From the NCBI GenBank assembly GCA_030602715.1, contig JAUVZD010000008.1, forward strand, positions 72,897-136,896: a DNA stretch of 64,000 nt, in the 5' to 3' direction. Below, piece by piece: positions 1 through 64,000 of the stretch. The notes under the pieces were generated by a model that was not told the DNA's origin, did no database searches, and worked only from the letters and a program-made list of their open reading frames with translations. A program made the position numbers and the translations under genes. The DNA is from Candidatus Coatesiibacteriota bacterium (GTDB lineage Bacteria > RBG-13-66-14 > B26-G2 > JAUVZD01). Positions within the stretch are counted from its first letter, which is position 1, and every line of letters begins with the position of its first letter.

Positions 1-278
1 AGTAACAGACTCAGGATTACCCTCCTCGCATTGAGGACTTTCTCGGAGTCTGTAATTATCTTCATACCCTCCTGGCAAACGGTATTGCACGATGTTACCA
101 GCTCTTTGCCCCAATCTCGTTCTATCTCCACCTGGCATATACGACAAGCTGCGTAAGGTTCCATAATGGGGGTGTAGCATAGAGTGGGAATCTCTATTCC
201 AGCGCTTTCCGCTGCTTTATAGATGGTAGTTCCCTCTTCAACCTCAACGGTTTTTCCGTTTATCTCTAAACTTACCAT
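1..278 (-). CDS. NuoG/HndD-like protein with N-terminal [2Fe-2S] ferredoxin domain (partial)
   Basis: Reading leftward from ATG at 276-278, this gene encodes a protein starting MVSLEINGKTVEVEEG and runs off the window edge after about 92 residues. The visible part is the plant-type [2Fe-2S] ferredoxin domain found at the N-terminus of NuoG, HndD/HydA [FeFe] hydrogenases and formate dehydrogenase alpha subunits: a Cys-x10-Cys-x2-Cys motif (LCYTP...AACRIC) followed by two further Cys (SCNTVCQEGM). AAGGAG lies 7 bases before the chosen ATG; an in-frame ATG at 306-308 extends the protein by ten residues and also has a weak ribosome site. It is the last visible gene of the hdr/nuo operon, about 30 bases after nuoF. 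Whether the missing part is a hydrogenase, a NuoG or a short adaptor cannot be seen. Confidence 0.8.
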   Translation of the reverse strand, partial: MVSLEINGKTVEVEEGTTIYKAAESAGIEIPTLCYTPIMEPYAACRICQVEIERDWGKELVTSCNTVCQEGMKIITDSEKVLNARRVILSLL

Positions 279-311
279 CGATATCTCCTTTTGAACCTTT
301 TTACTCATCAG

Positions 312-3300
312 CTATTCCTCTCGCAAATCACACCTGAGGCACCGCTCACTTTCTCTCAGGGCGTCTTCATCAGAGTATCCGAGTTCAACCATATTGAAAT
401 TCATAACTCTCTCTTTGACATCTGCGAGTGGCATTTCCGGGCGACCTGTTTCTGCTAACATCTCCAATTCCTCATCAGAAAGTTCAAGCATTGGAAGTTT
501 TATACCAGGTTCGGTAATGTGATGTTCCCTTATGACTTTTTCACCTTTCAGGAATTTGTCTATCATTTGTGCAGCAATTTTTCCTAAAGCCAGAGAGTCA
601 GAAACGGTGGAAGTTCCCGATACAGCATCTCCGCAGGCAAACACTCCATTCTTACCGGTATAGAGTGTTTCATTATCCACCTTAATCGTTCCATCATCGT
701 TGAGTTCTATCCCGCTGACGCCGTTGAGAAAACTTGCATTAGGCACTTGCTTTATTGCCGGGAATAGACATTCTGCTTTGATAACCAACTCTGAACCTTC
801 AACAGGCACGACTTCACGATATCCTGTCTCAGTAAGCTCTCCAAGTTCCATACGAATACATTCAAGACCAACCATATTTCCATCTTCAACAATAATCCTC
901 TTCGGTCTCGTCAGAAATTCTATATTTATGCCTTCATCAATTCCTGCTTGAACCTCCCCTTGAAATGCCTCCATTTCTTCTCTGATATTCTCAAAGACAA
1001 TGGATACATTTGACCCTAACCTTCGTGCGGTTCTGGCAACATCTATTGATGCATTTCCACCACCGACCACAACAACTTCTTTGGGTAGTGAAGGTTTCTC
1101 GCCTTTGTTAATCGCCCATAAAAATTCTATCGGGTTTCGGACCCCTTGGGCGTCCTCTCCAGGGATGCCTAAAGGAACATTTTTTTCTGCGCCGACTGAG
1201 ATGAGTATTGCCTTGAAGCCTTTATCAAAGAGTTCCTCAAATTTTACATCATCCCCTATACGAGTGTTAATCTGTATTTCAACACCACCACTTTTTATAG
1301 CGTCAATTTCCATCTCCAATATACTCTTGTTGAGGCGGAAACTGGGAATCGCCGATGCAGGCATTCCACCTGGCTTTGAATCTGCTTCAAATACTGTAAC
1401 TGGATGTCCCATCTTAACCAATTCATGTGCTGCACCCAATCCAGCAGGTCCGGCACCTATAACCGCGACTTTTGGTCCTGCTAATTTGGTCTTTTCAACT
1501 TTTGGTTTACGGCCCTTGGTCATCAGTTTATCGCCGATATACCTTTTGAGTGCCTTAATTGCAAGTTTATTTCCTCCCATATCACCTGCACGACATAGGT
1601 CTTCACAAGCGTGATGGCACACATAACCGCAGGTTACAGCGAATGGATTTCCGTCATAGATGGTGTCAAAAGCCTTCTCATATTCTCTTCTGGCGAGGTA
1701 TCCGAAAAAATCTGGTATGTTTGTCTGAACAGGACAGTTGTATTTACAAGGTGTGAATATGATTTTTGAACAGACCATAGAAGGGCAGTTCTTTCTTAGA
1801 ATATGTTCCTCATATTCATTCCGGAAGTATTTTAATGTTGTCAGTATCGGATTAGGTGCAGTTTGACCAAGACCGCATAATGCAGTCTCCTTAATCACAT
1901 TGCCGAGTGTCTCAAGTTCTTCAACATCGCTTAATTTCCCCTCTCCCCTGGTAATCCGCTCTAAGATGTCATGCATCTTTGGTACGCCCTCTCTGCAGGG
2001 GGTGCATTTCCCACAGGATTCGTTCTTGGTAAAATTGAGGAAGAATTTTGCCAGATCTACCATACATGTTTCTTCGTCTGCTACGACCAATCCGCCGGAG
2101 CCCATCATTGAGCCTGCTTCTGTTAATCTCTCGTAATCAACTGGCATATCCAACATTGAACCCGGAATACAGCCACCTGAAGGGCCACCAGTCTGGACTG
2201 CTTTGAAATCTTTTCCTTCAGCTATACCACCGCCGATGCTAAATATTAGGTCCTTTAAGGCGATTCCCATGGGGACTTCTACAAGTCCAGAATTTCTAAT
2301 CTTTCCTGTGAGAGCAAAGACCATTGTTCCTTTGCTTTTTTCTGTTCCGATGTTTGAAAACCACTTTGCACCCCGTGCTATTATCGGAGGGACACTAGCC
2401 CAAGATTTGACATTATTGACGACGGTTGGCTTACCATAGATTCCGCTCTCGGTTGGGAATGGGGGACGGGGTCTGGGCTCCGTTAATCTACCTTCTATTG
2501 CCGCAATGAGAGCGGTTTCCTCACCGCAGACAAATGCTCCAGGCTCTCTGGCAATCCTCAGATCAAAGGAAAAATCTGTTCCAAGTATGTTTTCACCGAG
2601 GAATCCGTATTCTTTTGCCTTTTCAATTGCCTTTTTTAGTGTGTCAATCGCAAGGTAGTAATCTACACCGATATAAATGAAGCCTTTTGATGCCCCGATT
2701 GCGTGTGCTCCGATAATCATCCCCTCTATAACGCTATGCGGGTCACTTTCAAGAACTCTTCTGTCCATGTATGCGCCTGGGTCACCTTCATGAGCATTAC
2801 ATACTATATATTTGGGTTCGCCTTTTGCGGCTCTACAGAACTTCCACTTAAGCCCGGTGGGGAAACCTCCTCCTCCACGACCTCTGAGACCTGAGTTCTG
2901 AACTTCCTTAATAACATCTTCAGGTTTCATCTCTTTGAGGCTTTTGATAAGTGAGGAGTATCCTCCACGAGCGATATATTCGTTAATATTTTCAGGGTCT
3001 ATGTGACCGGTATTTCTTAAAATTATCTTTAACTGTTTTTTAAAGAAAGGAATCTCGTGGCATTGGAGGAACTCCTGGTATTCATCTGGGATCCCATTTT
3101 TTGAATATTTATGTTCAGTTTCAAGTATGAGAATATCTTCACGATCGGTGCGGCACAGCACCCACTCGGGAATTATCTCTCCGTTTTGGGCTGACTTTAA
3201 TAGTTTATTAACTTTATCCTCCATGATTGAGTGATATGTTATCCTGGGAAGTCCAGGGAAGATTACATCTACAATCGGCTCAACCTGACAATAACCAATA

Positions 3301-3494
3301 CAGCCTGTTTTTGTGATGTGGAGGTCAATATTGGAATCTTTAACCTTCTCCATTAGTTTGTCATACACATCAAGAGCACCTGCCGCACGACCACAAGTTG
3401 CCATACCCACCATTATCTTGGTCTTTGCAGGATAGAGAGATTTAGTGCCCTCTTTTTTTAGGCTCTTTAAATCTTTGATTTCATGCACCTTCAT
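312..3494 (-). CDS. NuoF-like NADH-binding flavoprotein fused to a GltD/NfnB-like oxidoreductase
   Basis: The 1060-residue protein joins two electron-transfer modules. Residues about 20-115 are the thioredoxin-like 2Fe-2S domain seen in HydB/HndC (ATCGRAAGA, TGCIGYCQVEP). Residues about 170-580 are the NuoF FMN/NADH unit (GRGGGGFPTGLKWKF, EGDPGAYMDRR, GEETALIAAIEGR), ending with the [4Fe-4S] site SCGKCTPCREG. The tandem ferredoxin domain usual in HydB is replaced from about residue 590 by a GltD-type module: a Cys-rich segment (CPVQTNIPDF, CGYVCHHACEDLC), an FAD site (VIGAGPAGLGAAHEL) and an NAD(P) site (VVVVGGGNASIDVA). It probably oxidises or reduces NAD(P)H inside the complex encoded by the operon. 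The gene starts two bases after nuoE stops. The fusion is intact, with no frameshift. Function is inferred from domains. Confidence 0.9.
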   Translation of the reverse strand: MKVHEIKDLKSLKKEGTKSLYPAKTKIMVGMATCGRAAGALDVYDKLMEKVKDSNIDLHITKTGCIGYCQVEPIVDVIFPGLPRITYHSIMEDKVNKLLKSAQNGEIIPEWVLCRTDREDILILETEHKYSKNGIPDEYQEFLQCHEIPFFKKQLKIILRNTGHIDPENINEYIARGGYSSLIKSLKEMKPEDVIKEVQNSGLRGRGGGGFPTGLKWKFCRAAKGEPKYIVCNAHEGDPGAYMDRRVLESDPHSVIEGMIIGAHAIGASKGFIYIGVDYYLAIDTLKKAIEKAKEYGFLGENILGTDFSFDLRIAREPGAFVCGEETALIAAIEGRLTEPRPRPPFPTESGIYGKPTVVNNVKSWASVPPIIARGAKWFSNIGTEKSKGTMVFALTGKIRNSGLVEVPMGIALKDLIFSIGGGIAEGKDFKAVQTGGPSGGCIPGSMLDMPVDYERLTEAGSMMGSGGLVVADEETCMVDLAKFFLNFTKNESCGKCTPCREGVPKMHDILERITRGEGKLSDVEELETLGNVIKETALCGLGQTAPNPILTTLKYFRNEYEEHILRKNCPSMVCSKIIFTPCKYNCPVQTNIPDFFGYLARREYEKAFDTIYDGNPFAVTCGYVCHHACEDLCRAGDMGGNKLAIKALKRYIGDKLMTKGRKPKVEKTKLAGPKVAVIGAGPAGLGAAHELVKMGHPVTVFEADSKPGGMPASAIPSFRLNKSILEMEIDAIKSGGVEIQINTRIGDDVKFEELFDKGFKAILISVGAEKNVPLGIPGEDAQGVRNPIEFLWAINKGEKPSLPKEVVVVGGGNASIDVARTARRLGSNVSIVFENIREEMEAFQGEVQAGIDEGINIEFLTRPKRIIVEDGNMVGLECIRMELGELTETGYREVVPVEGSELVIKAECLFPAIKQVPNASFLNGVSGIELNDDGTIKVDNETLYTGKNGVFACGDAVSGTSTVSDSLALGKIAAQMIDKFLKGEKVIREHHITEPGIKLPMLELSDEELEMLAETGRPEMPLADVKERVMNFNMVELGYSDEDALRESERCLRCDLREE

Positions 3495-3495
3495 C

Positions 3496-3954
3496 TCAGT
3501 CCCCCTTATATCTATACTTTCTTAGAAGGGCGGGCACTTTGTTTGAAAGCATTCTTGAAAATATCTTTTCATCTATTTTTACGGTAGGAGGAAGGCTACA
3601 ATACCCAAAGCAACTTACATCCTGAAGGGTAAACTGCATGTCCTCTGTTGTCTCTCCGGATTTTACACCCAATTCCTGTTCAAACCTTCTCAAAATCCGT
3701 ATCCCACCCCTCACATGGCATGCTGTTCCTGAACATACTTGGACTATATGTTTCCCTCGTGGTGTAAGGGAGAAAAACCCGAAGAAAGAGGCAAGACTGA
3801 ATATCTTACTCAGTGGAACATCTAACTTCTTAGAAAGCCTAAGTAATTCATCTTTTGGCAGGTAATTGTGCTCCTCTTGAATATCCTGGAGGACCTCAAT
3901 TAAAGCCTCTCTCTCCTCAACTTCAATCGTTACATTTCCATCTCCGCTAGACAT
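3496..3954 (-). CDS. NuoE-like [2Fe-2S] thioredoxin-fold subunit
   Basis: The 152-residue protein is a NuoE/HndA-type subunit of NADH dehydrogenases and electron-bifurcating hydrogenases. It has an N-terminal helical part (EVLQDIQEEHNYLPKDEL, then LSKIFSLASFFGFF) and a C-terminal thioredoxin-like domain carrying the four cluster ligands as Cys-x4-Cys (CSGTAC) and Cys-x3-Cys (CFGYC). The length is normal for the family. Its start codon lies directly after the stop of the upstream short hdrA, and nuoF follows after one base, so the three are almost certainly translated together. In known complexes NuoE sits next to the FMN of NuoF and passes single electrons. Its substrate here is set by its partners. 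Confidence 0.92.
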   Translation of the reverse strand: MSSGDGNVTIEVEEREALIEVLQDIQEEHNYLPKDELLRLSKKLDVPLSKIFSLASFFGFFSLTPRGKHIVQVCSGTACHVRGGIRILRRFEQELGVKSGETTEDMQFTLQDVSCFGYCSLPPTVKIDEKIFSRMLSNKVPALLRKYRYKGD

Positions 3955-4839
3955 CTAACTCACCTTGCTTTCGGTAAGTGGTTCGGCTTCACCAATGCCA
4001 GATTTAACCACTTTTTTGCCCACCTTTATTACCTTCTTTGATGGAACGGTGTAAGAAGGACATACCTCCCAGCATGTTCCACAAGAGGTGCACTTTTCCA
4101 GGTCAACATATCTTGCTTTCTTACGGACCTTAACTGAGAAATTGCCAATGTATCCAGATACATCCTCAACTTCACTGTGAGACAGTATCTCAATATTGGG
4201 GTGTATTCCTACATCTACCATCTTTGGAGTTAGAATACAGGCAGCGCAATCAAGGGTGGGGAAAGTCTTATCAAAATATCCCATGTGTCCACCTATAGTT
4301 GGCTCCCTTTCAACCAGGAAGACCTTTCTTCCACCATTGGCAATGTCCAGTGCCGCTTGTATTCCAGCAACCCCACCACCCACCACCAGTGCTGAGGGGG
4401 TAATATCAACCGTTCGGGTTTCAAGTGCCTCCAAAAGGGTTGCCCTTCTAACCGCAGCCGATACCAGTGCCTTAGCCTTCTCAGTCGCCTTTTTCTTGTC
4501 CTCGGTAACCCATGATACATGTTCTCTGATGTTTGCCATTGAGAAGTAATACTGGTTCAATCCCTCGTCACGGCAAACCCTCCTGAATGTGTGCTCGTGC
4601 ATCCTGGGAGAGCACGATGCGACCACAACACGATTTAAGCCTAAGTTTCTAATATCTTCCTTGATTAGGTTCTGACCGGGGTCAGAACACATAAACCTAA
4701 AATCTCGAGAAATGACAACATTCGGGAGCCGACCTGCAAAATCTGAAACATCAGCAGTGTCTACAACTCCCTCAATGTTGCTCCCGCAATGGCAGATATA
4801 AACCCCGACCTTTACTTTCTCTTTTTCTTCCTCTGCCAT
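3955..4839 (-). CDS. Short HdrA-like protein (N-terminal half only)
   Basis: This 294-residue protein matches only the first part of HdrA, the FAD-containing subunit of heterodisulfide reductase. It contains the CHCGSNI segment near residue 16, an FAD-binding motif (ALVVGGGVAGIQAALDIA), the HdrA signature LDCAACILTPKMVDV, and a single [4Fe-4S] motif CTSCGTCWEVCP near residue 250. It then ends in a Lys/Val-rich tail. The C-terminal half of HdrA, with the second FAD lobe and two ferredoxin clusters, is absent. The N-terminal 260 residues are closely similar to those of the neighbouring large HdrA fusion, so it is a tandem paralogue. Its reading frame is clean and it abuts nuoE, which argues for a real subunit, possibly an electron relay or a structural partner, rather than a decayed copy. 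Confidence 0.85.
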   Translation of the reverse strand: MAEEEKEKVKVGVYICHCGSNIEGVVDTADVSDFAGRLPNVVISRDFRFMCSDPGQNLIKEDIRNLGLNRVVVASCSPRMHEHTFRRVCRDEGLNQYYFSMANIREHVSWVTEDKKKATEKAKALVSAAVRRATLLEALETRTVDITPSALVVGGGVAGIQAALDIANGGRKVFLVEREPTIGGHMGYFDKTFPTLDCAACILTPKMVDVGIHPNIEILSHSEVEDVSGYIGNFSVKVRKKARYVDLEKCTSCGTCWEVCPSYTVPSKKVIKVGKKVVKSGIGEAEPLTESKVS

Positions 4840-4876
4840 ATCACCTCTCCTTTGGGTGATAGAAAGTCCTAAAGCC

Positions 4877-7800
4877 TCACTTTATGGATAGTTCTTCTAC
4901 CGCCAATCCTTCAATCTCTGCGAGAATCTGCTCATCCGTAAAGTGTTTCCCTATAATAGCGCTACTTGGACAGGCAGCAACACAGGTTCCACAACCCTTG
5001 CACAGGGCTTCGTTCACCACAGAAGCACCCTTCTCCTCATCAAAAGTAATTGCAGTGTATGGGCATAAGTCATTACAAATCTTGCATCCTGAGCAGAGCT
5101 CTTCCATCGTCTCTGCGGTTGCGGATTCAATCTCAACCTTCCCTGTGACCATCAAGTCTAGGGCTGCTGCTCCTGCACTTGCTCCCTGGTCAACCGAGTA
5201 TGGAATATCCTTGGGTCCAACAGCACACCCGGCGATGAAGATGCCGGCGGAGGCTGTCTCAGTGGGGTCAAGTTTAACGTGTTTTTCTAAGAAGAACCCG
5301 TCCTCAGTGCACCCAAGCCCGAACATCGCTGAGACCTCTTTTGAATCGGCACTGGGTTCAACTGCCGGGCAAAGGATTACCAGGTCAACAGGAACTCTCC
5401 TGATCTCACCGGCGAGCGTATCCTCACACCTTACGATTAACTTACCCTCCTCACCCGGGAACATGGCAAAATCAGTTATCTCCGCAGCCTTTCCACGAAT
5501 GAATCTCACTTCCTCTGATAAGAGCCTTCTGTAGAATTGCTCATAGCCTTTTCCATAACACCTCATATCAATATACATCTGATAGACCTCTGCTCGCTTC
5601 TCGGTTCTTTCTCTGATGAGGTGGGAGAATTTGAGGGCATACATACAGCATACGGCTGAACAATACTCGTGATAATCTTCATCCCTTGAACCAATACAAT
5701 GAAGTATGGCAACTGACTCTGGCTCTACTCCTTTTGATGTCAGCATCTTACCTTCAGAAAACCCAGTGGCGTTGACCATCCTCTCAAATTCCAGAGAGGT
5801 TATAACATCAGGATATTTTCCGTATCCGTATCTGGTCATAGGAGTCGGGTCAAAGAGTTGATAACCTGTTGCCACAACTATCGTTCCGACATTTAACTCC
5901 ACTATCTCATCTTTAGCGTCGTGAAAAATGGACTTAGGTTCGCATACAGTCTCACATTGGCGACACTCAACACAAACACCGCAGTGCAGACATCTCTCTG
6001 CTTCTCTCTGTGCATCTTCCTCAGAAAATCCGAGCATGACCTCTTCAAAGTTGGTCTTTCTTGTATCCGGGCTCAACTCAGACGTAACAGTTCTGTGTTT
6101 CCAAGGCTCGTCAGGATACTCCTCTCTCCAATCAATCTCCTCCTCCAACTTCTCCTCATGCTCAATTTTCTCTTCTAGTAGATCAGTAAAACGCTCGCCC
6201 TCAAAATATCTTATGATACTTTTTGCCGACTTTTTACCATCTGCAACTGCCTCTAAGACGGTAGCCGGTCCATACACCATGTCTCCACCCCCGAACACAC
6301 CCTTTACATTGGTGGCTTTCGTCTCATGGTTAACGGTTAAGGTGCCCCAATCGGTGAAGTTTAACCTTAAACCATCTTCGTTGAAGGTAAGGTCTGGTTT
6401 TTGACCTATTGCGAGTATGACCCTATCGCATTCAATTACATGCTCTGACCCGTCAACTGGAACTGGTCGTGGTCTGCCGGATGAGTCAACTTCGCCCAAC
6501 TCCATATTCTGACACTTAAGACCGGTAAGTTTACCCTTGCTATCAGTTTCAAAGCCTACGGGTGATTTGAGGAAGGTGAATTTGACCCCCTCAGCTTCCG
6601 CTTCTTTTATTTCATCCGGGTCAGCAGGCATCTGTTCTTCAGTTCTACGATAGACTACCTCTACCGATGAGGCGCCTGAACGGAGTGCCACCCTGGCTGC
6701 ATCCATTGCGGTATTGCCACCACCAATTACTTTTACCTTACCTGAGATGTCAACCTCACCACCAAGGTTGATATCTCTCAATATGTCAACGCCCTGATAT
6801 ACGGCAGCAACATCTGTATAGTCAAGCCCGCCGGAGGTTCCAACATGTGCACCTGTTGCGATGAAGATTGCATCGTATTCTTTTTTCAATTTCTTTAAGG
6901 TGATATCCTTTCCTACTGTGGTTGATGTCTTGATTGCCACGCCCATCTTCTTAATGTAGTCTATCTCACGGTCCAATATCTCGTCTGGAAGCCTATATCT
7001 TGGGATGCCGACGCGCATCATGCCACCGGCGGTGGGGAGCGATTCGTAGATGACGGATTTATATCCCTGTAGGGCTAGGTCATGTGCACAGGAGAGACCT
7101 GCTGGGCCACTTCCTATGATGGCAACCTTTTTACTCTTCTTCTCCTCAATTTCTGGTGGCTCCAAATGCTCATTGTGCTCATAAGCCCAGTCGTAGATAA
7201 ACCTCTTGAGGTGTCTGATGGAGATGGGTTGGTCAAGTTCTCCCCTTCTACAGTTGGCTTCACAGGGGTGATAGCAAACCCTTCCGCAAATTGCCGGAAG
7301 GGGGTTTACCCTGCGGATTAATCTCATTGCTTCTGCATATTTCCCCTTGGTTACCAGGGCAACATAACCTGCTGCGTCCTGGTCAATGAGACATGCAACT
7401 TTACACGGGGATATTTCCTTCTTATCTATTACAAATTTGTTCGGGACGGCTTGTGGAAACATTCGGTAAATTGCTTTTCTTTTAGCGTGTCCTAGTTCAA
7501 ACTCGTCAGAAACCTCAATGGGACAGACCTCTGTGCAGTCATTACAGGCGGTACAGGTTTCAAGGTCAACATAACGTGCCTTTTTGCGAACTTTTACTGT
7601 GAAGTTACCGACGAAACCTGATACATCCTCAACTTCGCTGTAGGAGAGAATCTCTATATTAGGATTACTTGCCACATCAACCATTTTAGGGGTGAGAATA
7701 CAGGCGGCGCAGTCAAGTGTTGGAAAAGTCTTATCCAGATATGCCATATGACCGCCGATTGAAGGTTGCTTTTCAACGAGATAAACCTTTATGTCACCAG

Positions 7801-8299
7801 CAGCCATTTTGAGGGCTGCTGAAATCCCTGCGATTCCACCGCCTACCACCAACACTGCTGGCTCAATATCAACTTCTCTTGTAGGAAGTGGTTCAAGTAG
7901 TGATGCCCTTCTTATCGCAGCGGATACTAAGGCCTTGGACTTCTCTGTGGCTTCTTTCGGGTCGGTAGTGACCCAGGAAACTTGTTCGCGGATATTTGCC
8001 ATGGTAAAGAGATACTGGTTTAACCCAGCCTCTCTACAAGCCCTACGAAATGTAGGTTCGTGCATTCTTGGGGAGCAAGAAGCGACGACCACTCTATTCA
8101 GGTTGTGTTCCTTAATATCTTCCTTGATGATATTCTGCCCCTCATCGGAGCACATGAACTTGAAGTCTCTGGAAACTACGACGTTGTCTAATCTGCCAGC
8201 AAACTCGGTAACTTCTTTGGTGTTTACAATTCCCTCAATGTTGCTTCCGCAATGGCATATATAGACGCCAACTCTCGCTTCAGAACCGTTTCCGTTCAT
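4877..8299 (-). CDS. HdrA with an inserted GltD/NfnB-like NAD(P)H oxidoreductase module
   Basis: This 1140-residue protein is an HdrA into which a GltD-type module has been placed. Residues 1 to about 290 are the HdrA N-terminal half: CHCGSNI, VLVVGGGIAGISAAL, LDCAACILTPKMVDV, CTACNDCTEVCP and the HdrA segment KRKAIYRMFPQAVPNKFVID. Residues about 295-780 are a glutamate-synthase-small-subunit or NfnB-like unit (ICGRVCYHPCEANC, AIIGSGPAGLSCAHDLA, VIGGGNTAMDAAR). HdrA then resumes (CGVCVECRQCETVC, HCIGSRDEDYHEYCSAVC) and ends with two [4Fe-4S] motifs, CSGCKICNDLCP and CKGCGTCVAACP. Large HdrA-plus-NAD(P)H-oxidoreductase proteins (HdrL) are known from sulfate reducers, and this resembles them. 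It probably bifurcates electrons at the HdrA flavin, taking them from NAD(P)H, and passes them to HdrBC encoded just upstream. Confidence 0.9.
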   Translation of the reverse strand: MNGNGSEARVGVYICHCGSNIEGIVNTKEVTEFAGRLDNVVVSRDFKFMCSDEGQNIIKEDIKEHNLNRVVVASCSPRMHEPTFRRACREAGLNQYLFTMANIREQVSWVTTDPKEATEKSKALVSAAIRRASLLEPLPTREVDIEPAVLVVGGGIAGISAALKMAAGDIKVYLVEKQPSIGGHMAYLDKTFPTLDCAACILTPKMVDVASNPNIEILSYSEVEDVSGFVGNFTVKVRKKARYVDLETCTACNDCTEVCPIEVSDEFELGHAKRKAIYRMFPQAVPNKFVIDKKEISPCKVACLIDQDAAGYVALVTKGKYAEAMRLIRRVNPLPAICGRVCYHPCEANCRRGELDQPISIRHLKRFIYDWAYEHNEHLEPPEIEEKKSKKVAIIGSGPAGLSCAHDLALQGYKSVIYESLPTAGGMMRVGIPRYRLPDEILDREIDYIKKMGVAIKTSTTVGKDITLKKLKKEYDAIFIATGAHVGTSGGLDYTDVAAVYQGVDILRDINLGGEVDISGKVKVIGGGNTAMDAARVALRSGASSVEVVYRRTEEQMPADPDEIKEAEAEGVKFTFLKSPVGFETDSKGKLTGLKCQNMELGEVDSSGRPRPVPVDGSEHVIECDRVILAIGQKPDLTFNEDGLRLNFTDWGTLTVNHETKATNVKGVFGGGDMVYGPATVLEAVADGKKSAKSIIRYFEGERFTDLLEEKIEHEEKLEEEIDWREEYPDEPWKHRTVTSELSPDTRKTNFEEVMLGFSEEDAQREAERCLHCGVCVECRQCETVCEPKSIFHDAKDEIVELNVGTIVVATGYQLFDPTPMTRYGYGKYPDVITSLEFERMVNATGFSEGKMLTSKGVEPESVAILHCIGSRDEDYHEYCSAVCCMYALKFSHLIRERTEKRAEVYQMYIDMRCYGKGYEQFYRRLLSEEVRFIRGKAAEITDFAMFPGEEGKLIVRCEDTLAGEIRRVPVDLVILCPAVEPSADSKEVSAMFGLGCTEDGFFLEKHVKLDPTETASAGIFIAGCAVGPKDIPYSVDQGASAGAAALDLMVTGKVEIESATAETMEELCSGCKICNDLCPYTAITFDEEKGASVVNEALCKGCGTCVAACPSSAIIGKHFTDEQILAEIEGLAVEELSIK

Positions 8300-8312
8300 T
8301 CAGAACTCTCCT

Positions 8313-9179
8313 TTACACAAATGACGACAATTGCTTTTCAGGACTGACGATAAGGCTATTCATAGCCATATCCTTCTCACTCCTTCCAAAAGCAAACCCC
8401 ATCAGTTGTGGGAAAAACAATATCGGTATGTTAAAGTCAGCGTCATACCTCTTGTTTATCTGTGCCTGATAGGCTTCCAAATTGATGTGGCACATTGGAC
8501 AGGGAGTTATGATGATATCTGTCTCTTCACGTTGAGCGGCGAGCAGTATGTTCTTGCTCATTCTCAATGCCTGTTCTCTTACGGAACCTGCAATGCTACC
8601 ACCGCAACACCTGTCCTTCATGGGGAAATATACGGAGGTTGCTCCCAGGGCTACTACGATGTCGTCAAGAGTGTGTGGGTCCTCAACGGAGTCAAATCCA
8701 CCCTCTGGTCTGATGGTCTGGCAGCCATAATAAGAGGCAACTTTGAGACCACCTAAATCCCTCTTTAAATTTGCCCTGACGGTATCCAATCCAACATCGT
8801 TGACTACCACATCCAGAAGGTGCCTTACCTTAATTGTCCCATTATACTCCAACCCTGCCACTGTAAGTGCTTTGGTTACTAAATCCTTTACCTCAGCATG
8901 TTCCTCCATATAAATATTGGTCTTGTTTAGGCCAAGATAGCAGGCGCTACAGGGTGCAATTATATCCCATCCTTTCTTCTCTGCTAAGGCGAGATTTCTT
9001 GCGGATAGGACAAAAGACCTCCCTTGTGAGACTGACATATAGGCTGTTGCACCACAACAGTTCCAATCCTCTAGCTCCTCCAGATCAATGTCAAGTAAAG
9101 GAGCAATTGCCCGAGTTGAAAGATCGTAGGGAAAGGAAGTCGCTTCAAGAGAACACCCGGGATAATATGTATATTTCAT
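8313..9179 (-). CDS. hdrB: HdrB-like subunit (two CCG domains)
   Basis: The 288-residue protein has the two cysteine-rich CCG domains of heterodisulfide reductase subunit B: a first set with YYPGCSLEA, DWNCCGATAY and CSACYLGL, and a second with YYGCQTIRP, DRCCGGSIAG and CPMCHINL. In methanogen HdrB these cysteines bind two non-cubane [4Fe-4S] clusters that reduce the disulfide. All the expected cysteines can be seen, so a catalytic site is likely. The natural substrate in a bacterium is unknown and may be a different disulfide or a thiol carrier. Its ATG overlaps the stop of hdrC by one base (TAATG), and the HdrA fusion follows after 13 bases. Related CCG proteins occur in succinate and lactate oxidoreductases, but the HdrC partner supports this call. 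Confidence 0.92.
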   Translation of the reverse strand: MKYTYYPGCSLEATSFPYDLSTRAIAPLLDIDLEELEDWNCCGATAYMSVSQGRSFVLSARNLALAEKKGWDIIAPCSACYLGLNKTNIYMEEHAEVKDLVTKALTVAGLEYNGTIKVRHLLDVVVNDVGLDTVRANLKRDLGGLKVASYYGCQTIRPEGGFDSVEDPHTLDDIVVALGATSVYFPMKDRCCGGSIAGSVREQALRMSKNILLAAQREETDIIITPCPMCHINLEAYQAQINKRYDADFNIPILFFPQLMGFAFGRSEKDMAMNSLIVSPEKQLSSFV

Positions 9180-9775
9180 TACACAACACCTCCTAATACC
9201 TCATGCTCCTCACAGACATCAAGCATCTTCTGTAATTCTTTCAAGTCCTTGATCTTCTTGCCTCCGAGTGGCAGTCTCCCCTTGAAGAATAGTTTTATTC
9301 CTATGGGTGCCTGCTTGAATATCTCCAGAGGAGCGGCGGTGAGGCTGAACCTGGTCATCAATTCAATCTCGTGATTTCTCCCTTTCTTTCTTACGATATC
9401 AAAGAAGATGGGGGACATCTTATAAAGCCTTGCCTGGGGAGCCTTCAAGTCAGTCTCGTTCCATGCAATCCTTTTCAATGCATAAAAGACATCCGTTATC
9501 TTGATGTTTTGAGGGCATCTGACCTGACACATATAGCAAGAACAACAATATAAGATTGCCTCGCTCTCAAGAACTTCCTTCCTCATACCAGCCCGCACCA
9601 TTGCAAATACCTGTCTTGGAGAGTAGTCCATCAAGTAGGCAGTGGGGCAAGAACCGGAGCAGGTCCCACACTGGATACACTTTTTTATCTGTTCTCCCCC
9701 TGGAATAGAATATACCTCATCAATGAAGTCTCTCGCCAATGTATATTCTAACCGTATCTCTTTTTCTTCCTCCAT
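9179..9775 (-). CDS. hdrC: HdrC-like iron-sulfur subunit
   Basis: The 198-residue protein is the ferredoxin-like subunit that pairs with HdrB. It carries two [4Fe-4S] motifs, CIQCGTCSGSCP near residue 36 and CCSCYMCQVRCP near residue 80, in a mainly helical protein of typical HdrC length. It should carry electrons from HdrA to HdrB in the cytoplasm. I chose the ATG at 9773-9775 because AAGGTG lies 6 bases before it; a GTG at 9784 would start inside that ribosome site. It is the first gene of the leftward operon, with about 450 bases of untranslated sequence before it if the nearest good promoter is used. Confidence 0.9.
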   Translation of the reverse strand: MEEEKEIRLEYTLARDFIDEVYSIPGGEQIKKCIQCGTCSGSCPTAYLMDYSPRQVFAMVRAGMRKEVLESEAILYCCSCYMCQVRCPQNIKITDVFYALKRIAWNETDLKAPQARLYKMSPIFFDIVRKKGRNHEIELMTRFSLTAAPLEIFKQAPIGIKLFFKGRLPLGGKKIKDLKELQKMLDVCEEHEVLGGVV

Positions 9776-9863
9776 AATTGGCACCTTCTGTGAAATTTCA
9801 GGAATCTTGAAAAGGGAATACTAACCCCAAAATTTTGATGCAGAATGTAAAATACTCCACAAT

Positions 9864-9905
9864 AAAGGTTCTTTCCAAGCAAGAATATTCTTACTCTGAA
9901 CCTTT
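9864..9905 (-). promoter_or_regulatory. Nested dyad upstream of hdrC
   Basis: Outer arms AAAGGTTC (9864-9871) and GAACCTTT (9898-9905) are perfect inverted repeats. Between them lies AAGAATATTCTT (9881-9892), a perfect 12-base palindrome flanked by AG and CT. It could be a repressor operator or, in the transcript, a hairpin. It ends about 90 bases before the hdrC start. Confidence 0.4.
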
Positions 9906-10226
9906 GAGGTTATAACAATAACATCATGGATACTGCTTGAAATAAAAAAAATCTTTTAGAATCGTCGGTTACTTGATGCGCTATTCCTATTCTGAAAGGT
10001 TTCTCAACTTGCTTTACAGCAGTTATCACCCGTTCCGTTCCCCAAGAAAAACCTCACCGGAAATAGAAAAAACTGTGTTTTAAAAAACTAAAAAACCAGA
10101 TATATCTCAAGTTTTATGCCAGCTAAATTGGCAATTCAGCTAATTTGAGTTGTTATAAGGAAGCGAGGAAGTAAAATGGTCGTGACTAGTGATTATATTC
10201 ACGGATTTTTTTATATAGTATTTTAT

Positions 10227-10255
10227 TTTTAACATTTTTGGGGTAGCTTTGTCAA
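10227..10255 (-). promoter_or_regulatory. Candidate sigma-70 promoter for the hdr/nuo operon
   Basis: Read leftward: TTGACA, a 17-base spacer, then TTAAAA. The -35 box is consensus and the -10 box is moderate. It faces hdrC, about 450 bases away, and no gene lies between. Confidence 0.45.
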
Positions 10256-10416
10256 GGCTTTTTTTGTGATTTCAATGCTAACACTTCTTAAAAAATAAAT
10301 TAATATTGTCCTAATGGCTTTATTTTCAGATGATTGTGGATGTTGTGTCAGACTAAATGTTTTATTCTTTTGCTTGCGTAACATGTTAAAATATGTCCAT
10401 CTTCTCTCATAATATG

Positions 10417-10443
10417 CAAAAACCCGGGGAAATAGTTCCCCGG
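10417..10443 (-). terminator. Intrinsic terminator after the DUF6249 gene
   Basis: An 8-bp stem CCGGGGAA/TTCCCCGG (10424-10443) with a four-base loop is followed, in the leftward direction, by five T. It lies 30 bases beyond the stop of the DUF6249 gene. Confidence 0.8.
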
Positions 10444-10473
10444 ATTGTAAAAAACCGAATTTTTTTCACTTAT

Positions 10474-10863
10474 CTATTCTTTTTGTCCTTTCTGGGTGAG
10501 TTTCAGAATCAAGCCATAGATAAGAAAACCAACTCCCAAAAGGATAAGGATGAGGCTCCATGAGGCGTTCTCTATACCGGCGGTATAATAAAGCCCCAAC
10601 CCAACTCCCAAGCCTATCGCAAGCAATATTATACCGTTGCGGATGTTTAACATTATGTTATAGACTTTTTCTCCAGGCTTTGCTGAAGCCGGCTCCATAG
10701 GGATTTCAACACCTTTTTCCAGTGCCTTCATCTTCAGTTCATGGTTGAGTTTACTTCGCCGGTATCTGCTAATTATGGCGAATATAGCGATGGTAACACC
10801 GCCGAGAACGGCAAAAATGGGAATCATTGTCCCCATAATTACACCTGCCATTGCTTCGTCCAT
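10474..10863 (-). CDS. DUF6249 family membrane protein
   Basis: The 129-residue protein has an N-terminal membrane segment (about 8-30, GVIMGTMIPIFAVLGGVTIA), a basic cytoplasmic stretch with the typical KMKALEKGVEIP motif, and two C-terminal membrane segments (about 73-92 and 100-120). This matches the DUF6249 family, whose function is not known. Members are often found beside ECF sigma factors, as here, where one is divergently transcribed 134 bases away. The ATG is preceded by AAAGGAG at good spacing. It may help the sigma/anti-sigma pair sense envelope state, but that is inference. Confidence 0.75.
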   Translation of the reverse strand: MDEAMAGVIMGTMIPIFAVLGGVTIAIFAIISRYRRSKLNHELKMKALEKGVEIPMEPASAKPGEKVYNIMLNIRNGIILLAIGLGVGLGLYYTAGIENASWSLILILLGVGFLIYGLILKLTQKGQKE

Positions 10864-10945
10864 TTCTCTTCTCCTTTCAATTCAAATGGTAAGCTTTTGT
10901 TTCTAACATTTAGAGTAGAGTAGGGAAAAAAAAGTTTCAAAAAAT

Positions 10946-10974
10946 GAAACCTTGGGGCGCTTTTTTTCATCAAA
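10946..10974 (+). promoter_or_regulatory. Candidate ECF-type promoter before the sigma factor gene
   Basis: GAAACCT, 17 bases, TCAAA resembles the E. coli sigma-E pattern (GGAACTT, 16-17, TCAAA) and lies 24 bases before the sigma gene start. The upstream part overlaps a small inverted repeat, GTTTCA/TGAAAC. It may be an autoregulatory promoter. Confidence 0.35.
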
Positions 10975-10997
10975 ACTTATGATTAGTTTGGTAAACT

Positions 10998-11573
10998 ATG
11001 GTTATGTTAGCAAACAAGCTGGGGCAGGAGGAGTTGATAAAAGGATGCCTGGCTGGCGAGGAGAATGCCTTCCTTCAGTTGGTGGAGGATAATCAGGATA
11101 TGGTCTTCTCCATAGCCCGACGGTTGGGCACCACACAGCAGTTGGCTGAGGATATCTCCCAGGAGGTTTTTTTGCGCGTCTATCGGAATTTGCACTCCTT
11201 TAGGGGTGATTCCAAACTATCCACCTGGATATATCGCATAGCATATAACACTACAATTGAGATGTTGCGCAAGCGAAAGGAGGGTTTCTCCTACGAGGCT
11301 CTGGTGGAAGATGGGTGGCAGGTTGAAGACGGAGGTCTGTCCCCGGAACAGGAGGCGGAGCGAAATGAGCAGGCGGAGCTTCTTGGTAAGTTGATATCAC
11401 AACTGCCGGGGAAGTATCGCCATGTGATTGTCCTTTTTTATCTGCAAGACAAGTCCTATGAACAAGTGGCGCAAACCACGGGTTACCCCCTGGGGACGGT
11501 AAAGACATATCTCCATCGTGCCAAAAAGGAGATGTTGAAGGCTTATCTGCGTATGGAAAGAGGTGACCTATGA
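10998..11573 (+). CDS. ECF RNA polymerase sigma factor
   Basis: The 191-residue protein is an extracytoplasmic-function sigma factor of the RpoE/SigW type. Region 2 is seen at about 22-90 (VEDNQDMVFSIARRL, DISQEVFLRVYRNL, STWIYRIAYNTTIEMLRKRK) and region 4 at about 128-180 (LPGKYRHVIVLFYLQD, SYEQVAQTTGYPLGTVKTYL). It directs RNA polymerase to a stress or envelope regulon. The stop overlaps the start of the next gene (ATGA), which encodes its likely anti-sigma factor. A second in-frame ATG at 11004 is equally possible, since neither has a strong ribosome site. Confidence 0.95.
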   Translation: MVMLANKLGQEELIKGCLAGEENAFLQLVEDNQDMVFSIARRLGTTQQLAEDISQEVFLRVYRNLHSFRGDSKLSTWIYRIAYNTTIEMLRKRKEGFSYEALVEDGWQVEDGGLSPEQEAERNEQAELLGKLISQLPGKYRHVIVLFYLQDKSYEQVAQTTGYPLGTVKTYLHRAKKEMLKAYLRMERGDL

Positions 11574-12043
11574 AGGATTGTAGGCGATTTGAAAAGATTT
11601 TAGTTAAGGAACCCGGAGAGCGGAGCAAGGATGAAGAGGTCTTCCTTGAGGAGCACGCTGAGGTCTGCTATCGGTGTGGTCGCCTGGCTCAAGCTGCGGA
11701 CAAAATGGAATCCGCCCTGTCAAAAATTTCCGCAACTCCCGCACCGGAATATCTATCCTACAGGGTTGCGGGTTCGTTGATCCGTGAATCAGGGAGGAGG
11801 GAAGCGGAAGCCCGGATAACCTGGCGGATGAAGCTGGGGTGGTTGCTCAACGGATTTGGGGAGGCGCTGGTCTGGGGCGTTTTGGCGACCATCGTCTTCA
11901 TCGCAGTGGGCAAGGCCATGATGGTCTGGGCAGGATATAGTGTTAATTACTCCGGGATTTTCTCGGTATTGGGGGATAAGCTGGGGAGCTTGGTCACCGT
12001 TTCAGGTACGGGCGGCATTTTGACATTTCGTATAAAATTTTGA
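11570..12043 (+). CDS. Zinc-finger anti-sigma factor (membrane-anchored)
   Basis: The 157-residue protein has the anti-sigma zinc-binding motif His-x3-Cys-x2-Cys (HAEVCYRC) near residue 29, a helical linker, and a membrane segment at about 100-123 (GEALVWGVLATIVFIAVG). The C-terminal 35 residues would face the periplasm. This is the usual layout of ZAS-type anti-sigma factors that hold an ECF sigma at the membrane until a signal releases it. It overlaps the sigma gene by four bases. No protease-cleavage or ligand domain can be recognised in the short outer part. Confidence 0.8.
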   Translation: MKDCRRFEKILVKEPGERSKDEEVFLEEHAEVCYRCGRLAQAADKMESALSKISATPAPEYLSYRVAGSLIRESGRREAEARITWRMKLGWLLNGFGEALVWGVLATIVFIAVGKAMMVWAGYSVNYSGIFSVLGDKLGSLVTVSGTGGILTFRIKF

Positions 12044-12132
12044 GTTCGTTGGATATGGAAATGAGGAGAAGGACTGAGACCGCCCGGTTCTGGAAGCCCC
12101 GAAAATGCAAGCAATTTTTCCTCCATTTTCTC

Positions 12133-12161
12133 TTGACAAGGGTGTGATTAGATGATAGATT
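12133..12161 (+). promoter_or_regulatory. Sigma-70 promoter for the hairpin-rich transcript
   Basis: TTGACA, a 17-base spacer, TAGATT. The predicted start is near 12168, just before a run of hairpins with no gene. A separate promoter for mtnA lies further on, so this one seems to serve the intergenic RNA. Confidence 0.55.
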
Positions 12162-12167
12162 ATAACA

Positions 12168-12390
12168 TGCGGAAAGCGGCGATGGCCGCGAGGATGATTT
12201 TCACCCCTCCACTGAAGAACATCCTGTAGGGACCGGTGACTACTCCGACAACACCGGTAGGCCCGGCATCTCTGCCGGGCCACAGTATATATACGGCCTG
12301 CTGGAATGGACCAAAGTGCCAATCACCCCCCACTTTACAGGGGGGCTCTCTCTTGGGTCGTTATGGAGGGAACTCTGAACCTCCGTTTTA
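12168..12390 (+). ncRNA. Candidate structured non-coding RNA
   Basis: This stretch folds into consecutive hairpins that I could pair by eye: GCGGC/GCCGC (12176-12189); AGGATGATTTTCA with TGAAGAACATCCT (12191-12225, 11 Watson-Crick pairs, one G-U and one mismatch); ACCGGTG/CACCGGT (12232-12258); GGCCCGGC/GCCGGGCC (12260-12281); CCCCCC/GGGGGG (12326-12345); and GGAGG/CCTCC followed by GTTTTA (12365-12389), which may end the transcript. It has a good promoter of its own. It does not look like 6S, tmRNA, SRP or RNase P RNA. The GGCCCGGC hairpin may instead be a dispersed palindromic repeat. Confidence 0.4.
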
Positions 12391-12499
12391 GGCGTTGTTA
12401 TTCCTATATCCTATTTTCCTGGAAATTTTAAAATTTAATGTTGGGTTAGTTTTTAGGCGGTTCTTTTGAATTTATCAGGATTTCCCCGAGTTCACGGAG

Positions 12500-12528
12500 T
12501 TGATTTTATCCGAAAAATATTGTAGATT
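12500..12528 (+). promoter_or_regulatory. Promoter of mtnA-deoB
   Basis: TTGATT, a 17-base spacer, TAGATT, placing the transcript start about 35 bases before the mtnA ATG. Confidence 0.5.
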
Positions 12529-12569
12529 GGGGCTATTCTTACCGATTACACACAAACGGAGGGGTGGCG

Positions 12570-13616
12570 ATGGAGTTAGGAGTAAAGACCATGGAGTGGC
12601 GGGACGGTCGCCTGTATATACTTGACCAGCGACTGCTTCCCACGGACATACAGTTTATAGAATGCACAGACTATAAGATGGTCTTTGAAGCCATCAGGAC
12701 CTTGGCGGTGCGGGGAGCCCCGGCTATTGGGGTTGCCGCCGCTTATGGTATGGTGCTTTCGGCAGGCGAGGCGCTCTCGGCTAAAGGCGGTGATTTTCAC
12801 CGAAAGTTGGAAGAAGCCGGTGATTATCTAGCCTCCAGCCGACCGACGGCGGTCAATCTATTCTGGGCGATAGACAGAATGAAGCGCTTGGCAGACGTTC
12901 GTAAGGGCTCAAAACCAGAGGAGCTCTACGATCTCCTTCTCTGCGAGGCACAGAAGATAGAGGAGGAGGATGTAGCTATGTGCCGAACCATCGGGGAGTG
13001 GGGTCAAAGTCTTCTTCCTGAGGAGTGTGTGCTGCTTACTCACTGCAACGCCGGCTCGCTTGCCACCGCCGGCTACGGCACCGCTCTGGGAGTCATCTAT
13101 TCCGCCGTCTCGGCGGGCAAGAAAGTGCGGGTCTTCGTTGATGAGACTAGACCTCTAATGCAGGGCTCCCGACTGACCGCCTGGGAACTTATGCAGAGCG
13201 AGGTTCACACCACAATAATCTGCGACAATATGGCTGGGCATGTTTTACGGGAAAAAGGGGTGGACGCGGTGATTGTGGGTGCGGACCGAATCGCTAAGAA
13301 CGGAGATGTGGCTAACAAAGTCGGTACCTATGGGCTTGCGGTTCTGGCGGATTATCATCAGGTCCCATTTTACGTCGCCGCTCCCACATCTACAATTGAT
13401 TTCAGCATCGTTCGGGGAGAGGACATCCCCATAGAGGAGCGGGATTCTTCGGAGATAACCGAGGGGATGGGAAAGCGCACCGCACCATTCGCCTGTGAGG
13501 TTTACAACCCCGCCTTTGATGTTACTCCCGCCCGGTTGGTGAGCGCAATAATTACCGAGCGGGGGATACATCGCCCGCCTTACGAGAAGAGTTTGAGAGA
13601 GGGGGAAGGTGGATAG
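12570..13616 (+). CDS. mtnA: Methylthioribose-1-phosphate isomerase
   Basis: The 348-residue protein belongs to the MtnA/eIF-2B-like isomerases. MtnA converts 5-methylthioribose 1-phosphate to the ribulose form in salvage of methylthioadenosine, a by-product of polyamine and other SAM-using reactions. Family motifs are clear: TVRGAPAIGVAAAYG-like (VRGAPAIGVAAAYG), the catalytic Cys in LTHCNAGSLATAGYGTALG, and the catalytic Asp in VIVGADRIAKNGDVANKVGTY. I chose ATG 12570 because GGAGGGG precedes it by about seven bases; the GTG at 12564 is too close to that site. The 3-prime end overlaps deoB by 8 bases. Related ribose-1,5-bisphosphate isomerases share the fold, but the motifs favour MtnA. Confidence 0.93.
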   Translation: MELGVKTMEWRDGRLYILDQRLLPTDIQFIECTDYKMVFEAIRTLAVRGAPAIGVAAAYGMVLSAGEALSAKGGDFHRKLEEAGDYLASSRPTAVNLFWAIDRMKRLADVRKGSKPEELYDLLLCEAQKIEEEDVAMCRTIGEWGQSLLPEECVLLTHCNAGSLATAGYGTALGVIYSAVSAGKKVRVFVDETRPLMQGSRLTAWELMQSEVHTTIICDNMAGHVLREKGVDAVIVGADRIAKNGDVANKVGTYGLAVLADYHQVPFYVAAPTSTIDFSIVRGEDIPIEERDSSEITEGMGKRTAPFACEVYNPAFDVTPARLVSAIITERGIHRPPYEKSLREGEGG

Positions 13617-14793
13617 GGGAGACGCCAGGGCGGTGGTCGTGGTTTTGGATGGGGTAGGGGTGGGGGAGATGCCGGATGCCAGTCAATACGGCGACGGTGG
13701 CTCCGCCTCCCTGCAGAATACTTGGCGGGCGTTGGGGGGATTGGAATTGCCCAATATGGTCAAGATGGGCTTGGGGGGGATTGAAGGTCTGCAGGTCTGT
13801 GGATTCCCGCCTGAGGTAGTAGGGGGCTATGGAAGGATGGCTATCGCTTCCCACGGCAAAGATTCCACTGTGGGGCATTGGGAGATGATGGGCTTGCGGG
13901 TGGATGAGCCCTTTCCCACATTTCCCGACGGATTTCCAGAGGAGCTGATAGCTGGTTTTGAGGGGGAGATTGGACGGGGGATTTTGGGGAATCGTTCCGC
14001 ATCGGGAACGGAGATTATAAACGAGTTGGGGGAGGAGCATATCCGCAGTGGGAAACCGATAGTATATACTTCAGCGGACTCGGTCTTCCAGGTAGCGGCT
14101 CACGAGGAGGTCATCCCCCTAAGGGAGCAATACAGAATCTGTGAGATTGCTCGCTGTCTTTGCAGTGGAGATTATGCGGTGGCACGGGTAATTGCTCGTC
14201 CTTTTATCGGTGAGCCGGGCGGATTCAGACGCACCGCCAATCGCAAGGACTACAGTCTTCCCCCACCGGGAAGGACCCTTCTTGATGTCTTGCAGGAGGA
14301 GGGAATCCCGGTTTTGGGAGTTGGCAAGCTGGATGACCTCTTCGCCGGGAGGGGGTTTGACAGATGCATCCATTACAGCGGGAACCTGGAGGGCATGGAA
14401 TTGCTGGAAGGTCAGGTCTCCTCGGAGGAAAGACGGGGGTTGATATTTGCAAACCTGATAGATTTTGATATGGCTTGGGGGCATAGAAATGATGTCCTGG
14501 CTTACGGTCGGGGTCTTGAGGAGTTTGATAGATTTCTGCCACGACTTCTTTCGGCTTGCGGAGAAGGCGACCTTTTACTTATTGTATCCGACCACGGCAA
14601 CGACCCCACCACGAAGAGCACCGACCATTCCCGGGAATATTGCCTGCTCCTTGCTTGGATGAGGGGGATGAGTTCGGGGATAGAGTTGGGGACCAGGGAG
14701 ACGCTCGGCGATGTCGGGGCGACGGTCGCCGACCATCTGGGTGTCCGCTGTCCCGGCGAGGGAGTAAGTTTTTATTCCCGATTGCGGGGATAG
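13609..14793 (+). CDS. deoB: Phosphopentomutase
   Basis: The 394-residue protein is a DeoB-type phosphopentomutase of the alkaline-phosphatase superfamily, interconverting ribose (or deoxyribose) 1- and 5-phosphates. Metal and phosphate-binding motifs can be seen: VVLDGVGVGEMPDA at the N-terminus, HGKDSTVGHWEMMG, SASGTEIINELGEEH, SADSVFQVAAHEEV and the C-terminal SDHGNDPTTKSTDHSREY. It starts with GTG inside the mtnA gene, with GGGGGAAGG upstream. Pairing with mtnA suggests a shared role in handling pentose-1-phosphates from nucleoside and methylthioadenosine salvage. Confidence 0.95.
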   Translation: MDRGDARAVVVVLDGVGVGEMPDASQYGDGGSASLQNTWRALGGLELPNMVKMGLGGIEGLQVCGFPPEVVGGYGRMAIASHGKDSTVGHWEMMGLRVDEPFPTFPDGFPEELIAGFEGEIGRGILGNRSASGTEIINELGEEHIRSGKPIVYTSADSVFQVAAHEEVIPLREQYRICEIARCLCSGDYAVARVIARPFIGEPGGFRRTANRKDYSLPPPGRTLLDVLQEEGIPVLGVGKLDDLFAGRGFDRCIHYSGNLEGMELLEGQVSSEERRGLIFANLIDFDMAWGHRNDVLAYGRGLEEFDRFLPRLLSACGEGDLLLIVSDHGNDPTTKSTDHSREYCLLLAWMRGMSSGIELGTRETLGDVGATVADHLGVRCPGEGVSFYSRLRG

Positions 14794-14803
14794 AAGAAAT
14801 GGA

Positions 14804-14832
14804 TTGCAAATCCGGGCGAATGGTTGTAGAAT
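14804..14832 (+). promoter_or_regulatory. Promoter of the outer-membrane protein gene
   Basis: TTGCAA, a 17-base spacer, TAGAAT; the gene starts 40 bases on. Confidence 0.5.
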
Positions 14833-14871
14833 AAGGTTGATGGGCAAAGGAAGGGGAGAGGGAGTGTCAAG

Positions 14872-16746
14872 ATGCGCTTTTTGGTCTCTTTGATAGCGGT
14901 TCTTGTCTGTTTTGCAGGTGTCCGGGCATATGCTGATGATAAGGGGGATGATGAGACCCAGAGCACTAAAAACGTTTATTTCCGCTACGGAGACAACGGT
15001 CCCCTGAAGTCAATAAGTTCATCCATATCCTATTCCACCTATCTGGCAAAAAATTTAAGCTTCACTGCCTCCACCGACCTTACCAACTCCTACAATAAAG
15101 ATAGGGACTTTCCAACAAAGACCATCAACTTCAGCACCTCTATAAGTTATACCCCCCAGGATTCCCGACTGTCAACTGATATTGGTTACTCCTACAGGAC
15201 GACTGATAGTTCAATCGCAGGTCAGGGAGGAGGTGAAGAGTATGCGACATACGACCGCAATATTGGTTTGACCGCAACCGTGGCTTATAAATTTACCAAC
15301 GATCTGAGGGCTTCAATGGATATGAACTTTACGGATTATAAAAGGGACAACACCGCGCCTCGGGAGAGCCGTGACAATCGAGAAAAAGAGAATAAATCTG
15401 TGGGGACGACGGTTAATTATAATATTACCAGCACCACAAATATGAGCGCCACTTATCATTATTCAAAGACCACTGGTTGGGAGTTGTCCCGGTCGGATTA
15501 CTTTGAGATGTTTGAACCCCCGCTGGTGTATGAAAATTCCGGTGGTGGGAGGGTCAGTGGTCGCCTGCAGACCAGCATAGACGCAACGGACAATTTTCAC
15601 ATTTCCACAAACATCAATGTGTATAAATTTAAAAAGGTTGACAAGTATGACCCCTCATACAACACGACTAATTTGAGTGGTGACGGCTTGGTGAGCATCA
15701 GCTATACGCCCCATACAAACTTTAAGCTATTGGCTAACGCCAGCTTCTACCGCAACAAGATCATTGAAGATAAGCGTGCTAAGGAGATAAAGGGTTACGA
15801 TATATTTAACAGAGTGTATACCAATCTGGATATGTCCGGCAAGGTGGAATGGCAGATCTCCGATAATTCCCGCTTGACCACCGATGTAGGACGAGGGTAT
15901 AGTGACACCTACTTTTATGATAAAGATGACCCGAGTAAACATCCTGGTCCGGGCCATCCAAATGCCGAGAACTTCAAAGAGGTTTTTGAGTTATATGTTA
16001 ACTCGTTTTTGATATATACCATCTCTGAAAGATTGAGCCTCCAGATTAGCCATTACTACAAGAGGACCGATCACCAATACAGAGTTATTGTTGGTGATTA
16101 TGATAACAGTAACTATGTGCACAATAATAATTTCAATTCCTCTATTCGCTATGAGTTCAGCGATAGCACCACCTCGCTGGTCAGTTGTGGGATGAATAAT
16201 ACCAATTTCTTCTACTATGATGAGTCGGTGGCTTTATTAAACAACAACCGCACGGATAATATCTCCTTGAATGTTCAGTTCCTGCAGGATGTCGGCGATT
16301 ATACCCAGTTGGACCTGTCTTATTACATAAATCAGTATAAGAAACGAATGGTCAAACAGCATTTGACCACCAGCGAGAGTTTGACCCGCAAGATAAGTGC
16401 CAATATCTCCTTCCTGTGGGGTGTCGTTCAACCCACTTTGGGAGGAGGCGTAGAGTGGATAAGGAATAATAAAGCTGGATACAATAGCCTAAAGACTTAC
16501 ACCTTTTCTCCCGGCATCACCATTAAACCCACGGAGAACTTCACCGTCAGCTTTTATTTCAATTACTCCCGATACGATAACTCCAGCACAGATGACCCCG
16601 ACCTTAGAAATATATACTATAGAATATACTATGATAGCTCAATATCTTATCTGTTGTTTGAAGGCATGAATGTCAGCCTTTCTATGGACAGGAGCGCAAC
16701 GGAGACATATTCCCGATTCTCCGGGTCAATAAATTATACTTTCTAG
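14872..16746 (+). CDS. Putative outer-membrane beta-barrel protein
   Basis: The 624-residue protein has a cleavable signal peptide (MRFLVSLIAVLVCFAGVRAYA) and then a long series of alternating polar/aromatic strands rich in Ser, Thr, Tyr and Asn, such as TSISYTPQDSRLSTDIGYSYR. It ends in the Phe of SINYTF, the usual C-terminal mark of proteins inserted by the BAM machinery. This supports a large outer-membrane barrel of perhaps 20 or more strands. No specific transporter family is recognised; homologues in environmental genomes are mostly hypothetical. It has its own promoter. Confidence 0.65.
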   Translation: MRFLVSLIAVLVCFAGVRAYADDKGDDETQSTKNVYFRYGDNGPLKSISSSISYSTYLAKNLSFTASTDLTNSYNKDRDFPTKTINFSTSISYTPQDSRLSTDIGYSYRTTDSSIAGQGGGEEYATYDRNIGLTATVAYKFTNDLRASMDMNFTDYKRDNTAPRESRDNREKENKSVGTTVNYNITSTTNMSATYHYSKTTGWELSRSDYFEMFEPPLVYENSGGGRVSGRLQTSIDATDNFHISTNINVYKFKKVDKYDPSYNTTNLSGDGLVSISYTPHTNFKLLANASFYRNKIIEDKRAKEIKGYDIFNRVYTNLDMSGKVEWQISDNSRLTTDVGRGYSDTYFYDKDDPSKHPGPGHPNAENFKEVFELYVNSFLIYTISERLSLQISHYYKRTDHQYRVIVGDYDNSNYVHNNNFNSSIRYEFSDSTTSLVSCGMNNTNFFYYDESVALLNNNRTDNISLNVQFLQDVGDYTQLDLSYYINQYKKRMVKQHLTTSESLTRKISANISFLWGVVQPTLGGGVEWIRNNKAGYNSLKTYTFSPGITIKPTENFTVSFYFNYSRYDNSSTDDPDLRNIYYRIYYDSSISYLLFEGMNVSLSMDRSATETYSRFSGSINYTF

Positions 16747-16765
16747 TTTTTTACATAAATTTCCC

Positions 16766-16794
16766 TTGACAGGCGGAGTTTTTCTGAATATAAT
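16766..16794 (+). promoter_or_regulatory. Perfect consensus sigma-70 promoter
   Basis: TTGACA (16766-16771), 17 bases, TATAAT (16789-16794): both boxes match consensus exactly. It drives the lipoprotein gene through a leader of about 140 bases. Confidence 0.75.
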
Positions 16795-16942
16795 ATAGCT
16801 CTGAAGGGAACAATTTTTTAAGATGTGTGGTTGTGTGATTGTGAATGGTAAACTTATCTTGGAGGGTTGATAGCGCCTTTAGATTTAGATGTATGTAAGT
16901 TTTAGAGGGTTATCCTTCAGCCCAACAAGAGAGGTTTGGTAG

Positions 16943-17521
16943 ATGTATAAGCAACTTAAAAATAGAGGCGTTCTTTTTGCCTCAGCGGTCGGCTTGCTGG
17001 CTATAGTGGCTTTAGTTCAATGTTTCTCTGAACCGGGAAATGGGGAACCTGTTACTTGGTATCCGGATTTTGAGACTCCGTTCCAGTGCCTCAGTAATTT
17101 GCTATATACCTACGAACATTATAGGGACGAACCGAATATCATTGACAAATATAAACTAGTTCTAGACCCCCAATATGTCTTCTACTTTGACCCGGAAGAT
17201 GTGGGTACTTGGGTGGGAGATTATCAAATCCCCACATCCTGGACCTATGAAGAGGACTGGCGGGCTACAAAAAACATGTTCAATCTGGCACATAGTATCG
17301 CCCTGGATATTCCCATCCTTAACCAAGGTGAGGAGTATTTTGGCACCCCTGCGGATGATGCCACGGTTTTTCCCAGAAACAATGTAACTATCAATTTACT
17401 TTTGATGGTGGATGAGAGCAACGGTTTTCAGGCTACTGGGTTTTGTGACTTTGAATTTGCAAAGAATGAAAACGGAGAGTGGCATCTTATCGTTTGGTGG
17501 GATAGGACCGCATCAGGATAA
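16943..17521 (+). CDS. Hypothetical lipoprotein
   Basis: The 192-residue protein has a signal sequence with a lipobox-like end (LLAIVALVQC, Cys at about residue 28), so it is probably a lipoprotein. The mature part is acidic and rich in Trp and Tyr (TWYPDFETPFQCLSNLLYTY; TGFCDFEFAKNENGEWHLIV). The overall pattern of a long helix followed by curved strands ending in a Trp-containing strand resembles NTF2/SnoaL-like folds, but I cannot assign a family. A strong promoter and a following terminator make it a single-gene unit that may be highly expressed. Confidence 0.7.
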   Translation: MYKQLKNRGVLFASAVGLLAIVALVQCFSEPGNGEPVTWYPDFETPFQCLSNLLYTYEHYRDEPNIIDKYKLVLDPQYVFYFDPEDVGTWVGDYQIPTSWTYEEDWRATKNMFNLAHSIALDIPILNQGEEYFGTPADDATVFPRNNVTINLLLMVDESNGFQATGFCDFEFAKNENGEWHLIVWWDRTASG

Positions 17522-17597
17522 GCCAGAAGTCCCTTGATAAATATAGAATTCAAATTTGGCTAATTTGCGCCGTCCGAAGAACAAGTATATATACTTA

Positions 17598-17636
17598 CCC
17601 CTTCTTAGCGTTAATTATCGCTGGAAGGGTTTTTTG
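17598..17636 (+). terminator. Intrinsic terminator after the lipoprotein gene
   Basis: A stem CCCTTC..AGCG with CGCT.GAAGGG around the loop TTAATTAT is followed by six T. Confidence 0.75.
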
Positions 17637-17660
17637 TCGCCGACTCATCCCTTAAACCGC

Positions 17661-17689
17661 TAGAAAAATCCTGTGGGAAAGTGTACAAT
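17661..17689 (+). promoter_or_regulatory. Promoter of the DUF523-tsaD unit
   Basis: TAGAAA, a 17-base spacer, TACAAT. The predicted start near 17696 lies after the GTG at 17673, and so supports ATG 17727 as the start of the DUF523 protein. Confidence 0.45.
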
Positions 17690-17726
17690 TTCCAGGGCCG
17701 TTTTAACCACCGGGCGTCCCCAGGCA

Positions 17727-18149
17727 ATGGTGAGTGCCTGCCTGGCCGGCTATTCAAGTCGTTACGACGCCACCTCCAGGCTGATACCCTTTTTCAGCCA
17801 GGGGGTTGTCCTGGGATACTTCCTGCCCATATGCCCGGAGATGTGGGCCGGTTGGTCGGCTCCCCGGCTCAAAGTATCCATCCTCGGCGGAAACGGCAGG
17901 GATCTCCTCGCCGGAAGGGGAAGGCTGATAGATGAAGCTGGACTGGACCTGACCGGTGAACTTCTCCTGGCGGTGAGCATGATATTATATAATTATCGTA
18001 ATAGGCTTCCCCCGATAGCCTATCTCAAGGAGGGGAGTCCCAGTTGCGGGGTATCCGATTGCGGAATGGGGCACGAAGGCGTATCCGGTCCGGGTCTCTT
18101 TTCCGCAGCTTTATCGGCTTGTGGAGTTCAGTTGGTGGGCGTAGAATAG
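17727..18149 (+). CDS. DUF523 family protein
   Basis: The 140-residue protein matches the DUF523 family (YbbK-like): N-terminal VSACLAGYSSRYDA, a central PICPEMWAG with a conserved Cys, and C-terminal LKEGSPSCGVSDCG and GPGLFSAALSACG. The conserved cysteines (VSACL, ICPE, PSCG) suggest a metal or cluster site, but the function is not established. I place the start at ATG 17727 because the family begins close to VSACL and a promoter lies just before; the reading frame also allows GTG at 17673. No strong ribosome site precedes either. tsaD follows after 14 bases. Confidence 0.8.
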   Translation: MVSACLAGYSSRYDATSRLIPFFSQGVVLGYFLPICPEMWAGWSAPRLKVSILGGNGRDLLAGRGRLIDEAGLDLTGELLLAVSMILYNYRNRLPPIAYLKEGSPSCGVSDCGMGHEGVSGPGLFSAALSACGVQLVGVE

Positions 18150-18163
18150 AAAAAGGAAAAGTA

Positions 18164-19225
18164 ATGTCCCCCCCAAACCATATCTTGGGAATAGACACCT
18201 CCTGCGATGACACCGCCTGTGGGCTGGTAACCACCGAAGGCGTAATACTTAGCAATATCGTCGCCAGTCAGGTGGAGGAACACGCGCCTTTCGGCGGGGT
18301 GGTGCCGGAGATCGCCGCCCGCAGTCATCTAGAAGCTCTCCCCTGGGTGGTGGAGAGGGCTCTCTCTCCGCTCGGTGGAGAATGGGATGAGGTGGATGCG
18401 GTTGCGGTTACTTATGGTCCGGGATTGGTCGGCTCTCTGCTGGCAGGTATCTCCTACGCCAAGGGACTGTCCCTGGCAAGCGGGAAGCCCCTGATAGGCA
18501 TCAATCACCTGGAGGCTCACGTCTCCTCCGCCCTGATTAGCGAGGAGTGCCCCCCGCAACCGTTGGTAGCCTTGGTGGTGTCCGGTGGTCACACTATTTT
18601 AGCTCTGGTGGAGGATGATGGCGGTTTTGAACTTCTGGGGGGAACTCGTGACGATGCCTGCGGGGAGGCGTTTGATAAGGTGGCAAAGTTGCTAGGGTTG
18701 GGCTATCCCGGCGGACCGGCGATTGAGAAGATAGCCGACCAGACAGGTGAGCCAGCCAAAAAAGGCGAGTGGGTGGAGTTTCCTCGCCCTATGAAGGATA
18801 GGGGGGAGCTGGACTTCAGCTTCAGCGGATTGAAGACCGCCGTGGCAAATTATGTCCGTGGTCTCTCCCCACCTGAGAGGGAGAGGGAGCTTGCGGCAAT
18901 AGTGCGGGGCTTCCAGGAGGCGGCTGTAGATGTGCTGATGATAAAGCTACGGCAGGCGCTTTTGAGGACGAAAACTCCGGGGTTCATCGTCGTGGGTGGT
19001 GTGGCTGCCAACCGAAGGCTGAGGGAGCTTGCTGGGGCTCTGGCGGAGGAGATGGAGATTTCCCATTATATTCCCCCACCTGAGCTGTGCACGGATAACG
19101 GGGCTATGGTGGCAGCCGCCGCCAGAGAAAAACTGAGGAAGGGTGAATACGCCTCCCTTGATTTGGCTGCCTATCCCAATCTGGAGCTGGGGCAGAAGCC
19201 AAGCCCCGCTTTATTCAGCAGATGA
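18164..19225 (+). CDS. tsaD: tRNA N6-threonylcarbamoyladenosine transferase TsaD
   Basis: The 353-residue protein is TsaD (YgjD/Kae1), which transfers threonylcarbamoyl onto A37 of tRNAs that read ANN codons. Motifs include ILGIDTSCDDTACGLV, GGVVPEIAARSHLEAL, the metal site HLEAH, VSGGHTILALV, DDACGEAFDKVAKLLGLGYPGG and FSFSGLKTAV. The frame extends upstream to 18044, but ATG 18164 is the right start because AAAAAGGA precedes it and the family begins at this point. Its partners tsaE, tsaB and rimI lie at 40.4-42.1 kb. It is cotranscribed with the DUF523 gene. Confidence 0.96.
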   Translation: MSPPNHILGIDTSCDDTACGLVTTEGVILSNIVASQVEEHAPFGGVVPEIAARSHLEALPWVVERALSPLGGEWDEVDAVAVTYGPGLVGSLLAGISYAKGLSLASGKPLIGINHLEAHVSSALISEECPPQPLVALVVSGGHTILALVEDDGGFELLGGTRDDACGEAFDKVAKLLGLGYPGGPAIEKIADQTGEPAKKGEWVEFPRPMKDRGELDFSFSGLKTAVANYVRGLSPPERERELAAIVRGFQEAAVDVLMIKLRQALLRTKTPGFIVVGGVAANRRLRELAGALAEEMEISHYIPPPELCTDNGAMVAAAAREKLRKGEYASLDLAAYPNLELGQKPSPALFSR

Positions 19226-19241
19226 GCGGAAAGAAGACTTG

Positions 19242-19276
19242 AAAAAGCGAACCCCGCCATGGCGGGGTTTCTTTTT
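19242..19276 (+). terminator. Intrinsic terminator after tsaD
   Basis: Stem AACCCCGCC/GGCGGGGTT with an AT turn, then TTCTTTTT. A run of A before the stem may make it work in both directions, also ending the convergent propeller gene. Confidence 0.8.
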
Positions 19277-19331
19277 ACCTTCTGATAATTTATTCTATTG
19301 AGAGGAAGAGCGGGAGTTAGTAAATATGGTT

Positions 19332-20318
19332 CTATTCTACATAGGGGGAGAAGCGGGAAGCTCCCCCGCCGTTGGTGCCAAACCACTTGATGTTCTTGGT
19401 GGTGCACAGAGCGGAGTTGATGCCGGAGACGAGGGGACCGTCATCCTGACCGGGACCGTAAATTCTCCAGTCGGTGCCGTTCTCAAAGCGGTTTACGCCG
19501 CCGTTTAGGGTGGCGAACCACATGGGGTCGCCGTCGTTATCGGCGCAGATTCCGCTCACCGCACTGTCGCTCAGACCGCTGTCCTGGGGGGTGTAACTGG
19601 TGAAAGTTCCCCCCTCATATTTGCTGGCTCCTCCGTTGGTGCCGAACCAGATGGCTTCCCCCAGAGGATAGGCACAGAATACCTGGTTGTTCACCAGACC
19701 ATCGCCTACGGTAAACACCTGCCAGTCGTCCGGCGGGGTGAAGATGGCTGCTCCGCTGTTGGTGGCGATGATTATCTTGTTGTTGCTTACCACGACGATG
19801 TCCCAGATGATGTCGCTGGGCAGGTCGCTGTTGCCGGTATCATATGTGGTCGCCGAAACCGAGGGGACAAATCTGCAGATGCCGGCGTCTGCGGTGCCCA
19901 CCCAGGCGGTGTTTGCATCCTCCAGACTGATGGTGTTTATCTCGTTTGAAGGCAAGCCGTCGGCGGTGGTGTAGGTGGTGATTGTGCTACCATCGTAAAT
20001 TGCTAAGCCGTCATCGGTTCCCAGCCACAGCCTTCCATCGTCACCACAGACCAGGCAGAGGACTACATCCGAGGGCAGACCGTCAGCGGTGGTGAGATTT
20101 GCGAAGGTGGCGTCGGCTAAGAAGTGGGAGGCACCTTCATAGGTGGCAAGCCAGATGGTGCCGTCGGTAGCCTCGTCAGCATCAAAGACCAGGTTGGAGG
20201 CAAGTCCGTCGGTGGTGGTGAAGTTGAACCACACCCCCTCAATGCTTATACCCGACTCACCGCAGGATAGCAAAATTAGAATCGCAATTAAGGTGAATAG
20301 GGCTAGGATTCTCCGCAT
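19332..20318 (-). CDS. Secreted lipoprotein with Reg_prop beta-propeller repeats
   Basis: The 328-residue protein has a lipoprotein signal (LIAILILLSCGES, Cys near residue 19) and then about seven repeats of the two-component-regulator propeller type, such as FTTTDGLASNLV, LTTADGLPSDVV and YTTADGLPSNEI, each with a Trp-bearing strand (IWLATYEGA, LWLGTDDGLA, IWFGTNGGASKY). In hybrid histidine kinases such propellers form the periplasmic sensor. Here there is no kinase or membrane helix beyond the signal, so it is a free-standing propeller held in the envelope. GGAGGTAGAG precedes the ATG. Its ligand is unknown. Confidence 0.8.
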   Translation of the reverse strand: MRRILALFTLIAILILLSCGESGISIEGVWFNFTTTDGLASNLVFDADEATDGTIWLATYEGASHFLADATFANLTTADGLPSDVVLCLVCGDDGRLWLGTDDGLAIYDGSTITTYTTADGLPSNEINTISLEDANTAWVGTADAGICRFVPSVSATTYDTGNSDLPSDIIWDIVVVSNNKIIIATNSGAAIFTPPDDWQVFTVGDGLVNNQVFCAYPLGEAIWFGTNGGASKYEGGTFTSYTPQDSGLSDSAVSGICADNDGDPMWFATLNGGVNRFENGTDWRIYGPGQDDGPLVSGINSALCTTKNIKWFGTNGGGASRFSPYVE

Positions 20319-20380
20319 CTCTACCTCCAGGGACTTAACGGTAGTTTTTGCTTAATTTTATCATAAAAATATCTAAAGTA

Positions 20381-20404
20381 AACCCCCATCAAAGGATGGG
20401 GGTT
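20381..20404 (-). terminator. Hairpin after the slipin gene
   Basis: AACCCCCATC/GATGGGGGTT is a perfect 10-bp stem with loop AAAG. Leftward it is followed by TTTACTTTAG, a weak T-tract, so it probably ends the nfeD-slipin transcript. Confidence 0.6.
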
Positions 20405-20426
20405 CGGTATGCTTCCCGATTTGCTT

Positions 20427-21215
20427 TTACTTTTTCTCGCCCTGCTTTTTGAAATAGGATAGAAACGGCTCTAACATGTCTATGGGGAAGGGGAAGATGG
20501 TGGTGGAGTTGTTCTCGGCGGCTATCTCGCTGAGAGTTTGCAAGTATCGTAGTTGCATTGCTGCGGGATGTCTTCCAATGATGGCTGCGGCTTCAGCAAG
20601 GCGCTCCGCCGCTTGATACTCACCCTCGGCGTTGATAATCTTCGCCCGACGCTCACGCTCGGTCTCCGCCTGCTTTGCCATAACCCGCACCATATCCGGC
20701 GGCAGGTCAACATTCTTGACCTCCACGGTTGAGACTTTGACCCCCCAGGGTTCGGTCATCTTGTCCAGGATGTTTTGTAGCTCCATGTTGATCTTATCAC
20801 GTTCAGCGAGCAGGTCGTCCATATCGTGCTGTCCTAAAACGGAGCGCAGGGTGGTCTGTGACAACTGGCTGGTGGCGAAGAGATAGTTCTCCACCTCCAC
20901 CACCGCCTTGTTGGGGTCCAGGACTCGGAAATAGACCACGGCGCTCACCTTAACCGAAACATTGTCCCGGGTGATGACATCCTGTACGGGCACATCCAGG
21001 GTCACGATGCGCAAGCTGATTTTTACCATCTTATCAATAATGGGGATGAGGATTATCAAACCGGGACCGCGCACGGAGATCAGCCGTCCCAGGCGGAATA
21101 TTACCCCACGTTCGTACTCCCGAAGGACCTTTATCGCCGACATCAAAAGAAAGAGAACTACTATGCCGATGGCGGAACAGCATAATAGTTTGTTCAAGTC
21201 AAATAGTTGCTCCAT
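20427..21215 (-). CDS. Slipin (SPFH/band-7 stomatin-like protein)
   Basis: The 262-residue protein has one N-terminal membrane helix (about 10-30) followed by an SPFH domain ([63 protein letters not shown]) and a coiled C-terminal helix ([19 protein letters not shown]). This is the bacterial slipin that forms membrane assemblies and is processed or partnered by NfeD. I chose ATG 21215 over 21230 because GGAGG lies 8 bases before it. It is the last gene of the PPC-nfeD-nfeD-slipin unit. Confidence 0.93.
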
Positions 21216-21283
21216 TTTGAAGACCTCCATGAATATTGGTAAGTTGTTTTTTGGCGAGATGGTTCTTAAAGGTATTTGGTTTT

Positions 21284-21565
21284 CTACTGGGTCGCTTCCA
21301 CAACCAAAATCATATCTCTAATCGCACGGACCACCACCTGACTGCCGGAGGGAATCTCATCCTTGGAGACCGCTATCCACAACTCACCGGCCACAAAAGC
21401 TTTCCCGCCCTTCGGGTTTATGGTGGTGCGGGCAATGCCTGTCTTGCCCTCCATTCCCTCCTGACCGGTGGTTATGCGCTTCCTCTGGGCTAACAGACCG
21501 ATGATTATGAACAGAATGGAGAGGAGGATGATGAATGAGATGACAAATATGGTTTCAAAAAGCAC
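21284..21565 (-). CDS. Short NfeD-like protein
   Basis: The 93-residue protein has one membrane helix ([19 protein letters not shown]) and an OB-fold NfeD C-terminal domain ([26 protein letters not shown]). The longer NfeD upstream ends in the same kind of domain, so this is a stand-alone copy of its soluble partner-binding part. It starts with GTG, with AGGA eight bases before. Sitting between nfeD and slipin, it may bridge the two in membrane assemblies. Confidence 0.85.
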
Positions 21566-21574
21566 GATTCATTC

Positions 21575-22957
21575 CTAAAGGATGTATTTACGAAAGAATC
21601 CCTTCTTCTTCGGTCGGGGGACTTCGTCGCCGGTGAAGGGGACGACGGATACGATCATACCCTCTTTGGCGGAGACCACCACTTTATTTCCACGGGGGAT
21701 GTTTTGCTCACTACGAGCCTGCCAAAGTTCGCCGTGAATGAATGCCTTGCCCACAGTGTGGGTGATTACCGTCTTAGCCTCGCCGACCTTACCCAACATG
21801 CCTTCGTCGCCGGTGGTCGGTTTGCACCGCTGGGCTCTCAGCGCCAGAGAGACGGCGAACATGAAGAAAGCAGTGGTCATAAGCACCGCCGGCAATATCA
21901 CCCACCAGGATATGCGCAGATAGGGCACCGGAGATTCAATAAGCATCACCGAGCCGAGAAAGAAGGATATAGCTCCCCCGATGGCAAGTAAACCGTGGCT
22001 GGTGACCTTTATCTCGGCGATGAAGAGGATGACGGAAAAGATGATTAAAAAGAGCCCGGCATAGTTTATGGAGAATGTGTGCAGGGCAAATAAGCCCAGT
22101 ACGAGCAGGATAGCCCCCGCTACTCCGGGGAAGATGGCACCCGGATTGGACAGCTCAAAGAACAGACCGTAGAAGCCCAGGATGAGCATAAGGTAGGCTA
22201 TATTGGGATCGGATATGACCGCCAGGAATTGATTGCGCAGGCTCATCTTCAGCTCTTTGACGGCGCTGTCTGCAGTCTTTAGAATCACTTCGCCGTCGGA
22301 GGTTTTTACCACCAGGCCGTCTATCTTGGAGAGGAGGTCGTTGACATCGCCGGCAATGAACTCAATGACATCCATCTCCAGAGCCTTCTCCTCGCCCAGG
22401 GAGGAGCCTTTGGTTACCGATTCCACCGCCCATTGGGCATTGCGGTTGCGTTCCAGGGCGAGAGATTCCATATATGAGGCGGCATCGTTCATCATCTTCT
22501 GCTTCAGGGTCTTATCCACGTCCCCACCGCCCGTGCCCATGGTTACCGGGGAGGCGGCGCCGATGGAGGTGGAGGGAGCCATAGCTATCACATGGCTGGC
22601 CATGGCGATAAAACAGCCGGCGGAAGCGGCCCGGCTGCCCCTGGGGGAAACATAGGTGATGACCGGCACCTTGCTGGCTAAGATGGCTTTGATTATCTCC
22701 CGCATTGATTTGTCCAGCCCTCCGGGAGTATCCATCTGCAAAATCAAGCAGACCGCCCCGTCCTCGCTGGCTTTGTTGATGCCGTCTTTGATGTGGTCGG
22801 TCATCACCGGGCCGATTACCCCCTCCACTTTGAGCAGGTCAACATGGTTGGGCTCCTCCTTCATCACATCGGCAATGAGGGCGAGGGGCAGGAGAAGCGC
22901 GCCTAAAAGGACCGAAAGCAGGCTTACCAGGCGAAAAATCTTATGGACCGCTCTCAT
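21575..22957 (-). CDS. NfeD membrane-bound ClpP-class serine protease
   Basis: The 460-residue protein is a long NfeD (NfeD1b). After a signal sequence come a ClpP-like protease domain at about 40-220 (LILQMDTPGGLDKSMREII; catalytic Ser region GSRAASAGCFIAMA), four to five membrane helices at about 245-390, and a C-terminal OB-fold domain (DEGMLGKVGEAKTVI, GELWQARSEQ). In archaeal homologues the protease cleaves the C-terminus of the slipin partner, encoded downstream here. Genes overlap or nearly touch, which supports a single complex involved in membrane quality control. Confidence 0.93.
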   Translation of the reverse strand: MRAVHKIFRLVSLLSVLLGALLLPLALIADVMKEEPNHVDLLKVEGVIGPVMTDHIKDGINKASEDGAVCLILQMDTPGGLDKSMREIIKAILASKVPVITYVSPRGSRAASAGCFIAMASHVIAMAPSTSIGAASPVTMGTGGGDVDKTLKQKMMNDAASYMESLALERNRNAQWAVESVTKGSSLGEEKALEMDVIEFIAGDVNDLLSKIDGLVVKTSDGEVILKTADSAVKELKMSLRNQFLAVISDPNIAYLMLILGFYGLFFELSNPGAIFPGVAGAILLVLGLFALHTFSINYAGLFLIIFSVILFIAEIKVTSHGLLAIGGAISFFLGSVMLIESPVPYLRISWWVILPAVLMTTAFFMFAVSLALRAQRCKPTTGDEGMLGKVGEAKTVITHTVGKAFIHGELWQARSEQNIPRGNKVVVSAKEGMIVSVVPFTGDEVPRPKKKGFFRKYIL

Positions 22958-22960
22958 CGT

Positions 22961-23401
22961 TCAGGACTCCTTGAATTTCCACAGGGGAAGCCCGGTGTCC
23001 TTCTCCAGGTGGCGACGGAGGGGTTCTCCCTCATACGGTTCTATGGTCAACTCAGCGACGACCACAATAGTCCCCGGCAGTAGATGACCGCCGAAGGCAA
23101 CGCCTTCTCGGTTGCCGACGACAACATGGGCGTGGACGAAGGGTTTGCCGTCCCGTATGGAGATATTGCCGTTCAGGTTGACCAGTTCATGGTAATCGTT
23201 CAGGAGGATACGTTCATAGACCTGGGTTTCAAAGTTGTAGAATCCGATGACCGCAGGGTTAACCGCCCCTATACCGCTAATGTGTCCGGAGGTGAGATTC
23301 AGCTCTTCCGCAAGCTGATTTAGAGCTTCCTGCAGGTCGTTTCCGGCGGTGATGCGAGCCATGATGGGAGACGGACTTTGAAATCTACGGTATTTGAACA
23401 T
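22961..23401 (-). CDS. PPC/DUF296 domain protein
   Basis: The 146-residue protein is a single PPC (DUF296) domain: LTSGHISGIGAVNPAVIGFYN with the Gly-rich conserved strand, and KPFVHAHVVVGNREGVAFGGHL with conserved histidines. In bacteria these small proteins form trimers and have no proven role; in plants the domain accompanies AT-hooks. It lies three bases before nfeD and seems to lead the nfeD-slipin operon. A DNA-binding role should not be assumed without the AT-hook. Confidence 0.88.
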   Translation of the reverse strand: MFKYRRFQSPSPIMARITAGNDLQEALNQLAEELNLTSGHISGIGAVNPAVIGFYNFETQVYERILLNDYHELVNLNGNISIRDGKPFVHAHVVVGNREGVAFGGHLLPGTIVVVAELTIEPYEGEPLRRHLEKDTGLPLWKFKES

Positions 23402-23438
23402 CTCTATTTTAATGCTCTAGGTAGCGAGGAAAGAAGAC

Positions 23439-23458
23439 GGGGAAACTTAAGTTTCCCC
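23439..23458 (-). terminator. Perfect palindrome, probable terminator of the PH-domain gene
   Basis: GGGGAAACTT/AAGTTTCCCC is a perfect 20-base palindrome 40 bases after the stop of the leftward PH gene, followed leftward by GTCTTCTTTCC. The T-tract is weak. Confidence 0.45.
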
Positions 23459-23499
23459 CAAATCATAGCATATCTATTGGGAAATTCTTGAAAAATCGT

Positions 23500-23994
23500 C
23501 TAAACAATACTTTTTCCCTTGCCTTTAGCCATCTCAATTATATTGATAAATTCCTTTGGTTGGGAGACATATAGGCAACGGTAAGCACCGAACTCTTTAT
23601 CCTTTTGAATCAGAAGTTTTTCGCCATACTTGATGGTGGTGATCACATCCAGGTTGGCGAACTTTTTGTCTTTGTCCTCGCCGTCGGCAAACTCCACACT
23701 AACTACTTCACCGATAGGGACCTCAACGATGTTCTTTCTTCCCAGAGTGCGAACGAAACGTCGGTTGGTGATGCTGTAGAAATCCCTTGAAAACCAGAGA
23801 TAGATGGAAAAGGCTATGGGGATTAAACCAAGCAGGGAGAAGACCAGGGCATTGAACCAGAACATTCCTATTATGCAACCGAACAGGGCAACAGCGCAGA
23901 TGATGAGAGGGACTTTGACCGAACTGATGTGTTGGTATTCGGAATATAATTTATTCTCTGTATCTGGAGTCATCTTAAGGATTTTTTTCGCCAT
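23500..23994 (-). CDS. PH-domain-like membrane protein
   Basis: The 164-residue protein has two membrane helices at about 28-72 followed by a bacterial PH-like domain (DFYSITNRRFVRTLGRKNIVEVPIGEVVSVEF). This layout resembles YdbS/YdbT and related bPH proteins, whose role is unclear. It has its own promoter and a palindromic terminator, so it is a single-gene unit. I cannot say more about its function. Confidence 0.65.
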   Translation of the reverse strand: MAKKILKMTPDTENKLYSEYQHISSVKVPLIICAVALFGCIIGMFWFNALVFSLLGLIPIAFSIYLWFSRDFYSITNRRFVRTLGRKNIVEVPIGEVVSVEFADGEDKDKKFANLDVITTIKYGEKLLIQKDKEFGAYRCLYVSQPKEFINIIEMAKGKGKSIV

Positions 23995-24085
23995 CTCTTC
24001 AGCTGTCTCCTTTTCAATGTTGGATAGGTGCTTTCTCAGCTTTTCGATTTCTTATGCCTTTGGCGGGAACAATAACATCATATTT

Positions 24086-24114
24086 ATTTTACCCTATTGC
24101 CCTCCCCCTGTCAA
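24086..24114 (-). promoter_or_regulatory. Promoter of the PH-domain gene
   Basis: Read leftward: TTGACA, a 17-base spacer, TAAAAT, about 90 bases before the start codon. Confidence 0.6.
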
Positions 24115-24141
24115 GTAGGTATATCACAATAAAACGACCCT

Positions 24142-26061
24142 TCACTGGGGGTATAACTCACGGCACAGTCCCAGAAATTCCTCTATGAAGACCGCCAGTT
24201 TTACCTTGCCCCATTCGGGCTTCTTCTTGCCGGGATTCATCTTCTTGTATTTCAATTCCACCTGGTAGGAGGATATATTAATTTTAGAATAGACCCACTC
24301 GTCCAGTAGTTTCACCGCCAGCAGGCATTGGGCTAACCTGGTCTCACTTAAAGGCTCCCAGGCGGAAGCCTTCTCTTCGCTGGCATCAATGGAGTGGCGG
24401 AGTAGCTCCACCTCCCAGCGACTGACGGTGAAACCTTCTATGAGCGAAAGACCCGCCAGATATTCAATTGTCTCGGAGGAGGTGATCAGTCCTTCGGCGT
24501 CCCCGACATCAATTTTGTCGGTATTCAGCCGGTCGTGATTATAACTGAATATCAAGTGCGATGGGGGATAGTCCACAGGGGTCTGAGGAGGACCGAAGTA
24601 GGGGTGCCAGCGCAGATACCATTCCTTGGAATAGTTCAGTCCCGGTGGAGAGCTCCTGTCGCTTAAAAGCATCTGCTGGAGATTATATAGGTATAAAGGT
24701 CTATCCTTGATCATATCGTTGTAGGAGAAGAGGGAGAAGCCCTCCGCTCCACTTTCCCGCACTTCCTCAATTTCAGCTACGATTGTTTTCTCGTCCTTCA
24801 GATAGGAGCCCAAGCCCATATAGGCGCATCCGCCGACCTCTTCAATCTGCTCATAGAGTTCGGTCAGCCTTCCGTAAGGCATGTCCCAGTATGCCATAGG
24901 ACAGAGCAAATCCACCCAGCCCTCAGCCGCCCAACGGAGCCAGTCCTGACCTACATAGCGATAGGCGTGGGAGGGGTCAGCCCACACGGCGGCGGAGAGG
25001 ATACATTCCGGTCGGCTTACCGCCATCTGCAGGGATACTTTGCGCACCACCTCGTCCACAGCATTCGCCCGGAAGGCATACCACTGCAGAAGATGGATAT
25101 CCAACCAGAGATGGGCTAGATTCGCCGTCGGGTCATCGCTCAGATTCCAATATGCCAGCTCTATCGGGTCAACGGAAAACATCTCCTGAAACCTCTCTCT
25201 TTCATGAGGTCCGTATCCAAATTTGATATTGGGAAAGCGGATGAAATCCAGATGGATGCCGTCAATGGAGTAATTATCCAGTATCTCCTGCACCACTTCG
25301 CAGATGTAGTCGCCGACCCGGGGATAGAATGGGTTGAGGTAGAGCCCTTCGGAGTCGTTGGCTTTGAGCTCGTCCCGGGTATAATCCCACTGACTGCGCA
25401 GGTCCCTACCTACCAGGACCCACTCGGGTCGGCTCTGGAGGATGTGCTCCTCAGCCATTTCATAATCGTAGCCGGGTGCGCCGTAGAGGACATTGAGCCA
25501 GGCGTGGACCTGCAAGCCCTTGCGATGTGCCAGGAATATCACCATCTGCAGGGGGTCGGCGTCATCCGGCCACAGACCCAGGGAGAAGGGACGGGGTTCT
25601 GTTGTGGATAGGTAGTAGGCGTCGCCTGCGCCCCGCACCTGAACGAAGAGGGTGTTGAAGTTTGCCGCTTCCGCTTCCTCTACCAGCCTAACGATGGATT
25701 CGGTGGAAGTGAGAGCCTTCCGACAGACCCATAGGGCTCGCCCCTCCACCCAAACATCTTCCGTCTCCGGAAAGACCGAAGGGAGGGATATGGGGATTAT
25801 GGAGTATTCCGGCAGGGGGGAGTAGAGAGGTTTGTCCTCCAGCTGGTAGAGCTTCTGGGAATAGAACAGCAGTTCTTGGGGTGAATATGTTTCGCTAAGC
25901 GATGGGGCGATTGTGTCTGTGGAGGTGGGGTTCTGATTGTTGTCTTCATTCTCACATCCGCTTTTGATATTGGAGGACGAGCTACCAGGGCAGATTATAA
26001 AAATGTGTGCCAGGGCGAACACAAGAAGGATATATATCCAATGTTTAAATCCTGTCCTCAA
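24142..26061 (-). CDS. GHL10-family (DUF187) secreted glycosidase-like protein
   Basis: The 639-residue protein has an N-terminal signal or anchor (HWIYILLVFALAHIFIIC, possibly a lipobox) and a TIM-barrel of the GHL10/DUF187 group: ALWVCRKALTSTESIVRLVEEA, NTLFVQVRGAGDAYY, HAWLNVLYGAP, SIDGIHLDFIRFPN (with the conserved acidic residues), VDLLCPMAYWDMPYG. Members such as YngK are thought to act on peptidoglycan-like or other glycans, without firm proof. The C-terminal 130 residues are not recognised. It has its own promoter. Confidence 0.85.
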   Translation of the reverse strand: MRTGFKHWIYILLVFALAHIFIICPGSSSSNIKSGCENEDNNQNPTSTDTIAPSLSETYSPQELLFYSQKLYQLEDKPLYSPLPEYSIIPISLPSVFPETEDVWVEGRALWVCRKALTSTESIVRLVEEAEAANFNTLFVQVRGAGDAYYLSTTEPRPFSLGLWPDDADPLQMVIFLAHRKGLQVHAWLNVLYGAPGYDYEMAEEHILQSRPEWVLVGRDLRSQWDYTRDELKANDSEGLYLNPFYPRVGDYICEVVQEILDNYSIDGIHLDFIRFPNIKFGYGPHERERFQEMFSVDPIELAYWNLSDDPTANLAHLWLDIHLLQWYAFRANAVDEVVRKVSLQMAVSRPECILSAAVWADPSHAYRYVGQDWLRWAAEGWVDLLCPMAYWDMPYGRLTELYEQIEEVGGCAYMGLGSYLKDEKTIVAEIEEVRESGAEGFSLFSYNDMIKDRPLYLYNLQQMLLSDRSSPPGLNYSKEWYLRWHPYFGPPQTPVDYPPSHLIFSYNHDRLNTDKIDVGDAEGLITSSETIEYLAGLSLIEGFTVSRWEVELLRHSIDASEEKASAWEPLSETRLAQCLLAVKLLDEWVYSKINISSYQVELKYKKMNPGKKKPEWGKVKLAVFIEEFLGLCRELYPQ

Positions 26062-26097
26062 TTCTGAAATCTCCCGGAGTTTATTTATTCAGTATTA

Positions 26098-26126
26098 ATT
26101 GTAACACGAAGATGGGATTATGGCAA
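26098..26126 (-). promoter_or_regulatory. Promoter of the GHL10 gene
   Basis: Read leftward: TTGCCA, a 17-base spacer, TACAAT, 37 bases before the start codon. Confidence 0.5.
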
Positions 26127-26170
26127 GATTGCCGCTGGGTGTTTTTTGCAGGGATTAAGAGAGATGAAGA

Positions 26171-26197
26171 AAGGGGGTAGCCAAAGGCTACCCCCTT
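26171..26197 (-). terminator. Intrinsic terminator after the OmpA-family gene
   Basis: A perfect 12-bp stem AAGGGGGTAGCC/GGCTACCCCCTT with a three-base loop, followed leftward by TCTTCATC. Confidence 0.75.
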
Positions 26198-26217
26198 AAT
26201 CGGCTTATGTCGGGTGA

Positions 26218-27978
26218 TTACATTTCGTTGACGGTGAATTCAATTCGGCGGTTCATCGCTCTGCCGTATTCGGTGCTGTTGTCACCGAGGGGCATGGTGG
26301 AACCGAATCCCTGGGTGTCTATTCTGGTGGAGTCAATACCATATTTGGTTACCAGATAGTTCTTAATGGTCTGCGCCCTATCTTTGGAGAGTTGCATCTC
26401 AAAGTCAAAACGACCGGTGGAAGCGGCATGTCCGGAGATGGTTACGGTGATGTCCGGATAATCCTTCAGGATCATCCCGGCTTCCGCAAGCGAATCATAC
26501 TGCCCGGGCAGCATCTCTGCTTTGTCCGGCTTGAACTTGATGTCGGTCATTATGATTAGCTTCTTCTCCGGCATCTTGACCTCTACAGGCACCTCATCAG
26601 GACAACCGTCATCGTCCATGTAACCGTTGAAGGTCTCCGGTTCGTTGGGGCATTTATCAATGGTGTCGGGAATTCCATCGCCGTCGTTGTCCAGGTCAGG
26701 AATACCGTCGGTGTCTTCCCAGCCGTCAAAGTCCTCCGGGTCGTTGGGAGCGCCGTCTATGTTGTCCGGGATGCCGTCGTTGTCGTTATCCCAATCCGGG
26801 CATCCGTCCTCGTCCTGGAAGCCGTCAAAATCCTCCGGGTCGGTGGGGCATAGATCGCGCTTGTCGGGGATGCCATCGCCGTCACGGTCAAGGGGGATGA
26901 TGGGGACATCTGCGGAGAGGATGATTTGGGCGTTGTAGTTCTTATTGGAGAGTGAACCGGTGGTGTAGTCAATAGCCCACTTGCCGAAGGTCTTACCGAA
27001 GGCTAGAGTTACATGGAAGAAGTCCTGAGCGTTAAAGCGAACACCCAGCATCACCTGTGTCTGTTTGGCGGCATTTCCATTGGGGTGGAGAACCGTATCG
27101 GAATCCACGCCCTGGTATAACCGGAATTGGGTGTCAAAGATGGCGGTCAGGTAACGCCAGGGGGTGAACTCCATAGCCCCACCGAGCAGGAAGTAGCCCG
27201 AGCGATTGCTATCATGTACATGACCTACCAGATGGCTCATATCTGCCGGGGCTTCCCAGTCAAACCTGTAAAGGCTTATGTCGTCTGCGTATGGCGCGGT
27301 ACCGGTGCGGACCACATAGCCGATGTTACTGTGCAGGTTAAACATGGTGAAAGCGCCAAATTCCTTGGGCATAAGCTTCTTGGAGATTACCCCCATAAAT
27401 CCGATGTTGTAGTTGCCGTCTCCCTGGGTAAGGAATTTCAGCTCCTTACGGTAGAGGGGGTCGTTGGGGAGTTCTTCATGTTCAAGGGTAAATTCCTGTT
27501 TTCCAGTGGGAATATCAATGAATACTACCGCAGCCATATCAATCTTTGCCTGTTCCTCATTGAGGAACTGCCCCTTGATGCCGACATGGGTGTCTCCCAG
27601 ACCACCTTCGGAGAGGATCTTCTCATGCCAGGGGGCGTAAGGATTGCGGTCAATGAATTTACGGGCTTCAACGCCGGAGGCGGTGACCATAGCGGCGACC
27701 TCAAAGCGATTGAGGAAGGACAGAGTGAAACCCCCGGGGGCGATGTAATACAGATGCCCATGATGACAGTCATCCGGTGCCAGCGGTGGGGTTACATAGG
27801 GAGCTGCCCAGAAATCCACGCCAACCTGAGGAGCAATCTCCATGTTGCCTAAGGTGTAGGCGTAGTAGGTCATGATTGCTCCGGAGAGACCGTAGGTTGT
27901 GGTTCCGGTTGCAAATGCACCGCTCACCGCCGAAAGCACAAACAGGATTGGCAGAATAGATAGTGTTAACTTTCGCAT
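26218..27978 (-). CDS. OmpA-family outer-membrane protein with thrombospondin type-3 repeats
   Basis: The 586-residue protein has a signal peptide (RKLTLSILPILFVLSAVSGAFA), an N-terminal barrel of about 350 residues, then three calcium-binding thrombospondin type-3 repeats (DRDGDGIPDKRDLCP, DNDNDGIPDNIDGAPND, DNDGDGIPDTIDKCP) and a C-terminal OmpA domain that binds peptidoglycan (ISGHAASTGRFDFEMQLSKDRA, GFGSTMPLGDNSTEYGRAMNRR). It ties the outer membrane to the cell wall. I chose ATG 27978 because AAAGGAG precedes it by 7 bases and it places the signal peptide at the N-terminus; the frame opens eight codons earlier. It has its own promoter and terminator. Confidence 0.92.
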   Translation of the reverse strand: MRKLTLSILPILFVLSAVSGAFATGTTTYGLSGAIMTYYAYTLGNMEIAPQVGVDFWAAPYVTPPLAPDDCHHGHLYYIAPGGFTLSFLNRFEVAAMVTASGVEARKFIDRNPYAPWHEKILSEGGLGDTHVGIKGQFLNEEQAKIDMAAVVFIDIPTGKQEFTLEHEELPNDPLYRKELKFLTQGDGNYNIGFMGVISKKLMPKEFGAFTMFNLHSNIGYVVRTGTAPYADDISLYRFDWEAPADMSHLVGHVHDSNRSGYFLLGGAMEFTPWRYLTAIFDTQFRLYQGVDSDTVLHPNGNAAKQTQVMLGVRFNAQDFFHVTLAFGKTFGKWAIDYTTGSLSNKNYNAQIILSADVPIIPLDRDGDGIPDKRDLCPTDPEDFDGFQDEDGCPDWDNDNDGIPDNIDGAPNDPEDFDGWEDTDGIPDLDNDGDGIPDTIDKCPNEPETFNGYMDDDGCPDEVPVEVKMPEKKLIIMTDIKFKPDKAEMLPGQYDSLAEAGMILKDYPDITVTISGHAASTGRFDFEMQLSKDRAQTIKNYLVTKYGIDSTRIDTQGFGSTMPLGDNSTEYGRAMNRRIEFTVNEM

Positions 27979-28029
27979 AAACTGTCTCCTTTCGATAGAC
28001 AATGGTTTAGTTCCGCTTTTTGTGAAGAA

Positions 28030-28058
28030 TATTTACCATAATTGAAAACCGATGTCAA
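28030..28058 (-). promoter_or_regulatory. Promoter of the OmpA-family gene
   Basis: Read leftward: TTGACA, a 17-base spacer, TAAATA, 52 bases before the start codon. Confidence 0.55.
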
Positions 28059-28126
28059 CATAAATTATAAATCATTACCATAAGCCGATTCAACCTGATA
28101 ATAAATAATTTTGACCGTATATAAAG

Positions 28127-28879
28127 CTATTCAATGTTGATTAAGTCAATACTGATAGTCCCGATAACTATGGAAGTCTGGATGCGGGTTACATATCTTT
28201 TGTCGTTGTTGGTGAGCCATAATTTGAACTCTGAGGAATCGGAGAACAGCCCGTCGGTCCCCTCCATTCTTCCCTCAATTACTAGAGTATCAAATGTCCC
28301 GGCGATGGTATCTATGGTCTCATTAGCAATAACATCTATATATAAAGATGCATTGCGTTCACCCTGGTAGATGGGCAGGACAAAGGAATCGCCGACCGAA
28401 AGGGGTATGGTGCGCAGGTAGTAGAATGAACCCAGGATATCCCTGCTTCCGGGCACTATCCTGTAGCTCTCCCCATCTACCGAGGCGATGTTCTCCTCAT
28501 GGTCATATACAACCTTGATATGTTCGTAATTGTTCCCTTCGTGGGCGGATTTTTCGTAAGCAATCGTCTCTAGTGAATCGGTGGCGACTAGGGTATCCAC
28601 CCGGTCCTTTAGATAGAAGAAGCTGGAGAAGAAGTCCTCCGTTTGAGCGATTGAGACCAGGTGATAGACCTCCCGGTCGTTGAAGGTTTCCTTTGCGCAG
28701 ACCTCAAGATAACCGTGCCCCACTAAAAGCCCCTGGAAAGTGATGGCGAACTCCATCTTTTCACCGACGCTAAATTCAGTCAGTGCAAAGAGTTGCCCGG
28801 CACCACCCAGGTTCAGGATTACGAGAATTAAAACCGAAAGCCAAACCCATCCGGCAGAAAAGGAATTGCCCGAAGACAT
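28127..28879 (-). CDS. DUF3108 family secreted protein
   Basis: The 250-residue protein has an N-terminal signal sequence (VWLSVLILVILNLGGAGQLFA) and a DUF3108 domain: FSVGEKMEFAITFQGLLVGHGYLEV, YHLVSIAQTEDFFSSFFYLKDRVDT and TFDTLVIEGRMEGTDGLF. Family members are periplasmic, all-beta and of unknown function, perhaps carrying a lipid like the LolA-type folds. It is preceded by a perfect-consensus promoter, so it may be well expressed. Confidence 0.85.
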   Translation of the reverse strand: MSSGNSFSAGWVWLSVLILVILNLGGAGQLFALTEFSVGEKMEFAITFQGLLVGHGYLEVCAKETFNDREVYHLVSIAQTEDFFSSFFYLKDRVDTLVATDSLETIAYEKSAHEGNNYEHIKVVYDHEENIASVDGESYRIVPGSRDILGSFYYLRTIPLSVGDSFVLPIYQGERNASLYIDVIANETIDTIAGTFDTLVIEGRMEGTDGLFSDSSEFKLWLTNNDKRYVTRIQTSIVIGTISIDLINIE

Positions 28880-28958
28880 ATCTTCCCCTCCACGATTAAC
28901 AAAACCCCTAGCTCAGTATTTGCTAGGTGTAGTGCCGATATGATTGAACTGCCAATGA

Positions 28959-28987
28959 ATTATATAAATATATTGTCCCTCTGTCAA
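28959..28987 (-). promoter_or_regulatory. Perfect consensus promoter of the DUF3108 gene
   Basis: Read leftward: TTGACA, a 17-base spacer, TATAAT, 80 bases before the start codon. Both boxes match consensus exactly. Confidence 0.7.
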
Positions 28988-29081
28988 TGGATTATTTTTT
29001 TGTTTTCGGGAAAAAAATTATGGGTAGTTAAAGACATACAATTTTCCCGGCAATAATTTTTATGCGGTTTCTGGAACGCCA

Positions 29082-30005
29082 CTACCTGAAGAGGGATTTT
29101 ATCCCTCCCAGTGAGGTTGGTTGGATATTTATTAGATGTGTCCCACCCCACATTAGCAGATTGTGCAATATCTCGTTTCGTTCCTCCTGGTCGCCGATAG
29201 ATTCAATTGGGCAGGAGAGCAGGGCGATATGATACTCTCCTGAACCGATAGTCTTTTCCCCGCATGCATAGACGCACGAATAATGGTGATGCTCCTCATC
29301 CGCATCCACCCAGATGGCGGTGGCATCCCCGGGGAAGACCGCTTCCAGTTGGTCCGGATAGTTGAAATCGGAAGCCCAGATTATCTCATAGGATGAGGTG
29401 CCGTAGAACTGGTCCCCCACCCCTTCCAGAGCCCAGTCGTCGTCAACATGAATCCAATCGGTGAAGTTGTCCTCAATATAGGAGAGCCCCAACAAAGCGC
29501 TGAATAAGGGGCTGTAGAACTGCGTATGGTCGTCGGAGTTGGCGATGCAGTTCCAGGCGATCCACATCCCGGAGAGGATAAGCAGACGGTCCTGGTCGCC
29601 GGTGTTGAGATAGGTCTCCAGGGTTCTTTCTTCACTGAGGCTTAAGGTCAAATGACCGAAGTAGGGGTCGTCTGCGGGGTATTGACCGGAGTTCCCGGTG
29701 TACCAGATAATTGCGCTGTATGGTTCAAGGTCCCCGATGGTGGGGCTTCCCAGCGCATTGTGGTCCCAGATGGTGTAGGCGTAGCCGTAATAATCCATTG
29801 CGGAGACATAGTATTCGTCAAAGAACTGGGGGTCGGCGACGCCGTCAACCTGGTCGCTGACCAGCAGGACGGACGAGGTGGGCAGTAGATGTATGGTTTC
29901 CGTCTCCCTTAGCCCGTTTTCCGCACCGAGGGTCGCAGCAGTGGTTATGGATAGCAGGATAGCAGTGAGTATGCAGATAGCCGTAGTATTTTTATATGCC
30001 GACAT
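29082..30005 (-). CDS. Secreted protein with C-terminal PTSLG-IKSLFR tail
   Basis: The 307-residue protein has a signal peptide (TAICILTAILLSITTAATLGA) and a globular domain rich in Asp, Tyr and Trp. The segment SSVLLVSDQVDGVADPQFFDEYY, with PYSAIIWYTGNSGQYP and LILSGMWIAWN, suggests a flavodoxin or GATase-like alpha/beta fold as in secreted ThuA-like modules. It ends IQPTSLGGIKSLFR, almost the same 14 residues as the next gene upstream (IQPTSLGYIKSLFR). The shared tail implies a common sorting or anchoring signal. The two genes are separated by six bases and are paralogues or functional partners. No enzyme family can be assigned. Confidence 0.7.
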   Translation of the reverse strand: MSAYKNTTAICILTAILLSITTAATLGAENGLRETETIHLLPTSSVLLVSDQVDGVADPQFFDEYYVSAMDYYGYAYTIWDHNALGSPTIGDLEPYSAIIWYTGNSGQYPADDPYFGHLTLSLSEERTLETYLNTGDQDRLLILSGMWIAWNCIANSDDHTQFYSPLFSALLGLSYIEDNFTDWIHVDDDWALEGVGDQFYGTSSYEIIWASDFNYPDQLEAVFPGDATAIWVDADEEHHHYSCVYACGEKTIGSGEYHIALLSCPIESIGDQEERNEILHNLLMWGGTHLINIQPTSLGGIKSLFR

Positions 30006-30011
30006 ATCCCG

Positions 30012-30797
30012 TTACCTGAAGAGGGATTTGATGTAGCCCAAGGAGGTGGGTTGGATGGAGACCTCTATGTCCAGCAATGATATGATACCTGCCATCAAGG
30101 CATCTTTGGTATTCTGTCCCATTCCGTCTTGCAAGGAGCCGAAGATGATGGTGGAACAATATACCTTGCCCCCGGTGGTTTCGGGGTCGTTGAAGACACA
30201 GCGAACATTGGAAATCTCGCCGGCTTTTCGGGAGGTGAAGAGGACGTCGTCGGCTTCGGCGGAGAGTTCGTCCACATAGTTGTCCGGCAGTTCTATCTGA
30301 TAGGCGTAATAGACGAATGAGTATCCTTCAAATGGTCCCCCAGCGGTCCCCTCCAGGACATCCACATTACCGCCATCATAGACATATCTGCCGTCGTGCT
30401 CAAAAGTAGCCCCGGTCCAGGAGAACAGGGTGGTGGAGTAATAGTCGTTTCCAAAATCCCCGCCTTCAACATAGAGGTTTCCCCCATTTTCTAAGTATGA
30501 CACCAAAGTGTCCTGCTCACTTATGGACAGGGTTCCATCCATGGGCCACGAGCCAAGAAGGACGAAGACGGTATCGTAACCGCCCAGGTCGACGGGAAGG
30601 GTGTCCACCTCGTCTATCTGCCATACGAAGTTGTTAGCCAGGGCGTTGATTATGGCGTAGGCGGAATCAACGGTGTTATGGCTCTCCGGGTCGGTGAAGG
30701 TCAGTGTGTTGTTGTCCCACACCAATACCGCCGACCAGAGAAGACTCGGCAAAATGACCACCAACAGCAGGGGAGAAATTTTTAATAGTTGTTTCAT
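30012..30797 (-). CDS. Secreted protein with C-terminal PTSLG-IKSLFR tail
   Basis: The 261-residue protein has a signal peptide (LLKISPLLLVVILPSLLWSA) and an alpha/beta domain with VFVLLGSWPMDG and LVSYLENGGNLYVEGGDFGND, which recall the GATase-like fold of secreted ThuA and DUF4350-type proteins, though without a visible catalytic triad. It ends IQPTSLGYIKSLFR, as does its neighbour. I chose ATG 30797 because AAGAAGGG precedes it at good spacing; GTG 30803 is too close. It lies 21 bases after the DUF1858 gene and is probably cotranscribed with it. Confidence 0.7.
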   Translation of the reverse strand: MKQLLKISPLLLVVILPSLLWSAVLVWDNNTLTFTDPESHNTVDSAYAIINALANNFVWQIDEVDTLPVDLGGYDTVFVLLGSWPMDGTLSISEQDTLVSYLENGGNLYVEGGDFGNDYYSTTLFSWTGATFEHDGRYVYDGGNVDVLEGTAGGPFEGYSFVYYAYQIELPDNYVDELSAEADDVLFTSRKAGEISNVRCVFNDPETTGGKVYCSTIIFGSLQDGMGQNTKDALMAGIISLLDIEVSIQPTSLGYIKSLFR

Positions 30798-30818
30798 CTC
30801 CACCCTTCTTTGTGGTGG

Positions 30819-31037
30819 TTACTTTTTTTCCTCAACGGAATCTTTGATGGATGCGTTTAGATCCTCTATCAACTTGTCCACATCTATTCCGTGCACCAGG
30901 GCGCCCTGTTCAATATTCTCAAACATAGCCGCTTGACATCCGATGCATCCCATTCCATATCGGAAGAAGGTCTCAATCGTATTAGGATACTTAGAGACGA
31001 CCTGCTCAATGGTCATCTCTTTGGTGATTTTTTCCAT
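30819..31037 (-). CDS. DUF1858 domain protein
   Basis: The 72-residue protein is a DUF1858 domain: TKEMTIEQVVSKYPNTIETFFRYGMGCIGCQAA, with a Cys-x2-Cys pair at about residues 31-34. Such small helical proteins are common in anaerobes, and the domain also occurs beside hybrid-cluster and disulfide oxidoreductase proteins; the cysteines may bind a metal or take part in redox relay. It has a promoter just upstream and heads a unit with the two tail-sharing secreted proteins. Confidence 0.85.
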   Translation of the reverse strand: MEKITKEMTIEQVVSKYPNTIETFFRYGMGCIGCQAAMFENIEQGALVHGIDVDKLIEDLNASIKDSVEEKK

Positions 31038-31073
31038 TCCTTCTCTCCTTAGTCGCTAATTTAACTTTAGTTT

Positions 31074-31102
31074 AGCATAGCCTATTTTTAAATCAATTTC
31101 AA
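31074..31102 (-). promoter_or_regulatory. Promoter of the DUF1858 gene
   Basis: Read leftward: TTGAAA, a 17-base spacer, TATGCT, 37 bases before the start. Its -35 box touches the stop of the membrane-protein gene. Confidence 0.45.
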
Positions 31103-31848
31103 CCCCTAAAATAGCATAACAGCAATTCTCGCCAGCTCTCCGCCAGAAGCCATTTTAAGAGCGCATCCGCCGCTACCAAGCCAAGACCCCACCACAGATA
31201 AGGGGTCCTCCAGTTGAAGGTGAGTCTCCGTTCTCCCACCAAGTTCCACAGAGGTTGGGAGAGGGCGATTGCCAGGGAGATGTATCCCACCACCCGCAGG
31301 AGAGCCCAGGGGGGCCACCCGATGAGGGAGATTAGGGCGGAGTTGGTGGATGCTGATGCCAGCATACCCACATAGAAGTTCATATAGTTGAGTAGAATGG
31401 TGCCCATTACCAGGCCGAAAAAGCCCCCGCTTATCAACGTGGTTGGGATGTATATCAACAGATGGAGGGCGTGTTGTGGCAGAAAGAGGACTGGGTTTCC
31501 CTCGGCACCCTCGCCGGTCTCTATCCAGGTGAACATTTCACTTGTGTAGTCGGTTCCGTTGATGGTCAACTCGCCCATCATCTGTGGATTCTGCGTGGTG
31601 GCGAGAACCATCATCACCGAGAGGAGAAGAGCCCACAACAGGCTGAGCATGAGCGTTGCCCGGTATCTTCCAGCGGATAGGTAGATGACGAAGATGGGGA
31701 AGAAGAGCAGGGCGCTTATCAGCGGGAGGAGATACTTGTTGTCAATATACATCCCGGCGGCGAAGCCCAGAGGTGTGGTGGCGATAAGGTAGAAGACCAC
31801 CGCCGGGAGTGGAAACCTTTCTGTGAGCCGGGGGAGTTTGGAGAGCAT
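31099..31848 (-). CDS. Hypothetical polytopic membrane protein
   Basis: The 249-residue protein has about six membrane helices (near residues 17-35, 38-58, 65-85, 125-150, 170-190 and 215-235) and a larger loop at about 85-122 carrying NGTDYTSEMFTWIETGEG. I do not recognise a family. It lies 91 bases downstream of the radical SAM gene on the same strand and may be cotranscribed with it. Confidence 0.6.
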   Translation of the reverse strand: MLSKLPRLTERFPLPAVVFYLIATTPLGFAAGMYIDNKYLLPLISALLFFPIFVIYLSAGRYRATLMLSLLWALLLSVMMVLATTQNPQMMGELTINGTDYTSEMFTWIETGEGAEGNPVLFLPQHALHLLIYIPTTLISGGFFGLVMGTILLNYMNFYVGMLASASTNSALISLIGWPPWALLRVVGYISLAIALSQPLWNLVGERRLTFNWRTPYLWWGLGLVAADALLKWLLAESWRELLLCYFRG

Positions 31849-31939
31849 TATTTTTCAGCCCTTTGCAGGCGATGAGGGTTTAAGTGGAGGTCCAAAGTCA
31901 TGGCCTGCATAAGATAGCAGAATATTTTTAGAGATACAA

Positions 31940-33151
31940 CTATCCGTGTTTGAACGCCAGGCGGGTTTTGAAATAGGCGCTGAAGAGATGATGTAGCATC
32001 TTCATCTTGAATATGCCCAGGCGATGTTTCTGAGGGTCGTCCAAGAAGTAGATGCCCTCATCGGGCAGAAGCACCAGGCTGACCTTTACATTTGGCGCCA
32101 CCCCGGCGGGGATACCATTCTCCAGGCAGACCTCATACATCCGCCTGAAGACGGGAATCATGTCCTCAACTTTGGGTGGGGGGTAATCCTCCATGTCGGT
32201 GCCTATGGTAGGACGGAAGACGCAGACGGTGGAGACAGCTCCAACGGAGGCGAAATGTTCAATGGCGGTGATGGAAGCCTCGGGCGACTCCAGACCGGCG
32301 ATTATCTCCCCAGCCACTCTTCCCTTGCCGAACAACTCGGAGCAGTAGGCGATGGTGTCCAGATAGCGCTCCTGATTGATATGCTCCTTTTTGCCCGGAC
32401 AGACCTCGGCGAAGCGCTCGGGGTCGTAGAGCTCTATGCAGAAGGAGACATGGTTGACCCCCAGCTTCTTCAACATATCATACTTTTGCATTTCCTTATC
32501 CGGCGGGGTCTGAACTCCGATGAGCAGTCCGGTCTCCTTTTTCACCGCTTTTATATAGGGGAGGAGCACATCCAGGTAGTTTTCATCGGGATGATAATAG
32601 CCGGTATTGAAATGGACGAAGGTGATATTCAGCTCTTTGCGCGCCGCCTTCACCACCTCCACCACATCGGAAACACCTTTCTCCTCTTCCTCCTGCGCTC
32701 CGATGTTCAATCCGACGGAACAGAAGCGGCAGTTTTTCTTCGGCTCCATCTCCCAGAAGCCGCATACCTTGGTGGGGTATATCCCGATGTAGGTGCCCTG
32801 CATAACCCCTATGCGGCTCATCAGCTTTCCGCTGGAGGTGCGCTGGTCATAAAATTTGGGCTCCGGCAGGAGTTTTAGCGGCGCCACCTTCAAATTTTCT
32901 TTATAGATTAAATATACCCCGTCTTCCTTTTTCAGGATGTAGGGCGATTTTTTGGCGAAATTTTCCATAATGGGAATGTTTGTATAGAGGTCGTCGGTGA
33001 GCATTGCCTCCAGACCGCTCCCCAGACCGCCACGGGTGCGCAGGATGGGAGAGGCGTCGTCATCCAGATTGCAGGATTCATCAATGCGCATCCCCAGACA
33101 GTAAAGCTCCAGCTTTAAAAGACCGGGGTTTTTACGGACATCCCTTTCCAT
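31940..33151 (-). CDS. Radical SAM protein with an unusual cysteine spacing
   Basis: The 403-residue protein looks like a radical SAM enzyme. Its cluster motif is VCGFWEMEPKKNCRFC, that is Cys-x10-Cys-x2-Cys in place of the canonical Cys-x3-Cys-x2-Cys. Barrel segments follow: ITFVHFNTGYYHPDENYLDVLLPYI, LLIGVQTPPDKE, GVNHVSFCIELYDPE, VAGEIIAGLESPEASI and GIPAGVAPNVKV. About 120 residues precede the motif. The enzyme family and substrate are unknown. It is divergent from selD, 182 bases apart, with its own promoter between. Confidence 0.75.
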   Translation of the reverse strand: MERDVRKNPGLLKLELYCLGMRIDESCNLDDDASPILRTRGGLGSGLEAMLTDDLYTNIPIMENFAKKSPYILKKEDGVYLIYKENLKVAPLKLLPEPKFYDQRTSSGKLMSRIGVMQGTYIGIYPTKVCGFWEMEPKKNCRFCSVGLNIGAQEEEEKGVSDVVEVVKAARKELNITFVHFNTGYYHPDENYLDVLLPYIKAVKKETGLLIGVQTPPDKEMQKYDMLKKLGVNHVSFCIELYDPERFAEVCPGKKEHINQERYLDTIAYCSELFGKGRVAGEIIAGLESPEASITAIEHFASVGAVSTVCVFRPTIGTDMEDYPPPKVEDMIPVFRRMYEVCLENGIPAGVAPNVKVSLVLLPDEGIYFLDDPQKHRLGIFKMKMLHHLFSAYFKTRLAFKHG

Positions 33152-33193
33152 CGCTCTGATTCTCCTCGGAAATGTTGGGTAAAATGAATGGAT

Positions 33194-33222
33194 AATCTAG
33201 CACAAGATAGGGGATATGTCAA
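33194..33222 (-). promoter_or_regulatory. Promoter of the radical SAM gene
   Basis: Read leftward: TTGACA, a 17-base spacer, TAGATT, 43 bases before the start codon. Confidence 0.6.
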
Positions 33223-33333
33223 GGGAGAGCGGATGGGAAAGTGCCAATTCTAATCGCCGAGGAAAAGGCTTGTCTTTCGGGAACACCTATAATATCATTA
33301 CCGTTAATTTGTGGAGAGGAGGTGTGTGAGCAG

Positions 33334-34380
33334 ATGTCGGATGATGAGATTCGCTTGACCCAGGATGTCGCCGCCGCCGGTTGAGCGGCGAAACTTGAGG
33401 CTACCCTCCTGTCGCAGGTTCTCTCATCTCTGCGACTGCCCAAAGACCCCAGGGTTCTGGTCGGTCTGCATACCGCAGACGACGCCGGGGTATATCTAAT
33501 TAGCGAGGAACGCGCCCTGGTGCTCACCACCGACTTCTTCACCCCTATAGTGGACGACCCCTACACCTTCGGCGGAGTCGCCGCCGCCAACGCCCTCTCC
33601 GATGTCTATGCCATGGGTGGGCGGGCGCTTACCGCCCTCGCCATCGCCGCCTTCCCAAACCATAAATATCCCACCGAGGTGCTCACCGCCATCACCCAGG
33701 GAGCCGCCGATAAATGCGCCGAGGGGGGCTGTGTGCTCATCGGTGGACATACTGTAAAGGATGAGGAGTTGAAGTTCGGCTTGGCGGTGACCGGTGAGGT
33801 TCATCCCCAGAAAATAATCACCAATTCTCGTGCCCGGGTGGGGGAGCTTTTGCTGCTGACCAAGCCCCTGGGCACCGGCATCATCAACACTGCGGTTAAG
33901 GGAGATGCGTGCGACCCGAAGGCGGAGGATACAGCGATAGAGAATATGCTCCTGCTAAACGCTGGCGCTTGTGAGGTGATGGGGGAGATGGGCACCGTCT
34001 GCGCCACCGATGTCACCGGCTTCGGTCTGCTGGGACACGGACTGGAGATGGCTAAGGCAAGCGAAGTAGCCCTCTACTTTGATTCCAGCAAGGTGCCGGT
34101 GATGCCCCACGCAGAGGACTATGCGGGTATGGGATTGATACCAGGGGGTTTGAATTGCAACAAGGACTACCTTGAAGGTCATCTGACCGTTGAGGGTGAG
34201 GTCTCCAGAGAGCGGCTGGATTTGATGTTTGACCCGCAGACCTCCGGGGGGCTTCTCATCTGCGTATCGTCCAAGCGAGCCGGGGAGATGGTGGAGAAGC
34301 TGAGGGAGAGGGGCTATCCCCAAACGGTTGTGGTCGGTGAGGTGATTGAGGGGGAGGCGGGTAAGATAGTGGTGAGGTAG
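33334..34380 (+). CDS. selD: Selenide, water dikinase SelD, a selenoprotein (UGA at codon 17)
   Basis: From ATG 33334 the frame reads MSDDEIRLTQDVAAAG, then TGA at 33382-33384, then AAKLEATLLSQV and on without a break to the stop at 34380, giving 348 residues. E. coli SelD begins with the same spacing and has its catalytic Cys at position 17 and Lys at 20; here UGA is codon 17 and Lys is 20, so UGA is read as selenocysteine. Other SelD motifs follow: DDAGVYL, TTDFFTPIVDDPYTFG, NALSDVYAMGG, GGHTVKDEELKFGLAVTG, TDVTGFGLLGH and FDPQTSGGLL. The enzyme makes selenophosphate for selenocysteine synthesis. AGGAGG lies 11 bases before the ATG. A stem-loop of SECIS type follows the UGA. Ordinary gene finders would start at a later codon and lose the active site. 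Confidence 0.93.
33411..33436 (+). promoter_or_regulatory. Candidate bacterial SECIS element in selD
   Basis: GTCGCAG (33411-33417) pairs perfectly with CTGCGAC (33430-33436) around a 12-base loop that begins GU. The loop starts 33 bases after the UGA. Bacterial SECIS elements are reported to have a loop of 3-14 bases with G in its first two positions, 16-37 bases after the UGA, so this fits. Confidence 0.7.
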
Positions 34381-34419
34381 GAGGGATTTGAGGATAATAG
34401 ATGGGTGAGGAAACATAAG

Positions 34420-34453
34420 AAAAGCACCGCTAAGGGCCGGTGCTTCTTTTTTT
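34420..34453 (+). terminator. Intrinsic terminator after selD
   Basis: AAGCACCG/CGGTGCTT stem (34422-34445) with an eight-base loop, followed by C and seven T. Confidence 0.85.
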
Positions 34454-34483
34454 AGCGATAATTGACCCCTTGCTTGCAAAGGC

Positions 34484-36022
34484 TCACATCTCCCTATCCA
34501 GAGCCCTATACTGTATCCCCTCGCTGATGTGGTGGGGGGAAATGCTTTCGGCACCCTCCAGGTCGGCGATGGTGCGTGCCAGCTTGGTGATGCGGTCGTA
34601 AGCCCGGGCGGATAGCCCCAGCTTGTCCACCGCCCGAGCCAGAAGCGTCTTGCACTCCTCATCCAGCGGACAGTGTTCCCGCAGAAGTTTTCCGCTTATC
34701 TGCGAGTTGGTATAGATGCCCGAAAGGTGTTGGAAGCGCTCCAACTGTGTCTTGCGGGCGGCTGAAACCCGGCGGCGTATGTCGGCGCTGGGCTCTCCGC
34801 CGACCTCCTTGGTCAGTTTATCAAAGGGCACCGCCGGCACCTCCAGGTGGATGTCTATGCGGTCCAGAACCGGTCCGCTCACTCGCTGGCGGTAGCGGGC
34901 AACCTGTGGCGGGGAGCAGGTGCAGGGACGGGTGGGGCTGCCGAAGAAACCGCAGGGGCAGGGGTTCATGGAGGTGGCAAGCATGAAGTTTGCCGGATAG
35001 GTGATGTTAGCCGCCGCCCGGCTGATGGTCACCATTCCGTCCTCCATCGGCTGGCGAATTGCCTCCAGCACATTACGTTCCAGCTCGGGAAGCTCGTCAA
35101 GAAACAGAACCCCGTGATGGGCAAGGGATATCTCCCCCGGGCGGGGCATAGCTCCTCCGCCTATCAGCCCGGCGTCGGAGATGGTGTGGTGGGGGGAGCG
35201 GAAGGGGCGTTGGCAGAGCAGAGCCTGGCTTGCCGGCAGGTTGCCGGCGATGGAGTGAATCTTGGTTGCCTCCAGAGCTTCATCCAGGGTGAGCGGTGGA
35301 AGGATGCCCGGCAGTCGTCTTGCCATCATGGTCTTGCCGGAGCCGGGAGGGCCGATGAGGAGGATGTTATGGCTTCCGGCGGCAGCCACCTCCAGAGCAC
35401 GTTTGGCGTGCTCCTGCCCCTTGACCTCCGCCATATCCAGGGGGTATTCCTCAACGCCGGCACGGAAGAGCTGGTCTATGTCCACCTCGGTGGGAGGAAT
35501 GGCGAGCGAACCGTTCAGAAGCTCCACCACCTCCTCCAGGCTTTCTATGCCATAGACATCTATTCCCTCGGCAAGGGCAGCCTGGGGGGCGTTTTCCTTG
35601 GAGATGATGAGCGACTTGATGCCCGCCTGCCGGCAGGCAAGAGCCAGGGGTAAAGCGCCCTTAACTGGACGCACAGTACCCTCCAGAGCCAGCTCGCCTA
35701 CGACGGCGGTCTTGCTGTCCGGAGGGATGAGTAACTGCCCGGAGGCGCAGAGTATGCCTACCGCGATGGGCAGGTCGTAGATTGGACCTTCCTTGCGGGT
35801 GTCGGCGGGAGCCAGGTTGACGGTCACCTTGCCGTCGGGCATCTTGAAGCCGGAGTTGGTGAGCGCCGACTGCACCCGCTCCCGGCTCTCCTTTACCGCT
35901 GCATCGGGCAAGCCTACGGTGATGAAGTAGGGGCTTACACCGTGAATGTCAACCTCCACCTCCACCAGGTAGCCGTCAATGCCCAACAGAGCGGCGGACA
36001 GGGTCTTGGAATATCTGCGCAT
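34484..36022 (-). CDS. comM: ComM/YifB-family Mg-chelatase-like AAA ATPase
   Basis: The 512-residue protein is a ComM (YifB) homologue: an N-terminal Lon-like domain (VEVEVDIHGVSPYFITVGLPDAAVKES, DLPIAVGILCASGQL), an AAA core with Walker A GPPGSGKTMMARRLPGILPPL and Walker B VLFLDELPEL, and a C-terminal Mg-chelatase domain (CPCGFFGSPTRPCTCSP zinc site, SARAYDRITKLARTIADL). In competent bacteria ComM is a helicase that helps integrate taken-up DNA by branch migration. The length is normal and it stands alone. Confidence 0.95.
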   Translation of the reverse strand: MRRYSKTLSAALLGIDGYLVEVEVDIHGVSPYFITVGLPDAAVKESRERVQSALTNSGFKMPDGKVTVNLAPADTRKEGPIYDLPIAVGILCASGQLLIPPDSKTAVVGELALEGTVRPVKGALPLALACRQAGIKSLIISKENAPQAALAEGIDVYGIESLEEVVELLNGSLAIPPTEVDIDQLFRAGVEEYPLDMAEVKGQEHAKRALEVAAAGSHNILLIGPPGSGKTMMARRLPGILPPLTLDEALEATKIHSIAGNLPASQALLCQRPFRSPHHTISDAGLIGGGAMPRPGEISLAHHGVLFLDELPELERNVLEAIRQPMEDGMVTISRAAANITYPANFMLATSMNPCPCGFFGSPTRPCTCSPPQVARYRQRVSGPVLDRIDIHLEVPAVPFDKLTKEVGGEPSADIRRRVSAARKTQLERFQHLSGIYTNSQISGKLLREHCPLDEECKTLLARAVDKLGLSARAYDRITKLARTIADLEGAESISPHHISEGIQYRALDREM

Positions 36023-36403
36023 TTAAGTGGGTGATCTGCTTATGTGCAAATTTTATATTAAAAAATCCAACGATTAAAGGGTAATCGTAGGGAGCATAAG
36101 GATTCAAAATAGGATTTATTATTGTATCCCCCCTTCAAGCGAAGTCAAAGTTTCCTTTGGGTGGGGTTTAAATGGGTTTCGGGGGAGGCATTTTGCCTCC
36201 CCCGAAGGTGAAAGGAGCAGTTATGCGGTTTGGGTTAGTAGATGTCAAAAGAAGGTTTTCAGTCGGTAAACATATAGAGAATTCGCTACCCAACCGATGG
36301 AATAGACAGGCGACGGTGGGAAAGGTTTAATCATTTTTTGCATTTTTTTATTTAGCGTAGATTCTCAAGCTGTGCTGCAAATTTATGTGGTGAGAATACC
36401 TCC
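36023..36403. other. Intergenic region with a palindrome
   Basis: No gene is seen in the 450 bases between comM and the next gene. A 12-bp perfect stem, TTCGGGGGAGGC/GCCTCCCCCGAA with loop ATTTT, lies at 36178-36206 with no T-tract; it may be a dispersed palindromic repeat. The rest is AT-rich. Confidence 0.5.
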
Positions 36404-36432
36404 TTGACATAACCCTTCAATTGGCTTAAGAT
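36404..36432 (+). promoter_or_regulatory. Promoter of the coaE-que-tsa operon
   Basis: TTGACA, a 17-base spacer, TAAGAT, about 45 bases before the first gene of the operon. Confidence 0.6.
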
Positions 36433-36476
36433 TTAGGAAATGGATATTCGTTTCCGCTGAAATCTGGAGGGGAGCG

Positions 36477-36845
36477 GTGGAAGGGTTCATAATCACCTTC
36501 TGTCCTCAATCCAAGCGTTACAAGCTATATTTCGCAAACGCAGGCGAGGTGCATTCCTGGTATATGCCTAAGGAGCCCCCGCAGGAGACCAATCTCCGCC
36601 GAATGGCGCGCACCATGGATAGGTTTGTCCCGGCGAAAGGCGATGACTTTTCTAAGGCTGTCGCCGACCATCAGATTGATGACCCCGGAGAGGTCTGGGA
36701 TGAGGGTAAGGCGGAGATGGATTCCTGGAAGGATGCTAAAATAGTTATGCATCTTGCCGGCAGGAAGCTTTCCGGAAAATATGTGCTTCTGAATGTAAGC
36801 GAGCATTATGGTGAAGGGAGCTGGCTCATCTTCCGTGCCGAGTAG
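36477..36845 (+). CDS. Small protein, possibly LigD phosphoesterase-like
   Basis: The 122-residue protein starts with GTG after GGAGGGGAGC. Its C-terminal strand pattern LSGKYVLLNVSEHYGEGSWLIFRAE recalls the end of the 3-prime-phosphoesterase domain of LigD-type proteins (a G-x-W/Y-x-L strand followed by a WLL strand), and it has several His and Asp. The match is weak and catalytic residues cannot be assigned. It overlaps coaE by 38 bases and leads the operon. Confidence 0.55.
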   Translation: MEGFIITFCPQSKRYKLYFANAGEVHSWYMPKEPPQETNLRRMARTMDRFVPAKGDDFSKAVADHQIDDPGEVWDEGKAEMDSWKDAKIVMHLAGRKLSGKYVLLNVSEHYGEGSWLIFRAE

Positions 36846-37464
36846 GGGCGCAGATGGGGTTAAATCCCCGGTTGTGGCTGTAACCGGTAGTCCGGGGAGC
36901 GGGAAGTCCACGGTGGCTCAGGTTTTTGAGAGCCTCGGCGCTCGGCTCATTGAGGCGGACAAGATAGGACATAGACTGCTGGAACGGGCGGAGGTGAAGG
37001 AGCATCTGACAGCCTGGTTGGGGGAGGGGATACTGGACCAGGAGGGCAATATCTCCCGACCCAAGATGGCGAGCCTGCTTTTCGGGGATAGGGAAAAACT
37101 TACAAAATACGATGCCTTCATTCACCCCCTGCTTCTCACCGAGCTGAGGGAGATGATTGCCGAATCAGCCCGGAGGAGCGACGGTAAGATGATAGTGATA
37201 GACGCCGCTTTGATCTATGAGTGGGGCTTTGACACCGAGTGCGATGCGGTGGTGGTGGTCTCCGCCCCTCTGGAGGAGCGCATCGTCAGGTGTATGCGCA
37301 AGTTTGGGGAGAGCCGGGAGGGTGCGATAGAGCGCATGAACAGCCAGATTCCTCAGCAGGAGAAGGCGGCGAAAGCGGACTTTATCATCAAGAACCACGG
37401 CGGGATAGATGAGCTGAGAAAGAGAGCTGAGAAGGTTTATAGTGAGCTTAAGGAGAGTTTATAG
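36808..37464 (+). CDS. coaE: Dephospho-CoA kinase
   Basis: The 218-residue protein is CoaE, which phosphorylates dephospho-CoA in the last step of coenzyme A synthesis. It has the P-loop TGSPGSGKSTVAQVFESLGA, IEADKIGHRLLE, the AFIHPLL motif and VIDAALIYEWGFDTECDAVVVV. The 3-prime end overlaps queD by one base. The start at ATG 36808 gives a 38-base overlap with the preceding gene and about 15 extra residues before the P-loop strand; a GTG inside this stretch could be used instead. Confidence 0.93.
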   Translation: MVKGAGSSSVPSRGADGVKSPVVAVTGSPGSGKSTVAQVFESLGARLIEADKIGHRLLERAEVKEHLTAWLGEGILDQEGNISRPKMASLLFGDREKLTKYDAFIHPLLLTELREMIAESARRSDGKMIVIDAALIYEWGFDTECDAVVVVSAPLEERIVRCMRKFGESREGAIERMNSQIPQQEKAAKADFIIKNHGGIDELRKRAEKVYSELKESL

Positions 37465-37844
37465 TGGTATATGAACTGGAGGCGAAGGCTCATTTTTCGT
37501 CCGCCCACGCCCTCAGGGGTTATGGGGGAGATTGCGAACGGCTGCACGGGCACAATTTTCGGGTGCTGGCGGTGGTCTATGGTGGGGAGCTGGACTCTCT
37601 TGGTTTGCTGATTGACTTTCGGGAGTTGAACGAGCTTTTAGGAGAGGTGGTGGGGGAGCTGGACCATCGGGATTTGAACTCTCTGCCTGCTTTTAATGAT
37701 AAAAATCCCAGCTCGGAGGTGCTGGCAGAGTATATCTTTGAGCGCCTTTCCGCTCTCCTGGGGGAGAAGCAGGGGGAAAGGGTGCGGGTGAAGCAGATAA
37801 CCGTCTGGGAGTCGGAAGGATATGGCGCCACCTACCGACCTTGA
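37464..37844 (+). CDS. queD: 6-carboxytetrahydropterin synthase QueD
   Basis: The 126-residue protein is a QueD/PTPS enzyme: it has the zinc-binding histidines in FSSAHALR and CERLHGHNF (Cys-x3-His-Gly-His), the strand LLIDFRELNELLGEVV, and LDHRDLN. It makes 6-carboxytetrahydropterin from dihydroneopterin triphosphate, the first dedicated step to 7-deazaguanine (queuosine). It starts with GTG overlapping the coaE stop and overlaps queC by 23 bases. The neighbouring queC and queE confirm the pathway. Confidence 0.93.
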   Translation: MVYELEAKAHFSSAHALRGYGGDCERLHGHNFRVLAVVYGGELDSLGLLIDFRELNELLGEVVGELDHRDLNSLPAFNDKNPSSEVLAEYIFERLSALLGEKQGERVRVKQITVWESEGYGATYRP

Positions 37845-38538
37845 AGCGGTGGCTTTGCTCTCCGGGGGGCTGGACTCCACCGTGGCTATGGCTCTTGCCC
37901 ATCTGGATGTGGGCGTGGCAGTCGCCCTCTGTGTGAACTACGGTCAGCGAACCTACGAACGGGAGTTTTCCGCCGCCACTGTGATATGTGAGCGTTTGGG
38001 CATTCCCCCGCCAAGGGGCGGGGTCTCCGTTGATGTATATGAGGGGCTCCGCCTTGGCGGAGGGGGAAAGTTATTGGAGCGGGAGGGAGATGCCCCCCCC
38101 GCCAAGGCGGGAGATGCCCCCGTCTTGGCGGGGGGGGGGGAGGATATGGATTTCTGGGTGCCCAACCGCAACGGCATATTGCTCAATATCGGGGCCGGGG
38201 TGGCGGAGGCTGAGGGGCTGGCGTATGTGGTGGTGGGCTTCAATTTGGAGGAGGCGGAATTCTTTCCGGATAATTCCCGAAAGTTTATGGAGAGTGCCAA
38301 TTCCGCTCTGGCTTACTCCACCAGAAATAAGGTGAGAGTCATCTCCCCGACGCTGGAGATGACCAAGCGGGAGATAGTTGAGGCGGGGCTCTCGGTGGAC
38401 GCACCCCTGGAGTTGATATATTCCTGTTATCGGGGAGAGGTTGTCCACTGCGGTCGCTGTCCCAACTGTCGGCGGTTGGTGGATGCTTTTCGGGGCGCCG
38501 GTGCTTATCATTTAATAGAGCGAAAATTTGAGGGATGA
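37822..38538 (+). CDS. queC: 7-cyano-7-deazaguanine synthase QueC
   Basis: The 238-residue protein is QueC, which turns 7-carboxy-7-deazaguanine into preQ0 using ATP and ammonia. It has the PP-loop LLSGGLDSTVAMALA, VNYGQRTYEREFSAA, WVPNRNGILLNIGAGVAEAEG, and the C-terminal zinc site CYRGEVVHCGRCPNC. Residues about 73-105 are a Gly/Pro/Ala-rich low-complexity stretch (LRLGGGGKLLEREGDAPP and on) where family members normally have a short loop. It is encoded by a cluster of palindromic repeats at 38006-38134, discussed separately. The enzyme is probably still active, since the insert lies in a variable loop. Confidence 0.92.
   Translation: MAPPTDLEAVALLSGGLDSTVAMALAHLDVGVAVALCVNYGQRTYEREFSAATVICERLGIPPPRGGVSVDVYEGLRLGGGGKLLEREGDAPPAKAGDAPVLAGGGEDMDFWVPNRNGILLNIGAGVAEAEGLAYVVVGFNLEEAEFFPDNSRKFMESANSALAYSTRNKVRVISPTLEMTKREIVEAGLSVDAPLELIYSCYRGEVVHCGRCPNCRRLVDAFRGAGAYHLIERKFEG
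38006..38134 (+). repeat. Cluster of in-frame palindromic repeats inside queC
   Basis: Four short palindromes of one kind lie within 130 bases: CCCCGCC/GGCGGGG (38006-38023), CTCCGCC/GGCGGAG (38047-38062), CCCGCC/GGCGGG (38098-38111), and CCCCCGTC/GGCGGGGG (38117-38134). The 12-mer GGGAGATGCCCC occurs twice, at 38085 and 38109, and once more in tsaB at 41312. All keep the reading frame open. Confidence 0.65.
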
Positions 38539-38544
38539 GGGAAG

Positions 38545-39102
38545 ATGGAGACCTATTTCCACGAACAGGACCTGGCTTATAGCGGTGAGCAACTCACCTC
38601 ACACTTCTCGCTGAAAAATTTTAAGATTATGGGCGACAGCCTGGTCGCCTTTATAGGGCGGTGTGATGTGAGTGGAGCTAATCTGGTGGACATGGAGGAG
38701 GCGCTCGCCAGCCAGAGAATCTACTCCCCCAAGATGCTCCATTTCATCGCCGAGTTCTTCGGGATGAGTATGAGAGAGGTGGTCCTCTGGCAGTATATTC
38801 TGGTCTCCCTGGCTATGTCCGGGCTCATCTCCCGGAAGAAGGGTCTGGAGATTGAGAGGGACGGCGACGACCTCTATGTCGGCGAGCGAAAACTCTCCAT
38901 CTCCGTCGCCACAGTAAGTCCGGTCTCCGCCCTCATCCACCTGGGCATAAATATTGATACCAAGGGGATAGAGTTTCCCACCATCGGTCTGACGGAGCTG
39001 GGAGTCAACCCCGGGGAGTTCGCCTTGTGGGTGTTGGAGGCTTTCGTCAAGGAGGTTGAGGGGGTAAGGAAAGCCACAGCGAAGGTGCGCTGGGTGGAAT
39101 AG
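38545..39102 (+). CDS. DUF366 family protein
   Basis: The 185-residue protein appears to belong to DUF366 (GEQLTSHFSLKNFKIMGDSLVAFIGRCDVS, LVDMEEALASQRIYSPKMLHFIAEFFG). It sits between queC and queE, and DUF366 genes are found in queuosine clusters elsewhere, so a role in 7-deazaguanine synthesis or its regulation is possible. The function is not known. ATG lies six bases after the queC stop with GAGGGAAG upstream. Confidence 0.7.
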   Translation: METYFHEQDLAYSGEQLTSHFSLKNFKIMGDSLVAFIGRCDVSGANLVDMEEALASQRIYSPKMLHFIAEFFGMSMREVVLWQYILVSLAMSGLISRKKGLEIERDGDDLYVGERKLSISVATVSPVSALIHLGINIDTKGIEFPTIGLTELGVNPGEFALWVLEAFVKEVEGVRKATAKVRWVE

Positions 39103-39129
39103 CCCAGTAAGTTGCCGAGGGAGCCGAAG

Positions 39130-39864
39130 ATGACGGAAGGTTACATAGTTGAAGCCTATCCCTCACTGGAGGGTGAGGGAGTGAAATTGGGCAGTCCAGC
39201 CCTTTTTTTTCGCCTGGCTGGATGCAACCTCCGCTGTGCCTACTGCGATACCCGCAAGGCTTGGGAGGAGAAGCCGGCTGAGGGAATGTGGAGCTTTACT
39301 GATAATAGGCGAAAGCTGAGGAATCCTGTCTCTCAAACGACGGTGGAGGAGTGGCTGAGGGTGTGGAAGCAGATCTATCCCACAGTCGTCTTCACCGGCG
39401 GGGAGCCCTTACTGCAAGCCAAGTTTTTATGCGAGGTTGCCCATCTGGCAAAGGGATTGGGTCTGACCACCCGACTGGAGACCAACGCCACCCTGGCGGA
39501 GGCGTGGGAGACGGTCTGGGCGGATATAGACCAGGTATCTGCGGACATAAAGATACCCTCAACCAGTGGTTCTGATTTTCTTCTCCACGAACACCGCAAC
39601 TTCCTGGAGAGGGCTCGTGGAAAGCTGATTCACATCAAGGTGGTGGTGGGCATAGAGACCGGAACCGAGGAGCTAATATCCGCGGCGGAACTTGCCGCAG
39701 AGGTCGCACCTCAAATTCCCCTGGTGATTATGCCCGCATCCGTTGAAGATAAACCCATAAGCATCCCCAATGAGAGGATTATTGAATGGCTGAGGGCGCT
39801 TGAGATGATTCCCTTGGAGGTGCGCATAATTCCCCAGATGCATAAATTGTGGTCGTTGCCATGA
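39130..39864 (+). CDS. queE: 7-carboxy-7-deazaguanine synthase QueE
   Basis: The 244-residue protein is the radical SAM enzyme QueE, which contracts the 6-carboxytetrahydropterin ring to 7-carboxy-7-deazaguanine. It has the substrate-binding start YPSLEGEGVKLGSPALFFRLAG, the cluster motif CNLRCAYCDT (Cys-x3-Cys-x2-Cys), and VVFTGGEPLLQ. I chose ATG 39130, with GAGGGAG six bases before, over the TTG at 39112. Its stop overlaps the next gene. With queD and queC it makes preQ0; the later steps to queuosine are not in this window. Confidence 0.92.
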   Translation: MTEGYIVEAYPSLEGEGVKLGSPALFFRLAGCNLRCAYCDTRKAWEEKPAEGMWSFTDNRRKLRNPVSQTTVEEWLRVWKQIYPTVVFTGGEPLLQAKFLCEVAHLAKGLGLTTRLETNATLAEAWETVWADIDQVSADIKIPSTSGSDFLLHEHRNFLERARGKLIHIKVVVGIETGTEELISAAELAAEVAPQIPLVIMPASVEDKPISIPNERIIEWLRALEMIPLEVRIIPQMHKLWSLP

Positions 39865-40403
39865 TGGAAGAAGGCAGATTACAGAAGGAGAGGGCGGTTT
39901 TGGTGGTCGGGTTCCTCTACGGTGATGAGGGAGACTACCTGCGAGCTTGCAAACTGCTGGCTGGCGACTGGGGAAAGCCTGCGGTGGAAAGCGATGCCGT
40001 CGCCTTTGATTCCACCGATTATTACCGCCCGGAGATGGGTGAGGACCTCAACCGCCGAATATGCGCCTTTTCGGTCCCCATAAAGCCCCATCAGCTCAAG
40101 GATTTCAAGGAGACCGCCAAGCAGGTGGAAGCCACCCTGTCCGAAAGAGGGCGCAGGCGGATAAATATAGACCCCGGCTATCTCACCCCGGATAAACTGG
40201 TGTTAGCCACCCATAAGGTCTATTCCTTCTCCGTTGCCCTGAGCGAGGATTTTTCTGCGGTGTTAGAGCTGGTCCATCGGAGCGGAAGCTTCCAGCCCCT
40301 CCCCTGGACCTATCCCGACTATCGGCAGATGGTAAAATTTTTCAATGGACTGCGGAAAAGGTTCTTCCCCGGGCGAGTGAGAAAGGGGGGCGGAAAGGTT
40401 TGA
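39861..40403 (+). CDS. DUF4416 family protein
   Basis: The 180-residue protein matches DUF4416: VLVVGFLYGDEGDYLRACKLL, FDSTDYYRPEMGEDLNRRICAF, RRINIDPGYLTPDKLVLATHKVYS and FQPLPWTYPDYRQ. The function is unknown; the family is found in anaerobic bacteria. ATG 39861 overlaps the queE stop (ATGA); GTG at 39849 is also possible. It links the que genes to the tsa genes in one operon. Confidence 0.85.
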   Translation: MMEEGRLQKERAVLVVGFLYGDEGDYLRACKLLAGDWGKPAVESDAVAFDSTDYYRPEMGEDLNRRICAFSVPIKPHQLKDFKETAKQVEATLSERGRRRINIDPGYLTPDKLVLATHKVYSFSVALSEDFSAVLELVHRSGSFQPLPWTYPDYRQMVKFFNGLRKRFFPGRVRKGGGKV

Positions 40404-40888
40404 GTGATATGGCCAGATTCCTGGGTGAGGTGCACTTCACCATCTCTCCCCGCTCCACTGAGGCGTTGGGCGAAGAGCTGGGCGTTGAACTAACGCCCGG
40501 AACGGTGGTGGCTCTGGTGGGGGAGTTGGGTGCGGGAAAAACCGTATTTATAAAGGGGTTAGCTCGGGGTTTGGGGGTGGAGCAGGAGGTGGTGAGCCCC
40601 TCTTTTCAGATTGCCAGATTCTATCGTGCAAGGATGCCCCTCTGCCATCTTGACTTTTATCGCCTTAAGGCGGGAGACGAATTTGTATTCGGATTGGAGG
40701 AGTATCTTCTGGACGACGGGGTGACGGTGATAGAGTGGGCGGATAGAATATCAACCATAATACCCGGGGATGCTGTCGCCGTGCGCATCACCATTCAGGG
40801 GGAGATGGAGAGGCGGATAGAGCTTCTTCTCTGGGAGGAGATGTTGAGGAAAGCCGAAGAGGTCGGCGGGGAGCAATGCTTTGAGTGA
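40400..40888 (+). CDS. tsaE: tRNA threonylcarbamoyladenosine synthesis ATPase TsaE
   Basis: The 162-residue protein is TsaE (YjeE), the P-loop ATPase that works with TsaB and TsaD in making t6A37 on tRNA. It has Walker A GELGAGKTVFIKGLARGL, the switch SPSFQIARFY, LCHLDFYRL and the conserved VIEWADR. The start is TTG 40400 overlapping the upstream stop, or ATG 40409; neither ribosome site is decisive. It overlaps tsaB by 8 bases. Confidence 0.95.
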   Translation: MSDMARFLGEVHFTISPRSTEALGEELGVELTPGTVVALVGELGAGKTVFIKGLARGLGVEQEVVSPSFQIARFYRARMPLCHLDFYRLKAGDEFVFGLEEYLLDDGVTVIEWADRISTIIPGDAVAVRITIQGEMERRIELLLWEEMLRKAEEVGGEQCFE

Positions 40889-41630
40889 TGAGCGAAAAAT
40901 CCCCAAGTTTGTTCTGGGTCTTGAGGCTTCAACCCCGCAAGCCTCCACCGCGCTTCTTGTGGAAGGTAGGTTTGCGGACCAGTGGACGGTGACCACCCAT
41001 CGGGGTCATTCAAGGGCTTTGATGCCCCTGGTGGAGGGGATGCTCTCCGAACATAATATCGCCGTCTCCGAGATAGGGTTGATAGCCTGCGGTCGGGGTC
41101 CGGGGACCTTTACCGGCTTGCGGGTGGCGTGCGCCTCGGCTATGGGTCTCTCTGCACCTCACAAGATTCCCCTGGTGGGGGTGAGCAGTCTCTCCGCCCT
41201 CGCTGGTCAGGCTCCGCCGACCGAGGGATGGGTGGTGGCACTGCTGGATGCCAGAAAGGGCGAGGTCTATGCTCAGCTCTATCGCTGGCGGAGTGGGAAG
41301 CGTGGCGGGGTGGGAGATGCCCCGCCGGTAAAAACTGAGGCTGGGAGAGTTCTCTGTTCCCAATCCGAGCCTCAGGTGGCTCGGGCTGAGGGTGTGGTCT
41401 CCAATTTGGAGGGCGAGGTGGTCTGTCTGGGTCCCGGCGCTTTGGCGTATGAGAGCGAGTTGCGGTCAGTTGTCGGGGATAGATTAAGGCTAATCTCCGC
41501 CTTCCCTTTGGCAGGAGATGTCGGCCGCCTGGGGTTGGAGAGATATAAGCTGTTGGGTGGGGGAGAGAGGCTCTCCCCACTATATCTGCGGGGTGGGGAT
41601 GTGCAGATTGGGGAGAGGAATGGTAAGTGA
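40881..41630 (+). CDS. tsaB: TsaB, t6A synthesis partner protein
   Basis: The 249-residue protein is TsaB (YeaZ), an inactive paralogue that scaffolds TsaD. It shows VLGLEASTPQASTALLVEG, HSRALMPLVEGMLSEHNI, CGRGPGTFTGLRVACASAMGLS and VVALLDARKGEVYAQLY. A low-complexity stretch SGKRGGVGDAPPVKTEAG at about residue 137-154 is encoded by a palindromic repeat of the kind seen in queC. It starts with TTG inside tsaE and overlaps rimI by 11 bases. TsaD is encoded separately at 18.2 kb. Confidence 0.93.
   Translation: MSDERKIPKFVLGLEASTPQASTALLVEGRFADQWTVTTHRGHSRALMPLVEGMLSEHNIAVSEIGLIACGRGPGTFTGLRVACASAMGLSAPHKIPLVGVSSLSALAGQAPPTEGWVVALLDARKGEVYAQLYRWRSGKRGGVGDAPPVKTEAGRVLCSQSEPQVARAEGVVSNLEGEVVCLGPGALAYESELRSVVGDRLRLISAFPLAGDVGRLGLERYKLLGGGERLSPLYLRGGDVQIGERNGK
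41304..41326 (+). repeat. In-frame palindromic repeat inside tsaB
   Basis: GGCGGGG and CCCCGCC pair around TGGGAGATG. It shares the exact 12-mer GGGAGATGCCCC with two sites in queC and encodes the same peptide, GDAPP. Confidence 0.6.
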
Positions 41631-42114
41631 GTCCCCTGCCGATTGGCATATTCGCTTGATGCGGGCTGAGGATATTATCCCTATCGCGGTAATTGAGGGT
41701 GAGGTTTTCGGCGACCCCTGGGCTAAGGATGTCTTTGAAAGCGAGCTTGCCAATCCAAGTGCAGTCTATCTCTGTGCGGTGGGAAGGGGAGGGGAGATCT
41801 GGGGCTATATCGGCAGTTGGATTGTTGCCGGGGAACTCCATATCACCAACATAGCGGTGCGCAAGAGCGAACAGCACCGAGGTGTGGGAAAACACCTTCT
41901 GCAGTTGTTGGAGAATAGAGCCAGAACCGAGGGATGTTCTGTCGCTTATCTGGAGGTGCGGAGGGGAAACCTGTCCGCCCAGAAGTTCTATCAGAAACGG
42001 GGTTATACCGTGGTTCATGCCCGCCCCAATTACTATGTAAATCCCACAGAGGATGCCCTGGTGCTGAAAAAAATCCTGTCGGGGGTTGAGGATGGACATC
42101 ACCCGGGCGGATAA
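41620..42114 (+). CDS. rimI: GNAT acetyltransferase, RimI-like
   Basis: The 164-residue protein is a GNAT-fold N-acetyltransferase with RimI features: IRLMRAEDIIPIAVIEGEVFGDPWAKDVFESEL, LHITNIAVRKSEQHRGVGKHLL (acetyl-CoA site) and LEVRRGNLSAQKFYQKRGYTVV. RimI acetylates the N-terminus of ribosomal protein S18, and its gene commonly sits with tsaB. The frame extends upstream to 41518, but ATG 41620 fits the family; GAGAGGA is close before it. It is the last gene of the operon. Confidence 0.92.
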   Translation: MVSESPADWHIRLMRAEDIIPIAVIEGEVFGDPWAKDVFESELANPSAVYLCAVGRGGEIWGYIGSWIVAGELHITNIAVRKSEQHRGVGKHLLQLLENRARTEGCSVAYLEVRRGNLSAQKFYQKRGYTVVHARPNYYVNPTEDALVLKKILSGVEDGHHPGG

Positions 42115-42278
42115 AAGTAATATCCGGTTCTATCCACACCTGGAGACATTCCTCATTCCCCTCATAGTCGGGCGATGCCCATCGGGTTTATTCTGCGAAC
42201 ACAACTCATCCTCCTCCCAATGTTGGGTGCGGTGGATGCAACTCTCTCTTCCTTTATGACCTGCAGGTAAGTTTTGGT

Positions 42279-42307
42279 TTGACTGCAAATTGTTTTATGG
42301 TTATAAT
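42279..42307 (+). promoter_or_regulatory. Promoter of the 445-residue CBS-like protein gene
   Basis: TTGACT, a 17-base spacer, TATAAT, 37 bases before the start codon. Confidence 0.65.
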
Positions 42308-42343
42308 ACATTCACTTAAATTAAAGGTTGGAGTTGATTTTTA

Positions 42344-43681
42344 GTGAAGGCTAAGAAAAGAGATTTTTCCCGGGCAAAGGAGAGCGATGACCGACTCCTG
42401 ACCCGGCTGATAAAGGTGGACTATCAGTCCTTGGTGGATAACGAGGAGTTGGACACCAGCCGGGAGGTGGAGGAACTGATCTTACTGCAGTCGGTGGAGG
42501 GGCACGCTCACAACGGGCACGGGGCTTTTCATAAGAGGCGTTTCGTCAACTTGACCACCGCTGATGTAGTTCGCCGTCTGGGTCTGGATGAGGAGAAGGT
42601 CAAAGGTGATCGCCAGAAGCTCATAGATGAGATATTTGAATGGGTGGATGAGGCGCTTTCAGAGGAGCCCAAGGAGCGCTTGGTGAACCGCAAGGGCAAG
42701 CCTTTTATCCGCATCCCGTTTCTGGCTGAGATGGAGGTGGATGCCGGGGATATACTGCGGGGGATGTATATTGGCGGAAGGCGTGACGACAGCGATGTTC
42801 GTGAGGAGGTGGAGAGGAGATATGATGTTTGCATCGGCGGAGGCGATAGCTATCTGGTTGACACCCGAATTATGCGCAAGATGGGCTTGAACGCTGAGGA
42901 GTTGGCAAGCGGAGGATTTCAGGATGATATTGAGCATTTTCGCCAGGTGGGTTTGATAGTAGATAAGCCAAAAAGGGTGGATGATGATGTAATTCGCTAT
43001 CTCTATATTCGCCACCGGGAGGGTCCCGGGCATTCCGACGATTCAGCCATCGTCTCGGCGGGTTTGTTGTGGGGGAGGGATGTAGCTCTGGGGGTCTTTT
43101 TAGCCGATGCCATTGATACCCTGGAGAAATACAGCTATAAGTATGAGGACCAGGACAGTGACCTGGCAAACTATATTCACGATAAATTTGACCGTCTTGA
43201 CTTTGGAAGGGAAGAACTGCACACCCTGACCTACCTGGCAGGGATTCCCGAGGGTAAGGAGGAGAGAGTCCCCGACAGCTCACTGCGCTATTTTCTCTCC
43301 ATAGATAAGAAGACCCGGATAACAATGCTATTGAGCCACATCAACTTTGTTGAGGGAAGACCTTACATCCCCATAAATACCGGTCATCACCGCATCTCCA
43401 CCGACCAATTCTATCAGTTTATCAGTGAGCGGGTGATGGAGTTTACCAAGATGGAGGTGCCGGTGAAGAGCAAACTGGCGGAGGTCGGTCCGCCCCTCTC
43501 CGCCGCTCTGGAGAGGAACTTCGTTGTGGTGGATATCAATGCCACAGTGGAAGATGTGGCAAAGGCGATGGTGAAGGAAAGCACCGACATAGCGGTAGTC
43601 CTTGATGATGGTGGTAGCGTGGTGGGAGTGGTGCGGGGGAGCAAGCTCCTTCCCTTCCTGACCGGGGGGAAAGGAGAATAG
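42344..43681 (+). CDS. Hypothetical protein with a C-terminal CBS-like motif
   Basis: The 445-residue soluble, acidic protein is not recognised over most of its length. Residues about 395-440 (VVDINATVEDVAKAMVKESTDIAVVLDDGGSVVGVV) look like one CBS motif, the kind that binds adenosine nucleotides in pairs; a dimer could form a full site. The N-terminal part is helical and charged, with GHAHNGHGAFHKRRFVNL as a His-rich segment and ILRGMYIGGRRDDSDV. It starts with GTG after GGAG at 10 bases and is a single-gene unit. The function is unknown. Confidence 0.7.
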   Translation: MKAKKRDFSRAKESDDRLLTRLIKVDYQSLVDNEELDTSREVEELILLQSVEGHAHNGHGAFHKRRFVNLTTADVVRRLGLDEEKVKGDRQKLIDEIFEWVDEALSEEPKERLVNRKGKPFIRIPFLAEMEVDAGDILRGMYIGGRRDDSDVREEVERRYDVCIGGGDSYLVDTRIMRKMGLNAEELASGGFQDDIEHFRQVGLIVDKPKRVDDDVIRYLYIRHREGPGHSDDSAIVSAGLLWGRDVALGVFLADAIDTLEKYSYKYEDQDSDLANYIHDKFDRLDFGREELHTLTYLAGIPEGKEERVPDSSLRYFLSIDKKTRITMLLSHINFVEGRPYIPINTGHHRISTDQFYQFISERVMEFTKMEVPVKSKLAEVGPPLSAALERNFVVVDINATVEDVAKAMVKESTDIAVVLDDGGSVVGVVRGSKLLPFLTGGKGE

Positions 43682-43707
43682 GAGGATTTTGCATCAGGGC
43701 TTTTTTG

Positions 43708-43736
43708 TTGAAATGTGTCTGAATAGATGTTATTCT
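43708..43736 (+). promoter_or_regulatory. Promoter of the repeat-containing secreted protein gene
   Basis: TTGAAA, a 17-base spacer, TATTCT, 46 bases before the start codon. Confidence 0.45.
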
Positions 43737-43781
43737 CCGATATATCTTTCGGCAATAAATTGGGCTAAGTAAAGGGGGGAA

Positions 43782-45686
43782 ATGGGGCTTCGTCCAATAC
43801 CTGTCTTTAGAATAATCCTTCCACTGGCTTTATTCATCCTGGTTCCTTCCATAATCCTCGCTCAGCCGGTTCTTGTGTCCATCACCTTGCGGGATTATGA
43901 CGGAGGCTCCTTCTCCGATGAGTATACCGACCAACTGCTGGTCCGGGTTGACTTTGAGGTGACTGGGACTCCGACTGAGATGATAATGTCCGAGGACCCT
44001 ACTTTCTCCGGAGCGAGCTGGGTTCCGTATACCAATCCCGCTGAATTCACCTTTACTCCCGGGGAAGGAATACGCACTCTCTATGCCAAGGTTAGAGACG
44101 CCGTCGGTGAGAGCGAAGCCAGGAGTGATGACATCTGGGTGGATACTATTGCTCCCTCAATCGCTCCGGATTCGCTTCCGCCGGAAATGTATGACCCACT
44201 GATTTACATTACCTATCCCGACGAAGAATCTCCCCCCGCCAGCCCGCTCTGGCATGTATACCTGTATTACAGGTTTGAAGGCGGCGCCTGGACCTACTAT
44301 GACGACGATTCCCCTCCCACCGGACAATTCCAATTTGATGCAGGACCGATTGGTTCGGGAACATACGATTTTGAGATAGTAGCTCAAGATATGGCGGGAA
44401 ATTGGGAAACGCAGACCGGCGTCCCCGAAGCCTCCACCTACATCTATACCGATGGCATCGGTCTTCGCAGTATTTTGGTAACCGACTACGATACCGACGA
44501 CCCGCTCTACACCGACAACTATCTGGTGCGGGTAACTATGGATGTAGGCGACCCGGATGACGCTGCCTGGATGAAACTCTCCGAGGATCCGGCGTTCGGC
44601 GGCTCGTCGTGGGATTCTTTTGAGAATCCCACCACCTTCACACTGAGCGAAGGGGAGGGCTTGAAGACCGTATATTGCAAGCTGGCTACCGTTGAGTTTG
44701 TGGAGACCCCGCCAAAGAGCGATACCATAACCGTCTCGTTTGCCGATATGACTTTGGAGGAGGTGGTGGTCTCCGATGTGGACAGCGGAAGTACTGAGTA
44801 TACCGACAATCCCGATGTGCGGGTGGCTTTGACCGTCACCGGTTCGGAGACGCCGGTATGGATGCAGATATCCGAGGATAGCAGTTTCACCGGTGTGGAC
44901 TGGATTCCCTATCAACAGGAGTCCATATTTACCCTCAGTGAGGGCGATGGTCTGAAGACCGTCTATGCCCGAGTTGCCGACCCCGATTACAGCCCCAGTA
45001 ATATCAATCAGGATACTATTACCCTGGATACCCTCCCTCCAAACTCCATACTCGGCAGTCTGCCCTACTCTACGAGCGAGGTGGTCTTACAGATTCCGTT
45101 TTCCACCGAGGGAGGTGATCCTCCAGCATCGCCGATAACCGCCGTGGAACTGTGGTATAACCGTGAGGGTGAAAAAACCGATTACAGCACATCGGCACTT
45201 TCGGGGGGCAGTATCTTCTCATTCCCGGTTGCCCAACAGCCCCCCGACTGGGTGTTGTATCAGACGGTGGGTGGGACCGAGAGCTTCTTCTCCTTTGACA
45301 GCTCCACCATCGGAGGAGCCGGGACCTATCATTTCATCTCCATAGCAGAGGACGCCGCCGGAAATCGCAAGCCCTGGCCCGATGAGGTGGAGCAGACGGT
45401 AGTCTTCATCAGCGAGGGCGATGTCGGACCTGTGCATCAAATCCTGACCCCGAATGGCGACGGTATTAACGATTCTACTACATTTATCTTCCCCAAAACC
45501 TCATTGGGGATGGTATATCTTTATATCTATTCCCGGGAAAGGATTCTGGTATTTGAGAGTATATCAAGTGACCCCGTCTGGGATGGAAGAGATAATAAGG
45601 GTAAAATTGTTCCCGGGGGGATTTATATCTTCCAGTTGGTTACCGATAGTGCGGTCTATAACGGCACCGTGGTTGTAGCCCGGTAA
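43782..45686 (+). CDS. Secreted protein with three Ig-like repeats and a CHU_C/FlgD-type end
   Basis: The 634-residue protein has a signal peptide (FRIILPLALFILVPSIILAQ) and three repeats of about 90-100 residues, each with a YTD-x-VRV strand, a SEDP-F segment and a GEGLKTVYAKV-like end (FSDEYTDQLLVRVDFEV; YTDNYLVRVTMDVG; EYTDNPDVRVALTV). The C-terminal 85 residues (LTPNGDGINDSTTFIFP, VWDGRDNKGKIVPGGIYIFQL) match the gliding-motility-associated/FlgD Ig-like domain that acts as a surface or secretion signal in the FCB group. It is probably a surface or secreted structural protein. The PorV-like gene follows after 53 bases. Confidence 0.75.
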   Translation: MGLRPIPVFRIILPLALFILVPSIILAQPVLVSITLRDYDGGSFSDEYTDQLLVRVDFEVTGTPTEMIMSEDPTFSGASWVPYTNPAEFTFTPGEGIRTLYAKVRDAVGESEARSDDIWVDTIAPSIAPDSLPPEMYDPLIYITYPDEESPPASPLWHVYLYYRFEGGAWTYYDDDSPPTGQFQFDAGPIGSGTYDFEIVAQDMAGNWETQTGVPEASTYIYTDGIGLRSILVTDYDTDDPLYTDNYLVRVTMDVGDPDDAAWMKLSEDPAFGGSSWDSFENPTTFTLSEGEGLKTVYCKLATVEFVETPPKSDTITVSFADMTLEEVVVSDVDSGSTEYTDNPDVRVALTVTGSETPVWMQISEDSSFTGVDWIPYQQESIFTLSEGDGLKTVYARVADPDYSPSNINQDTITLDTLPPNSILGSLPYSTSEVVLQIPFSTEGGDPPASPITAVELWYNREGEKTDYSTSALSGGSIFSFPVAQQPPDWVLYQTVGGTESFFSFDSSTIGGAGTYHFISIAEDAAGNRKPWPDEVEQTVVFISEGDVGPVHQILTPNGDGINDSTTFIFPKTSLGMVYLYIYSRERILVFESISSDPVWDGRDNKGKIVPGGIYIFQLVTDSAVYNGTVVVAR

Positions 45687-45739
45687 TTTTTGCGGAGAAA
45701 GGTGGGATTTCTCATCCGTTAGAGATGTGCGGAGTGGCT

Positions 45740-47071
45740 ATGAGGAAGATGACCGCAGTTACAGTTCTGACACTGCTTTTTGTGCTTACAATCTCATCCG
45801 ACGCTAAAGCTTCCTTTGAAGCAGAGGGTGGAGTCAGGATGATGGGCTTGGGTGGGGCGTTTGTCGCCCTCTCCGATGATGCCCAGGCGGTGCAGACCAA
45901 TCCTGCCGGCTTGTGGTTCTTAGACCGCTACCATTTGACAGTATCCTACCTTCGCCAGTATGTCGGCTTAAACAGTGGTCATCTGGGTTACTCTTACTTT
46001 GCCTTCGCCAGTCCTTTTGGAGGGTGGGGCACTATGGGCGTCTATAACGGCTTTCTGGATACCGGCTTTTATAGGGAAAATGTCTTCGGTGTCTCCTATG
46101 GTTTTGGCTTCGGAGACATTTTATCCTTCGGGGTGCTGGGCAAAATTTTTTGGAAGTTCTATGCGGAGAACGAGGATACCCGGCAGGATCCCTTCTTCAG
46201 GGAGTTCGGATTCAACAAGCGCAACTTTGCGGTGGATATTGGTATGATGTTCAAGCCTGCCGATATGTTCTCCTTTGGCGTCATCGCCCGCAATCTCAAC
46301 CGGCCCAATATGTCTCTGGACCCTGATGGCAAGGATAGGATTCCCAGGAGCATCACCATGGGGGTGAGCTCTAAGTTTCTCATCTTCACACCACTTGTGG
46401 ATGTGGAGTTGGTTGACCAGAAGCTGGCGGGTGAATATCATGTCCGTTATCACTTCGGGCTGGAAGTCCAGGTGTTGGATTCCTCACTTGCCCTTCGGGG
46501 GGGTTATCAGAACGAACAGATTACCACCGGGATGGGATATACTTTCGGTTCGCCGGATGGATTCCAAATGGGCATTGAATATGCCTTTCTCTTTCCCATC
46601 CGGAGCATAAAGAGCACCTACGGGAGTCACAATGTGGGGGTTTCGCTGGCTTTCGGTGAAAAGGTGAAAAAACCCAAGGGACTGCGTCATTTTGAATTTA
46701 CTTATCCGGGGCGGGATATCACCTCGGCGGGCGTGGATACCTTGCGGGAGCTTGACCCGGAGAAGGTAACCTCCACGGCAAGCCCCCTTGCCAATACGGA
46801 GGCTTTCTCCACCTTCAGGTTGGACCCTGAGGAGGAGGAGGTCTATACCTATATTCAGATAACCTCCACCATCGTCCGAGAGGATTTTGAAAGGGTGGAG
46901 ATTCGCTATCGGGTCTCCAAACACTGGCTCACCAGCAATAAGATTGACACCAGAACTTTGAAGCTGTTGCGTTACGATGAGACCACCGGGCAGACCGAGG
47001 AGCTGGAGAGCATCAAGGTGGGGGAGGATGAGCTTTATCTATATTTCATCGCCACCAGCGGGGTGTTGTAA
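45740..47071 (+). CDS. PorV-like outer-membrane protein with a C-terminal PGF-pre-PGF-like domain
   Basis: The 443-residue protein has a signal peptide (TVLTLLFVLTISSDAKA) and a UPF0164/PorV-type barrel: GVRMMGLGGAFVALSDDAQAVQTNPAGLWFL, then paired strands to about residue 310. PorV is a type IX secretion outer-membrane component. The C-terminal 130 residues do not belong to the barrel. VEIRYRVSKHWLTSNKIDTRTLKLLRY followed by GEDELYLYFIATSGV resembles the PGF-pre-PGF domain of archaeal and bacterial surface proteins. The fusion is unusual. ATG 45740 has GGAG five bases before it and starts the signal peptide; the frame opens five codons earlier. Confidence 0.75.
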   Translation: MRKMTAVTVLTLLFVLTISSDAKASFEAEGGVRMMGLGGAFVALSDDAQAVQTNPAGLWFLDRYHLTVSYLRQYVGLNSGHLGYSYFAFASPFGGWGTMGVYNGFLDTGFYRENVFGVSYGFGFGDILSFGVLGKIFWKFYAENEDTRQDPFFREFGFNKRNFAVDIGMMFKPADMFSFGVIARNLNRPNMSLDPDGKDRIPRSITMGVSSKFLIFTPLVDVELVDQKLAGEYHVRYHFGLEVQVLDSSLALRGGYQNEQITTGMGYTFGSPDGFQMGIEYAFLFPIRSIKSTYGSHNVGVSLAFGEKVKKPKGLRHFEFTYPGRDITSAGVDTLRELDPEKVTSTASPLANTEAFSTFRLDPEEEEVYTYIQITSTIVREDFERVEIRYRVSKHWLTSNKIDTRTLKLLRYDETTGQTEELESIKVGEDELYLYFIATSGVL

Positions 47072-47154
47072 GGGAAGGGCTGGCGGGCAAGATAATATCC
47101 ATCGGCGGTGGGGGTTCTAAACCTCCACCGCAAGTTATTACCCGATTGTTTTTT

Positions 47155-47190
47155 CAGGCGAGGATTAAATCCTCGCCTGTGATTTTTTCC
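47155..47190 (+). terminator. Bidirectional terminator between the PorV-like and aminotransferase genes
   Basis: CAGGCGAGGATT pairs with AATCCTCGCCTG (47155-47179), followed by TGATTTTTTCC. A T-rich run of the opposite sense lies before the stem, so it serves both convergent genes. A second hairpin, GCGGTGG/CCACCGC, lies just before. Confidence 0.8.
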
Positions 47191-47223
47191 TTTTATTTTT
47201 CCCTTCGCAGAACCCTGAAAATG

Positions 47224-48414
47224 CTACATACTATACTTCTCAATGCCCTCCTTTAGTGCCTTCATCGCCTTGCGCAAATCCTCCTCGCAGAGCACATAGG
47301 CTATGCGTACCTCGTCCCTGCCCATCTGCGGGGTGGCGTAGAAACCCGCCAGGGGGGCAAGCATCACCGTCTCTTTGTCGGCGGTGGCGAAATCGTTTAA
47401 CAACCAGGCGCAGAACCTCTCCGCATCATCCACCGGCAGGCGGGCGGAGATGTAGAAGCTGCCCGCCGGCTTGAGGGCGAAGGCGCCGCCGATATCCATC
47501 AATAACTCATGGGTGATATCCCGCCGTTTCTTGTATTCGCTTATGCTGGGGGTGATGTATTCCTCCGGTTTCAGCTCCAGTGCGGATAGGGTGATGTGCT
47601 GTCCGATGACCGGGGGGCAAAGGCGAGCCTGTCCCATGCGCAGAGCCGACGAGACCACCTCTTCGTTACGGGAGGCGATACAGCCGATGCGAGCCCCGCA
47701 GGATGAGAAGCGCTTGGAGATGGAATCCAGGAGGATGGCATTATCCTTGAAATCGGGGATGTTCATCGCCGAGTAGGCACTGCCTTCGTAGATAAACTCC
47801 CGATAGACCTCATCGGAGAGCAAGAAGAGGTGGTGATGACGGCAGATTTCGGCTATCCCCTTAAACTCCTCCTCGGTGAGAACCGTGCCGGTGGGATTGT
47901 TGGGACTGCAGACAAGGATAGCCCGGGTCTTTTCGGTGATAGCCCGCTTGATCAGGCGGGGTTGGGGGGGACGATAGCCGTCGTCCACATCGGTGGCTAT
48001 CGGGACCAGTTTGATGCCTGCCTGGGCGGCAAAGCCGTTGTAGTTGGTGTAGAATGGCTCAAAGACGATTATCTCCTCGCCGGGGGAGGCGACCAGGGAG
48101 AAGGCGAAGAGTAGAGCCTCACTTCCTCCGGTGGTCACCACTATCTGCTCCTCACCCAAATCTATGCCCACCCTCTTGTAATAGTCGGCGAAGGCTTGGC
48201 GCAGGGGCTTCTCCCCCTGAGAGTGACCATAGGCGATAATTTTTGAGGGGTAGTCAGCCAGAGCGGAGAACATCTGCGGTGGGGAGGGGATGTCCGGTTG
48301 ACCGATGTTTAAGTGATAGACTTTGATGCCTCTCTCCTTCGCCATCTCGGCGAGAGGGACCAATTTACGGATGGGAGAGGCGGGAACATTCCGTGCTCTT
48401 TTTGAAATTGACAT
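47224..48414 (-). CDS. Class I/II PLP-dependent aminotransferase
   Basis: The 396-residue protein is a fold-type I aminotransferase of the aspartate/tyrosine family. It shows VYHLNIGQPDIPSPPQMF, TTGGSEALLFAFSLVASPGEEIIVFEPFYTNY, VCSPNNPTGTVLTEEEF, LLSDEVYREFIYEG and the PLP lysine region SISKRFSSCGARIGC. The substrate cannot be read from the sequence; aspartate, alanine or aromatic amino acids are candidates. It is a single gene with its own promoter. Confidence 0.93.
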   Translation of the reverse strand: MSISKRARNVPASPIRKLVPLAEMAKERGIKVYHLNIGQPDIPSPPQMFSALADYPSKIIAYGHSQGEKPLRQAFADYYKRVGIDLGEEQIVVTTGGSEALLFAFSLVASPGEEIIVFEPFYTNYNGFAAQAGIKLVPIATDVDDGYRPPQPRLIKRAITEKTRAILVCSPNNPTGTVLTEEEFKGIAEICRHHHLFLLSDEVYREFIYEGSAYSAMNIPDFKDNAILLDSISKRFSSCGARIGCIASRNEEVVSSALRMGQARLCPPVIGQHITLSALELKPEEYITPSISEYKKRRDITHELLMDIGGAFALKPAGSFYISARLPVDDAERFCAWLLNDFATADKETVMLAPLAGFYATPQMGRDEVRIAYVLCEEDLRKAMKALKEGIEKYSM

Positions 48415-48460
48415 GACTTAAAAAACCCCTATTTATGGTTGGTGAGTTGAAGATTAAAAA

Positions 48461-48489
48461 AATTTAACATAATAGGAAAGGCAGGTCAA
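48461..48489 (-). promoter_or_regulatory. Promoter of the aminotransferase gene
   Basis: Read leftward: TTGACC, a 17-base spacer, TAAATT, 47 bases before the start codon. Confidence 0.55.
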
Positions 48490-48526
48490 GAATTATGGGT
48501 GATGGAGATTGCTTTATAGTTTTTTG

Positions 48527-48555
48527 TTGCAATCGGCTCAGACATTTATTATATT
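48527..48555 (+). promoter_or_regulatory. Promoter of the C25-like protease gene
   Basis: TTGCAA, a 17-base spacer, TATATT, 32 bases before the start codon. It is divergent from the aminotransferase promoter. Confidence 0.5.
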
Positions 48556-48586
48556 CGGGCATTAGACTAACAGATTGGAGGAAGAT

Positions 48587-50446
48587 ATGTTCAAGTTGCT
48601 CTCTGTAACCCTTATCTTATTCTTGGCTTTTGCCGTCCCCGTCATTGCCTCAGAATATCCCGGCGTGGTGGATGTAAAAGAGCTTATTTGGGTGGGTATG
48701 GAGAACACTCCCCCGATGAGCGGAGAGGAGATCAAAACCCGCTATTATACCGGACTGCCCTTTCGTCTAAGTGTGGTTTACAGCAGTTCCGGCGATAAGT
48801 GGTCCGACCCCTTTCTGATAATCGTCAACGAGGAGCTTTATCCCCAGATCAGCGACAAGCTGATAGATGAATATGTGCCCCAGCTGGAGGGGGATGGGAT
48901 ATTCATTGAGGTGTGGACAACGCTCTACGGCACCCCGGAGGACCTCAGGGACGCTATGGCGGACTACTATTCTATTAACGGCTCTTACTATTGCATGCAG
49001 GTCGGGGAGTTTCCCCCACCGCTCTCGGAGATAGGCTTCTTCCCCGGCGAATCCACGCCTTACCCCATAGACTTCTTCTTCATGGACCTGGACGGGGAGT
49101 GGATTGACTACGATGAGGACGGTTACTACGACGACCATACCGGCAGTCTGGAACCGGATATCGTCTTCGGTCGTCTGGCGGCATACACCCTCACTTACGG
49201 TTCCAGTGATGAAGCGGAGTTGGTCAACCACTACCTGGACAAGAATCTGGCTTATCGTCGGGGTGAAACCACCGAGGTGCTTGAGCGAGCCCTGGCTTTC
49301 ATAGACGATGATTGGTTCTACTGGGCGTATAGCGACTGGGGTTACTGGCTGGCATGGGCATATCCGGATACAGAGATAATCGCCGACTACAGAACTGTCG
49401 CCGAGGAATACCGTGATATGCTGGACGACAACTACGAATATATCTTCTTAGCCGCACACTCCAACCCCAATATGCATCAATTCAAGATCGGTGAGGAGTG
49501 GGAGTCGGATACGGTCCACTATACAGATATAATCAACATCCAACCCATCGCCCAGCACTACAACTTCTTCTGCTGTTCATCGGCACAATATACCTTTAGC
49601 AATTACATCGTCGGCTGGTATATCTTCAACGAAGGCGATTATGGGCTTATGGGTATCGGCTCGGCGAAGACCGGCTCCATGTTGTATTATGAAGATTTTT
49701 ACCCGTTGTTAGCCGCTGAGGGTTATACCTTCGGTGAGGCTTTCCGTTACTGGCTGGAGATGAACAGTGAAGTTGACCGCCAGTGGTTCTACGGCATGAC
49801 CCTCATCGGAGACCCACTGCTTAAGCCCTATGCTTATATGGTGGATATAGAGGTCGCTTATTTCAAGGCTACGCCGTCCGACAAAGGTATAAACCTGGCC
49901 TGGGAGTTGAGCGGTGATGAGCTCCCCCTGGGCTTCAATCTATATCGGCAGGAGATATGGTCAGATACTGGGGGGGATTCCTCCCGGGCTGGCGTTCTTT
50001 GGGGAGATAGGGCCACACTGGAGACTAGAATAAACCAGAGCCCCATCACCGGCTCAGGCGTCTATCATTACCTGGACGATGGGGTGAGTGGCGGGGGGAC
50101 CTATCGGTATCGTCTGGAGGCGATAACCGAATACGGTCTGGAGAACCTTGCATCTTGTGAGGGGACTATGGGGGACGGAGCGGTCTCTTTCAATCTCAGC
50201 CAGAACTACCCCAACCCCTGGAGTGGAAGCACGACGCTTGGTTTCACCCTCTCCCAGGCGGGAATGGTACTCCTTGAGCTTTACGACATCTCCGGGAGAA
50301 TGGTTGAGGGGATAGTTGAAGGTCAGTATTCAGCAGGCGAGCACAGCCTTGTCCTGAGCGATGAGGGCTTGGAGAGCGGCCTTTATCTCCTTAGACTGAC
50401 CTGTGGTGAGCGCAGTGCCGCCAGAATCATGGTGCTTATGAAGTAG
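48587..50446 (+). CDS. Gingipain-like C25-family cysteine protease with type IX sorting domain
   Basis: The 619-residue protein has a signal peptide (LLSVTLILFLAFAVPVIAS), a caspase-like C25 domain and a C-terminal sorting domain. The likely catalytic His is in IFLAAHSNPNMHQF (about residue 300) and the Cys in HYNFFCCSSAQYTF (about 330), the order found in gingipains. The C-terminus (NLSQNYPNPWSGSTTLGFTL, LELYDISGRMVEGI, GLYLLRLTCGERSAARIMVL) is the type A sorting domain of type IX secretion. ATG 48587 has GGAGGA five bases before it. It is probably secreted and anchored on the cell surface. Confidence 0.85.
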   Translation: MFKLLSVTLILFLAFAVPVIASEYPGVVDVKELIWVGMENTPPMSGEEIKTRYYTGLPFRLSVVYSSSGDKWSDPFLIIVNEELYPQISDKLIDEYVPQLEGDGIFIEVWTTLYGTPEDLRDAMADYYSINGSYYCMQVGEFPPPLSEIGFFPGESTPYPIDFFFMDLDGEWIDYDEDGYYDDHTGSLEPDIVFGRLAAYTLTYGSSDEAELVNHYLDKNLAYRRGETTEVLERALAFIDDDWFYWAYSDWGYWLAWAYPDTEIIADYRTVAEEYRDMLDDNYEYIFLAAHSNPNMHQFKIGEEWESDTVHYTDIINIQPIAQHYNFFCCSSAQYTFSNYIVGWYIFNEGDYGLMGIGSAKTGSMLYYEDFYPLLAAEGYTFGEAFRYWLEMNSEVDRQWFYGMTLIGDPLLKPYAYMVDIEVAYFKATPSDKGINLAWELSGDELPLGFNLYRQEIWSDTGGDSSRAGVLWGDRATLETRINQSPITGSGVYHYLDDGVSGGGTYRYRLEAITEYGLENLASCEGTMGDGAVSFNLSQNYPNPWSGSTTLGFTLSQAGMVLLELYDISGRMVEGIVEGQYSAGEHSLVLSDEGLESGLYLLRLTCGERSAARIMVLMK

Positions 50447-50469
50447 CACAAAACCAGGGATAAACCGGA

Positions 50470-50498
50470 GAGGGGCGGCTGGTATCCGCCCCTCCTTT
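50470..50498 (+). terminator. Intrinsic terminator after the C25-like protease gene
   Basis: GAGGGGCGG pairs with CCGCCCCTC around a seven-base loop and is followed by CTTTAT. Confidence 0.65.
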
Positions 50499-50514
50499 AT
50501 ACCCATTTTTATCC

Positions 50515-50543
50515 TTGACATTTCCCCTCGGCTGTGCTATCAA
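50515..50543 (+). promoter_or_regulatory. Promoter of tRNA-Gly
   Basis: TTGACA, a 17-base spacer, TATCAA, 12 bases before the first base of the tRNA. Confidence 0.6.
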
Positions 50544-50555
50544 GTAATTGTAGCT

Positions 50556-50630
50556 GCGGGCATAACTCAGTGGAAGAGTGTCAGCTTCCCAAGCTGAAGG
50601 TCGCGGGTTCAAGTCCCGTTGCCCGCTCCA
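50556..50630 (+). tRNA. tRNA-Gly(CCC)
   Basis: The cloverleaf folds fully. Acceptor GCGGGCA/TGCCCGC, D stem ACTC/GAGT, anticodon stem TCAGC/GCTGA with loop TTCCCAA, T stem GCGGG/CCCGT with loop TTCAAGT. The anticodon is CCC at 50588-50590, reading GGG. The CCA end is encoded. A terminator follows. Confidence 0.96.
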
Positions 50631-50637
50631 AGATCAA

Positions 50638-50662
50638 AGAAAGGCGGGTTGAACCCGCCTTT
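50638..50662 (+). terminator. Intrinsic terminator after tRNA-Gly
   Basis: AAAGGCGGG pairs with CCCGCCTTTT around TTGAA, ending in four T. Confidence 0.8.
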
Positions 50663-50694
50663 TCCGCTATCATAGTTTTTTTTAGGAGGAATGA

Positions 50695-52029
50695 GTGACC
50701 GCTCCCAAAAGTTTAAAGCCCAAATCCGACAAGAAACCCGATAACCGTGCCTTCTGGGGGAAATTTCTTATCCTCATAACCGCCCTTGCGGTCCTGGGAG
50801 CTTTCTTCTATGGCACCTGGAAGGTGATGGTTCCTCCGCTGGCTTACTTCCTCCTGCTCTATATCGCCTATACCATGATACCAAGTAAAATCGCCAAGCC
50901 CATCATCATGGTCCTCACCGTCATCTTCATCGCCTGGGCTTTCGTCGCTTTGGGCGCTATCCTGGTTCCCTTTCTCTTCGCCATGCTCCTTGCCTACCTC
51001 CTGGACCCCATCGTGGACATTGGAGAATCCTGGGGTATACCACGCTCTCTTGTCATCCTCATCATCTTCATCATCTTCGGCGGTGGGGTAATAGTGGCTC
51101 TCTCCATCATCATCCCCCGTATTCTGGCGGAGATAATCGGCATTATGGAGACCTTGCATGCGGTGCCGGAGCAAGCTCTCGGCTTGGCGCAATATCTCTA
51201 CGACCAACTGGAGGCAATAGCCGAGCAGGAGAGCGAGACCTACAATCAGATTATATCCGGCTTCATGCAGGAGCTGACCGGACTCTTCCGCAAACTGCTC
51301 TTTGGTGTGGTCAATGTGGTCCAGGCATTGGGCACCATCATCTCCACCACCTTCAGCCTGATTATCATCCCCTTCCTCACCTTCTACCTTTTACGGGACA
51401 TTGATAAACTGAAGGCTTTCGTGGTGGACGCCGTCCCCGAAAAGAATCGCCAATCATTTATAGACTTTATGTGGCAGGTGGACCGCATTCTTTCCGGCTA
51501 TTTCCGTGGTCAGTTGATTATGTGTTTAATTGAGGGTTCCCTCATCGCCTTGGGGCTCTCTCTGCTGGGTGTGCCCTATGCTTTATTGCTGGGTTTTATA
51601 GCCGGACTTGCCAACCTGATTCCCTATGTCGGCGTGCTTATTGGGGGTATTCCCGCCGTCCTGGTCGCTGCCTTCACCGATGACCCCCTGCACATGGTCA
51701 TCTACACAGTCATTTTGTATCTGGTTATTCAGACGATTGATGGATACATAATCGCCCCCCGCATTATCGGCAAGCGGGTGGGGTTGCATCCAGCATTGGT
51801 GATACTCTCCATCATGGTCGGGGCGAAGTTCTTTGGGGTGGTGGGCTTTCTGCTGGCTACCCCGACAGCGGCAATCGCCAAGCTGGCGATAACCCGCATC
51901 TGGCGCAAGCATCGTGGACTGCCCCTTGAGGACGACGAGGAGAAGAAACCTTTGGGCAAGGGGGTCATAATCGGTAAACTGAAGCGGAAGAAGCGCCAGA
52001 AGGCGAAAAGTAAGAGCGTTGCCAAATGA
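50695..52029 (+). CDS. AI-2E family transporter (PerM/UPF0118)
   Basis: The 444-residue protein is an AI-2E/PerM-family membrane protein with about eight helices: an N-terminal set (LILITALAVLGAFFYGTW; AYFLLLYIAYTMI), the cytoplasmic stretch with helices near residues 150-200, and the conserved GYFRGQLIMCLIEGSLIALGLSLLGVPYALLLGFIAGLANLIPYVG region with DGYIIAPRIIGKRVGLHPALVILS. The C-terminal 60 residues are basic. It starts with GTG after AGGAGG at good spacing; ATG at 50691 is out of frame. Members move small molecules or sodium/protons; the substrate is unknown. Confidence 0.9.
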   Translation: MTAPKSLKPKSDKKPDNRAFWGKFLILITALAVLGAFFYGTWKVMVPPLAYFLLLYIAYTMIPSKIAKPIIMVLTVIFIAWAFVALGAILVPFLFAMLLAYLLDPIVDIGESWGIPRSLVILIIFIIFGGGVIVALSIIIPRILAEIIGIMETLHAVPEQALGLAQYLYDQLEAIAEQESETYNQIISGFMQELTGLFRKLLFGVVNVVQALGTIISTTFSLIIIPFLTFYLLRDIDKLKAFVVDAVPEKNRQSFIDFMWQVDRILSGYFRGQLIMCLIEGSLIALGLSLLGVPYALLLGFIAGLANLIPYVGVLIGGIPAVLVAAFTDDPLHMVIYTVILYLVIQTIDGYIIAPRIIGKRVGLHPALVILSIMVGAKFFGVVGFLLATPTAAIAKLAITRIWRKHRGLPLEDDEEKKPLGKGVIIGKLKRKKRQKAKSKSVAK

Positions 52030-52100
52030 TAGGTCCCTCCTCTGGTGGTGTTGCTTAAGGGTTTTCCATTTATTCGTCAGGTCTAGGGTGATTTGAATAT

Positions 52101-53408
52101 ATGTCGGTAAAAGTAAGGCGAGTTCAACCCCATTCCCCGGCCGAGAGGGCTGGGGTTTTGGCTGGAGATGTCGTAACCTCTGTGGCGGGGGTGACGATAG
52201 GTGATTATCTGGATGTGGAGCTGGCAATATCCGGCGAGGGGGAGGTGGAGCTCTCAGTTGAGCGTGGGGGAGAGGAGTTAGCGCTTATGCTGAATCGTTC
52301 ATCTTTGCAAGGCGTGCTCCTCTCTGCGGGATTGGAGCTGGAATTTTCCCCTCGCATCTGCCCCAATAACTGCATCTTCTGCTTTGTGGACCAGAATCCC
52401 CCCGGCATGCGCCAGAGCATCTATGTAAAGGACGAGGATTATCGTCTCTCCTTCACCGACGGCGCCTACATCACCCTGACCAACTTGACCGCAGAGGATA
52501 AAGCCCGCATCTCCGCTCTGCGCCTCTCCCCCCTCTATGTCTCCGTCCACACCACAGACGACCGACTGCGAAGGGAGATACTGGGTAACGCCAGAGCGGA
52601 GCCGATAATTCCCGCCCTGAAGGAGCTTGTCGGGTTGGGGGTATCCGTCCATACCCAGGTGGTGGTCATGCCGGGCATAAATGACGGCGTGGTGCTGGAG
52701 AGGACATTGCGCGAATTATCATTCCTCCATCCCGGTGTGGCGTCCGCCGCCGTGGTCCCGCTGGGGCTCACCCGATGGCGCGAGGGACTGAATCCTCTTA
52801 AGCCCGTCGGCGCAGATTCAGCCAGGGAGATTATGGGGATTGTAGATGAGCTTCAACGGGAGTTTATGGTGAGGATCGGCATCCGCTTCGCTTTCTGCGC
52901 TGATGAGTTCTTTATTAAAGCTCGGCGGGAGTTTCCGGGTGGCGACTATTATGAGGGCTATCCCCAACTGGAGGATGGCGTAGGTCTCTGGGTTTGTCTT
53001 AGAGAGGGGTTTTACTCCGCCCTGGAGGAAATATCCGCTGAACCGGCTTTGAGACGGGTCACCGTGGTCAGTTCCACTCTGGCGGAGCCCCTGCTCCGCG
53101 AGTTGTGTCGTGAGGCATGGGTGAGGTGGAGGGTTAAGGCTGATGTGGTAGCGGTCCCCAATCGGCTCTTCGGGGAGACGGTGGGCGTAGCCGGCTTGCT
53201 CTGCGGAGAGGATATCGTTGGGTTTTTAAAGGGGAGGGAGTTGGGCGAAGTGGTGCTGGTGCCGGTATCGGCGGTGGACGGCGAGGGGAGGTTCATTGAC
53301 GATGTTACCGTTGAGGAGCTATCGGAGCGCCTGGGGAGGACTATAAGAGTGGTTGAGATAGACGGCGGAGAACTGCTAGGGGCGCTTCTGGGGCTTGAGG
53401 AGGATTGA
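52101..53408 (+). CDS. DUF512 PDZ/radical-SAM-like iron-sulfur protein
   Basis: The 435-residue protein has an N-terminal PDZ domain (VKVRRVQPHSPAERAGVLAGDVV) and a radical SAM-like barrel with the motif CPNNCIFCFVDQNPPGMR, Cys-x3-Cys-x2-Cys, near residue 89. It also shows DEDYRLSFTDGAYITLTN, VSVHTTDDRLRREILGN, VHTQVVVMPGINDG and the DUF512 C-terminal part (FIDDVTVEELSERLG). The family is widespread in Firmicutes and cyanobacteria, and its biochemical role is not known. It converges on leuS with 35 bases between. Confidence 0.9.
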   Translation: MSVKVRRVQPHSPAERAGVLAGDVVTSVAGVTIGDYLDVELAISGEGEVELSVERGGEELALMLNRSSLQGVLLSAGLELEFSPRICPNNCIFCFVDQNPPGMRQSIYVKDEDYRLSFTDGAYITLTNLTAEDKARISALRLSPLYVSVHTTDDRLRREILGNARAEPIIPALKELVGLGVSVHTQVVVMPGINDGVVLERTLRELSFLHPGVASAAVVPLGLTRWREGLNPLKPVGADSAREIMGIVDELQREFMVRIGIRFAFCADEFFIKARREFPGGDYYEGYPQLEDGVGLWVCLREGFYSALEEISAEPALRRVTVVSSTLAEPLLRELCREAWVRWRVKADVVAVPNRLFGETVGVAGLLCGEDIVGFLKGRELGEVVLVPVSAVDGEGRFIDDVTVEELSERLGRTIRVVEIDGGELLGALLGLEED

Positions 53409-53443
53409 AAAACGGCGCAAGTAAAAATCTCCGCTGTAAAGAT

Positions 53444-55948
53444 TTACTTCCTGGTAACTATGTTTGCCAGCTTATCCGGCACCAGGATGAACTTTGCCAC
53501 CTCTCTGCCCTTGAGGTGGTTTTGCACCTTGGGCAGGTTCATCACCAATTCCTCCGCCTCCTTCTGGCTTATCCCCCGCCGAGCCTCCACCCGGTCTCGC
53601 ACCTTGCCGTCAATCTGCACCACCAGGGTGAAAGTCTCCTCCACTATGGCACCCGGGTCAAATTCGGGCCAGGGGTGGGTCAGTATGCTCTCCTCCCCGC
53701 CCAGGCGGTGCCACAGCTCCTCGCTTATGTGGGGTGCGAAGGGAGCTAGCAGGATGGGGAGCAGGCGAAGGCAGGCGGAGAAGGTGGGCGAGGAGCGGTC
53801 CTCGGTGGTGTACATATCGTTTACCAACTCCATTATGGCGGAGATGGCGGTATTGAAATGGATGGCGTCCAAATCCTCGGTAACTTTTTTGATGGTGCGC
53901 TGGAGACGGCGGTATAGGGCAAGCTCATCCTGCTCCATCTTCTTCATATCCAGGATGTGCGCTGATTTGTGGTCGGCGCACTTTTCATTATCCAGCACTA
54001 TGCGCCACACCCGGTTGAGGAAGCGGTTGGCTCCCACCACCCCCTCGTCGCTCCACACCTTGTCCACATCCGGGGGACCGGCGAAGAGGGAGAGTATGCG
54101 GGCGGTGTCCGAGCCCCATTCCTCCACGAACGGTCCTATCGGCACCGCATTCCCCTTGGATTTTGACATCACCTCTATGCTCTCTTTGCCGTCGGGACCT
54201 TTGACCGCCCGGTGTATCATCCCCTGGCTGAAGTAGTTGACGAAGGGCTCATCAAAATCCAGCAAGCCCTGGTCTTTGAGGAACTTGACGAAGAAGCGGG
54301 AGTAGAGCATGTGGCTGGTGGCGTGTTCCTTTCCGCCGATATACTGGTCAACTGGCATCCATCTTTTAACCAGGTCCCTATCAAAGATTGCCCCTTCGTT
54401 TTTGGGGTCGCAGTAGCGCAGGAAATACCAGCTGGAGCAGACATAGGTGTCCATGGTGTCCGGGTCTCTGCGAGCTTTTCCCCCGCAGGAGGGGCAGGTG
54501 GTGCTCATCCATTCCTCATTTGATGCCAGCACGGAGACGCCCTTGGGGGTGAAATCTACGCTGTCCTCCGGGGGGAGCAGGAGGGGAAGCTCCTCCTCGG
54601 GGATGGGGACCAGACCACAGCTATCGCAGTGGATGACGGGGATGGGACAGCCCCAGTATCTCTGGCGGGAGATGAGCCAGTCGCGTAACTTGTAGGTTAC
54701 CGCCGATTTTCCTTTTCGCTGACCGGTCAATTCCTCAGCCACTTTAGCCATACCCTCCTCCGAGGTCAAACCGTCAAAGGAGCCGGAGTTCACCATTATC
54801 CCGTAGTCCTGGTAGGCGCATTCCATCTTCTCCTCATCCAGCTTGGCGTCTTTTGGATGGATGACCACTTTTATGGGCAGACCGTATTTTTTAGAGAACT
54901 CAAAGTCCCGCTGGTCGTGGGCGGGAACGCCCATCACCACCCCGGAGCCGTAATGCACCAGGACATAGTCGCCCACCCAGATGGGCAATCTCTCGCCGGA
55001 TAGGGGGTTGAGCGCATATCTTCCGGTAAATACCCCGTCCTTCTCTCTCACTGTGGAGGTGCGCTCTATCTCGGTCTTCTTCATTGCTTGAGCGATGTAT
55101 GTCTCCACATCCTTCCGCTTGGGGGAGTCGGCTATCAGCCGGGCGACAAGAGGGTGCTCTGGAGCCAGGGTGATGAAGGTAACTCCAAAGAGGGTGTCCG
55201 CCCGGGTGGTGAAGACCGGGAGGGTAAAATCAAATCCCTCCACATCAAAGATGATGTTCGCCCCCTCACTCCGTCCTATCCAGTTGCGTTGCATGGTCAG
55301 CACTTCCGGTATCCAGCCCTTCAACTTGTCTATGCCCTCCAACAGGCGCTGGGCGTAGGCGGTGATGCGGAAGAACCACTGGTTGAGCATCCTTTTGTGC
55401 ACCGGGGAACCACAGCGATGACAGAGCCCCTGGGAATCAACCTGTTCGTTTGCCAGCACGGTCAGACAGCCGGTGCACCAGTTGACTGCGGCGTCGGCAC
55501 GGTAGGCAAGGTCATCCTTAAACAGCTTGAGGAAGAGCCATTGGGTCCATTTGAAATAGTCCGGCAGGCAGGTGGTTATCTCCCGCCCCCAATCGTAAGC
55601 CAAGCCCATCATCTTGACGGAGTTCTTGGAGGTGGCGATATTGGATAGAGTCCACTCCTGGGGGGGGATACCCCGCTGGATGGCGGCGTTTTCCGCCGGC
55701 AGACCGAAGGCGTCCCAGCCGAAGGGATGGAGCACCTCATATCCGCACATCCGCTTGTAGTGGGCTAGGACATCGCCGAGGATGTAGTTGGACATGTGAC
55801 CCACATGGAGATCCCCGGAGGGATAGGGATACATCTCCAGCATATAGAACTTGGGTTTTTGGGATTTATCGTCGGCATCAAAGATGCCTTCCTTCTCCCA
55901 GAATGCCTGCCACTTGGACTCAATCTGGCGAGCGGGATATTTTTCCAT
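53444..55948 (-). CDS. leuS: Leucyl-tRNA synthetase
   Basis: The 834-residue protein is LeuS, which charges tRNA-Leu. The class I signatures are seen as SGDLHVGHMSNYI (HIGH) and VMSKSKGNAVP (KMSKS). An editing domain (FTTRADTLFGVTFITLAPEHPLV, and the GVPAHDQRDFEF threonine-binding loop) splits the Rossmann fold, and an anticodon-binding helix bundle and C-terminal domain (VQIDGKVRDRVEARRG) follow. The length is normal for bacteria. GGAGGAG lies before the ATG. A short inverted repeat spans its stop codon and may end the convergent transcripts. Confidence 0.97.
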   Translation of the reverse strand: MEKYPARQIESKWQAFWEKEGIFDADDKSQKPKFYMLEMYPYPSGDLHVGHMSNYILGDVLAHYKRMCGYEVLHPFGWDAFGLPAENAAIQRGIPPQEWTLSNIATSKNSVKMMGLAYDWGREITTCLPDYFKWTQWLFLKLFKDDLAYRADAAVNWCTGCLTVLANEQVDSQGLCHRCGSPVHKRMLNQWFFRITAYAQRLLEGIDKLKGWIPEVLTMQRNWIGRSEGANIIFDVEGFDFTLPVFTTRADTLFGVTFITLAPEHPLVARLIADSPKRKDVETYIAQAMKKTEIERTSTVREKDGVFTGRYALNPLSGERLPIWVGDYVLVHYGSGVVMGVPAHDQRDFEFSKKYGLPIKVVIHPKDAKLDEEKMECAYQDYGIMVNSGSFDGLTSEEGMAKVAEELTGQRKGKSAVTYKLRDWLISRQRYWGCPIPVIHCDSCGLVPIPEEELPLLLPPEDSVDFTPKGVSVLASNEEWMSTTCPSCGGKARRDPDTMDTYVCSSWYFLRYCDPKNEGAIFDRDLVKRWMPVDQYIGGKEHATSHMLYSRFFVKFLKDQGLLDFDEPFVNYFSQGMIHRAVKGPDGKESIEVMSKSKGNAVPIGPFVEEWGSDTARILSLFAGPPDVDKVWSDEGVVGANRFLNRVWRIVLDNEKCADHKSAHILDMKKMEQDELALYRRLQRTIKKVTEDLDAIHFNTAISAIMELVNDMYTTEDRSSPTFSACLRLLPILLAPFAPHISEELWHRLGGEESILTHPWPEFDPGAIVEETFTLVVQIDGKVRDRVEARRGISQKEAEELVMNLPKVQNHLKGREVAKFILVPDKLANIVTRK

Positions 55949-56054
55949 TTTCAGCTCCTCCGTAGATTCTCAAAGATGCAAGCCGGGGATATTTCTACTT
56001 TTTTAACATAATCTGGAGATTTGGCAAGGGGAAAATTTATATTTAATTGCTAAA

Positions 56055-56079
56055 TAGAAAAGCAGGCCCAGAGCCTGCC
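56055..56079 (-). terminator. Intrinsic terminator after the S8 protease gene
   Basis: GCAGGC pairs with GCCTGC (56062-56078), followed leftward by TTTTCTATTT. Confidence 0.65.
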
Positions 56080-56106
56080 GTTCCCTTGGGCTGATATGTA
56101 TATTGT

Positions 56107-57858
56107 TTACCTGAGCAATACCACTTGCACATGGGCGCTCTGGTCCAGGGCTTGCAAACTGAGGATGTAAACCCCGCTGGACAGTCCACCGGCGACAAAA
56201 CCCATCCGGTGTTCACCAAGGGAGAAGTTTCCCCTGCCCAGCTCCCGCACCATCCTTCCGCTGATGTCGTAGAGCTTCAAGACCGCCTCTCCCTCCTGTG
56301 GGAGGAAGAAGAATATAGTGGCGGTCTCGGTAACGGGATTGGGGAAACAGAAGAGGGAGAAGGGGAGGGTTATGCCTCCTGATGGTGTTAGACGGTCAAG
56401 GGCTTCCTGCACTGCCGGCACCGCCTGGATGCGTCCGCTTCCGTAATAATTATCCTTCCCTTTTTCCCCCAGGTCAAGGGCGGTGCTCTCAATTATATCT
56501 ATGATATCGGCGGGGGAAAGTTGATAGTTCGCCTGCAGGAGCAGGGCTGCCAGGCCGGTTACATGGGGGGTTGCCATGCTGGTGCCTTCCAGTAGATAGT
56601 AGCCGTCAATCTGGTTGTAAGCACAGGATTTGATGAGATGACCCTCGTCGTAAGGGTCGGACTCCAGTTCCCTTCCGCCGGGAGCCACCACATTGGGCTT
56701 TATCAAGCCGGGGGGATAGGGGTAGTCGTCAAAGGGGGGTTCCTCGTCCCACTCCACCGGTCCGTGGCTGGAGTTGTAGAATATGACATCGGTGTTGCCG
56801 GTTCCGCCGACGGTGAGCACTTCGGGGACATCGCCGGGGGTGCGGATGCTGTCCGGAGATTCATACCCCTGCTCGTTTCCCGCCGCGGCAACGATAAGTG
56901 TCCCCCCCGCCTGGGTGTTGATGCAAGCCCAGCGCCAAGCCACCCGGTCCGGCTCCAGCCAGTGGTGTAAGCCTGAGGAGAGGTTGATGATGTCGGCGGC
57001 ATTGTCAAGCGCATATTGGAAGGCGAGGAAGGTCTGGGTCTGGTAGAAACTGAAGGCGTCATTTATCTTGAGCACCATCAGGGAGGCGTCGGGAGCCACC
57101 CCGCAATTACTGCCTGCGGAGCCGTCGGAGGCGATGGTGCCGGCGACATGGGTGCCGTGTCCGTGAACATCGCTGGGGTCGTTGTTGTCATCCATGAAGT
57201 TCCAGCCCCAGGTGTCGTCTATATAGCCGTTGTCGTCGTCGTCAATGCCGTTTCCGGGTATCTCGTCCTCGTTCACCCACATGTGGTCGGTCAGGTCCAG
57301 ATGGTCCCGATTACAGCCGGTATCAACCACAGCCACCACCACACCCTCGCCGGTGTATCCCGAGGGGGGCATCTGCCACACATCGTCGGCGCCCACCTTC
57401 TCCACCCCCCAGGTGACTTCACAGAGCAGGCTTATAGGGGAATAATCGTAGCTGATGTAGGCTACATCTTCGTTCTCGCTCAGGGAGATGATGGTCTGGC
57501 CGTCGGCGTAGCAGGAGACGGCATTGATTATCCATAGAGAGGTTATCTTTGCGACCCGCCCTTCTGCCTCTGCACCCTCCAGGAGTGAGAGCAGTGGGGC
57601 TTGCGAGGAGGAGGCGATGAATTGCAGATATTCACAGACCCGACTTCGCTTCTGCTGCTTATCCTCCAGTAAGGAGAAAGCTCTCATCTGAACACCATCC
57701 GCCTGCTCGGTCAAGCGGATGATGACGGGAAACTGCTCATCCTCGCCAGCAGACGCAATCTCCTCCAGCAGATTGGGCGCAATTTCCGCGGGGAATGCCC
57801 AACCGATGGGGGCGAGGAGCAATATTGCAACGGCTATGAGGCAGGGTAGTCGGCACAC
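56107..57858 (-). CDS. Subtilisin-like S8 serine protease with type IX sorting domain
   Basis: The 583-residue protein has a signal peptide (LIAVAILLLAPIGWAFP), a propeptide and an S8 domain with the Asp/His/Ser triad in VAVVDTGCNRDHLDL, GHGTHVAGTIASDG and GTSMATPHVTGLAALLL. The C-terminal 85 residues (SLFCFPNPVTETATIFFFLP, LKLYDISGRMVRELG, SSGVYILSL) form a type A sorting domain. It is probably secreted across the outer membrane. It has its own promoter and terminator. The shared tail type links it to the C25 protease at 48.6 kb. Confidence 0.93.
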   Translation of the reverse strand: MCRLPCLIAVAILLLAPIGWAFPAEIAPNLLEEIASAGEDEQFPVIIRLTEQADGVQMRAFSLLEDKQQKRSRVCEYLQFIASSSQAPLLSLLEGAEAEGRVAKITSLWIINAVSCYADGQTIISLSENEDVAYISYDYSPISLLCEVTWGVEKVGADDVWQMPPSGYTGEGVVVAVVDTGCNRDHLDLTDHMWVNEDEIPGNGIDDDDNGYIDDTWGWNFMDDNNDPSDVHGHGTHVAGTIASDGSAGSNCGVAPDASLMVLKINDAFSFYQTQTFLAFQYALDNAADIINLSSGLHHWLEPDRVAWRWACINTQAGGTLIVAAAGNEQGYESPDSIRTPGDVPEVLTVGGTGNTDVIFYNSSHGPVEWDEEPPFDDYPYPPGLIKPNVVAPGGRELESDPYDEGHLIKSCAYNQIDGYYLLEGTSMATPHVTGLAALLLQANYQLSPADIIDIIESTALDLGEKGKDNYYGSGRIQAVPAVQEALDRLTPSGGITLPFSLFCFPNPVTETATIFFFLPQEGEAVLKLYDISGRMVRELGRGNFSLGEHRMGFVAGGLSSGVYILSLQALDQSAHVQVVLLR

Positions 57859-57888
57859 TAAAAAGCCTCCAGAGAAGCTGGTGTAGAA

Positions 57889-57917
57889 ATCATACCAGCA
57901 AAATCCCCCCTTGACAA
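57889..57917 (-). promoter_or_regulatory. Promoter of the S8 protease gene
   Basis: Read leftward: TTGTCA, a 17-base spacer, TATGAT, 31 bases before the start codon. Confidence 0.6.
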
Positions 57918-57978
57918 GGCTTTTTGCGTCAATTCAAGAGCAGACATCCTTCATAAGATATTGACATTAAGAGGTGTT

Positions 57979-58614
57979 ATGTTACTATGCCTAGCTATGC
58001 CTTTTCTGACCGAGTTCTTTCTCTCCTTTATTCCACTCTTTGTGGCTTTTGATGCGCTGGGCATCATCCCTGTGTTCATCTCCTTCACCTCCACTCTGGA
58101 CACAGCCCAGCGAAGAAAGGTGACTTATAAATCTATACTCACCGCCGGTCTAATAGGCTTAGCCTTCATCTTTGCCGGCGAGGGAGTGTTTCTTTTTTTG
58201 GGCATCACCATAACCGACTTCCAGGTCGCCGGGGGACTGATACTACTTCTGCTGTCCATAAACGACCTGGTGACCGAGCCCTCTGATACCCGCAGACCCT
58301 CATCAAAGACCATCGGCATCGTTCCCATCGGCATGCCCCTGATATTGGGTCCGGCGGCTCTGACCGCTATGCTCACCTCCTCCAGCCTCTACGGCATACC
58401 CATCACCTTGGGCACTTTTCTGGTAAATTTGGGGATAATGTGGTTGGTGCTCTCCTTTTCCGGCACCATCACCCGGCTCATCGGCGAGGGGGCTTCCATT
58501 GCTATCAGCAAGGTGATGAACCTGCTCCTCGCCGCCATTGCGGTGATGCTGATCAGAAGCGGGGTAATCAGCGTGGTGCAGTATCTGCAGGGCGAGGTGG
58601 CGAGCATACCGTGA
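57979..58614 (+). CDS. MarC family membrane protein
   Basis: The 211-residue protein belongs to the MarC (UPF0056) family with six membrane helices: FIPLFVAFDALGIIPVFISF, LTAGLIGLAFIFAGEGVFLFLGI, QVAGGLILLLLSINDL, then the conserved GIVPIGMPLILGPAALTAM and C-terminal helices. Despite its name the family has no proven role in drug resistance. I chose ATG 57979, with AGAGG before it; TTG at 57961 would also be in frame. Confidence 0.9.
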   Translation: MLLCLAMPFLTEFFLSFIPLFVAFDALGIIPVFISFTSTLDTAQRRKVTYKSILTAGLIGLAFIFAGEGVFLFLGITITDFQVAGGLILLLLSINDLVTEPSDTRRPSSKTIGIVPIGMPLILGPAALTAMLTSSSLYGIPITLGTFLVNLGIMWLVLSFSGTITRLIGEGASIAISKVMNLLLAAIAVMLIRSGVISVVQYLQGEVASIP

Positions 58615-58701
58615 CGATATATTTTCCCCATTATCGGCGATTAAGATTATCCGTATTCAACTTGAAGTTTCTATAGATTCTATTTTCAAGGAGGAAGAAA
58701 A

Positions 58702-60252
58702 TTGTTACCCCCATTTTGCAATTTTCCCATAGCGGACTTCTCCCTGGCGGAGAATCAGAAGAAGATGGAGTCCGCTCTGAAGCTGGTTCAGTCCCAATTC
58801 GGGAAGACCTATCCCCTGATAATCGGCGGGGAGAAGGTGGAGACCGCCGATAAATTTGACTCCATCAACCCCTGCAAGAAGAGCGAGGTCATCGGCACCT
58901 TCTCCAAGGCGGACGCCAAACTGGCTGATAAGGCGGTTAAAGCGGGGGTGAAGGCTTTTGAGGATTGGAAGTGGGTCTCGGCGGAGGAGAGGGCTCGTTA
59001 TCTACTAAACGCAGCCGAGATTATGCGCCAGAGGGTGTTTGAGCTTTCCGCCTGGATGGTGGTGGAGGAGGGCAAGAGCTGGCTGGAGGCTTACGGCGAC
59101 ACCGCCGAAGCCATTGACTTTCTGGAATTCTATGCTCGGGAGGCTGTGCTCTACGGTGGCGAGCAGATTGTTGAGGACTTTCCCGGCGAGGAGAACAACC
59201 TTTACTACATCCCTTTGGGTGTGGGGGCTGTCATACCCCCCTGGAATTTTCCCTGTGCAATTTTGGTGGGTATGGCCAGCGCCGCAATCGCTGCCGGCAA
59301 TACAGTGGTGCTCAAGCCTGCCAGCCCCTCACCGACCATCGCCTACAAGTTCGTGGAGATAATGAACGACGAGCTGGGGCTTCCCCCCGGCGTGCTCAAT
59401 TTCCTGCCCGGTCCCGGTGGAACCATGGGAGACGCTTTGGTGGGACATCCCCGGACCCGCTTCATCGCTTTCACCGGCAGTATGGAGGTGGGCTTGCACA
59501 TCAATGAACTTGCCGCCAAAGCCCAACCCGGTCAAATCTGGATAAAGCGGGTCATCGCCGAGATGGGGGGGAAGGACACCATCGTCGTTGATGACAGCGC
59601 CGACCTGGATTCGGCTGCAGACGGCATTGTCACCTCCGCCTTCGGCTTCCAGGGGCAGAAGTGCTCCGCCTGCTCCCGGGTCATCGCCCTGGAGTCCATC
59701 TATGATGAACTTGTGAAGAGAGTGGTGGATAGGGCGAAGAAACTGACCGTCGGCGACACTCGTGACCACAAAAACTATATGGGTGCGGTCATCAACCAGC
59801 AGGCTTACGAGAAGATACTTGAATACATCAAGATAGGCAAGGACGAGGGCAAGCTGATGTGCGGCGGCAAGACGATAGGTGAAGAGGGCTACTTCATAGA
59901 GCCCACAGTCTTCGCCGACATTGATCCCATGGCGCGCCTGAGCCAGGAGGAGATTTTCGGACCGGTGCTGGCTTTCATCAAGGCGAAGGATTTCAAGGGA
60001 GCGCTGGGTATTGCCAATAACACCATATACGGCTTGACCGGGGGGGTCTATTCCATGACCCGTCCCCATCTGGAGCAGGCTCGGCGGGAGTTTCATGTGG
60101 GCAACCTCTACTTCAACCGCAAATGCACCGGGGCGCTGGTGGGGGTTCAGCCCTTCGGCGGGTTCAATATGAGCGGGACCGACAGCAAAGCCGGAGGAAG
60201 TGATTATCTCCTGCTCTTCCTGCAGGCGAAGTCGGTGACCGAGAAGCTGTAA
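58702..60252 (+). CDS. rocA: Aldehyde dehydrogenase, probably 1-pyrroline-5-carboxylate dehydrogenase (RocA type)
   Basis: The 516-residue protein matches class 2 P5C dehydrogenases, which oxidise glutamate semialdehyde to glutamate with NAD+ in proline and arginine breakdown. It shows [21 protein letters not shown], the oxyanion region [26 protein letters not shown], catalytic Glu in [14 protein letters not shown] and catalytic Cys in [14 protein letters not shown]. The end [19 protein letters not shown] is typical of RocA. The start is TTG at 58702, well supported by AAGGAGG seven bases before. A terminator follows. No proline dehydrogenase is seen nearby. Confidence 0.88.
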
Positions 60253-60273
60253 CTTTCATTATGGGATGGCGAT

Positions 60274-60309
60274 AAAAGCCCCGCCCAAATTGAATGGGCG
60301 GGGCTTTTT
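60274..60309 (+). terminator. Bidirectional terminator after rocA
   Basis: AAAAGCCCCGCCCA pairs with TGGGCGGGGCTTTT around AATTGAA, with T on one side and A on the other. It can end both rocA and the convergent DUF6125 gene. Confidence 0.85.
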
Positions 60310-60349
60310 AACATATCTCATTGCGGAAATTGAAAATCTCCGCTACAGG

Positions 60350-60868
60350 TCATTTTATGGTGAACCGCCAGGCGCAGAACTTTTCGGTGGGGTGTCGGTC
60401 CGGGGGACAGGCGATGCACTCGGTTTTGATGCGCTCATCAACTGTTCTGGCGATTCCCCCGAACTCCACCATCCCCACGCTCTTGCAGAGGAAATCGGGC
60501 AGGTTCTTTCTGCGACGTGCCGACTGCACCCGACAGTCTATCATGCGATGGATCAGGGCGCCGTCCTCCCACACGTTCTCATATTCGTTGATGAAAGCAT
60601 ACATGCGGTGGTCTAAGACCTCCTCCAGGGCTTCAAGCCCCCCACCGGGCTCAATTCCCCTTGCCTGCATAATCCGCTTTGCCTCAATCACCGCAAAATC
60701 AGCCCAGGCTTTTCGGTCCAGCTCTATCGCCTTCTCCGTTCCCAGTTCACTTTCTACCGCCAGAAACCACAGCCCGTCGTGGGCAAGCCAGCTCCTGGCG
60801 TAGGCTGTGGCTAAGGCGAGAAGTTCCTCTCTGGTCAACTCCTCTTTGCCCAATCGGTTCACCCCCAT
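60350..60868 (-). CDS. DUF6125 family protein
   Basis: The 172-residue protein matches DUF6125: LTREELLALATAYARSWLAHDGLWFLAVE, AIELDRKAWADFAVIEAKRIM, and a Cys-bearing C-terminal half (MIDCRVQSARRRKN, TECIACPPDRHPTEKFCAWRF). The four cysteines and a His in the C-terminal part could bind a metal. The function is unknown. It is a single gene read against its neighbours. Confidence 0.75.
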   Translation of the reverse strand: MGVNRLGKEELTREELLALATAYARSWLAHDGLWFLAVESELGTEKAIELDRKAWADFAVIEAKRIMQARGIEPGGGLEALEEVLDHRMYAFINEYENVWEDGALIHRMIDCRVQSARRRKNLPDFLCKSVGMVEFGGIARTVDERIKTECIACPPDRHPTEKFCAWRFTIK

Positions 60869-60936
60869 TATGGATTGGTAATCTTAAATTGGTTGGGGAT
60901 TATAACATAATGGTCGGGTTTTTCTTATGCAATCCC

Positions 60937-60964
60937 TTGACTTCCCATCATTTTCTGCTATCAT
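60937..60964 (+). promoter_or_regulatory. Promoter of the second aldehyde dehydrogenase gene
   Basis: TTGACT, a 16-base spacer, TATCAT, 48 bases before the start codon. Confidence 0.5.
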
Positions 60965-61012
60965 CGTTATTCTATTCACAAGCTCCAATTTCTAACATAA
61001 GGAGGGTCTTAA

Positions 61013-62512
61013 ATGGCTAAGGCAAAGCGCTACCTTAACTTCATCGGCGGGAAGTGGGTGGAGCCCGCAACCGGAAAGTATACCGAAAACCGCAACCCGG
61101 CGGATAACGACGATCTGATAGGGGAGTTTCCAGCCAGCGGGGGGGAGGATGTGGATAAGGCGGTTCAGTCCGCAAAGAAAGCCTTCAATGACTGGCGTCT
61201 GGTTCCCGCCCCCAAGCGCGGCGAACTGGTCAAGCGAGTCGGCGACATTCTGGTGCGCAGAAAAGAGGAGATATCCCAGGTGATGACCCGGGAGATGGGC
61301 AAGATAATCAAGGAGACCCGGGGGGATACCCAGGAGGGAATAGACACCGCTTACTATTCCGCAGGCGAGGGCAGGCGTCTCTTCGGGCAGACGGTGCCGG
61401 CGGAGTTGCCCAATAAGTTTGCCATGTCCGTGCGCCAACCGGTGGGAGTCTGCGGGATGATAACCCCCTGGAACTTTCCCATCGCCATCCCCACCTGGAA
61501 GCTCTTCCCGGCGATACTGTGCGGAAATACCTGCGTCATCAAGCCAGCGACGCTCACCCCGGCGTCGGTGGCACTGCTGATGGAGGTCTTCCAGGAGGCG
61601 GGACTGCCCGATGGTGTTGTCAATTTGGTCTGCGGAAGTGGGGGAGAGGTGGGGAATGCCATGGTGGGACACCCGGACATCAACCGCATCAGCTTCACCG
61701 GTTCGGTGGAGATAGGCAGAAAGCTGGCGGAGAAGTGCGGGGCAAATATGAAGCGCCTGTCGCTTGAGCTAGGGGGGAAGAACGCAGAGATAATAATGGA
61801 CGACGCCGACCTGGAGCTTGCGGTGGAGGGCGCTCTGTGGGGCGCCTTCGGCACCACCGGTCAGCGCTGTACCGCCACCAGCCGGCTCATAGTCCACGAA
61901 AAAGTGCACCATGAGGTGTTGGCTATGATGGTTGAGCGGGCGAAGAATCTGAAGGTGGGAAACGGTCTGGACGAGAGGGTGGAGGTGGGTCCGATGGTTT
62001 GCGAGGACCAGCGCCGGACGGTTCTGGAGTATATTCGCATCGGGAAGGAGGAGGATAAGGCTGAGCTGGTTACCGGGCGAGGAACTTTGACCGAGGGCGA
62101 TTATGCCAAGGGGTATTTCCTTAAGCCCACCATATTTGACCGGGTCCAGCCGGGTATGCGCATAGCACAGGAGGAGATTTTCGGACCGGTGCTGGCGGTT
62201 ATCACCATCAAGAGCCTGGAGGAGGCGATAGAGGTGCTAAACGACACCGAATATGGTCTCTCCAGCTCCATCTACACCCGGGATGTCAACCGGGCGTTCC
62301 AAGCCATTCGGGACATTGAGGCGGGAATAACCTACATCAACGGTCCCACCATCGGCGCCGAGGTTCAGTTGCCCTTCGGCGGAGTGAAGAACACCGGCAA
62401 CGGTCACCGCGAGGCGGGCACCGTGGTCTATGACTTCTACACCGAGTGGAAGAGCGTCTATGTGGACTTTAGCGGAAGACTGCAGAAGGCGCAGATAGAC
62501 ACGGCGGAATAG
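61013..62512 (+). CDS. Aldehyde dehydrogenase
   Basis: The 499-residue protein is an NAD(P)-dependent aldehyde dehydrogenase distinct from the RocA-type neighbour. It shows YLNFIGGKWVEPATGKYTENRNPA, GMITPWNFPIAIPTWKL, FTGSVEIGRKLAEKC, catalytic Glu in LSLELGGKNAEIIMDDA and catalytic Cys in FGTTGQRCTATSRL. The sequence type (PFGGVKNTGNGHREAG) is close to aminoadipate-semialdehyde or gamma-aminobutyraldehyde-like dehydrogenases, but the substrate cannot be fixed. AAGGAGG precedes the ATG. It has its own promoter and terminator. Confidence 0.9.
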   Translation: MAKAKRYLNFIGGKWVEPATGKYTENRNPADNDDLIGEFPASGGEDVDKAVQSAKKAFNDWRLVPAPKRGELVKRVGDILVRRKEEISQVMTREMGKIIKETRGDTQEGIDTAYYSAGEGRRLFGQTVPAELPNKFAMSVRQPVGVCGMITPWNFPIAIPTWKLFPAILCGNTCVIKPATLTPASVALLMEVFQEAGLPDGVVNLVCGSGGEVGNAMVGHPDINRISFTGSVEIGRKLAEKCGANMKRLSLELGGKNAEIIMDDADLELAVEGALWGAFGTTGQRCTATSRLIVHEKVHHEVLAMMVERAKNLKVGNGLDERVEVGPMVCEDQRRTVLEYIRIGKEEDKAELVTGRGTLTEGDYAKGYFLKPTIFDRVQPGMRIAQEEIFGPVLAVITIKSLEEAIEVLNDTEYGLSSSIYTRDVNRAFQAIRDIEAGITYINGPTIGAEVQLPFGGVKNTGNGHREAGTVVYDFYTEWKSVYVDFSGRLQKAQIDTAE

Positions 62513-62546
62513 TGGGTTTAGCCGGTCGCTAGATGACGATAAACAA

Positions 62547-62571
62547 GGGGGGCGCAAGCCCCCCATTTTAT
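62547..62571 (+). terminator. Intrinsic terminator after the second aldehyde dehydrogenase gene
   Basis: GGGGGGC/GCCCCCC stem with a GCAA tetraloop, then ATTTTAT. Confidence 0.8.
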
Positions 62572-62572
62572 A

Positions 62573-62601
62573 TTGCCGAATGAAGCAATTTATTTTATAA
62601 T
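62573..62601 (+). promoter_or_regulatory. Promoter of the NTPase-TPR gene
   Basis: TTGCCG, a 17-base spacer, TATAAT, about 50 bases before the ATG and directly after the previous terminator. Confidence 0.6.
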
Positions 62602-62649
62602 AGTTATGATTAGTATTAGTTGTTTGTATTTAGGAAGGTGGGTGATTAT

Positions 62650-64000
62650 ATGGATTGGACATTTTTTTACGACCCAGAATGGATAATTGGAATAGCGGTA
62701 ATGGTAATTATTTTCCTCGTTGGGACTTTCTTTACACTTGCTCAGTGGATTTCCTCCGTCAGAAAATATGTAAAAAAATACTTCAGGATTGTTTGGAAAA
62801 AGGCGCGTAAGTTGAAGCCTGATGATTTCTTGAGAGGACGCCCTTATTATGATTTTTACCTTAAGAGAGGAGAGGACGAGAGAATACAAGGATTAGTAAA
62901 GAACAAAAAGAATTTTTTAATCGTTGGTAGTCCTTTGAGCGGGAAGACCCGCGCCGCTTATGAAGCTATTAAGGAGCTTAAGTGGTGGCGGGATATTTTA
63001 GTGGCTATTCCCCAGGACATTGAACTTCAAAATTTCAAGATACCCAGGCATTTCAAATTCTGGCGCAAGAAGGTTATTTTTATTGACGATTTTCACCTTT
63101 TTGTAGAACGTCAGAACTTTGAACATTTGATTTATCAGGCACAGGATAAAAATATTACCATAGTCGCCACCTGCCGTTCCGGGGAAGAGCTAAAGAAAAC
63201 CGAGGGGAATATGGCCGGTGTTAACTTATATATGAAAACAGTCTTTGAGGAAAATATGATTGAATTGGGAACGATTGATCGGGAGGAGGGAAAAAAGATC
63301 GCTGATGAAGTGGAGATTGATTGGAAAAACGTAGCTTTTAACGGAACTGTCGGCTCCATCTTTATGAAGTTGCCGGAGATGAAGGTAAGATTTCAGAACC
63401 GATGTAGCCCCCAAGAGAAGACAGTGCTTAGGGCAATGAAGGATATGTTTGAATGCGGGATATTCAGGGAGGATATGATATTCCCTGTTGAATGGATAAA
63501 AATCGGCGCAGAGAAAGAGGGAATAAAGACGACGGAATATGAATGGACCGTATTGTTGGAGAGTTTAGCCGGATGGGAGTTCTTTTCATTGGACGAAGGG
63601 TATGTTAAGCCCGAAGAGGTATATTTTGAGGAGGTGGTTACCCGCCCCACAGAAATAGATGTGCTAAATCTTTTTAGAAAGATGTTGGATATTTTTTGTG
63701 GAGTTCCTGAAGCATTGGTTAGATTGGGAAATCGTGCATGTGAAATTGGAATTTATGTTATGGAAAAGTCGGAATTTATGAATGTGGCTATACAATCATA
63801 TGATAATGTCCTGAAAACATATAGTTTTGAGCAATATCCCGAAAACTATGCCATGACCAAGAACAACTTGGGGAATGCCTATAGTACATTAGCCGAGGTG
63901 GAGGAAAAGGGGGATAACTGTCGGAGGGCGATAGGGGCATATCAGGAAGCTTTGAAGGTTTATATGCTTGAGCGATTTCCGATGGACTATGCCATGACCC
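62650..64000 (+). CDS. STAND-like P-loop NTPase with TPR repeats (partial)
   Basis: From ATG 62650 an open frame runs unbroken to the right edge, giving 450 residues so far. It has a membrane helix at about 11-30 (IIGIAVMVIIFLVGTFFTLA), a P-loop FLIVGSPLSGKTRAAYEA near residue 99, a Walker B strand KKVIFIDDFHLF near 145, and a sensor-like strand ITIVATCRSGEEL. From about residue 375 it carries tetratricopeptide-type repeats: YPENYAMTKNNLGNAYSTLAEV, then RAIGAYQEALKVYMLERFPMDYAMT. The architecture, P-loop then TPRs, fits signal-transducing STAND ATPases, some of which work in phage defence. The gene is visibly AT-richer than its neighbours. The end of the protein is outside the window. Confidence 0.75.
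   Translation, partial: MDWTFFYDPEWIIGIAVMVIIFLVGTFFTLAQWISSVRKYVKKYFRIVWKKARKLKPDDFLRGRPYYDFYLKRGEDERIQGLVKNKKNFLIVGSPLSGKTRAAYEAIKELKWWRDILVAIPQDIELQNFKIPRHFKFWRKKVIFIDDFHLFVERQNFEHLIYQAQDKNITIVATCRSGEELKKTEGNMAGVNLYMKTVFEENMIELGTIDREEGKKIADEVEIDWKNVAFNGTVGSIFMKLPEMKVRFQNRCSPQEKTVLRAMKDMFECGIFREDMIFPVEWIKIGAEKEGIKTTEYEWTVLLESLAGWEFFSLDEGYVKPEEVYFEEVVTRPTEIDVLNLFRKMLDIFCGVPEALVRLGNRACEIGIYVMEKSEFMNVAIQSYDNVLKTYSFEQYPENYAMTKNNLGNAYSTLAEVEEKGDNCRRAIGAYQEALKVYMLERFPMDYAMT

Follow-up and report, generated by a model that had tools for sequence, protein, structure and literature searches.

A candidate [NiFe]-hydrogenase/heterodisulfide-reductase/NuoEFG complex encoded around a split HdrA in a Candidatus Coatesiibacteriota bacterium

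Heterodisulfide reductase (Hdr) and NADH-handling flavoenzymes are energy-coupling machines that are usually separate. Of the four families of electron-bifurcating enzymes recognised, Hdr is one and the Bfu type (NuoEFG/HydABC) another. At the left end of a 64,000-nucleotide stretch of DNA from a Candidatus Coatesiibacteriota bacterium (contig JAUVZD010000008.1; the whole stretch is called the window here), genes of both kinds follow one another. The question raised by this locus is whether they specify two enzymes or a single complex, and how electrons might travel through the latter.

Gene content of the operon

The operon comprises 11 leftward genes, hdrC-hdrB-hdrA(GltD)-hdrA(N)-nuoE-nuoF(GltD)-nuoG/hdrA(C)-mvhD-mvhG-mvhA-protease, and extends beyond the window edge. 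The hdr, nuo and GltD gene calls of an earlier, sequence-only reading were borne out: six complete genes and a partial seventh lie inside the window, all open and nearly touching (intergenic gaps: hdrC-hdrB -1, hdrB-hdrA 13, hdrA-hdrA(N) 37, hdrA(N)-nuoE 0, nuoE-nuoF 1, nuoF-nuoG 3), and their family assignments have scores far above chance.

9179..9784, minus strand: hdrC, 201 aa, two 4Fe-4S motifs (CxxCxxCxxxC twice); TIGR03290, 86 bits
8313..9179, minus strand: hdrB, 288 aa, PF02754 in two stretches; TIGR03288, 205 bits
4877..8299, minus strand: hdrA1 with GltD insert, 1140 aa; HdrA2 model, 826 bits
3955..4839, minus strand: N-terminal half of hdrA2, 294 aa, aligning to residues 2-269 of the 5ODC HdrA
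3496..3954, minus strand: nuoE, 152 aa, 2Fe-2S; PF01257, 144 bits
312..3494, minus strand: nuoF with C-terminal GltD, 1060 aa; NuoF, 487 bits; PRK12771, 439 bits
1..308, minus strand: first part of the nuoG/hdrA2(C) fusion, which totals 594 aa and runs on to position -1476

The earlier reading had left open whether the last gene encodes a hydrogenase, a formate dehydrogenase or NuoG; it encodes a NuoG fused to half an HdrA, and past the window edge four further leftward genes follow, for MvhD, MvhG, MvhA and a hydrogenase maturation protease. The operon thus encodes HdrA, HdrB, HdrC, MvhA, MvhG and MvhD together. MvhA matches the VhuA model (423 bits), and the enzyme is a group 3c [NiFe] hydrogenase whose large subunit keeps the four Ni-ligand cysteines (C61, C64, C455 and C458, in RxCGxC and DPCxxC). 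No other [NiFe] hydrogenase, and no [FeFe] hydrogenase, was found in the genome, which is scored 100% complete. Since this hydrogenase belongs to the operon, H2 is likely a donor or a product of the complex.

HdrB keeps the pair of CCG motifs for its non-cubane clusters intact (residues 41 and 191). An acceptor gene for HdrB was found neither within the operon nor beside it, where a DUF6249 gene lies about 690 bases upstream and two tRNA genes lie downstream. The genome likewise gave no hit for methylenetetrahydrofolate reductase (MTHFR, PF02219), which serves the Hdr complex of Moorella as acceptor module, and a MetFV link is therefore without support. In the region upstream of hdrC, scans for promoters and for terminators did not rise above background.

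GltD modules and a split HdrA

The features on which the domain analysis rests are the following.

5981..7411, minus strand: GltD module of HdrA1, residues 297-773; PRK12771, 561 bits
6623..6652, minus strand: intact NADPH motif YRRTEEQMPA in HdrA1-GltD, from alignment with StnC/NfnL
1770..1811, minus strand: Bfu B2-cluster ligands His564, Cys570 and Cys575 of NuoF, from alignment with Acetomicrobium mobile HydB
966..995, minus strand: degenerate NADPH motif FENIREEMEA in NuoF-GltD, from alignment of the GltD modules

HdrA1 has a complete N-domain, the Cys197 equivalent, the FAD domain and both the inserted and the C-terminal ferredoxin domains, and it aligns to the HdrA of 5ODC on either side of its GltD module, which lies within the inserted ferredoxin domain with one cluster motif on each side. 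By structure comparison, an AF2 model of HdrA1 resembles 5ODC (Z 38) and Nfn-ABC/StnC (Z 47-48); its domains are confident, but their relative placement is weak (pTM 0.52).

The closest solved relatives of NuoF are Nfn-Bfu, NiFe-HydB and StnB. Its residues C477, H564, C570 and C575 align with C438, H525, C531 and C536 of A. mobile HydB, C477 lying upstream of the other three. At the C-terminus, GltD takes the place of the ferredoxin domain that carries B3 and B4 and serves ferredoxin in BfuB; this domain is kept in NuoF of other loci (L111 and further relatives). NAD(P) binding had been proposed for three flavin units, which is too strong: the motifs are retained in the FMN domain of NuoF and in HdrA1-GltD, but NuoF-GltD has FEN in place of the YRR of the NADPH motif. 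Both GltD modules carry a Lys where alignment places the Glu of bifurcating NfnL, and by this token the FAD of each module probably transfers electrons, as that of StnC does (PMC10482914).

The second HdrA had been described as truncated. Its product is the N-terminal half of a split HdrA whose C-terminal half sits in the NuoG gene. The N-half ends just past the first inserted-ferredoxin motif, as judged by alignment to the HdrA of 5ODC. The first part of the fusion protein (approximately residues 1-235) combines a 2Fe-2S domain of NuoG/HndD type with two 4Fe-4S motifs, and the chain continues as the C-terminal half of HdrA, the last cluster motif of NuoG occupying the place of HdrA's first inserted-ferredoxin motif. 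The fusion point is thus a shared ferredoxin domain, at the same site where HdrA1 bears its GltD insert, and the two halves of HdrA2 are complementary, together providing the full set of domains and ligands.

Conservation in other genomes

The order hdrC>hdrB>hdrA(N)>nuoE>nuoF>nuoG/hdrA(C) is kept, wherever the sequence stretch read was long enough, at 29 loci that carry the NuoG/HdrA(C) fusion, in 27 other genomes from three phyla. Within that scope the hdr and nuo parts always lie together at these loci, so that regular separation in relatives, which the earlier reading had named as a refutation, does not occur, and the two are not casual neighbours; at the level of gene order this bears out the composite Hdr and NuoEFG unit with GltD modules that had been proposed. 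An assembly artefact behind the split or the fusion is practically negligible as an explanation: a good number of the genomes compared look like fragmented assemblies from metagenomes, but the same split, fusion and order recur in the 27 other genomes, with nuoE and nuoF intact between the halves. It is also very unlikely that the pieces of HdrA2 are decayed or purely structural, with NuoG and HdrA(C) forming a scaffold devoid of a bifurcating FAD. A chain break within a flavin domain is unusual, and NuoF-GltD of the window has lost its nucleotide motif, as such decay would have it; against this, the FAD motif and every cluster cysteine of the HdrA2 pieces are kept across the 29 loci and three phyla.

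Most relatives have no HdrA but the split one in the operon that also holds hdrCB and mvhDGA, so that there it must serve both, and a Chloroflexi genome carries a one-chain version, HdrA(N)-NuoG-HdrA(C). Another genome of the same order (G001) has hdrCB-hdrA(GltD)-mvhDGA and no nuo genes, and the operon in the window looks like a merger of two operon kinds. Both the G001 arrangement and the merger would fit two enzymes that share a transcript and its regulation only, HdrCB-HdrA1(GltD)-MvhDGA and a separate NuoEF-NuoG/split-HdrA2. We consider this improbable, in view of the single hdrCB and single mvhDGA available to two HdrAs and of the relatives whose split HdrA has no HdrA partner in its operon.

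Regarding the history of the two HdrAs, monophyly of all split C-halves was tested and rejected, and a single splitting followed by simple descent therefore does not fit without gene conversion. Recent conversion between the two HdrAs was rejected, their third-position identity being about 30-60% throughout. Older conversion stays compatible with these identity data.

The proposed complex and known systems

The Hdr and Nuo parts very probably assemble in one complex. This reading is argued for by the complementary halves of HdrA2, the ferredoxin domain common to both partners at the junction, the GltD insert of HdrA1 at the site of the split, the one-chain Chloroflexi protein, the identical order in 29 loci of three phyla, the Bfu B2 ligands kept by NuoF and the fact that the one hydrogenase identified in this genome belongs to the operon, and also by purified Bam-Bfu, which already unites HdrA and BfuABC modules (PMC9304861). 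That the whole is one soluble [NiFe]-hydrogenase/heterodisulfide-reductase/NuoEFG complex, with a Bfu (HydABC)-type NuoEFG spliced into HdrA, we regard as an even call.

The individual parts have precedents. HdrABC-MvhAGD of hydrogenotrophic methanogens (PDB 5ODC) has the same HdrA/B/C and MvhA/G/D subunits with their cluster ligands, and by analogy would share with the proposed complex the transfer from H2 to a disulfide and a low-potential acceptor. In contrast to that enzyme, the operon encodes two HdrAs, one GltD-inserted and the other split and NuoG-fused, and adds NuoEF; the uninterrupted HdrA ferredoxin domain that leads to free ferredoxin is absent, GltD standing there in HdrA1 and the split/NuoG junction in HdrA2. 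GltD/NfnB-type modules within HdrA are found in HdrL of Desulfobacterium autotrophicum (PMC2702500), Moorella HdrA (PMC9430772) and ANME-1 HdrA9-11 (PMC9012536), the latter having the insert, as HdrA1 does, interrupt the inserted ferredoxin domain. No NuoEFG splice is reported for these fusions, whereas here there is a second, split HdrA.

The Bfu family (HydABC, NiFe-HydABCSL; PMC9304861) likewise has NuoE, NuoF and NuoG-like subunits, with the NuoF FMN domain and B2 ligands; here, however, GltD replaces the NuoF ferredoxin domain (though not in all relatives) and where a catalytic domain would end the NuoG-like chain, half an HdrA does so. NiFe-HydABCSL of A. mobile (PMC8880783, PDB 7T2R) also joins a Bfu core to a [NiFe] hydrogenase, which feeds HydA directly, there being no Hdr part. 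The Stn/Nfn-Bfu transhydrogenase (PMC10482914, PDB 8OH5, 9BOV, 9N5U) brings NuoE, NuoF, NuoG and GltD together and has Lys at the K170 position, as both GltD modules do here and unlike NfnAB, where the proximal cluster of the large subunit has a Glu ligand; its GltD is on the NuoG-type subunit, not on NuoF and HdrA, and Hdr and hydrogenase are extra here. Bam-Bfu of class II benzoyl-CoA reductase combines HdrA-type and BfuABC-type modules in a purified complex, where here there is a gene cluster, but it has tungsten catalytic subunits and no [NiFe] hydrogenase, and its modules are described as separate subunits (PMC9304861). Tungstopterin BamBC subunits are absent from the 11 operon genes. No description of a split HdrA-NuoG operon, or of the overall combination, was found in the open-access literature searched.

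Assembly, electron flow, its direction and the HdrB acceptor are what we infer from these features. By analogy with HdrABC-MvhAGD, MvhAG and MvhD would relay electrons from H2 to the HdrA FADs, where they would be bifurcated, the high-potential branch running through HdrC and HdrB to a putative disulfide-like acceptor; we give this routing equal chances of being right or wrong. To our knowledge, the low-potential exit is known for methanogen HdrA only, and the NuoEF and GltD modules may equally serve as points where electrons enter. The complex is probably reversible, as enzymes of this type generally are, and in the opposite direction NADH and NADPH, perhaps with ferredoxin or a dithiol, would enter through NuoF and GltD and be confurcated through HdrA to MvhA, releasing H2. 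This direction appears rather unlikely. In its favour, the operon hydrogenase is the only one found, and the GltD-inserted Moorella HdrA oxidises NADH with a dye (PMC9430772), but the sequence gives no indication of direction, and an HdrBC with both non-cubane motifs argues for the participation of a disulfide-like couple. More tentatively than for the routing from H2 itself, two different bifurcation engines, the FAD of HdrA and the FMN/Fe-S core of Bfu, may be connected in series within one enzyme through the shared ferredoxin domain, low-potential electrons from H2 reaching NAD+/NADP+ directly and not as free ferredoxin, with the reduction of a disulfide-like acceptor of the bacterium as the driving force.

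Hdr and Bfu-type machinery share one polypeptide at the very site where ferredoxin normally receives low-potential electrons from HdrA, and the operon is conserved in anaerobes of three phyla that have been little studied. If the proposed wiring holds, a single machine would couple H2, NADH, NADPH and a disulfide-like acceptor, and its natural split, fused and continuous versions would make the low-potential route of HdrA directly testable.

Gene content and the split HdrA

All the genes of the sequence-only reading are present: six complete ones pointing leftward and the beginning of a seventh. The window closes a 136,896-base contig that belongs to a 2.31 Mb genome with a completeness score of 100%. 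Reading leftward beyond the window completes gene 7 (594 residues), which fuses a NuoG/HndD-type N-terminus, with one 2Fe-2S and two 4Fe-4S motifs, to an HdrA C-terminal half. There follow mvhD, mvhG, mvhA and a hydrogenase maturation protease gene. Given the tight spacing of the first ten genes (-38 to +37 bases, the protease gene lying 118 bases further), the 11 genes look like one predicted operon of 14.8 kb.

Gene 4, earlier taken for a truncated HdrA, is the N-terminal half of a split HdrA2. In alignments with HdrA of PDB 5ODC it covers residues 2-269 and the C-terminal part of gene 7 covers 243-649; joined, the two make up a complete second HdrA (73% and 69% identity to HdrA1 in the N- and C-terminal halves). 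The break falls within the inserted ferredoxin domain, between both cluster motifs, at the very point occupied in HdrA1 by the GltD insert. The last NuoG cluster motif of gene 7 (CITCGACFSVCPTG) lines up with the first of the two motifs in the HdrA inserted ferredoxin domain, and downstream of it the sequence continues as HdrA; from this alignment, NuoG and HdrA thus appear to have one ferredoxin domain in common. In a Chloroflexi relative (L079/L138), HdrA is one continuous chain that carries a NuoG-type domain as an insert at this position.

In the AlphaFold2 model of HdrA1 (mean pLDDT 78, pTM 0.52), the domain identities are firm, and the relative domain placement is not. The model's match to 5ODC HdrA extends across 616 residues, at Z 38.2 and an rmsd of 4.8; for its residues 294-784 the matches are Nfn-ABC (Z 48.1) and StnC (Z 46.7), with rmsd 2.0-2.1.

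HdrA-GltD fusions have been published as HdrL (PMC2702500), Moorella HdrA (PMC9430772) and ANME-1 HdrA9-11 (PMC9012536), as have heterodimeric HdrA proposals, the Stn and Bfu enzymes and Bam complexes. No description was found in the open-access literature of a split HdrA with a ferredoxin domain common to NuoG, or of its union with HdrBC and MvhAGD.

Distribution and origin

Among 14 genomes of the window's phylum, G002-G006, G008 and G011 have the order hdrC-hdrB-hdrA(N)-nuoE-nuoF-nuoG/hdrA(C), as does G010 as far as the contig end. Sampling 396 genomes of the phylum holding Aminicenantes gave 21 with a full-length NuoG/HdrA(C), and the phylum of the Chloroflexi genome G014 gave 1 in 400. 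Where the stretch read suffices, the order is identical in 29 loci of 27 genomes besides the window's, usually with mvhD-mvhG-mvhA next. Two Aminicenantes-phylum loci, in which the gap was read, carry six genes between hdrA(N) and nuoE; some seem to resemble the DRTGG, ATPase and PHP genes accompanying HydABC operons, which suggests a past insertion of an entire Bfu-type operon into hdrA.

Hdr and Nuo parts are also joined differently: in WOR-3, an HdrA piece is fused to NuoE ahead of nuoF, and three genomes encode long chains, of roughly 1,090 residues, arranged as NuoG-HdrA(C)-HdrA(N)-HdrA(C). These other joins lie at:
L083, 17076-19297
L098, 675-3941
L112, 10404-13661
L140, 7773-11060

G001, of the same order as the window genome, has hdrC-hdrB-hdrA(GltD)-mvhD-mvhG-mvhA without nuo genes, with 64-75% identity to the window in the HdrA1 halves and Mvh proteins. 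The window NuoF groups with the split-operon type, as does NuoG more weakly. The window operon thus seems to combine a G001-like kind with the split-operon kind. Both halves of its split HdrA group with the resident HdrA1 (C-half support 100/97); either a second splitting or an old gene conversion would account for this. Monophyly of all split HdrA C-halves was rejected (p 2e-6).

Flavin, cluster and possible selenocysteine sites

In the window NuoF, the FMN domain is retained, as are C477, H564, C570 and C575, ligands of the unusual B2 cluster of Bfu enzymes. GltD stands in place of the C-terminal ferredoxin domain, which in the Bfu and Stn enzymes is the putative site for ferredoxin (PMC9304861, PMC10482914); the first GltD cysteine comes only eight residues past the last B2 ligand. 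Since other operons of the type (L111, L187-L189, L191, L192, L194) have the ferredoxin domain, the two are, by sequence comparison, alternatives at the NuoF C-terminus. Both window GltD modules have Lys, as in StnC (K170), where NfnL has a Glu ligand; the analogy to StnC makes electron transfer, and not bifurcation, the probable role of their FADs.

HdrA1-GltD keeps the NADPH motif YRR intact, but the window NuoF-GltD has FEN there, which lowers the confident count of NAD(P) sites from the three first proposed to two. NuoF-GltD carries the intact motif in nine operons that lack HdrA-GltD and an altered one in all three that have it (window, G008, G011), about two independent events, G008 and G011 being close relatives. 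This pattern suggests one NADPH port per complex.

In relatives of the window operon, the hydrogenase large-subunit gene has an in-frame TGA exactly where the N-terminal Ni-ligand motif has its second Cys (RICGV[TGA]P; the window species has Cys64 there). This holds for five loci of the own phylum (L100, L102, L103, L111, L145), for the Chloroflexi relative (L149) and for the Aminicenantes phylum (L183, L188). Selenocysteine is suggested by the six different sequence contexts of this TGA across three phyla, together with tRNA-Sec scores that exceed the cut-off in most own-phylum genomes. Known NiFeSe enzymes carry selenocysteine in the C-terminal motif, and the N-terminal position is not usual. 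In MvhD of several relatives (L046, L048, L100, L102, L103, L111, L145, L167), the in-frame TGA of G[TGA]HPGDCHY, at the position of Cys66 in the window species, probably encodes selenocysteine; a Sec-containing MvhD was reported earlier in Desulfobacterium autotrophicum (PMC2702500).

Proposed electron routing

The extra modules of HdrA1 and HdrA2 both sit at the HdrA low-potential exit. This placement points to a wiring in which the branch normally ending in free ferredoxin would lead to NuoG-NuoF (NADH) in HdrA2 and to GltD (NADPH) in HdrA1. The best precedent for serial coupling of HdrA and Bfu modules is Bam-Bfu, a purified complex with HdrA and BfuABC modules (PMC9304861).

Elsewhere in the window's genome, a second nuoE-nuoF(GltD)-short nuoG set without Hdr (L106, 5769-12161, G000:C5), its NuoF-GltD keeping YRR, adjoins genes reading like a glutamate synthase FMN-domain protein and glutamate dehydrogenase. 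An acetyl-CoA-synthase-like gene (PF03598; L193, 12040-14139, G000:C4) occurs in this genome only, 1 of 14 in the phylum; no obvious Wood-Ljungdahl genes lie beside it, and MTHFR was not detected in the genome. A search with the operon's MvhA detected no other [NiFe] large subunit in the genome, nor was an [FeFe] hydrogenase found there; H2 turnover of the organism therefore probably depends on the predicted complex.
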